Source: Candidatus Troglogloeales bacterium (GTDB lineage: Bacteria > Nitrospirota > Nitrospiria > SBBL01 > SBBA01). Taken from it: a stretch of 32,233 nucleotides of DNA. The notes under the pieces are model-generated. The model was not told where the DNA came from. It saw nothing but the letters and a program-made list of their open reading frames with translations, and made no database searches. The stretch is taken from NCBI GenBank assembly GCA_005239925.1, contig SBBA01000044.1, positions 1-32,233 on the forward strand, read 5' to 3'. The position numbers were made by a program, and so were the translations under genes. Positions 1 to 32,233 of this stretch are shown here, piece by piece (the stretch's first letter is position 1; the number at the start of each line of letters is the position of its first letter).

Positions 1-126
1 GAGGAGTCGGGCCACTTTCGATACGTTTCCTTCATTGTTGTCCAACATCTTCCGGATGATCTCTCTCGCCTTTTCGGGAGAGAGTTTTCTGAGGTCATGA
101 TAGTTAATCAAAGGCGGTTTCTCCAT
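1..126 (-). CDS. N-terminal HTH of a transposase/integrase-like protein, truncated by window edge
   Basis: Manual minus-strand translation from ATG at 126: MEKPPLINYHDLRKLSPEKAREIIRKMLDNNEGNVSKVARLL..., open to the edge. The 'YHDLRKLSPEKAR...NxGNVSKxARxL' pattern resembles IS481-like transposase N-termini. Too short for the ORF track. Confidence 0.45.
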   Translation of the reverse strand, partial: MEKPPLINYHDLRKLSPEKAREIIRKMLDNNEGNVSKVARLL

Positions 127-495
127 TTTTAGAAAGTGTCCTTAAAAAAACAGGCCCGATCTCTCGATTCCAGACCCGATCTCAATAGGGGTGACTATCT
201 CATCCCCCTTGAAAAATCGTCTTGAACCTCCAGGTTTAGACAGTGGCGCCTTCTTTGTCCATCCCTCCAAACTCAAAAGAGCCCTCTTCCAAGACACTTT
301 CATCTTTTTCATCCTACCCATCATACGATGACTCGCCGCTGCTCTTCCTATAAACCCTCCCTTCACACCCTCTTCCAACTGGTAAGTAGGTTCATACCTA
401 TCTGGTATTCACTTTTCTTGACAACTTGCTGTCATTTAGGATAACAAGGTAGGCCGTAACAGGGAGTGAACCCGACCGAACAAAGGAGATAGCTG

Positions 496-1239
496 ATGAA
501 AAAAACTAATCAATGGCTACTGACAATTAGTTTGTGTTTTAATATCGCGCTGGGCGCCTTTCTGCTCATGGGCTTTATAGGCCCCAACGTCCTGACCTCG
601 TTTAACCCTGATATCAATTATCCTAAAATTGCCAAATCGGCCTTCGTTCACCAGATTGGATCGGTGATCGGCGACGTCAAGATTGGGGAGCGGGTTTATG
701 TGGCCCCCACCGCGTCGGTTCGGGGGGATGAAGGGCAACCCATCTTTATCGGAAATGACAGTAATGTCCAGGATTCGGTTGTGATCCATGGCCTGGAAAC
801 ATTTGAGGATGGCGCAGAGATCGAAAAAAATCAGGTTGAACACAATGGCCATAAATACTCCGTCTACATTGGGAATCGCGTCTCACTGACCCATCAATCC
901 CAGGTGCATGGCCCGGCCCTGGTGGAAGACGATAGTTTTGTCGGTATGCAGGCCCTGGTTTTTAAGGCCACCGTTGGAAAAGGAGTAGTCATCGAGCCGG
1001 GGGCTAAAGTGATTGGGGTCAAGGTGCCGCCGGGGCGATATGTTCCCGCCGGAAAGATTTTGAATAAACAGAGTGAGGCCGACGCCCTAATAGAGATCAC
1101 ATCTACCTATCCGTTAAAGGATCTCAATAAGGCGGTCGTCCACGTCAACACGTCGCTTGCCGACGGGTACAATGGCAAAAAGCCGTCCGCTCATCACAAG
1201 GGTGGGGGGGGGCACAAAAAAGAAGAGGGGCATCACTGA
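496..1239 (+). CDS. Exported gamma-class carbonic anhydrase (Cam-like, left-handed beta-helix) with His-rich C-terminal tail
   Basis: N-terminal signal/TM, hexapeptide-repeat pattern, SVRGDEGQPIFIGNDSNVQDSVVIHGLE and SLTHQSQVHGP motifs typical of Cam; RBS caaaggagat upstream. Confidence 0.85.
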   Translation: MKKTNQWLLTISLCFNIALGAFLLMGFIGPNVLTSFNPDINYPKIAKSAFVHQIGSVIGDVKIGERVYVAPTASVRGDEGQPIFIGNDSNVQDSVVIHGLETFEDGAEIEKNQVEHNGHKYSVYIGNRVSLTHQSQVHGPALVEDDSFVGMQALVFKATVGKGVVIEPGAKVIGVKVPPGRYVPAGKILNKQSEADALIEITSTYPLKDLNKAVVHVNTSLADGYNGKKPSAHHKGGGGHKKEEGHH

Positions 1240-1247
1240 CTTTCTGA

Positions 1248-1291
1248 GGAACAACCCCCTACCCCTTTTTAAAGGGGTAGGGGGTTGTTCC
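1248..1291. repeat. Near-perfect 21-bp inverted repeat (hairpin; terminator-like or dispersed palindrome)
   Basis: GGAACAACCCCCTACCCCTTT-tt-AAAGGGGTAGGGGGTTGTTCC directly 3' of the carbonic anhydrase gene. Confidence 0.85.
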
Positions 1292-1313
1292 TATAAGTGC
1301 ATAATAGTAATGC

Positions 1314-1383
1314 TGTCATTCCGGCGTGCTTCTAGCCGGAATCCATGAATAAAAAACTGGATACCGGCCTCCGCCGGTATGAC
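1314..1383. repeat. Dispersed 'GTCATTCCGG...CCGGTATGAC' inverted-repeat element, copy 1
   Basis: GTCATTCCGGCGTGCTTCTAGCCGGAATCCA...CTGGATACCGGCCTCCGCCGGTATGAC; related copies near 16424 and 21567. Confidence 0.7.
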
Positions 1384-1465
1384 GAATGGTAGTCCTATTT
1401 TGCACTTAGGTAAATTCAACAGCTTCCCCTCCCCCTACGTCTGGCAGGACCTCCTTTTCTCTGTT

Positions 1466-1601
1466 ATTTGCAAATCACATCTTACCCCTTGTATTATCCC
1501 TGACCATGACCCGCCTGCTGGATCGCTATCTGTTTCGTGAGCTTTTCTCGCCCTTTCTGCTGGGGGTCCTGATGCTGACCCTCTTGATGCTCCTCTATCA
1601 A
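1466..1601 (+). pseudogene. Truncated duplicate of the lptF upstream region and first ~32 codons
   Basis: About 136 bp closely matches 2654-2789; encodes MTRLLDRYLFRELFSPFLLGVLMLTLLMLLYQ then diverges. Confidence 0.85.
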
Positions 1602-1732
1602 ATCTTTATATCAATACATTTATACCAGTGCTTCAATATAGACCCTTGACACAGGGGGGCATGTGCTATTAGTCCTTTGAAAGGACGGTGGAGCTTCCTA
1701 AATCTAACACTACTTAGTGCTCAGGTATTGCT

Positions 1733-2008
1733 ATGAAGAAGAACCTTAATGCTTCTATCTTGTTCCTTTTTCTTATATTTGGTCTACCTGTGGTCTCTTT
1801 TGCGACACACCCGCCACATTTTGGTTCTGATGTATTTAATGGTATTCTCACGCAGACCGTAGCGTGTGCAGAAAAGGCGGATTGTGTTGGAATCGATAAC
1901 ACCCCGTCCCAGGCATTTTCTCAGTTTACCAGTACCATAAATAGCGATAGACGCACCTCTATTGATACCAGCTATTTACGTTCAACAGATATAAGATGGC
2001 GGAAGTGA
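1733..2008 (+). CDS. Small exported protein of unknown function (signal peptide)
   Basis: 91-aa ORF starting MKKNLNASILFLFLIFGLPVVSFA, a typical Sec signal. Confidence 0.55.
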   Translation: MKKNLNASILFLFLIFGLPVVSFATHPPHFGSDVFNGILTQTVACAEKADCVGIDNTPSQAFSQFTSTINSDRRTSIDTSYLRSTDIRWRK

Positions 2009-2055
2009 GACCTCTTCGCTATTTTTTTTGTGTAACTTTTACAAGGAGATAACCT

Positions 2056-2592
2056 ATGAATAAGAAAACAACAAGAAAGCTGATGTCCTTACTAACGGTT
2101 GGTACTGTCTTTACAGGTGTGGTATTTGTTGCAGATGCGTGTTGTGCAGCAACAGACGGAGTGGGCGAGATGAAGGCACAAACAGTACAGGTAACGAAGC
2201 AGCCTAAGGATGTCCCTATCGGGATTATCGAAGAGGGCGAAGAGGGAAGACCCTATTACGTAAAACGATTCAAAGAGCTGAATAGATGGCTTGGCGAAAA
2301 GGAAGGCGAATTGTTAAGTATCCATGTGGGTTATTCAACATTAGACCCTCTTCAAGGCGTTGTTCTTGTTTTTGATAGTAATACAGGCGGTATTAGCGGG
2401 CTGTTTTTCCCTACGCCAACAATGACAGGGCCGGTGCGTATTATATCGGAAACAAATGGTATGCTAACACTCGAATCCCAAGAGGGGGTGTTTGTTTCAG
2501 TGAATGATGATCGTGACCCACCGATGAAAGAGGTCTCTACCCCTGGTCACACCACGTATTTTTTTGATACGAAAACATACACATATAAGTAG
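2056..2592 (+). CDS. Exported protein of unknown function
   Basis: 178-aa ORF, RBS acaaggagata, N-terminal signal MNKKTTRKLMSLLTVGTVFTGVVFVADACCA. Confidence 0.7.
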   Translation: MNKKTTRKLMSLLTVGTVFTGVVFVADACCAATDGVGEMKAQTVQVTKQPKDVPIGIIEEGEEGRPYYVKRFKELNRWLGEKEGELLSIHVGYSTLDPLQGVVLVFDSNTGGISGLFFPTPTMTGPVRIISETNGMLTLESQEGVFVSVNDDRDPPMKEVSTPGHTTYFFDTKTYTYK

Positions 2593-2693
2593 CCAATGGA
2601 TTTCCACCGGAGCTTGCCCCGGTCATATTTTAGCCGGGGGCATGCTAACGCTCATTTGCAAATCCTATCCCGCCCCTTGTATCATCGGCGACC

Positions 2694-3770
2694 ATGAACC
2701 GCCTGCTGGATCGCTATCTGTTTCGTGAGCTTTGCTCGCCCTTTCTGCTGGGGACACTGATGCTCACCCTCTTGATGCTCCTCTATCAACTCTTAAGGCT
2801 CACCGAATGGGTGATGGATAAGGGCATCCATCTGGGAACGGTGGTGGAGCTATTCTTAAAATTGCTTCCCTCCTTTTTTCTGTTAACCCTTCCCATGGCC
2901 GTGGCCTTTGCCGCAATCATCGCCTTTAATCGCCTCTCCTTTGATAACGAACTGATTGCGATTCAGGCCTCGGGGGTCGGATTTTTCCGTCTCCTGCAAC
3001 CGGTGTTTGCCTTTGCCGTTGTCACCGGGGGGGCCACGCTACTCATGGGCGTTCTGGCACATCAATGGGGGGCCTCCTCCATTAAATCCGTGGCGATCCG
3101 CATGTTGAAAGAGAAAATCGGCGTGGGATTGGACGCGGGCCGATTTACCGAAATCCTCCCCGGCCTGATGATTTATACGGAATCTAAGCCGACCCCGACA
3201 GAGATGAGTCATGTCTTTATCTACGATGGGCGATCCGCTGCTCATCCGCGTATTATCGCGGCTAAAAAAGGGGTGCTGATCAATCAACAGGAACAAGAGA
3301 ACGGTTCAGTCGGCATCGAACTTGCCGAGGGGGTGATGCATGCCGATAATCGTAATGGCGATCATCTAATGACCTTTGGCACCTACTCCCTTAAAATGCG
3401 TCCTCCGCGTGATGATAACGGCATTCCCACCTCAAGAGGCAGTTCCACCCGACCGGCGGAGGCGATTGCCTTTCATAAAAAGTATGCCCTCGCGGCCGCA
3501 GCCTTTCTCTTTGCTTTTATGGGTGTTCCATTGGGTTTGCTTTCGGGTAAGGCGGGGCGTCTTGGCGCTATTGCGTTGGGTATCGGGCTGATCCTGCTTT
3601 ATTACGCGTTAAACACGGTGGGAGACGCCCTGGCTCTATCCAGTGGAGTCGCCCCTTGGATGGCCGCATGGATTCCCAACCTGGTGCTCACCCCCATTAC
3701 GCTAATCCTGTTGGGGCTGCAGGCAGATCCCGTGCGCCGGAGATTATTCACATCAGGAAGGCCTGGGTAG
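2694..3770 (+). CDS. lptF: LPS export ABC transporter permease LptF
   Basis: YjgP/YjgQ family: MNRLLDRYLFRELCSPFLLGTL... multi-TM, followed immediately by the lptG-like ORF. Confidence 0.88.
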   Translation: MNRLLDRYLFRELCSPFLLGTLMLTLLMLLYQLLRLTEWVMDKGIHLGTVVELFLKLLPSFFLLTLPMAVAFAAIIAFNRLSFDNELIAIQASGVGFFRLLQPVFAFAVVTGGATLLMGVLAHQWGASSIKSVAIRMLKEKIGVGLDAGRFTEILPGLMIYTESKPTPTEMSHVFIYDGRSAAHPRIIAAKKGVLINQQEQENGSVGIELAEGVMHADNRNGDHLMTFGTYSLKMRPPRDDNGIPTSRGSSTRPAEAIAFHKKYALAAAAFLFAFMGVPLGLLSGKAGRLGAIALGIGLILLYYALNTVGDALALSSGVAPWMAAWIPNLVLTPITLILLGLQADPVRRRLFTSGRPG

Positions 3771-3771
3771 C

Positions 3772-4860
3772 ATGCCCCTTTTTTCCAGATATATCTTAGG
3801 CGAATATCTAAAACACCTCGGTATGTTTCTGGCCCTGTTCCTGTTGATCTTTTTTACTATTCATTTCATGGAAAAAATCCGTCTGTTCTCTCAGGCCGGT
3901 GCCCCCTTCTTTTGGATTGCCCAGTATTTCTTATTAAAAATCCCCTGGATGATTTCCGACCTGATCCCGATCTCCGTTCTGCTGGCGACCCTGGTGACAT
4001 TAGGCACGCTGTCGAAGAATAACGAGGTGGTGCCGATCATGAACGCCGGCGTGGGCATCCTGGGGCTTGCCGCCCCGTTGTTGGTTGTGGGGGGACTGGT
4101 GAGCCTCCTCTTTTTCTTTTTTAATGGATCGATGGTTCCCTCCACGCTGAAACGGGCACGGATGATTCAGCAGGATCAAATCGAACGAAAAGGGGGGGCA
4201 ACCCTTGTGCAAAATAAGATATGGTTTCGATTAAATGGCAAGACGCTGCTCTATACGCAACTGGTCAACTCAGAAGAAAACACCATGTATGGCGTGCACC
4301 TTTACTATCTGGGTGAGACCCTGCCGATCACTCAGGAAATTGAGGCGGAGATGCTTCGTTACGAAGGGGAAACGTGGGTTTTGCATCGGGGGACGCGCCT
4401 TCAATATCAACCGGACGGCACCCTTTTGCGACTTCCGTTTGTGCGAGAGACGATTTCAATCGGTAAAACCCTTTCTGATATTCAGCAGATAGCCGTGGAG
4501 CCGAAGGAGATGACCACCGCGGGACTGTTGGCCTATATTAACCAGTTGAAGCGCGATGGCCTCAATGCCGTGCCATATCAGGTGGCCTTAGAGGGTAAAA
4601 GGGCCTTCCCATTTTCCAGCGTGATTTTGGTGCTCTTGGGCATTCCACTCTCTTTTTCCTATTTGCGCAAAGGGGGAATGACCAAGAGTGTGATCTTAGG
4701 GATGGGGATGATCCTGTTGTACTGGTTGGTCTTGTCGGTTGCTACCTCCCTGGGTCGGCTTGAGGTCGTGTCTCCTTGGGTTGCCGGATGGGGGCCTCAT
4801 GTTTTGTTCTTGCTCCTGGGCGTTGGTTTGTTGGCCAATCTTCACCGCGTGCGGGCCTAA
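3772..4860 (+). CDS. lptG: LPS export ABC transporter permease LptG
   Basis: YjgP/YjgQ family: MPLFSRYILGEYLKHLGMFLALFLLIFFTIHFMEKI...; adjacent to lptF. Confidence 0.88.
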   Translation: MPLFSRYILGEYLKHLGMFLALFLLIFFTIHFMEKIRLFSQAGAPFFWIAQYFLLKIPWMISDLIPISVLLATLVTLGTLSKNNEVVPIMNAGVGILGLAAPLLVVGGLVSLLFFFFNGSMVPSTLKRARMIQQDQIERKGGATLVQNKIWFRLNGKTLLYTQLVNSEENTMYGVHLYYLGETLPITQEIEAEMLRYEGETWVLHRGTRLQYQPDGTLLRLPFVRETISIGKTLSDIQQIAVEPKEMTTAGLLAYINQLKRDGLNAVPYQVALEGKRAFPFSSVILVLLGIPLSFSYLRKGGMTKSVILGMGMILLYWLVLSVATSLGRLEVVSPWVAGWGPHVLFLLLGVGLLANLHRVRA

Positions 4861-4910
4861 GTCGCAACGGCGACTCCGAACGGAGCCCTCCCGTTGGTCG
4901 GTCTGGGCAA
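4859..4910. repeat. Degenerate long-form relative of the GTCGG/CCGAC repeat family
   Basis: AAGTCGCAACGGCGACTCCGAACGGAGCCCTCCCGTTGGTCGG aligns with CTAAGTCGCTACGAGC..GAATGGACAGCTCCCGTTGGGCGG at ~17336. Confidence 0.45.
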
Positions 4911-4975
4911 GTGAATATCATTACACGAAAAGTGCCCACGCAAAAACAGTAATATCACCAACAGAAAATCTAACA

Positions 4976-5017
4976 GTGTATCCAATTGGATAACAAATGT
5001 TATCTAATTGGATACAC
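4976..5017. repeat. 19-bp inverted repeat containing a perfect 14-bp palindrome TATCCAATTGGATA
   Basis: GTGTATCCAATTGGATAAC-aaat-GTTATCTAATTGGATACAC, one mismatch between arms. Confidence 0.85.
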
Positions 5018-5148
5018 CTCACCAAGAAAAACCGCTTGGTCTTGATCCGACTTCTCCTTCGCATTAAACAATAAAATCATACTATCTCATTATAAATAAA
5101 TGGGAATTTTAATGTAATGATTTAGAAAGCAGGCCTAAGCGAATGGGT

Positions 5149-5164
5149 TGGCACGCTTCTCGCT
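5149..5164 (+). promoter_or_regulatory. Putative sigma54 -24/-12 promoter
   Basis: TGGCACG-N4-TCGCT, one mismatch to TGGCACG-N4-TTGC, upstream of the 5292 gene. Confidence 0.35.
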
Positions 5165-5291
5165 GTATGTTCTGACGGTTCGGTAAGAATGGTCTTATCG
5201 AATGGGGATGGAGGCGTAGTTGATTGACACCTTTATCCATGAATGAAGACAGGGGGGATGATCCCCCATTATTAAAACGAAGGAGAGAACA

Positions 5292-5867
5292 ATGAAAACA
5301 GAAAAGAAATGGAACAAAACAGGAAAGGTAGGTCTCATCGGTTTGGGGCTGTGCCTAATGGTGGGAGTTATTACGATGGACATTGCACGCGCAGGACATC
5401 CAGCGCATTCCGTGAATTTTGCATTGGGTAAAACTGTGGCTGCTAAAGGCCAGTTTTTTACAGGTGGCTGGGGAGATGGCGCAATTGTAGACTTCTCCAC
5501 CTTGACGGATGCTACCGTGTTTGAAAAAGGGCATCAGTGGGATCAGGGACCGATCTGGTGGCAAGAAGATATGGATGAAATCCAGAACTCTTTAACGGTG
5601 TATTTGGGGCCAACGTCTGTCACCGTACGTAAATTAGTCCTGCAAGTAGATAATAACGATGATTACATCATATCGTGGCAGGACGATGTCCTTGGGTACA
5701 GGGAAGTGAGCGTGGTCCCTAATAGACATTGGGGAATGGACGTTCCTACAGTAGTCGTATTACCTATAGGCCAACCAGCAAAAACAAAGGCCTTTACAAT
5801 TAAACACGATGCCCGTGGAGCAGGTGATGGGTGGTATTCTGTCTCTGATTTTAAGGCGTTGAAATAG
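5292..5867 (+). CDS. Exported protein, possible discoidin/galactose-binding-like domain
   Basis: 191-aa ORF with RBS aaggagag, signal sequence, 'NFALGKTVAAKGQFFTGGWGDGAIVDFS..' pattern. Confidence 0.65.
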   Translation: MKTEKKWNKTGKVGLIGLGLCLMVGVITMDIARAGHPAHSVNFALGKTVAAKGQFFTGGWGDGAIVDFSTLTDATVFEKGHQWDQGPIWWQEDMDEIQNSLTVYLGPTSVTVRKLVLQVDNNDDYIISWQDDVLGYREVSVVPNRHWGMDVPTVVVLPIGQPAKTKAFTIKHDARGAGDGWYSVSDFKALK

Positions 5868-5878
5868 TTGTAACAATA

Positions 5879-5943
5879 GGGGTGCCTCTAAAGACCTGCT
5901 GCGTGGGCGTGTAACGTCTCATGACGGTTTTTAGGGGTACCCT
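5879..5943. repeat. Imperfect inverted repeat, possible terminator of the 5292 gene
   Basis: GGGGTGCCTCTAAAGACC ... GGTTTTTAGGGGTACCC. Confidence 0.55.
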
Positions 5944-6025
5944 ACCCAGTCATTACAATAACCCTCTCGTCCAGCTACTTTTTTAGAGGCCACACAAAGC
6001 ACCCCTTTTTACAAATTGTCTTTTT

Positions 6026-6102
6026 TGGTGCGCCTGAAGGGATTTGAACCCCTAGCCTACGGCTCCGGAGGCCGTCGCTCTATCCTATTGAGCTACAGGC
6101 GC
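6026..6102 (-). tRNA. tRNA-Arg (anticodon CCG), encoded CCA end
   Basis: Minus strand GCGCCTGTAGCTCAATAGGATAGAGCGACGGCCTCCGGAGCCGTAGGCTAGGGGTTCAAATCCCTTCAGGCGCACCA folds as a cloverleaf; anticodon loop CTCCGGA. Confidence 0.93.
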
Positions 6103-6234
6103 AACAAAGCAAATAGTGAATGAACGGACTATAGCATATCCGTTGCCCCCAAGAGAATCGCTTCACTGCATTTGACAGCCATTCAAATGGGTTGTTACCC
6201 TGATCCCTACCCGTAGCACAAAAAGAGGTAGGAC

Positions 6235-6816
6235 GTGGACACGGTCATCATTAAAAAAGAAATTCGGATGCGATTGCTTAAGAAAATGAAGGCGCTTAAC
6301 GGGGCAGCCTGTTTATCCAAAAGCAATGAAATCGCCACGAAACTCCTGGCATCCAAGGTGTTTGCCGATGCAAAGACCATTCATTTTTACCTGGCCTGTG
6401 CCACGGAGGTCCAGACCGACGTCATGATCATAGAGGCCCTTCGGCAAGGAAAACAGGTGGTTGCCCCCGTGATCCGGCATCACGGCCTGCGCCTTTTTGA
6501 GGTTGAAGATCTTCATCCAACCCACCTACAACTGGGACCGTTTGGTATCCGTGAGCCGATACCGGATTTAGACAGGGAAGTCTCCGTAAAGGATGTAGAT
6601 CTGTTTATTGTTCCCGGGGTGGCTTATGATAGAATCGGAAACCGCCTGGGACATGGCTACGGGTACTATGATCGGCTTCTTACAGGGGTGAAAACCAACA
6701 TCATTGCCCCGGCATTTGAGTTCCAATTAGTCGATAATATACCCTGTGGGCCCACAGACATTAAAGTAAATCAGATTATAACGGAGAAAGAAATGATTCA
6801 TTGTGGGGTAATGTAG
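6235..6816 (+). CDS. 5-formyltetrahydrofolate cyclo-ligase
   Basis: 193 aa; PFGIREP and VPGVAYDRIGNRLGHGYGYYDRLL signatures. Confidence 0.9.
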   Translation: MDTVIIKKEIRMRLLKKMKALNGAACLSKSNEIATKLLASKVFADAKTIHFYLACATEVQTDVMIIEALRQGKQVVAPVIRHHGLRLFEVEDLHPTHLQLGPFGIREPIPDLDREVSVKDVDLFIVPGVAYDRIGNRLGHGYGYYDRLLTGVKTNIIAPAFEFQLVDNIPCGPTDIKVNQIITEKEMIHCGVM

Positions 6817-6840
6817 GGGCGCGTTGCAACGTGCCCCTAC
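6813..6840. repeat. GTAGGGGCG...CGCCCCTAC palindrome family, copy 1; supplies the stop codon of the upstream gene
   Basis: GTAGGGGCGCGTTGCAACGTGCCCCTAC; TAG stop at 6814-6816 lies within it. Confidence 0.8.
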
Positions 6841-6865
6841 CCTTGGAAAAGAAGAGAGAGGAGAA

Positions 6866-7717
6866 ATGACAATCATTGATGGAAAGGCCTTGGCCATAGA
6901 AACGCGTGCTGCCATTCGACATAAGATTGAGGCATCCCATATACGGCCGGGTCTGGCAGCGGTTTTGGTGGGCAATAATCCGGCCTCAAAAATTTATGTG
7001 AACAATAAACGCAAGGCCTGTGACGAGGTTGGCATCTATTCCGAGGCGTGTTTTCTTCCGGAAGAAACCTCCGAGGCCGATTTGTTGGCCTGTATCCACC
7101 GGCTTAATAACGACCCCAAGATTCATGGCATTCTGGTGCAACTCCCCTTGCCCAAACCCATCAACGAACGGGTTGTTTTAGATGCCGTGGCCCCCGAAAA
7201 GGACGTGGACGGATTTCATTATGTCAACGTTGGAAAATTGGTGGCAAACGAGCCGGGGCTTCGTTCCTGTACCCCACTGGGGGTTATTAAATTGATTCAA
7301 TCTACGAAAGTCGCCATCGCAGGCTCTCATGCAGTCGTTATGGGCCGAAGCAATATTGTGGGAAAACCCACGGCGCTTCTGCTACTACATGAACATGCGA
7401 CCGTAACCCTTTGTCACTCCAAAACAAAGGATATTGCCGCTGTTTGTCGCACGGCGGATATTTTGGTTGCCGCCATTGGAAGGCCCCGGTTTGTCACTAA
7501 AGAGATGATCAAGGAAGGGGCGGTGGTGATTGATGTGGGGATCAATCGGCTTCCCGATGGGAAGATTGTCGGCGACGTTGATTTTGAGGCGGTTGCGCCA
7601 CATGCGGCAGCGATTACACCTGTACCGGGCGGTGTAGGGCCCATGACCATTGCCATGTTGTTGCAGAATACATTGCAGGCCGCGATTTGGGCCGATGAAA
7701 GGAACGGTCGTGGATAA
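6866..7717 (+). CDS. folD: Bifunctional methylenetetrahydrofolate dehydrogenase/cyclohydrolase FolD
   Basis: VQLPLPKPIN, PEKDVDGFHYVNVGKL, GRSNIVGKP, TPVPGGVGPMT motifs; RBS gagaggag upstream of ATG 6866. Confidence 0.95.
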   Translation: MTIIDGKALAIETRAAIRHKIEASHIRPGLAAVLVGNNPASKIYVNNKRKACDEVGIYSEACFLPEETSEADLLACIHRLNNDPKIHGILVQLPLPKPINERVVLDAVAPEKDVDGFHYVNVGKLVANEPGLRSCTPLGVIKLIQSTKVAIAGSHAVVMGRSNIVGKPTALLLLHEHATVTLCHSKTKDIAAVCRTADILVAAIGRPRFVTKEMIKEGAVVIDVGINRLPDGKIVGDVDFEAVAPHAAAITPVPGGVGPMTIAMLLQNTLQAAIWADERNGRG

Positions 7718-8540
7718 AGTTACGGTACCACTTATTCGAGAAAAAAAGGTCGGGACGCCGACTGCGGTCGGGACGCCGACTGCGGGTGGAAAGATTTCCG
7801 CAGTAACCGCTTATGACTACCCATTTGCAAAGATCATTGACGAGGCTGGTATTGATATTATCCTGGTAGGCGACTCCGTAGGGGTTGTTGTGGCAGGTGA
7901 GGAGAACACCCTTTCTGTCACGATGGATCAGATGATCTATCATACCCGGATGGTGAGCCGCGCCGTGAAAAGGGGGCTGGTGGTTGGCGATATGCCGTTT
8001 CTTTCGTATCAGACCTCCATGGAAGAAACCATCCGTAATGCGGGCCGTTTCTTAAAAGAGGGGGGCGCAGCGGCCGTAAAGTTAGAAGGAGGCGCTTCGG
8101 TAGCCGACCGGATTGAGGCGTTGACCAACTATGATATTCCAGTGGTGGCGCATATCGGTTTAACGCCGCAGTCCATCCATCGCATGGGTGGGTATAAGAT
8201 TCAGGGACGCAATGAACGTCAGGCGCGGCGGCTGCTTGCGGACGCCAAGACATTGGAGTCGGCGGGTGCCTTTGCGATTGTTCTGGAATGTATTCCGATG
8301 GGGCTGGCAAAAGAGATCACGCACACCATTCATATTCCGACAATTGGAATTGGCGCCGGACCGGATTGCGACGGACAGATATTGGTTTTACATGATTTAC
8401 TGGGCCTGTCCCCTGGGACGCGCAAGTTTGTTCGCCGCTATGCCGACTTCACCACCCTTGCGCAGGAGGCTCTCTTGCGCTTTAAGTCGGATGTTGAATC
8501 TGGAAAATTCCCCGCGCCGGAAGAGGGGTTTAAAGAGTAG
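7710..8540 (+). CDS. panB: 3-methyl-2-oxobutanoate hydroxymethyltransferase (ketopantoate hydroxymethyltransferase), with in-frame repeat insertion near N-terminus
   Basis: KISAVTAYDYPFAKIIDEAG, VGDSVGVV, KLEGG, HIGLTPQ motifs; start GTG 7710 or ATG 7695, overlapping folD. Confidence 0.93.
   Translation: MDKVTVPLIREKKVGTPTAVGTPTAGGKISAVTAYDYPFAKIIDEAGIDIILVGDSVGVVVAGEENTLSVTMDQMIYHTRMVSRAVKRGLVVGDMPFLSYQTSMEETIRNAGRFLKEGGAAAVKLEGGASVADRIEALTNYDIPVVAHIGLTPQSIHRMGGYKIQGRNERQARRLLADAKTLESAGAFAIVLECIPMGLAKEITHTIHIPTIGIGAGPDCDGQILVLHDLLGLSPGTRKFVRRYADFTTLAQEALLRFKSDVESGKFPAPEEGFKE
7749..7784 (+). repeat. Two perfect tandem copies of 18-nt hairpin module inside panB
   Basis: (GTCGGGACGCCGACTGCG)x2, translated VGTPTAVGTPTA. 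Confidence 0.97.
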
Positions 8541-8776
8541 GGACGGTCATTGGGTTGCCCGATATTTTCTGGAATGATGTGCCCTATCAAATGGGGTGCT
8601 CACCCGAAACAGAGGCGCATTTAAGGCATTTGATGACTTGTCAGTCTTCAATTGGAAACACAATCCGTTTTGAACCAATCCTGAACGATATCTTCACTAT
8701 TCTTGGCAGCAAGCCTTATTCACTGTTTTGGGGTACAGGTTGATTTCCTTCGGTTTATCCCTTTTATGGCGCATGG

Positions 8777-8854
8777 CTACTTCATTGCCTTGAACATCAA
8801 CCCAACCAGAAGAACCAAAATGATAATATTCAGAACCATCCCTATTGCCATCAT
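8777..8854 (-). CDS. 25-aa single-TM micro-protein downstream of purU
   Basis: Strong SD AAAAGGAGGGG next to ATG; MMAIGMVLNIIILVLLVGLMFKAMK*; too short for the ORF track. Confidence 0.6.
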   Translation of the reverse strand: MMAIGMVLNIIILVLLVGLMFKAMK

Positions 8855-8863
8855 CCCCTCCTT

Positions 8864-9736
8864 TTACGCAAAGACAATGGTCTTATTGCCGTAAACCAAT
8901 ATCCGATCTTCAACCTCCCAGATGACGGCACGCGCCAGCACCCGCCGCTCAATTTGCTGTCCAATCTGCTTTAGGTCTTCCACGCCGTATCGGTGACTCA
9001 CCCGCTCCACGTCTTGCTCGATAATTGGCCCGGCATCTAACTCTGCTGTGACATAATGCGCCGTTGCGCCAATCAACTTCACCCCCCGATCATAAGCCTG
9101 AACATAAGGATTTCCCCCTGCAAAGGCCGGCAGAAAGCTGTGATGAATATTGATAATCTGAAAAGGGTAATGCGAAATAAAATAAGGGGTGACAATCTGC
9201 ATGTATCGCGCCAACACCACCCGGTCCACCTTATCCTTGATTAAGGCAATCTGTTGTTTCTCAGCCTCTTTTTTGTTCGCTGGATTAATAGGAACATGGT
9301 GAAACGGAATGCCCTCCGAGGCGGCCACCCCAGCAAGATCAGGGTGATTTGAAATCACCATCACGATGTCCGCATTCAGATCACCGGCCCGTTTTCGCCA
9401 GAGCAGCTCTAATAAGGCATGTTCCTGTTTGGACACAAAAACGGCCAGCCGTTTGATGCGAGAGGCTAAACTCATCCGCCATTGCATATTAAACTCAGAT
9501 GCCAAAGCGGAAAAGTGTGTGTTGAGGTCGGCCTCTTTGTCCGAAAGACCAGGGAGTTGAAATTCCACACGCATAAAGAAGACCCCGCCGGAAGGATCGG
9601 TGGAGTGTTGATCCGAATGAATAATATTGGCCCCCCGTTCATATAAAAACCGCGACACGGCAGCGACAATGCCAGGCCGATCCGGACAGGAGATCAACAG
9701 GCGACCCATATCTTTGCTATTTTTCACTTTACCCAT
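8864..9736 (-). CDS. purU: Formyltetrahydrofolate deformylase PurU
   Basis: N-terminal ACT-like RLLISCPDRPGIVAAVSRFL, C-terminal formyltransferase NIHHSFLPAFAGGNPYVQAYDRGVKLIGATAHYVTAELDAGPII. Confidence 0.93.
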   Translation of the reverse strand: MGKVKNSKDMGRLLISCPDRPGIVAAVSRFLYERGANIIHSDQHSTDPSGGVFFMRVEFQLPGLSDKEADLNTHFSALASEFNMQWRMSLASRIKRLAVFVSKQEHALLELLWRKRAGDLNADIVMVISNHPDLAGVAASEGIPFHHVPINPANKKEAEKQQIALIKDKVDRVVLARYMQIVTPYFISHYPFQIINIHHSFLPAFAGGNPYVQAYDRGVKLIGATAHYVTAELDAGPIIEQDVERVSHRYGVEDLKQIGQQIERRVLARAVIWEVEDRILVYGNKTIVFA

Positions 9737-9744
9737 TCCCTTAT

Positions 9745-11403
9745 TTAATCATTTGATGCAGCAGGTAGCACAGAAAACGCGTCCCCTTGCCAGACCCGTT
9801 CTTCGATAGCGGCAAGAAGCGGCAACAGTGTGCCGGGATGTAACGCCGAAACACCCAGGGCACCATGCCGTTTACAAAGGAGAGCAACGGTCTCGGCATC
9901 TACACGATCTGTTTTATTAAATACAAGAAGCTTTGGGGTTTTGTCGATACCCAGTTGGGCTAATATCGCCTCGACCGCGCCCATCTGATCCTCAAAACGG
10001 GGGGCACTTATGTCCACCAGATGAATCAGCAGATGGGCATCCTTTAATTCATCCAGCGTTGATTGAAACGCCCCCATTAAGTCGGGGGGAAGTGATTGAA
10101 TAAAACCAACCGTGTCGGTGATAATCACCTCCCGCTCCCGTGGAAAACGGAGACGGCGCGTGGAGGTATCCAGCGTCGAGAATAAAAGATTCTCCGTTTT
10201 GACATCGCTTTTGGTCAGGGCATTTAATAACGTGGATTTTCCTGCGTTGGTATAACCCACAATCGAAAGAATGGGAATGGGGTGTGCGTTTCGTTTCATC
10301 CGTCGCTGCAGACGCCCCTGGGCCAGCGATTCCATTTCATGTTCGAGTCGTGTGATCCGGTCACGTGTCCGTCGTTTGTCCACCTCCAGCCGCGTCTCAC
10401 CGGGGCCGCGACCGCCAATCCCACCGGTCAATCGGGAGAGCGCGGTGCTTCGTTCGGCCAACCGGGGCAGGCGATATCGCAACTGGGCCAATTCCACTTG
10501 CACCTGCGCCTCACGCGTGACTGCACGTTGCGCAAAAATATCCAGAATCAGTTGGGTGCGATCCAGCACCTTCATCTCGGTGATTTCTCCGATTTTTCTC
10601 ACCTGAAGCGGTGTCAGATTCTGATCAAAAATGAGAAGATCGGCCCGACTCTGCAGCCCCTTCATAATCACCTCTTTGAGTTTCCCCTCTCCTAAAAGGG
10701 TCTTGGGATGCGTCATTTTGGTGCGTTGAATCACATCTCCCACAGGATTAAGTTCGGCCGAATGCGCCAGTTCTCTTAGCTCTTCCAGCGACTCTTCCTG
10801 ATCTAACTTGTTGGCCTTTGAGACACTGATTAAAATGGCCCGTTCCTTTCGGTCGTCTGTTGCATAGGTTTTTTCCGGCACATCTAACTCGTCATAAAGC
10901 GGGGTGAGGATATCCTCCGCAGACCGGTTCATTTGCTCAATTGATAGCGGAGGATAAACCTCGTAAATCTTCCCTTCTGGATTTTCCGGCAACAGGTGGG
11001 CCATGAAAACCTTTCCAGGCAAACCGCCGGGTAACACACCGATTGCCACCATCAAATCGAGTCGAAGCAGGGCCAGATCAGTTAAGTCGTCCTGAGATAG
11101 AGGCTCACTTTTAAGATGGGTATGGATAAGTTGAATGCCGCGAAGCCCTCTTTTAATGGGGCGATATTCTGAGAGATCGGGAATGAGGATACCGTGTTCA
11201 GATCCAACCAGGATGGAATAAATTTCTCTTTCGCGGCTAACTAAGATTCCAATTTGACGGCCGACCTCAAAGGATAGGGTGGTGAGAAGTCGGGCGATAT
11301 CATAGGAAATAACGGCGTCCGATTTGATCTTGCGATGGCTTAATTGTTTTAGCCGTGCAAGTTGATTCTGTTTTAATCCGGTTGTCGTTCCAAAAAGGTT
11401 CGT
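9745..11403 (-). CDS. hflX: Ribosome-associated GTPase HflX; N-terminus extends well upstream of ORF-track start; likely non-canonical (ACG) start
   Basis: GIGGRGPGETRLEVDKRR, GYTNAGKSTLLN, DTVGFIQSLPPDL. Frame open upstream to 11403: NLFGTTTGLKQNQLARLKQL...SEYRPIKRGLRGIQLIHTHLKSEPLSQDDLTDLALLRLDLMVAIGV, typical of long HflX N-domains. Confidence 0.88.
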   Translation of the reverse strand, partial: TNLFGTTTGLKQNQLARLKQLSHRKIKSDAVISYDIARLLTTLSFEVGRQIGILVSREREIYSILVGSEHGILIPDLSEYRPIKRGLRGIQLIHTHLKSEPLSQDDLTDLALLRLDLMVAIGVLPGGLPGKVFMAHLLPENPEGKIYEVYPPLSIEQMNRSAEDILTPLYDELDVPEKTYATDDRKERAILISVSKANKLDQEESLEELRELAHSAELNPVGDVIQRTKMTHPKTLLGEGKLKEVIMKGLQSRADLLIFDQNLTPLQVRKIGEITEMKVLDRTQLILDIFAQRAVTREAQVQVELAQLRYRLPRLAERSTALSRLTGGIGGRGPGETRLEVDKRRTRDRITRLEHEMESLAQGRLQRRMKRNAHPIPILSIVGYTNAGKSTLLNALTKSDVKTENLLFSTLDTSTRRLRFPREREVIITDTVGFIQSLPPDLMGAFQSTLDELKDAHLLIHLVDISAPRFEDQMGAVEAILAQLGIDKTPKLLVFNKTDRVDAETVALLCKRHGALGVSALHPGTLLPLLAAIEERVWQGDAFSVLPAASND

Positions 11404-11457
11404 AGAAAGGCCCTCCTTATTTGCATTGTACCATTTTCATTCCATCCACAAACACCC

Positions 11458-11604
11458 GCATGCCTACAGCGACCGCAGTCGGTGTTCCGCCCGACGGAAC
11501 CGGTGCCAATGGGCACTCCGAGCGACCCGGCCAATTGGGTCGGAAAATCTACAAGCGTCATGGCCAAAACCAACACCGCATGCCCACCGCGCCCAACGGA
11601 AGCC
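11458..11604. repeat. Cluster of long-form GTCGG/CCGAC-family repeats, one complete and one with the 18-nt core missing
   Basis: ACAGCGACCGCAGTCGGTGTTCCGCCCGACGGAACCGGTGCC (from 11466) and GCCCACCGCGCCCAACGGAAGCC (11582-11604). Confidence 0.7.
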
Positions 11605-11631
11605 ATCAATCCGCCGTGACCGGTGTGTCAC

Positions 11632-11817
11632 CTATTCCCATTGGCCGGGGCGGAGTGGTTCATTACAGGACTCACAGTGGGATAGGTCGGGATCATTGTG
11701 ACGCCTGCATTGGGGGCAAATGTGGAATCGGGGAAGATTGGACGGTATTTCCTGAAGGCATTTGATACACCATGCGACTTCAGGATCGTTATCGTGACCG
11801 CATTTTAGACATTTCAT
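11632..11817 (-). CDS. Small double zinc-ribbon protein
   Basis: 61 aa: MKCLKCGHDNDPEVAWCIKCLQE...HICPQCRRHNDPDLSHCESCNEPL, four CxxC pairs. Confidence 0.7.
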   Translation of the reverse strand: MKCLKCGHDNDPEVAWCIKCLQEIPSNLPRFHICPQCRRHNDPDLSHCESCNEPLRPGQWE

Positions 11818-11957
11818 GGCGTTTGTACCCCCTTTAAAATGACGCGATTAAAAAAGTCAAAGCCCTACTTCACCCACTTCTTTTATAAGTGAATCAAGGC
11901 CTCCTTTGCAAATTTTAATTGCTCTTCGTGGGGCAAAGTTTTCGGAAAAACATCCGC

Positions 11958-11986
11958 TTGACACGTCCGTTTAAAAGGACTATAAA
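11958..11986 (+). promoter_or_regulatory. Sigma70-type promoter (TTGACA-17-TATAAA)
   Basis: TTGACA 11958-11963, 17-nt spacer, TATAAA 11981-11986. Confidence 0.7.
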
Positions 11987-12017
11987 AGTAGTTATGTTAA
12001 ACCTAAGCTAATAGTCC

Positions 12018-12051
12018 TACCTCTTCTTTAAAGAAGGGGTAACGTTTTTTT
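12018..12051 (+). terminator. Intrinsic terminator/attenuator in the leader of the CBS gene
   Basis: TACCTCTTCTTT/AAAGAAGGGGTA 12-bp stem followed by ACG and TTTTTTT. Confidence 0.65.
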
Positions 12052-12094
12052 ATTTACGGGGACTAAATAAACACCAAGAACCAGGAGGTGCATT

Positions 12095-12478
12095 ATGAAC
12101 ATCAAGGTAGAGGACAGGATGTCCTCAAAAATCTTATCTATTGAATCGGATCGAAGCGTTTTAGACCTGGCTCGTCAGATGACGGAGCAGAGGGTAGGCA
12201 GTCTGTTGGTAACTCGAAATGGGCAGTATATCGGGATTGCCACAGAGGTTGATCTGGTCCGAAAGGTGCTCAGCCGCGAACTGGATCCCCGAGAGACCAA
12301 GGTCGCGTCCATTATGGCAACACCACTTATTACCATTGATGCGGGCGCCTCCATCATGGAAGCAAATGACTTGATGGAGGAGAGCAATATCCGTCACATT
12401 GCCGTAACGAGATATGGGGCTATCGTGGGTGTTTTGGCTACCCGCGATCTGTTGCACCCTGTTTGTGTGGAAGCCTAA
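12095..12478 (+). CDS. CBS-domain pair protein
   Basis: 127 aa, tandem CBS: VEDRMSSKILSIESDRSVLDLARQM...VASIMATPLITIDAGASIMEANDLMEESNIRHIAV; RBS ccaggaggtg. Confidence 0.9.
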   Translation: MNIKVEDRMSSKILSIESDRSVLDLARQMTEQRVGSLLVTRNGQYIGIATEVDLVRKVLSRELDPRETKVASIMATPLITIDAGASIMEANDLMEESNIRHIAVTRYGAIVGVLATRDLLHPVCVEA

Positions 12479-12494
12479 AAAGGAGGGCGTTAAA

Positions 12495-12695
12495 ATGGAA
12501 CCATATAGCGCAATTGATACCGTTGTAGGATGGGTGGCGTCACTTTACATGTGGATCCCCATTCTTGCCGTGCTGACCGTTCTGTTGGGGTTAGGGCTAT
12601 TTAACGGGGTAGATTTTAAAAAGAAGACCCTGTTCTATCCCTTACTTAAGTTTAAAATAGGACAAGCAAAACAGTTTCTGACCCGTCATCCTTAA
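12495..12695 (+). CDS. 66-aa small membrane protein
   Basis: ATG 12495 after AAAGGAGGGCGTTAAA; MEPYSAIDTVVGWVASLYMWIPILAVLTVLLGLGLFNGVDFKKKTLFYPLLKFKIGQAKQFLTRHP. Confidence 0.7.
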   Translation: MEPYSAIDTVVGWVASLYMWIPILAVLTVLLGLGLFNGVDFKKKTLFYPLLKFKIGQAKQFLTRHP

Positions 12696-12736
12696 TAATC
12701 TGTGGTATGACGTCGAATCTGTCAACGGCGTAAAAC

Positions 12737-12774
12737 GAACCAAGCCGGTCTCACTCATGAGACCGGCCCGGTTC
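12737..12774. terminator. Bidirectional hairpin terminator between convergent operons
   Basis: GAACC-aa-GCCGGTCTC-actcat-GAGACCGGC-cc-GGTTC. Confidence 0.75.
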
Positions 12775-12792
12775 ATACACTTCCCTCTTCCA

Positions 12793-13101
12793 CTACTTAG
12801 CGGCGTTGCCGTTAATGGTCTTGGGGATCAAATCAACGATACTGTTCTTGAATCCGTGATTGCGAATTTCAAACGGATTGTCTAAATCGGTAATCCACAC
12901 CATTTTAATGGCATGATGCTTGGCCTGGGCGTCACAAATGCCGACACAAATCTCACAGCCCTTACAGCGATCTACCGCAATATAAGCGGATTTTCGTTCC
13001 GTATCAAACAGGATGGTGTTCGACTCCGGACAATACTGTGTGCATAGACGACAATTCGTTGAGGAACAAACATCCACATCAACATCTGCAACCAAATACA
13101 T
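12793..13101 (-). CDS. porD: 2-oxoacid:ferredoxin oxidoreductase delta subunit (2[4Fe-4S] ferredoxin-like)
   Basis: CSSTNCRLCTQYCPE and CKGCEICVGICDAQAKHHAI cysteine motifs; operon context. Substrate (pyruvate vs 2-oxoglutarate) not resolved. Confidence 0.8.
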   Translation of the reverse strand: MYLVADVDVDVCSSTNCRLCTQYCPESNTILFDTERKSAYIAVDRCKGCEICVGICDAQAKHHAIKMVWITDLDNPFEIRNHGFKNSIVDLIPKTINGNAAK

Positions 13102-13147
13102 TTTTTTCTCCTCCTTATTTTCTTGTCGTTACCTTTAGTGGGGTTAA

Positions 13148-13873
13148 CTATGCCGCAACCATCTCAGGGATTGCCGCAACGGGGGTTTCGGCCCAGCCAT
13201 GTTCAATCGCAAAATCATGCGCGGCCTTCACCACGGCAAAGTTCTTGGCGACCAACTCGGCCTTCTTCGCAAACTTCTTCTCAATGACGTTATCCAAAGA
13301 AGCGGTACCGCCGGAAACGACGAACCCCTTCCCGATGAACCGCTCTCTCACCGATTGTTCCAATGACTTAAGATCGGGCATCCCGATTACACCGGAGATG
13401 GCGCCACACATCGCCATATTTGTGGCAAGATCTGTCCCCCCTACTTCAATCGCGAGCTTGGTGGCTGGAATATAATAAATCTTGGCTCCCAGTGACTTCA
13501 GTTCGTCCATCTGATCTTGAATCATAGGCACCGGCTTTTCGCTGTTAATAATAACAACACCGTTCTTTTTTAAACCCCAATAAAACGGCATGGTATACGA
13601 CTTGCCGTGGGTAATCACTTGGGGGTGAAAAATCATCAGGATATTGGGATAAATAATCTCCCCAATTTCATAAATCTGATCTTCCGCAACGCGCACATAG
13701 GACTCCACCGGCGCCATGCGTTTTTCGGACCCAAAAAAGGGAACCAGCGTGCTTTCTCCACCACCGATAATCACGCCGTTGCTTAAGATATGCGATGCCG
13801 TAACGACACCTTGTCCGCCAATTCCGGCCATTCGCACGTTATATCGCTTTACTGTCTTCTTATCGCCTGCCAT
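13148..13873 (-). CDS. porG: 2-oxoacid:ferredoxin oxidoreductase gamma subunit
   Basis: RYNVRMAGIGGQGVVTASHILSNGVIIGGGESTLVPFFGSEKR, typical gamma domain. Confidence 0.87.
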   Translation of the reverse strand: MAGDKKTVKRYNVRMAGIGGQGVVTASHILSNGVIIGGGESTLVPFFGSEKRMAPVESYVRVAEDQIYEIGEIIYPNILMIFHPQVITHGKSYTMPFYWGLKKNGVVIINSEKPVPMIQDQMDELKSLGAKIYYIPATKLAIEVGGTDLATNMAMCGAISGVIGMPDLKSLEQSVRERFIGKGFVVSGGTASLDNVIEKKFAKKAELVAKNFAVVKAAHDFAIEHGWAETPVAAIPEMVAA

Positions 13874-13908
13874 AAAACCTCCCTTTTGGGTTTCTTCTTA
13901 TGTCTCTA

Positions 13909-13931
13909 AGGGGCGTATGCAATACGCCCCT
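13909..13931. repeat. GGGGCG...CGCCCC palindrome family, copy 2
   Basis: AGGGGCGTAT-GCA-ATACGCCCCT between porB and porG. Confidence 0.8.
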
Positions 13932-13941
13932 ACCTAAAAAT

Positions 13942-14826
13942 TTATTCTTCTTCGGTTGCCGGGCCTTTGACCTGCCGCTTTTCCGACTCGATCCTGGTCC
14001 AGTATTCTTTCGCCTCGTCAGTGAAATATTCCTGAAATCCGTAACGGGCCTTTTCCACCTCACGCGCATCATCCATCACCTTAGGGGTAGGAATCGCGTA
14101 CTCGATATTGCAGGAGGTATAGGCCTGTACGTAAGTCGGGCCGATCTCCCGTGCAATGAGCACCGCTTTTTGGATCGCGGAAGCAACCCGGGCCGGATTG
14201 GTGGGAACAACCCGCGCAATATAGGCCACACCGGCGGTTTTGGCCAAACCGATCATATCCATCTTTTCAAACTTCTTTCCGTTGGGGGCCATCTTCAAGA
14301 CCATTCCCTTTTGGGTCATTCCGGACTCCTGTCCACCTGTATTGCCATAGACCTCGTTATCCAACATGACGGTGGTGAATTTTTCTTTTCGGAACCAACT
14401 GTGCATGACCATCGAAAAACCGATGTCGGCCAACCCCCCGTCCCCGGCGGCAACAATGACATCTTTTGGAGTATCTTGGAATCGGATGCCCAAGCCCCTC
14501 TTTAATCCGGAAGCCACGGCGTTGGTATCGCCATAATTACCATAAATAAAGGGTGCCGCCCCCTGTGTGAGCACCAACCGACCGCATCCTGCCGTTCCAA
14601 TAAATACCGTATTTTCCACGGAGGGTAATGCCACATACATGGTTCGAATAAAGAGGGTCATGGCGCAACCGGCACACATCGGATGCTCTTCGATCACCTC
14701 CTTAAAGGATCCCATCTCCGAGACCTTCCGAGGCTTCGTAAACTGGCTGTCTCTGACGAGGTCGTAATACTCCTGCGGCAAATAGTTTTCAAATCCGGGT
14801 GATACCCTAATCGTTTCTAATGACAT
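13942..14826 (-). CDS. porB: 2-oxoacid:ferredoxin oxidoreductase beta subunit (TPP-binding)
   Basis: HPMCAGCAMTLFIRTM, GTAGCGRL, AAGDGGLADIGFSMVMHSWFRKEKFTTVMLDNEVYGNTGGQESG. Confidence 0.92.
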   Translation of the reverse strand: MSLETIRVSPGFENYLPQEYYDLVRDSQFTKPRKVSEMGSFKEVIEEHPMCAGCAMTLFIRTMYVALPSVENTVFIGTAGCGRLVLTQGAAPFIYGNYGDTNAVASGLKRGLGIRFQDTPKDVIVAAGDGGLADIGFSMVMHSWFRKEKFTTVMLDNEVYGNTGGQESGMTQKGMVLKMAPNGKKFEKMDMIGLAKTAGVAYIARVVPTNPARVASAIQKAVLIAREIGPTYVQAYTSCNIEYAIPTPKVMDDAREVEKARYGFQEYFTDEAKEYWTRIESEKRQVKGPATEEE

Positions 14827-14861
14827 GACACACCTCCTTTATTTTAAATTGTGTAAATCCT

Positions 14862-15020
14862 CTACTTTTTGAGAACAAAGGCAATAAGCGCTCCACCGAC
14901 CATAAAGGCATATGTCACCAGTGTTCCTATAATACCCAATAATATCTGGTTTAGCCTTGTCTCCAGCCGGTCTAACTTGAAATCGACCTTTTCAAATTCC
15001 GCTTTAATTTCACTATCCAT
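14862..15020 (-). CDS. 52-aa coiled-coil/TM micro-protein inside the oxidoreductase operon
   Basis: Manual translation: MDSEIKAEFEKVDFKLDRLETRLNQILLGIIGTLVTYAFMVGGALIAFVLKK*; between porA and porB on the same strand. Confidence 0.55.
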   Translation of the reverse strand: MDSEIKAEFEKVDFKLDRLETRLNQILLGIIGTLVTYAFMVGGALIAFVLKK

Positions 15021-15082
15021 TATTAATGGCTCACTAAAGAAACATTTTTAAAAGTCGCTGTATTCCGGCTTAAACATTGCCG

Positions 15083-15100
15083 GTCGGGACGCCGACTGCG
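15083..15100 (+). repeat. Single 18-nt hairpin module just 3' of the alpha-subunit gene
   Basis: GTCGGGACGCCGACTGCG, identical to the panB units. Confidence 0.95.
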
Positions 15101-15109
15101 GACGGCGTT

Positions 15110-16360
15110 TTAATGCCTTCCGCTCCCCGTACCCAAAACATATTCCAGGAGCAACTCGGTGGGCATCGACATGCCACCAAACACCCTTGGCCCACCAGGC
15201 ACCACCCGTTCCGTTCGGGGGATCACATTTCGGACCTCCCTGGCCAGCCACCCCACATAATTAAACTCTGGAATAATGATCCTTTCCGCATGGTCTAACG
15301 CTTCGATCAGCTCTTCCGTTGGGAACGGCCGGATGGACTTGATTTTAACGAGACCCACATCCGCTCCCTGTTCTGTTGCCTGTCGAACCGCTTCGCGGGA
15401 CTGAGAAACCGCAGCGCCCGAAGCAACAATCATGGTCTTTGCCGTCGGATTAACCACTTCAATCAACCCGCCCAGCCATCGGTTAAGCCATTTCCTAGAT
15501 CGTTCCCCCGCCGCCCAGATCTCCTGCTGCCAGGAGGCATGCATCTGATACGAAATAAAATTTGATTTCTGGATAGGGGCATCGCGCGAGATGCGAATCG
15601 GCGGATTTTCATTGTCCATCATCGGAACCGCTTCATGATAGCACTGTCGCGGGGGGAGTTTGATATCGGCCTCTGGAAGTCTCACCCAGCCCCTCGCATG
15701 GGTCACGAAAAACCCATCCACCGCCACCGCGACGGGAAGCGTTACTTCCGGTTTTTCTCCCACCATAAATCCAACCAGAGGATAGTCATAAAAGTCCTGT
15801 TGATTCTCCGCATGAAGCAGAATACAGCCAGTGCTAAGCATATAAGAAAGCTCGACGTTATCCGGCTGAATGGCCAGCGGGGCATTGATGACGCGACACA
15901 TAATAAGGAGCACGGCGGGGAGACGCCCGCCGGGCCAGGAAGAAATGACTTCCAGCCCACGCATGAGCCCAGGCCCAGCCGTAGCACTTAAACAGCGCAC
16001 ACCCGATCGGGAGGCGCCGGCAATGGCCGACATCACGCCATATTCCTCTTCGCCGCGATAATAATCTTTAAGGTACCCCTCTGCGTAAAGATAGCCCACC
16101 TGCTGCATCGTTTCGCTCTGCGGGGTAATGGGGTAGGAAATGGCAATGTCCACGTTGGCACGGCGAATGGATTCCTTTGCGGCCTCACTGCCCGTAATAA
16201 AAGTCTTCTTGCGCGGGGCGTGTAGAAGCAGATAGTCCGGATCAACAACCCGCTGTGCCGCGGCGCCTTTTTTCTCCTCTAGCTTGGGAGGCGGTGCCGT
16301 TGCGGTAATCACGTCACCCTGTGGATTTGTTTTAACTTCTTCTTCGAGTCCCTCTGCCAT
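15110..16360 (-). CDS. porA: 2-oxoacid:ferredoxin oxidoreductase alpha subunit
   Basis: FITGSEAAKESIRRANVDIAISYPITPQSETMQQ..., GASRSGVRCLSATAGPGLMRGLEVI. Confidence 0.9.
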   Translation of the reverse strand: MAEGLEEEVKTNPQGDVITATAPPPKLEEKKGAAAQRVVDPDYLLLHAPRKKTFITGSEAAKESIRRANVDIAISYPITPQSETMQQVGYLYAEGYLKDYYRGEEEYGVMSAIAGASRSGVRCLSATAGPGLMRGLEVISSWPGGRLPAVLLIMCRVINAPLAIQPDNVELSYMLSTGCILLHAENQQDFYDYPLVGFMVGEKPEVTLPVAVAVDGFFVTHARGWVRLPEADIKLPPRQCYHEAVPMMDNENPPIRISRDAPIQKSNFISYQMHASWQQEIWAAGERSRKWLNRWLGGLIEVVNPTAKTMIVASGAAVSQSREAVRQATEQGADVGLVKIKSIRPFPTEELIEALDHAERIIIPEFNYVGWLAREVRNVIPRTERVVPGGPRVFGGMSMPTELLLEYVLGTGSGRH

Positions 16361-16423
16361 TTATTATCTCCTTTTTTATTCCCACCCTTCCTACTTAGTG
16401 CCTGAACGGAAACGCCGCTTCCC

Positions 16424-16509
16424 GTCATTCCGGAATGAATTTATCTGGAATCCAGGGTTACGCCATTTCGGACAGCCCTGGATTCCGGCTTAAAAATTGC
16501 CGGAATGAC
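16424..16509. repeat. Dispersed GTCATTCCGG...CCGGAATGAC inverted repeat, copy 2
   Basis: GTCATTCCGG...GGAATCCAGGG ... CCCTGGATTCCGG...CCGGAATGAC. Confidence 0.8.
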
Positions 16510-16582
16510 GAACTTTGTCGTAGCCTTAGATTTTTTCTCCGCTCGAAATAACAGAACAAGAGCGTTTTTCCTCGGACACTAC

Positions 16583-17326
16583 TTACTCCTCGTTTTCGTC
16601 TAGGCCGCGCTCCAACTCGTGGCCCAATGCGTGACCATCTCCGACATGAACCTCTTCCCTGGGCTGTTCAATATCGGCGCCTGTTAGATGGGCCTGTTGT
16701 GCCCATCCGGAAGGGATAATCCCATGTCCCTCATAAAGCGGCTTGACACCCTCTCGTTTGAGACGACGCAAGACCTCTGCAAATTTACGTAGTTTATCCG
16801 CGCCCACATTGGGGACGGATGCCATCGCATCCTCATGGCCTGCCTCTGCACAGAGTGCAATCGTAAAGCAGTTGGTGCCTGCGCGAATCATTTTTAATGT
16901 TACATTGGCAAAATGGCAATGAACCCCCACGAAAATACAGGCTTCAATTTTATTATGCCATATCGTCAGGTTAGGATGGCACGGGTTAATGACGGCCTCG
17001 GGGTCAATTTTAGGATAGATGGGCCGATAATCAGGCATCGGGATAATGCGAACACCGGGGATTTCATGGGCAATCTCAAAGAAGGGTGGCGCTTTCTCCC
17101 GTGTATGTTCGGTCCATCCCCAGATCATGAGCGGCCCGGGAAAAAGGGTCGGGTTCTTACGGGTCAGCAGGGCCATCGCCGCGCCCTCCATCGCCTCCTC
17201 TTCAGAGACAATATCCCCATGAAGCAGTCCTTCTCCCTCATCCGGAAGACGAACACCCATGATAGAGGCAGGGGGAGGCAGCAGCCCCTCCGGCCCAGGT
17301 AAAACTTTATAAGCTTGTCGTTTCAT
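16583..17326 (-). CDS. Putative epsilon subunit of five-subunit 2-oxoacid:ferredoxin oxidoreductase (CODH-beta-family-like)
   Basis: MKRQAYKVLPGPEGLLPPPASIMGVRLPDEGEGLLHGDIVSEEEAMEGAAM...; adjacent and co-oriented with alpha/beta/gamma/delta genes, as in Hydrogenobacter-type enzymes. Confidence 0.6.
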   Translation of the reverse strand: MKRQAYKVLPGPEGLLPPPASIMGVRLPDEGEGLLHGDIVSEEEAMEGAAMALLTRKNPTLFPGPLMIWGWTEHTREKAPPFFEIAHEIPGVRIIPMPDYRPIYPKIDPEAVINPCHPNLTIWHNKIEACIFVGVHCHFANVTLKMIRAGTNCFTIALCAEAGHEDAMASVPNVGADKLRKFAEVLRRLKREGVKPLYEGHGIIPSGWAQQAHLTGADIEQPREEVHVGDGHALGHELERGLDENEE

Positions 17327-17337
17327 CATCCCCCCTA

Positions 17338-17410
17338 AGTCGCTACGAGCAGAAGCGAATGGACAGCTCCCGTTGGGCGGGACGCCGCCTGCGGTCGCTG
17401 TCGGCTTGCG
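17338..17410. repeat. Long-form GTCGG/CCGAC-family repeat immediately upstream of the epsilon-subunit gene
   Basis: Core GGCGG-GACG-CCGCC-TGCG at 17376-17393; flanks shared with copies near 11466 and 30375. Confidence 0.85.
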
Positions 17411-17565
17411 GATACAGTTACACAAAAATTACCTACCTAAAAAAGGTAGATGTCACCCACAGAGCGTCTAAACTGCTCTCCACATCAATGGAGACAGAAG
17501 TGTAAGGGTAATGATATACCAGCAACGAAATTGGTGTCAAATAAGGTGTCAGTGACAAATAGAGT

Positions 17566-17708
17566 TGTCCGGTTTCAGAGTACATAATCTGTCCGGTTTT
17601 TGAGGTATTCTTTTTTGAGAAAGAAGGGTGCTGATGAAACCAACAAAACTGAGACAGGAGATTCGGAGAATGAGATTTGAAGAGGCGTACAAAAGTAAAA
17701 GAATTTGA
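17566..17708 (+). mobile_element. Insertion-sequence remnant: TGTCCGGTTT direct repeats plus 24-aa transposase N-terminal fragment
   Basis: TGTCCGGTTT at 17566 and 17590; ORF 17634-17708 MKPTKLRQEIRRMRFEEAYKSKRI* resembles transposase N-termini (KLRQEIRKMRFEEAY). Confidence 0.45.
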
Positions 17709-18135
17709 CCTGAAATTATGAATATCTTTTTTGCGTTCGTCGCAGCAATGTCTTTTGAAATGTTTCTGACGCGCGCCTCTTTTCGTTGATTCTACGAATG
17801 GCATAACTTGCCGCCGATGGATCAAATTATTCAATAATTCATGCCTGACCCCTATCCTATCCTATCTATCTAAACGTTTTTTGGTGGGATTTCATCTCCA
17901 AAATAGCTCTGAAAATCGCTCCCGTTGCTGGCCTTTCACCGTTATAAATCGATCCGCACCAAGCAATTCATACCCCACTCTTCTGGAACATCAACTTTGC
18001 CGTAACCCTGCAATTTCCACCTATTCACATTGACTTAAAACAAAAAAAGGCTTAGAGTCAACTGCCTTGTGGGGTTCTTATCTCCACCCAAAACGAAAGT
18101 CGTGGGAAAAAACAGAAACCATAAAATGAATAGAC

Positions 18136-19413
18136 ATGTCTGAGACAGAGACCGCCGCTTCTGTAAAAAATAAAAACCACCTGCTTGGACAGTCCCCCGG
18201 TATCAAACGCATCCGTGATCTGATTGAAAAGGTTGCCGATAGTGACAGCACCTTGCTGCTGCAGGGCGAAAGCGGCACAGGCAAAGAAGTCGTCGCGAAG
18301 GCCATTCACTATCAAAGCACCCGATCCAACAAGCCATTTATTCCGATTAATTGCGGGGCGATTCCAGAGACCCTCCTGGAAAGTGAGTTGTTTGGCCACG
18401 AAAAAGGGGCCTTTACCGGCGCCGCAATCACACGCCAGGGACGATTTGAATTGGCCCACGGCGGAACCATTTTCTTCGACGAGATCAGTGAGATGCCGTA
18501 TCCCCTGCAGGTGAAGCTGCTGCGCGCTATCCAGGAACGGGAGTTCGAACGGATCGGCGGTAGCAAATCAATTCAGGTGGACGTCCGTATTATTGCCGCG
18601 ACCAACGTTGATCTGGAACAGGCCGTCCTCGAAAAAAAATTCCGCAAGGACCTCTTCTACCGGCTGAATGTCATCCCCGTTCTGCTTCCCTCACTTCGGG
18701 AGCGCAAGGAAGATATTCCTCACTTTATTTCCCATTTCATTGATCAGTTCAATCGCAAGAAACAAAAGGCCCTGACGGGCATCTCACAAGAGGCAGCGGA
18801 TATCCTCGTGGATTATCCCTGGCCGGGAAATGTTCGCGAGCTTGAAAATGTGATTGAACGGATGGTGATCCTGGCACAGGGAGAGACCCTAACAAAAGAT
18901 GACCTGCCGCCCAAAATACTCGAGACCCGAAGGACAAACGCCAATAATGTCGTTATACCCTCGAACGAACTGACGCTATTTCAGGAATCGTTTAACCCCA
19001 TGAAAGCGGCACTCCCTGCAGGAATTGGAGTGTTCTCTCCTCCAACCGCTACGGAGGCGACTACGCCTAATGTCATTACCCCGTCTGTCGGGAGGCCTCC
19101 TGTGGCAACGCCGTTCCCTTATCCTGGGGTTGAAATTTCGGACGAAGGGGTATACTTTACTCAGTTAGTAGAGGCGTTTGAGGATCGGCTGATCCAGGAG
19201 GCGTTAAGAAAGGCCAACGGCGTGAAAAACAGGGCCGCGCAACTCCTGCACTTAAACCGAACGACCCTCGTCGAAAAACTAAAACGCCGAAAAAAAGAGA
19301 GCGCCCCTCCACCCGCAACATCCGAGGGCCAGCCCCAGGGCGAGCCTCAGGGCCAGCCGCTCCAAGAGTTGAAAGAGCCGTTGTCGCCACAACCGTCTCT
19401 TCAGGATTCGTAG
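18136..19413 (+). CDS. Sigma54-dependent transcriptional activator lacking a receiver domain
   Basis: AAA+ Walker A GESGTGKE, GAFTGA loop, GGTIFFDEI, PWPGNVRELENVIER, C-terminal Fis-type HTH; P/Q-rich C-terminal tail. Confidence 0.93.
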   Translation: MSETETAASVKNKNHLLGQSPGIKRIRDLIEKVADSDSTLLLQGESGTGKEVVAKAIHYQSTRSNKPFIPINCGAIPETLLESELFGHEKGAFTGAAITRQGRFELAHGGTIFFDEISEMPYPLQVKLLRAIQEREFERIGGSKSIQVDVRIIAATNVDLEQAVLEKKFRKDLFYRLNVIPVLLPSLRERKEDIPHFISHFIDQFNRKKQKALTGISQEAADILVDYPWPGNVRELENVIERMVILAQGETLTKDDLPPKILETRRTNANNVVIPSNELTLFQESFNPMKAALPAGIGVFSPPTATEATTPNVITPSVGRPPVATPFPYPGVEISDEGVYFTQLVEAFEDRLIQEALRKANGVKNRAAQLLHLNRTTLVEKLKRRKKESAPPPATSEGQPQGEPQGQPLQELKEPLSPQPSLQDS

Positions 19414-19414
19414 A

Positions 19415-21505
19415 ATGTTTTCCAGTATTCAATACCGGCTTTTTTTTTCATTCTTCTTCTCCTTTTTGGCTATCCTGGTTATTACTGAAAATGGGTTTTC
19501 AAACCCACCCAGTCCTTTGGCGCCGCACAAAGAGGCCCCCCGATGGGAGCGCAATGGAGGGAAGGCTTTTGAGCCTCAGCTCTTTACCACCATTCCAAAA
19601 GACCAGGAGAAAACGTTCAAACTGATTGTCAACGCACACACCCCCGACAATCTTGAACAGGCCATCCTCAAAACCAAAAGTCTAATGAAGCAGAAAGGTC
19701 CTGCAGCGTCCACGGCCGCGTGTCTTCTGGGCGATCTTTACCTGAGAAAGTCACATAATGGGGCCAATGTCAAATGGGTGGATCAAGCCCTGGCTGCCTT
19801 TGGGAAGGCCGTGAGTATGCATCCAAGCATCGAGAATACCCAAAAGGCCTTATTAAAGAAAGGATATCTCTATTTTGAAAGAAAGCTATACCCGGAGGCG
19901 TTGGGGAATTTTCAACGCGCGATCAGCCAAAAAGAGAATAGCCCTGAGGGCATGGCGGCCCTGATCGGATTGGCGCAATCCTTTCAAGAGTGGAAAAGAT
20001 GGAATCTTGTCATTAAATGGATTCGTCAGGGCGACGATCTTCCCTTTTCTCCAGTAGACCGGCAGACCCTGCAATTAATTGAGGCGGATGCGCTATACCA
20101 GCTGGCCCGGTTTGAAAATGCCTACAAGTTATACAAGATAGCCATGCCCGACGGCCAACCCCTCCCCAAAGACCCCCGCGCTCTTTTCGGGTATTCAGAA
20201 GCGGCGTATCGCACGGGGCATTTTAATGAGCTAAAGACCTCTATCAAGCTGATGCTTAAGATGGCTTACGAGATCAATCCAAAAGACCCGGTGGCTCCCC
20301 TCTCGATGGCTCGGCTGGGAACCATTTACCAACTGGAAGGGGACACGGTCAATGCCGATATGGCCTCAGATACTGTTTATACAATGGGAGCGCATATTCC
20401 CAACGTCAAGGCCGGGATGATTATTATTGCCACGGGAAATCTGGCTACCATAAATTGCCCCAATCCCTGCACCTCCGGTATCGTGGACATCAACGTGAAG
20501 CAGCTCACCAAAGCGGCAAAAAGCCTTCTGGATGATGCCCCGTTCTCCATCACATCACAGGGGGCGATTTTCGACGGACTGACCCAACTCATCCGGTATC
20601 ATCGTTATTATGAGGCGGAGGAGGTTCACAAAAAAATGCTCGTGATGCTGCCGCCTCCCTCTCGTTCTCCTTACACGCGTTATGTAAAAAGTCAGTTGCA
20701 TCAGGTTGTGCGAGAACACTTCGATACCCTGGAGAGGCCGAAAGAGATTGTGGAACTGCATCGCCGTTTTCGCATGTCCTTTCCCGCAGACATCATGAAA
20801 GGGCCGGTTGGATTAAAAACCGCCAATGCCTATTTGGCATTGGGAAACCTGTCGGAGGCCCTGAACCTGTATTATCCCGTCGCAGAAAATAAACTAAGTC
20901 CTGCCTCTAAAGAAGCGCTTTATCAACAAGGGCTGCTTTTGGCGAAACTGGGGGAATTGAAAAAAGCGGAGCAGGCAATGGTGGAGCATCGGGTTCGATA
21001 TCCAAATGACCATGCGATCCTGGTGGAATTGGGGCATGTTTACGGCAAGCAAGAAAAGTTCGAGTCGGCTTCAATTGCCTATGAGGCGTGGCTTAAGCAT
21101 TATCCTGAACATGAGAATCGGGACGCCATTTATCCCAAACTGATTGATGCCTATCGGAAACAGGGAGACTTGCTGAATCTTATAAACGCATATCAGGGGT
21201 GGATTAAGGAGATACCCCGCGAGTCGGAACGCCCTTATATGGAGTTAGCGGATGCCTATCATCAACACAAGCAGCACGCGGAGGCCATTCGGTATTATGA
21301 TCTGGCCTTGAAATATGAAACCCATCGGAAGGAAATCGATTGGGCCTTGCTCCGCATGGCGGATTCCTATGGGGCCATTGGAGAGCAGCAGCAGGGAGAA
21401 GACCTGCTTCGAAGGGTCTCAAGGGAGGCAACAGACCCGATCATCCGACAGATTGCCCTTGAAAAGCGACGTGGCCTAAAAGGGATTCAGCCCACGGAGG
21501 AGTAA
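19415..21505 (+). CDS. Exported TPR-repeat protein
   Basis: 696 aa with signal sequence and multiple TPR-like repeats; starts 2 nt after the activator stop. Confidence 0.8.
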   Translation: MFSSIQYRLFFSFFFSFLAILVITENGFSNPPSPLAPHKEAPRWERNGGKAFEPQLFTTIPKDQEKTFKLIVNAHTPDNLEQAILKTKSLMKQKGPAASTAACLLGDLYLRKSHNGANVKWVDQALAAFGKAVSMHPSIENTQKALLKKGYLYFERKLYPEALGNFQRAISQKENSPEGMAALIGLAQSFQEWKRWNLVIKWIRQGDDLPFSPVDRQTLQLIEADALYQLARFENAYKLYKIAMPDGQPLPKDPRALFGYSEAAYRTGHFNELKTSIKLMLKMAYEINPKDPVAPLSMARLGTIYQLEGDTVNADMASDTVYTMGAHIPNVKAGMIIIATGNLATINCPNPCTSGIVDINVKQLTKAAKSLLDDAPFSITSQGAIFDGLTQLIRYHRYYEAEEVHKKMLVMLPPPSRSPYTRYVKSQLHQVVREHFDTLERPKEIVELHRRFRMSFPADIMKGPVGLKTANAYLALGNLSEALNLYYPVAENKLSPASKEALYQQGLLLAKLGELKKAEQAMVEHRVRYPNDHAILVELGHVYGKQEKFESASIAYEAWLKHYPEHENRDAIYPKLIDAYRKQGDLLNLINAYQGWIKEIPRESERPYMELADAYHQHKQHAEAIRYYDLALKYETHRKEIDWALLRMADSYGAIGEQQQGEDLLRRVSREATDPIIRQIALEKRRGLKGIQPTEE

Positions 21506-21522
21506 GGGCAATTCTCTCATGA

Positions 21523-21555
21523 GTGTAGTGCCTCTGGAGCACCTCTACACTTTTT
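21523..21555 (+). terminator. Rho-independent terminator after TPR gene
   Basis: GTGTAG...CTACAC stem followed by TTTTT. Confidence 0.6.
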
Positions 21556-21566
21556 CACCTTTAAAT

Positions 21567-21688
21567 GTCATTCCGGAGTGCCCTGTCTGAAATTCAGCCT
21601 TTCTGAAAATTTCGAGTTCCGGCTTAAACATTGTCGAAATGAACAAACTTTGTCGTAATCCTGGAATTCTCGCTTCGTTCGAGATGAC
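21567..21688. repeat. Degenerate GTCATTCCGG-family composite repeat, copy 3
   Basis: GTCATTCCGG...TTCCGGCTTAAACATTG.CG..ATGA.CAAACTTTGTCGTA; shares the distal block with 16484-16560. Confidence 0.6.
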
Positions 21689-21850
21689 AGAAAAATAGGG
21701 TTTTCGCTTAAACACCATCTAAAAACAATGAGGTCGGCAAGCTTGTCATTATCATTGCGAATATTCCGAATAGTGTGGCATGATCCGTTTCGTCTTTGCG
21801 AAGAAAGGGCCGATTCCGTAATCACTTGCAAAGCATCTTAAGGGAGATTG

Positions 21851-23689
21851 ATGGAATTAGAGGCCACAACAGAGGGTGAGATACAACAGGAACAATGGTA
21901 CCTGAACCACCTCAATACGCTGCCTCTCCAAGAGGCGTACCCGTTTATTGCGCGTGAACGGGAACGGTTGGCGGGATGGCGTTTTCTGCTTGATTTAAGT
22001 AAAGGACAGGAAGGCCTTGTTCTGGAGACCGGACGAGGGACGGTTTCTTGCGTACTCTCCCGGTATTATCACCGGCTTGTTGCCGTTCAGGAGAATGGCG
22101 ACGCCCTGGCCAACTTGGGTCGAAGGGCAGCTGATACCCACCGCAACAATGTGGCCGTCGTCGGCGCCTCTTTTTCAGAACAGCTTCCCTTTGATGACGC
22201 GATCTTTGATTGCGTGATTCTTTATGATATCGGGACGTTCTTCCCCAAACATAGATCGAGAACATCGCTGCTGCAACGACTGCTTTTCGAGACCCATCGG
22301 GTGCTTAAAAAAAATGGCACACTGATGGTGATCAGTGAGAACAATAACGGGGTTTGCTGGATACGAGCCGCGCTGAAATACCTGAAAAACAGAATGATGA
22401 TGCAAAAGGACAAGGCCTTTCCCTATTTTGCACAGAACGCATTTAGATGTCATCAGGTGGATTCCATTTTAAGAGAGGTCGGATTTCAACAGCGACATTG
22501 CTTCGGCCTGTCCCCCCATCTCTCCCCTTTTGCAGACGCATTTCCTATTGATTCACACAACGATGCCCAATGGCACCGCTCCTCCTCTGACAGGGCACAG
22601 GCAGAGGGAAGTCCATCCACGACGACCGTCAAGCCAGTTTTTAGCTCACTGAAGAAATGGACCAGCCCGGCCTTTGCCATTACGGCGACCCGTTCGGAAA
22701 AATCGGATTCCTTCTTAAATCAATTTTCCACCCTGCTCCTCAAGGAGTTGGGTGGGGAGAAGGTTACGTTGCAAAAATATATTAACGGGAAACCGGACGT
22801 GGTCATCCTGATCTATAAAATCGGTCAAGGGGGGAGAGAGGCCGGTGTGGTGGCGCGCCTTCCTCTCACCAAAATATCGTTGGCCCGCTGCCAAAGGAAC
22901 ATGGACACCGTTGATCTCCTTTCTAAACGCAACAGTGTTTTGTGGGGCAAGGTGCCTCGAAAGGTCTGCGCTGGCACACTGTGTGGCCAGCCTTATTTTG
23001 TCGAATCGCTTTGTCCCGGTACCGTGATGCTGCGTCCTACTGCCGTGAGACTTCAAATCGTCGTGAATGAGGCGGCGCCACTTTTAATCGCGTTCCATAA
23101 AACTTGTGTGATCAAACGTCTGATGGACCCGACTGCCTTTGATCAAATCATCTCCCCCTTTTTTCAGGAGGTCTTGCCTTTTCTTAAAGACGAGGAGATG
23201 CGCAGCCGATTTCAATATGTTATTGACGGTGTTCGGGAAAGGCTGCTGGGCACCCTTTTTCCGCTGGTCTATTCCCACGGAGATTTTCAGGTAGAAAATA
23301 TGATTCTAGATCCGAGCACCTTGAAGATTGAAGGTATTATTGACTGGGACTTGTCGCAATCGGAAGGGCTTCCCCTGCACGACTTATTGTATCTCCTTTT
23401 GTATAAAGAAACCCTGCTGGGCCGTGGCGATTTTGAAACGATTTTTTCGCGGCGACTTTTGCCGTTGCGGCTTGATCTACAGGACGAAAGTCACTTTACG
23501 GCCTATCAACGCGCCATTGGTATCAGCTTCGATCATCTCCTTCCGCTGCAAATCTTTTTTTGGCTGCATCATATTACGCGTCGCATTGAACCGGTTTGGC
23601 CGCAATTTAACGCCTGGATGGATAGCGCCTTCTACCCTGTTTTCATGCAGGTCGAAAAGGCGATTCGACAAGAACCCCCTACTTCCTAA
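21851..23689 (+). CDS. Fusion protein: N-terminal SAM methyltransferase-like domain + C-terminal aminoglycoside phosphotransferase-like (APH) kinase domain
   Basis: VLETGRGTVSCVLSR...LPFDDAIFDCVILYDIGTFF; C-terminal YSHGDFQVENMILDPSTLKIEGIIDWDLSQSEGLPLHDLLYL. Confidence 0.8.
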   Translation: MELEATTEGEIQQEQWYLNHLNTLPLQEAYPFIARERERLAGWRFLLDLSKGQEGLVLETGRGTVSCVLSRYYHRLVAVQENGDALANLGRRAADTHRNNVAVVGASFSEQLPFDDAIFDCVILYDIGTFFPKHRSRTSLLQRLLFETHRVLKKNGTLMVISENNNGVCWIRAALKYLKNRMMMQKDKAFPYFAQNAFRCHQVDSILREVGFQQRHCFGLSPHLSPFADAFPIDSHNDAQWHRSSSDRAQAEGSPSTTTVKPVFSSLKKWTSPAFAITATRSEKSDSFLNQFSTLLLKELGGEKVTLQKYINGKPDVVILIYKIGQGGREAGVVARLPLTKISLARCQRNMDTVDLLSKRNSVLWGKVPRKVCAGTLCGQPYFVESLCPGTVMLRPTAVRLQIVVNEAAPLLIAFHKTCVIKRLMDPTAFDQIISPFFQEVLPFLKDEEMRSRFQYVIDGVRERLLGTLFPLVYSHGDFQVENMILDPSTLKIEGIIDWDLSQSEGLPLHDLLYLLLYKETLLGRGDFETIFSRRLLPLRLDLQDESHFTAYQRAIGISFDHLLPLQIFFWLHHITRRIEPVWPQFNAWMDSAFYPVFMQVEKAIRQEPPTS

Positions 23690-24957
23690 TGGGCACGCTT
23701 GGCATTCTCCTTTATTGCGTCATTCTGATTATCCAGCCGCAGGCCTTTGTCCCGTTTCTGATCGGCATGCCGGTGTCAGACATTATCATTCCATTGACGC
23801 TCGTCATCGGACTGGTTGAAACCTGGCGTCGCAACAGGGTGTTCTGGCTACCTCAACATACCCTCTTCCTGATTTTTCTAGCGTTTGTTTTTCTATCAAA
23901 CGCCGCCAATGGTCGCACTGACGTGGGTTTGGATCAATTGGAATTGTATTTAAAACGGATTGCCGTTTACTTCATGGTGATCTTGATCTTAAATTCAATA
24001 TCCCGCCTCAAGACAACGATACAGTGGATCACGCTTTTAATCACAATCCTGGCTATAGAGGGGATTTATCACGATCAAACCGGAATCGGGTGGGCCGACC
24101 AGCCCTTTGCCGAGGGACGCATACAATGGGTCGGGGATTGGGACGGCTCCAACGGCTTCTGTCTTCTTTTTATTATAGCCGCGATATTCTCCCTTGAATT
24201 TGTGATGGGGCCTTTTGCGTTCGGGGCATCCCGTTGGTTTTTTTCTGTGGCAATCATGTTGTTATTGCCCGCCATCGTTTTAACCAATTCGAGAGGGGGA
24301 TGGCTCTCGTTGTGTCTGGTTCTTTTTCTTTTCTTTGCGGACCGGCACAAAAAATATGTCGTTCGTTTTCTGATCGTCGGTACCGTTGTCGCGGGTCTGA
24401 TGATGGCCTTGGCCCCGTCGCGTATGAAGGAGATCAACACGAAAGAGGAGTCTGCACGCGAGCGTCTCTGGTCGTGGGAACAGGGCCTCGATTTTCTCCG
24501 GGAAAAACCGGCCTATGGAATCGGCAAGGGGATGTACAGATTAACAACACAGCCGAATCTGCTGGCGCATAATAACTATCTACAAGTCGCCGCGGAGGTT
24601 GGATGGATTGGATATTTTATCTGGTTGGCGATCCATTATCTTTGTCTCAAGGGGTGTTTTGGGGTGCAACGGCAGCGGGGGGAAACACAGGAGCAGGCGG
24701 CATTGATTACGTTTTCCCGGATGATGTTCATGGCGATGATCGGTTTTTGCGCGGTCACCTTTTTTATTACAATGGAGTTGGATATTCTATATGTTTTATG
24801 GGGCTTATCGGCGGTGGTTATCCTAGAGGGACAAAAACAATTTCCTGCGTTATCGCGATCCCTTTCATTGACGCCAAAAGATATCGCTGTTGTGATGGGC
24901 GGAGGAATAGGGATTATCGGGGTGATCCATCTCCTGGCCGTTGTTGAGCTGTTTTAG
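23689..24957 (+). CDS. O-antigen ligase/polymerase family (Wzy/WaaL-like) membrane protein
   Basis: Multi-TM, TNSRGGWLSL and HNNYLQVAAEVGWIGYFIWL motifs; TAATG overlap with upstream gene. Confidence 0.85.
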   Translation: MGTLGILLYCVILIIQPQAFVPFLIGMPVSDIIIPLTLVIGLVETWRRNRVFWLPQHTLFLIFLAFVFLSNAANGRTDVGLDQLELYLKRIAVYFMVILILNSISRLKTTIQWITLLITILAIEGIYHDQTGIGWADQPFAEGRIQWVGDWDGSNGFCLLFIIAAIFSLEFVMGPFAFGASRWFFSVAIMLLLPAIVLTNSRGGWLSLCLVLFLFFADRHKKYVVRFLIVGTVVAGLMMALAPSRMKEINTKEESARERLWSWEQGLDFLREKPAYGIGKGMYRLTTQPNLLAHNNYLQVAAEVGWIGYFIWLAIHYLCLKGCFGVQRQRGETQEQAALITFSRMMFMAMIGFCAVTFFITMELDILYVLWGLSAVVILEGQKQFPALSRSLSLTPKDIAVVMGGGIGIIGVIHLLAVVELF

Positions 24958-24974
24958 AGGGGCCTCCATGATAT

Positions 24975-27026
24975 TTACCATTCGACGCCTCCCCAGCGGC
25001 AATCTTTTTTACGGAGGATCAGTGATATGTGACTCCATCCTGGTCCGGGAACCACGGCGCTTCCGTCCGACTTGACCACTTCCTGAATCGTCGCAGTAAC
25101 CTTTGCTACCTTGCCCGCCGCTTCACTTCCGGCAATCACCGGCGTACCCATGACCAGACGAATGGTCGTATACCGCTCAAAAAGCTGCTGAACAATATCG
25201 GATTGCCGGGAAGAGATTTGGCTGATTTGATTCAGCCGATCAAAATCGCGCCGTTCAAACCCCTGCTTCCATTGCGTAAGTAACGCATCCACCTGCTTTT
25301 TATCGGTCTCAGGACGTATGGCGTTTTGCGCGGTTTCGGCGCCTTGTGCAAATAAAGCAAGGGTCTCTTTCAGCGCGATCTCTGCCCCCTGATACCGCTT
25401 CCGGGCCTCTGCCATATTGCTTTGATCAACCGCCTCGTCCCCCTGCGCTAATCTCTTCTCCCCTTTTGTTGCGGTATCGGTCACCTTGCGATAGAGATCA
25501 GGCGCGCACTGTTGTGTATCAACACCATCTGCGATCCCGCGTGCCTTGGATACCTGATCCTGCAATTGTAAAAGGGCCTGACGTGACAAGGCGATATCAT
25601 TCTGCGCAGCCTTTACCTCTTTGGCTGCCTTCACATAGAGACCCATTGCGCTGATTAACTGCCGCTCGGCCTCTTTGTACAGGGGTTCAGCCTCTTCTAA
25701 CGTTGCAAGCTGTTTGGCCTCCAAGATCGCTTTTGCTCCACGGGCATCTGCATCTTTTGCCTTTTCATAGGCCGTATGGGCAATACGCGGGGCGTTGGTC
25801 TGATCCGCATCCCGTCGGGCCGCGATAACCTGACCCTGCAATTTGGCTATTTGGGTTTGCAACAATTGAAGTGTCGGGACGCCGACTGCGGTCGGGACGC
25901 CGACTGCGGCGGAAGAGGGAGGCACCGCAAGAGGGACGCTCTTTTGGGGCTGGGGAAGAGGGGTTGGGTTTTGGAACCTTTGAGGTTCCGATGGACGATA
26001 AAAAAGAAAACCAGCCCCCAATAGAAGAAGTATTCCACAGGATGCCGTGATCCATAAAATACGTCGACGGCCCGGCGCGGCCCGTCCATGGGAGGGCATT
26101 TTCTTCGATCCAGTGCCCTTTGTGTTGGAACGGCCCGTGTGTGCGGGTTGATCCGCCATCAACACCGTTTTCTCGCCTGTTAGAACGGTTTCATCAGGTA
26201 CACCCGTAAACAGGACTGGTAAATTCGTCTTGATCCAGTGGACGAGATGCTCTGCATTGGGCGGCCGTTCCTCTTTTGATTTGCGCAAAAGGGTACGCGT
26301 CATCTCTTGTAGCCGGGTCGGAACACCCGTGGGAAAAACCAACGCAAACTCTTCTGCGGAGGTTAGCCGGGTATTGATGGCGGTCTGGGAGAAGCCATGA
26401 TAGGGGGTCTGACCGGATAGCATCTCGTACAAAACCATGCCGAGTGAAAAAAGATCGGCGCGGCCATCCAACGGCTCCCCGCGCGCCTGTTCCGGTGACA
26501 TATACTTGGGCGTCCCCATGATGTTTCCCGTCAGCGTTACGGAAATTTCGTCGGTCGCCGCGGCAATGCCAAAGTCAGCGATTTTGACATGCCCCGACGC
26601 ATTCACCATGATATTGGCCGGCTTAATGTCGCGATGAATAATCCCATGACGATGGGCATAGGCCAAGGCGTCCGCCGCCTAACCTATCACCGCCAGTGCC
26701 TCGTTTGGGGAAAAACGGCCCTGATTTTTTAGCCGTTGCTTTAAGTCGGTCGCGTCAAAAAATTCCATCACGATATAATTGGCGTCTCCCTCCTGTACGA
26801 CGTCATGGATTCGGATAATATTATCGTGGTCGAGTCGCGCCATGGCGCGGGCCTCGCGTTGAAAGCGGGCCACAAAGGAGGTATCGGCCGATAGTTGGGC
26901 GTGTAGTGATTTAATTGCGACGTGACGATTAAGTGAGAGTTGAACCGCCTCATAAATGATTCCCATCCCGCCTTTGCCCAGTTCCCGTTTTATTTCATAT
27001 CGTCCCGAAAAAACCTTCTTGTCCAT
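24975..27026 (-). pseudogene. Ser/Thr protein kinase with TM and coiled-coil extracytoplasmic region, interrupted by an in-frame TAG at 26679-26681
   Basis: SGRYEIKRELGKGGMGIIYEAV...[32 protein letters not shown]...DFGIAAA; both ORFs are in the same frame. Confidence 0.85.
25873..25908 (-). repeat. Two tandem 18-nt hairpin modules inside the STPK gene, opposite orientation to panB
   Basis: (GTCGGGACGCCGACTGCG)x2 on the plus strand; reads AVGVPTAVGVPT in the kinase frame. Confidence 0.97.
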
Positions 27027-27081
27027 TTGCTGACATCTTATGGTAAAATTGCCCGCTTTTTCAAACACCTTAAAGTAATCG

Positions 27082-27735
27082 ATGAAAGTTCAAAAGGGAA
27101 ACATGGGCGTAACGTTTTATCTCCGCATCCTTCTTGCTGTTGGTATTCTTTTATACTCTCCGATCATGGCTTTTCCCATGATCGATATTGATGGCCCGGA
27201 GATTCGACATACACAGCCCGTAGCGTTACCGGTGGCCGGTACGCCTCTGACCGTTGATGTCACTGTCACCGATGACGTCGCAGTGGTTGCCGTCACACTT
27301 TTTTATCGCATCCGCGGCCAGAACGATTATTTGCAGATCAATATGGGGATGAAGGAGGGGTCGCTTTATCAGGCCACTCTTTCTGAAACGGCGTTGACGC
27401 TTTCCGGTATCGAATATTATTTTTCGGCGTCTGATCCCTCTGGGAACGTTTCATCCATCAAGCCTTTCTTTCTGGCTGTCCGACCGAAACCCGTCGAGGT
27501 GCTCATTCCGCTGCCTGAAATACAACCGGTTATCGAAGCAAGGTTCCCATTAGATATGCCAGAAATAGTGCCGATAAAAGAACACGTTATTACACCGGCG
27601 CCCATCATCCGAAAGCCCTGGTATAAGAAATGGTGGGTCTGGGGGATTGGCGGGGCCATTCTTGCAGGTGTAGCTGCAGCCAATCAGGGCCAGGATACGG
27701 CTCCGGCGGCTGCTCCAGCGCCGGATGTTGAATGA
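27082..27735 (+). CDS. Exported protein with Ig/fibronectin-like region and C-terminal TM
   Basis: 217 aa; signal sequence, VDVTVTDDVAVVAVTLFYR..., KWWVWGIGGAILAGVAAANQGQ. Confidence 0.7.
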   Translation: MKVQKGNMGVTFYLRILLAVGILLYSPIMAFPMIDIDGPEIRHTQPVALPVAGTPLTVDVTVTDDVAVVAVTLFYRIRGQNDYLQINMGMKEGSLYQATLSETALTLSGIEYYFSASDPSGNVSSIKPFFLAVRPKPVEVLIPLPEIQPVIEARFPLDMPEIVPIKEHVITPAPIIRKPWYKKWWVWGIGGAILAGVAAANQGQDTAPAAAPAPDVE

Positions 27736-27737
27736 GG

Positions 27738-27913
27738 CTGGGAGCGCGGGCGTCTCATCCGCAACGACGATAAACCTGACGATCCCGGAACTGGGAGCGT
27801 TTCTGGGGGCGTTCCTAGGAGCGCGGGCATCTTGCCCGCCAGAGTGCGATAAGTGAGGATACACATTGATTAAATTGATTAAACACGAGTGGGCGAGACG
27901 CCCGCGCTCCCAG
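27738..27913. repeat. MITE-like element with perfect 19-bp terminal inverted repeats
   Basis: CTGGGAGCGCGGGCGTCTC (27738-27756) and GAGACGCCCGCGCTCCCAG (27895-27913), with an internal GGAGCGCGGGCATCTTGCCCGC copy. Confidence 0.8.
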
Positions 27914-27921
27914 GAGGTAAA

Positions 27922-28620
27922 ATGAGAACACTCAGAGCGATTTGCCTTATCGTTATTTCATCCTTTGTTCTTTTTCAGATGGGGTGTGGTGGCGATCCTC
28001 AACCTCAAATGGACACCGGCTCCCTGACGATTAAGGTCGTCTGGTAGGGGGATGCCATTGGGTCCGAGGTGTCCTCTCTTGTGTTTACCCTTTCGGGTAA
28101 AGGAATAGCCCCTTTGACGCGCACCTTTAAACCGGAGAAACCTGAAATAAAAATTACCAACCTGGTAACAGAACAAAAGTCAGTTGTGCTGGAGGGCAAA
28201 AACAGCGAGGGAGAGGTTCTTTATAAGGGACAATTGGATGTCATTATCGGGAACGGTAAAAATGCGTCTGTCAGCATAACGCTGATACCGACATCTACAC
28301 CGCCACCACCGACGACCGCGACGAGCACACCCACAATGGCAACGACTACGCCGACAACGGAAACAGCAACCCAACCGCCGCCACCAACAACCGCGACGAC
28401 CACACCAACGACTGCAATGACAACGGGAACAACAACCACACCGCCACCATCCCCACCCCCTCTGGGCCAAGTCCTCACCACGGTGGACAGCGCAGGAGAT
28501 GTCGGGAGGTTCACCTCGATTGCGATCGGCGGGGATGGCTTCCCGGTGGTCAGCTATTTTGACCAAACGAACTCCAACCTCAAGGTGGCCCACTGTGGAA
28601 ATGCGTTGTGTACGCCGTAA
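27922..28620 (+). pseudogene. Putative lipoprotein with P/T-rich linker and a single repeat unit, interrupted by in-frame TAG at 28045-28047
   Basis: [78 protein letters not shown]...; linker TTATSTPT repeats; ends after [47 protein letters not shown]. Confidence 0.65.
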
Positions 28621-28676
28621 GGGAAGGGGACTTCCTTATTTATTCGGTACGAATGGAATTATTGTAGTTCCGTATC

Positions 28677-28722
28677 GTAGGGGCGACCCGGTGGCCGGAA
28701 CGCCGGCTGCGGGGTCGCCCTA
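28677..28722. repeat. Nested repeat: GTAGGGGCG-family palindrome with an 18-nt module variant in its loop
   Basis: GTAGGGGCGACC-CGGTG-[GCCGGAACGCCGGCTGCG]-GGGTCGCCCTA. Confidence 0.85.
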
Positions 28723-28815
28723 GAGCGATATAACCGCCACAATGACCATTGCCCCACGCCGTGTAACTATCCTCATGTAAGAGGAACTGTCCTGGATTGC
28801 TCAAGAGGAATAGGG

Positions 28816-29067
28816 TTATTTTTGTTGCATTGCCTTTTCCGCTGCCCACATTTTCAGGACCGCAATCCTTGCAACCCCTATTCGTTCGGCTTCCCGATCC
28901 ATTGCCGCAACAACCCATGCGGGAAAGTCGCTGTTAACGCGCTTTAACTCCATATTGGGACGTCGAGCATGATCATAGTCGAAATATTCGTCTATCTTAT
29001 CGCTGCCTGAATCAAATATTTCGTCTAACACTTCCGCTTTAATTGTTTTTTGGTCCTTGTTTTTCAT
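28816..29067 (-). CDS. Antitoxin-like protein (CopG/BrnA-type) of a TA pair
   Basis: KRVNSDFPAWVVAAMDREAERIGVARIAVLKMWAAEKA; overlaps the BrnT-like gene. Confidence 0.7.
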   Translation of the reverse strand: MKNKDQKTIKAEVLDEIFDSGSDKIDEYFDYDHARRPNMELKRVNSDFPAWVVAAMDREAERIGVARIAVLKMWAAEKAMQQK

Positions 29068-29356
29068 ATGCCTCTTTCTCCTTTTTTCGAGAGGGTCTTA
29101 CAGAGATCATCCGAATCTTGTTGCCGTGGTAGGTGATAAAAGCGGTCCAGTATCGATTGGCAATTCTACCAACAATACCAATACGCTCCTCCGAAACATC
29201 CCTGCGCCCATGAATCTCAATATACCCTGTATCAAGCCAAATCGCCTGAGCCTCTTCAAAAGAAATTCCGCGCTTTATCTTATTGCCACTACTTTTTTGG
29301 CTATCAAATTCAAATTCCACACCCTTTGTATATAAGAACGATGTAATAAAAGTCAA
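29039..29356 (-). CDS. BrnT-family toxin
   Basis: VEFEFDSQKSSGNKIKRGISFEEAQAIWLD...EERIGIVGRI...NKIRMISVRPSRKKEKEAYE. Confidence 0.8.
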   Translation of the reverse strand: MTFITSFLYTKGVEFEFDSQKSSGNKIKRGISFEEAQAIWLDTGYIEIHGRRDVSEERIGIVGRIANRYWTAFITYHGNKIRMISVRPSRKKEKEAYEKQGPKNN

Positions 29357-29488
29357 TAATTCGGTATCCGTTACGGAACGGGGTCGTAGTGCACGGCCAA
29401 CCCTAGATCACTATGGCTGATTACATTGCAAGTCAGAATCTATGACAAAAAGGTTACTTAGAGGAGCAACCCGCTGTGACCGCGTCAC

Positions 29489-32233
29489 CTACGTCGTTAA
29501 CCGCTTGTAAATCCGAGGCAGCTTTTTCGGTAGGGACTCTACCCTGTCCACGACCAAATAGGCCACGTCGCCATACATGCCCGGGAGATACTCGGCCCCT
29601 TCACGATCCACCGTGATACAAAAGGGATGAATCCCCAGTTGCCGGGCCTCGCTTAACGCCTTCTTAACATCGGCATAGGCGTACGAGCCTTTGTAATGAT
29701 CGTCCAAAGGCTTCCCATCCGACAGCAGCACCAGAATCTTTGTTTGCGCCGTCTCATTGGAAAGTTTTGATAGGGTGTGACGAATCGCAGCGCCGTCCCT
29801 GTTTTGCCACAGCGGGTTCATGCTGCCAATGGAACGATCCACCTGCCTCGTCAACTTTTGATCAAAATCTTTTAGAATATAAAAATCGACGGCCTCGTTA
29901 CTCCGTCCTGAAAAACCGTACAGGGCAAACCGATCCCCAATGGCGGAAAGGGCGTGGGAGAGCAATATCAACGCCTCCTTTTCAATCTGCAAAACCGATT
30001 TGCCGGAAGATAAGCGTCGCTGTGTCGAGCCGGATAGATCAACCAAAAAGGCCGCGGCGACTGATCGTTCCTTCTTACGCCGCTCGGTATAAATGCGTCC
30101 GGAAGGAGACCGCCCGGCCCAGGCCTCCACACGATGCTCCATGAGGCGGTCCAAATCAATCCCGTCCCCCTCCAACACCCCCTTACACAAAACCACCCCT
30201 TCGGGGGCGAGATATTGAAACCCGCGCTTAATTGATTTGATAATCCCGCCGTACTCAGCCATCATATTTTCAACAAAATCCTCCCCTCCAAAAACAGGCG
30301 GCTCCTTTTCATAAATACGACAAAACCCCACCCGATACTCATCCACCTCACAATCCCACTCAGGCACAACGGTGTCAGCGAACGGACCGCTTCCGTTGGG
30401 CGGGACGCCGCCTGCGGGCGCGGTGGGCGTACCAGAGTTTTCAGTCTTAACAGTTTGCTCTTCCACCAACATAGAATCAGCAGGTGTTTTGGTTTCGGGG
30501 CCCCCTTTAGAAGATATGAGCTCCGCGCCTTTCATCTCTTGAATCAGCAAGTCACGCGCCCTCTTCTCAACACGTTTTGGATCAATGTCACCACGCACGG
30601 TAAATCGTGTTTTTCCCGACTCCGTGCCTGATCCTTTGACTTGATCTCCCTTCTCTTCAAAGGCCTCCATAGGCTTGGAAATATCAGGAGGTGGCGTGCC
30701 ATCATCCAGCAGATCATAGACAGCCTTGGCCGCTCTCATCGAATAAGTAACGTCTGCACTCACGCTTTGCACTGCGCCCATGATTCTGCAACATTCGAAG
30801 ACGGTTTGAACAAGCTCTGATGGGATCGGGGCAATCGTTTTCCCAGCCAATGATATCTGTGCAAGCAGTTCGGTTATCATCTGGCTACGAGGCGCTTGGG
30901 GCGATAGGAGAGGCCGGTGGGCCAGCTCGCCTTCCCGCAATCGGATAAAGGATTCTCGAAGCCCTGGGTATTCTTCCTTAAGGAGAAATTCAATCCGCGC
31001 CCCCTCGGCAATATCAAAAAGTTGTTTGATCAAGGTCTGATTGGGAAAGATATCCAAAAAGGATGCAAGGGTATTCTGGCTTACCGACGCCTCCCTTCCC
31101 CCCTCTTTCCCATCCCTCCCCTTCAAGGGGAGGTTAGGTGGGGATGGGTTGTAGGGGAGAGATTGGGTGAGGGGGAGCGGGCGCGATGATGCCAACAGAG
31201 GTTTTATCAGATCAGCGACTTTTTCTGCATTCGGCCAAAATGTATTAAACTCTATATACCCCGCCTGAAATGCTGTTGCCACCTTGTACCACTCCCGATT
31301 TTGGACTGGGTCTTCATAGAAGGCGATATGTGATGGAAGATAAATCGTATGGCCGTCAGTCGTAGGGGCGCACGGCCGTGCGCCCCTCTCCTCGTCGGGG
31401 TCATCAATTGCCTTCAGGATCACCGGTCGGCCCGATAGGGCCCTGGCAAACGGTTCCAGGACATTGATATAAGAGGCAAGAAAGACCCCGCCTTTTAAAC
31501 GGTTTGCAAACTCTTTTGCTGCCGCAGACTCCAACGTGAAATAGCGAAACCCGCCGCCTGCCTTCATCAGGGCAATGCCGTGATCAATCCATTCTAAGAA
31601 AGAATCTGCCCTCACCTCGGCCATAATCTTTGGGGTATTCATGAACAACCCCTTTGCAATATCCACGTCAACTATGGCGATCTGCAAGGTCTTTTTCAGA
31701 AAGGGCGCAATAAGCGCAGCAGGTAGTGGGGAAAGGATTTGTGCCGATGTAGTAAAGAGGGTGATGGCCCGCTCTGGAGAGACGGCCAGCATTTCATTAA
31801 TCAGCGCCAGCAGGGGGGCGGCATCGGCATTTATTTTGGAAAAAATTTCGGAAGAGGTACGAATAAAGGTAATGGCAAAAAAGAGTTTATCAACGGCAAA
31901 TTTTTTTGCCACATCTACCCAGACAGGAAGCAATGGCATGGGGAGATGTTTTAACAGGGAGGGGGTGGCGTTGAAATATTCCACGGCCAGGGTGTAGTCG
32001 GTCAGTGTAAATCCGTACTGAGCCCATGTATGAAGGGCGTTGCTATCGGAGCTGACATCGGCAAGAAACGAAGGGGCCTGTTGGTAGTAACAAAGCGCCA
32101 AGTTGGGGTGTGTCTGTGCCCATTTAAGGCCCAGTTGAATAAACGCCTTTCGCGCCGCTGGGTCTGGTATTTTGGATAGCCGTATTGGCCCATCGCGGAA
32201 ATAACGGATGCCAGATGCCGTAGAGTGCTGGGC
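29489..32233 (-). CDS. NorD/CbbO-like VWA-domain protein, N-terminus beyond right edge; carries three in-frame repeat insertions
   Basis: C-terminal VWA: FLVDLSGSTQRR...ILVLLSDGKPLDDHYKGSYAYADVKKALSEARQLGIHPFCITVDREGAEYLPGMYG. Frame is open from 32101 to 32233, so the ORF-track start is artificial. Confidence 0.85.
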   Translation of the reverse strand, partial: AQHSTASGIRYFRDGPIRLSKIPDPAARKAFIQLGLKWAQTHPNLALCYYQQAPSFLADVSSDSNALHTWAQYGFTLTDYTLAVEYFNATPSLLKHLPMPLLPVWVDVAKKFAVDKLFFAITFIRTSSEIFSKINADAAPLLALINEMLAVSPERAITLFTTSAQILSPLPAALIAPFLKKTLQIAIVDVDIAKGLFMNTPKIMAEVRADSFLEWIDHGIALMKAGGGFRYFTLESAAAKEFANRLKGGVFLASYINVLEPFARALSGRPVILKAIDDPDEERGARPCAPTTDGHTIYLPSHIAFYEDPVQNREWYKVATAFQAGYIEFNTFWPNAEKVADLIKPLLASSRPLPLTQSLPYNPSPPNLPLKGRDGKEGGREASVSQNTLASFLDIFPNQTLIKQLFDIAEGARIEFLLKEEYPGLRESFIRLREGELAHRPLLSPQAPRSQMITELLAQISLAGKTIAPIPSELVQTVFECCRIMGAVQSVSADVTYSMRAAKAVYDLLDDGTPPPDISKPMEAFEEKGDQVKGSGTESGKTRFTVRGDIDPKRVEKRARDLLIQEMKGAELISSKGGPETKTPADSMLVEEQTVKTENSGTPTAPAGGVPPNGSGPFADTVVPEWDCEVDEYRVGFCRIYEKEPPVFGGEDFVENMMAEYGGIIKSIKRGFQYLAPEGVVLCKGVLEGDGIDLDRLMEHRVEAWAGRSPSGRIYTERRKKERSVAAAFLVDLSGSTQRRLSSGKSVLQIEKEALILLSHALSAIGDRFALYGFSGRSNEAVDFYILKDFDQKLTRQVDRSIGSMNPLWQNRDGAAIRHTLSKLSNETAQTKILVLLSDGKPLDDHYKGSYAYADVKKALSEARQLGIHPFCITVDREGAEYLPGMYGDVAYLVVDRVESLPKKLPRIYKRLTT
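30375..30432 (-). repeat. Long-form GTCGG/CCGAC-family repeat in frame in the VWA gene
   Basis: Core GGCGG-GACG-CCGCC-TGCG at 30399-30416; gene frame reads GTPTAPAGGVPPNGSGPFA. Confidence 0.9.
31093..31180 (-). repeat. CCCTCACCC...CCCCTT-GAAGGGG-type repeat in frame in the VWA gene
   Basis: Gene frame reads PLPLTQSLPYNPSPPNLPLKGRDGKEGGRE; contains hairpin CTCCCCTTGAAGGGGAG. Confidence 0.75.
31364..31387 (-). repeat. GGGGCG...CGCCCC palindrome family, copy in frame in the VWA gene
   Basis: Perfect 24-nt palindrome AGGGGCGCACGGCCGTGCGCCCCT; gene frame reads RGARPCAP. Confidence 0.9.

Follow-up and report, generated by a model that had tools for sequence, protein, structure and literature searches.

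What are two perfect copies of an 18-nt hairpin doing in the reading frame of panB, and how did they come to be there? This question arises in a stretch of 32,233 nucleotides (the window), taken from a 2.37 Mb draft genome that is 93.6% complete. The panB gene encodes ketopantoate hydroxymethyltransferase (7710–8540, + strand; Pfam PF02548, E = 4.9e-111) and opens with a GTG start codon at 7710. The initial annotation had placed two perfect hairpins in frame in this gene at 7749–7784, with stem GTCGG/CCGAC, loop GACG and tail TGCG, and had listed the same 36-mer at 25873 and a lone unit at 15083. Exact matching confirmed each of these: GTCGGGACGCCGACTGCG is present at 7749–7766 and 7767–7784 (+ strand), where the pair encodes VGTPTAVGTPTA, and again at 15083–15100, 25873–25890 and 25891–25908. 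All the parts of the hairpin are there, and the single strand folds as (((((....))))).... at -5.1 kcal/mol. At up to 3 mismatches the window holds 9 matches to the 18-mer, compared to 0.01 expected from shuffles.

PanB reads REKK-VGTPTA-VGTPTA-GGKISAVTAYD at its N terminus, the tandem placing the 12 residues of VGTPTAVGTPTA between KK and GGKISAVTAYDY. The insert had been assigned to the segment between KK and K-ISAVTAYDY; this position holds, but the insert proper is VGTPTAVGTPTA without the following GG, which is best read, from sequence comparison, as native linker. This linker has 3 residues in the sister genome (KKGREKI) and 4 in other relatives (KKERGEKI, KKEIGEKI), and the PanB of another relative reads KKQSGQKI at the insert site. 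VGTPTA was absent from every PanB orthologue examined, and the tandem was not found in the PanB of genomes G001–G005 and G009 or of Nitrospirota MAGs. Since other PanBs lack the tandem and their linker is variable, we consider the tandem specific to this genome and located in a variable linker. Alignments to solved PanB homologues begin at residue 23 or 25, just past the insert, and the named PanB matches nearest to that of the window are from Nitrospirota, including Candidatus Troglogloeales. Most likely the tandem adds nothing to PanB function and is simply tolerated as a passenger in the linker that precedes the first core strand. VGTPTAVGTPTAGGK is the PanB peptide that we name for a metaproteome search.

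The second tandem (25873–25908, + strand) is antisense to the C-terminal part of a Ser/Thr kinase gene (24975–26666, − strand) and its reading there, AVGVPTAVGVPT, falls in a linker that follows a hydrophobic stretch. An in-frame TAG (26679–26681, − strand) splits the kinase domain, so this gene may be a pseudogene or reflect an assembly error. The single unit at 15083–15100 (+), which the initial annotation had listed for an element colonising coding DNA, is present but non-coding, inside a larger repeat, T1 (ATTCCGGCTTAAACATTGCCG^G...). An empty T1 repeat, CCCTGGATTCCGGCTTAAAAATTGCCGGAATGACG, forms its unoccupied counterpart at 16476–16510 (+). Units with a GGCGG stem are found in the repeat T2 (CTCCCGTTG^GTCGCTGT) at 17376–17393 (+) and, in a T2-like context, inside a VWA-domain gene at 30399–30416 (+, antisense to the gene). 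A unit with a GCCGG stem lies at 28694–28711 (+), between the arms of a larger hairpin, and a diverged unit, GGCGGAACACCGACTGCG, at 11474–11491 (−), again in a T2-like context. A related hairpin cassette, GTCGC-AACG-GCGAC-TCCG, occupies 4861–4878 (+), on the 5' side of an empty T2 repeat.

A structural family in one lineage

In an unsupervised census of perfect hairpins (5-bp stem, 4-nt loop, 4-nt tail), the top class was RACG with TGCG (n = 102), divided into 68 GACG and 34 AACG loops. The stems carrying this loop and tail include GTCGG, GGCGG, GCCGG, GGCGT, GACGT and others, and GTCGGGACGCCGACTGCG is the commonest member of the family. For the pairing test, the only selection criteria were the loop, the tail and the invariant CG dinucleotides. 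The second stem pair is Watson-Crick in 92% of the copies of the source genome, compared to 34% expected from composition, and a control pattern with loop and tail reversed gave 0 matches. Covariation scored 0.303 over 30 distinct units, versus 0.094 after shuffling, and 0 of 500 shuffles reached the observed value; sliding the partner by 1–3 columns abolishes the signal, which is confined to the unslid structure. It is a structure (variable 5-bp stem, loop RACG, tail TGCG) that is conserved, and not one sequence.

The genome of the window contains 105 copies of the 18-mer at ≤2 mismatches and 0 of the reversed pattern, with 7e-5 exact copies expected by chance, which bears out the description of a dispersed element not limited to a few loci. 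Near copies number 46 in a sister genus of the same family and 3 and 9 in two other families of the order, while all other genomes scanned are at background level. Nothing comparable turned up elsewhere when 197 genomes from the class and 246 from the phylum were scanned. Among the scanned genomes, the hairpin family is thus limited to one GTDB family, with traces in its order. The genomes compared are fragmented MAGs; the full reading covered 1.06 of the 2.37 Mb of the source genome, selected in part because of hits, and 0.47 Mb of the sister. Distinct flank contexts number about 55 in the source genome and 32 in the sister. We also considered and rejected a plasmid source (blastn of the 36-mer returned chance-level matches only, in high-GC genomes) and viral contigs (two exact matches, about chance for such a collection).

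Exact insertions and a proposed mode of entry

Comparison of orthologous genes showed one extra 18-nt block in the sister in each of GuaA, MutY, RecR and pyruvate kinase, while TldD of the source genome has three units (54 nt) beyond its sister orthologue. In MutY, the empty site CAACC^GATCC corresponds to the filled site CAACC-GTAGGCGGCGTCCCGCCT-GATCC, with no duplicated flank; the other sister orthologues are too diverged for base-exact insertion borders. Only sites with a clean, conserved flank were counted as proven insertions, and MutS and the sister MtaB were set aside, as variability around the site prevents a clean insertion from being called. The flanks have a purine at −1 and G or A at +1 and nothing else in common, the upstream flank being nearly free (0.6 bit, at −1 only). 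No target duplication is visible, and the inserts are exactly 18 nt in the readable cases. According to NCBIfam names, the unit-bearing genes include those for MutS, FlhF, a UbiB-like kinase, ribulose-phosphate epimerase and MtaB in the source genome, and for LolCE, YidC and ABC-F in the sister.

Units are also found in and beside structured RNAs. The RNase P RNA of the sister (L240:3747-4327) is 581 nt long, versus 406 nt in the source genome, where it carries no units. The sister RNA has three 18-nt units, one located in the P3 loop and two forming an inverted pair close to the 3' end, as well as two further long insertions that are not units. Two tRNA-Pro genes of the sister are directly adjoined by units.

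These units are dispersed, conserved in structure and confined to one lineage, and repeats as well as orthologues offer exact empty counterparts of filled sites; we think it probable that the units form a family of ultra-small mobile hairpins, each 18 nt long and built of a 5-bp stem of variable sequence, the loop RACG and the tail TGCG. In the mechanism that we propose, each insertion would add precisely 18 nt, after a purine and usually before a G, and leave the target without visible duplication or loss. A putative trans-acting enzyme would recognise loop and tail on a single-stranded hairpin copy (RNA or DNA), and the same enzyme would join this copy into the chromosome. Two secondary routes may add to the copy number, head-to-tail multiplication of units, mainly in genes, and the spread of units in larger palindromic repeats by hitch-hiking or gene conversion. 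Selection would then retain mostly the insertions that are read as bland linkers (VGTPTA or AVGVPT). The chances seem to us even that the 18-nt element itself, recognised by loop and tail and freely variable in its stem, is the unit of transposition, smaller than any described mobile element and entering genes and structured RNAs without target duplication, through a putative enzyme and by way of an RNA or single-stranded DNA hairpin.

Alternatively, an HUH tyrosine transposase (RAYT or IS200-IS605 type) might move the unit as a REP-like miniature element, which we hold to be unlikely, though worth weighing. Such a transposase recognises a hairpin in single-stranded form that is flanked by a tetranucleotide, and our units consist of a hairpin and a conserved tetranucleotide; the absence of target duplication and the insertion next to TGCG, giving tandems, also agree with the single-strand HUH mechanism, and each of the two unit-rich genomes has one Y1_Tnp gene. 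However, these genes are flanked neither by units nor by hairpins of the RACG/TGCG formula, similar single copies occur in the unit-free relatives G004, G005 and G009, and G003, with 9 near copies, has no Y1_Tnp gene. Moreover, neither end of the unit bears a GTAG or CGTC tag, and the almost free upstream flank differs from the strict target of IS200/IS605.

Among candidates for a dedicated mover of the hairpins, the RAYT/Y1 transposase was rejected, as the source and sister genomes have one gene each, without flanking units, and there is no correlation with copy number. Two others were rejected as well: a reverse transcriptase family, present in the source genome and absent from the sister, and Cas1, for which a weak match occurs in the source genome only of the unit-rich pair. 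Since the empty and filled sites are precise, the structure is defined and the host lineage is narrow, comparing a handful of genomes offers a way to look for candidate enzymes.

Copies in larger repeats and in genes

Many copies outside genes sit in larger palindromic repeats, which exist with and without the unit and hold it at a fixed position. T1 (TTGCCG^GAATGAC) was found empty in 40 cases and filled with exactly 18 nt in 8, T2 (CCCGTTG^GTCGGTCT) in 24 and 10, T2b in 13 and 7, T3 (CCGACCAACG^GGAGGGC) in 28 and 6, and T4 in 19 and 3. Insert lengths are only 0 and 18 in T2b and T3, with one other length in T2 and a few others in T1 and T4. The T1 site of G002, from another family of the order, carries the 18-nt unit. 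The stem is tied to the repeat, being GTCGG in T1, GGCGG in T2 and GCCGG in T3 and T4 (chi-square 114), which indicates that many copies moved with the larger repeats and not alone. On repeat trees, which are weak since they were built on about 90 columns, the filled copies are scattered (T1, 13 changes for 13 filled; T2, 17 versus a null of 17.7). Hitch-hiking with gene conversion explains both the tie between stem and repeat and the unclustered filled copies, whereas repeated targeted insertion explains only the latter. The T2 repeats (4861–4878, 17354–17411) hold exchangeable hairpin cassettes of similar formula at one fixed place, with stems CCGCC, GCCCC, GTCGC, GTGGC, CCGCT and GTCGG.

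The hairpin could also have no mobility of its own and be a module of these larger repeats that spreads only in their company, through gene conversion and replication slippage. The many copies within larger repeats, each repeat with its specific stem type, and the related cassettes with other stems at the fixed place in T2 speak for this explanation, which we nevertheless regard as quite improbable. Naked 18-nt insertions occur in MutY, RecR, GuaA, pyruvate kinase, TldD and PanB with no larger repeat around them, and about 38 of the 40 sister arrays lie outside larger repeats; the filled T1 and T2 copies are also unclustered, though gene conversion could erase clustering. Overall, naked insertions account for about 55 contexts in the source genome and for almost every site in the sister, and most of them have the GTCGG stem.

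Under conservative criteria for ORFs, genes contain 37 of the 133 arrays in the source genome and 13 of the 40 in the sister. The idea that the palindrome colonises coding DNA in frame is borne out for the insertions in genes, but most copies are non-coding. The unit equals six codons, and its three commonest stem types are free of stops in all six frames, while the GGCGT type has a stop codon in one frame; a length that is a multiple of three and the lack of stops allow insertions to survive in genes. In 50 coding arrays the six phases are used 14, 16, 10, 6, 4 and 0 times, which is not uniform (P = 0.0004), and the commonest readings are VGTPTA and AVGVPT. Single units and same-strand spacing of 18 nt predominate, and inverted pairs are few. 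Tandems are over-represented in genes (11 of 18 tandem arrays versus 26 of 115 singles, P = 0.0015). This behaviour fits tolerated passengers combined with local slippage, not a designed peptide. In the sister, the tandem units of L237:549-623 have a spacing of 19 nt instead of 18, a difference in tandem period between the genera.

Both unit-rich genomes are fragmented draft assemblies, and an assembly or adaptor artefact of the metagenome could be suspected; we consider this very improbable, given independent stems with compensating changes, inverted pairs, the phase bias in genes and a unit at the same T1 site in another family (G002). That VGTPTA is a selected linker, with DNA similarity as a by-product of protein function, has next to nothing to recommend it beyond the prevalence of the VGTPTA and AVGVPT frames, and it is refuted as a general explanation, since most copies are non-coding, coding copies occupy both strands and five of six phases, and the stems covary as DNA or RNA. 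For mobile hairpins, the insertions in genes offer a route for ready-made six-residue linkers into conserved enzymes, and, in this lineage, indels peculiar to one orthologue may be parasitic and not adaptive.

Relation to other short repeats

By analogy, the 18-nt hairpin would work like the small dispersed repeats (SDRs) of cyanobacteria, a likeness of kind. The SDRs of Nostoc and its relatives are reportedly hairpins of 21–27 nt; they are said to show compensating stem changes, to occur inside mini-transposons and tandem arrays, to belong to one clade and to be thought mobile. Both are tiny, dispersed, covarying hairpins found in mini-transposon-like repeats, tandems and structured RNAs of a single clade. 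Our unit is shorter than the SDRs, and its sequence and phylum differ. It also differs in its exact in-frame insertions into conserved enzymes, demonstrated here by orthologous empty sites, and in a length that is a multiple of three with stop-free commonest stem types. The SDR work (Elhai et al. 2008, Genome Res 18:1484) is cited in passages of PMC2884548 and PMC3116915. The movement of repeats of about 20 nt has been an open question since their description in cyanobacteria, and the present hairpin ranks among the smallest DNA elements on record with apparent mobility.

The initial annotation had likened the hairpin to Rickettsia palindromic elements, similar in behaviour and different in sequence. 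Both are palindromic repeats in frame in unrelated genes, and their sequences are indeed unrelated. The size does not agree, since Rickettsia palindromic elements are about 100–150 bp and our unit is 18 nt, which makes them a loose analogue and the SDRs a closer one. Unlike a MITE, the unit has no terminal inverted repeats and no target-site duplication, the insert being exactly 18 nt in the readable cases. In mitochondria, repetitive hairpin-forming and double-hairpin elements are small dispersed hairpins, and those of Allomyces lack flanking duplications, an RNA intermediate having been suggested (PMC2800124). Compared by description, these elements are larger and belong to organelle genomes.

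REP and REPIN sequences are short stem-loops of high copy number, some of them inside genes, including DNA-repair genes, and stems down to 5 bp are on record (PMC3733652, PMC3116915). The unit shares the short stem-loop, the high copy number and the presence of some copies in genes. In contrast to REPs (GTAG/CGTC), it ends in TGCG / CGCA, with CGTY only in the reverse-strand loop; units are mostly single or head-to-tail and not head-to-head pairs, and the RAYT gene is not flanked by them. The larger hairpin AGGGGCGACCC...GGGTCGCCCT of the window (28684–28721) is preceded by GT and resembles a GTAG-type REP. The window also contains a 141-nt direct repeat (1466–1606 and 2654–2794, 89% identical), whose copy at 2654–2794 overlaps the start of the first LptF/LptG-family gene.
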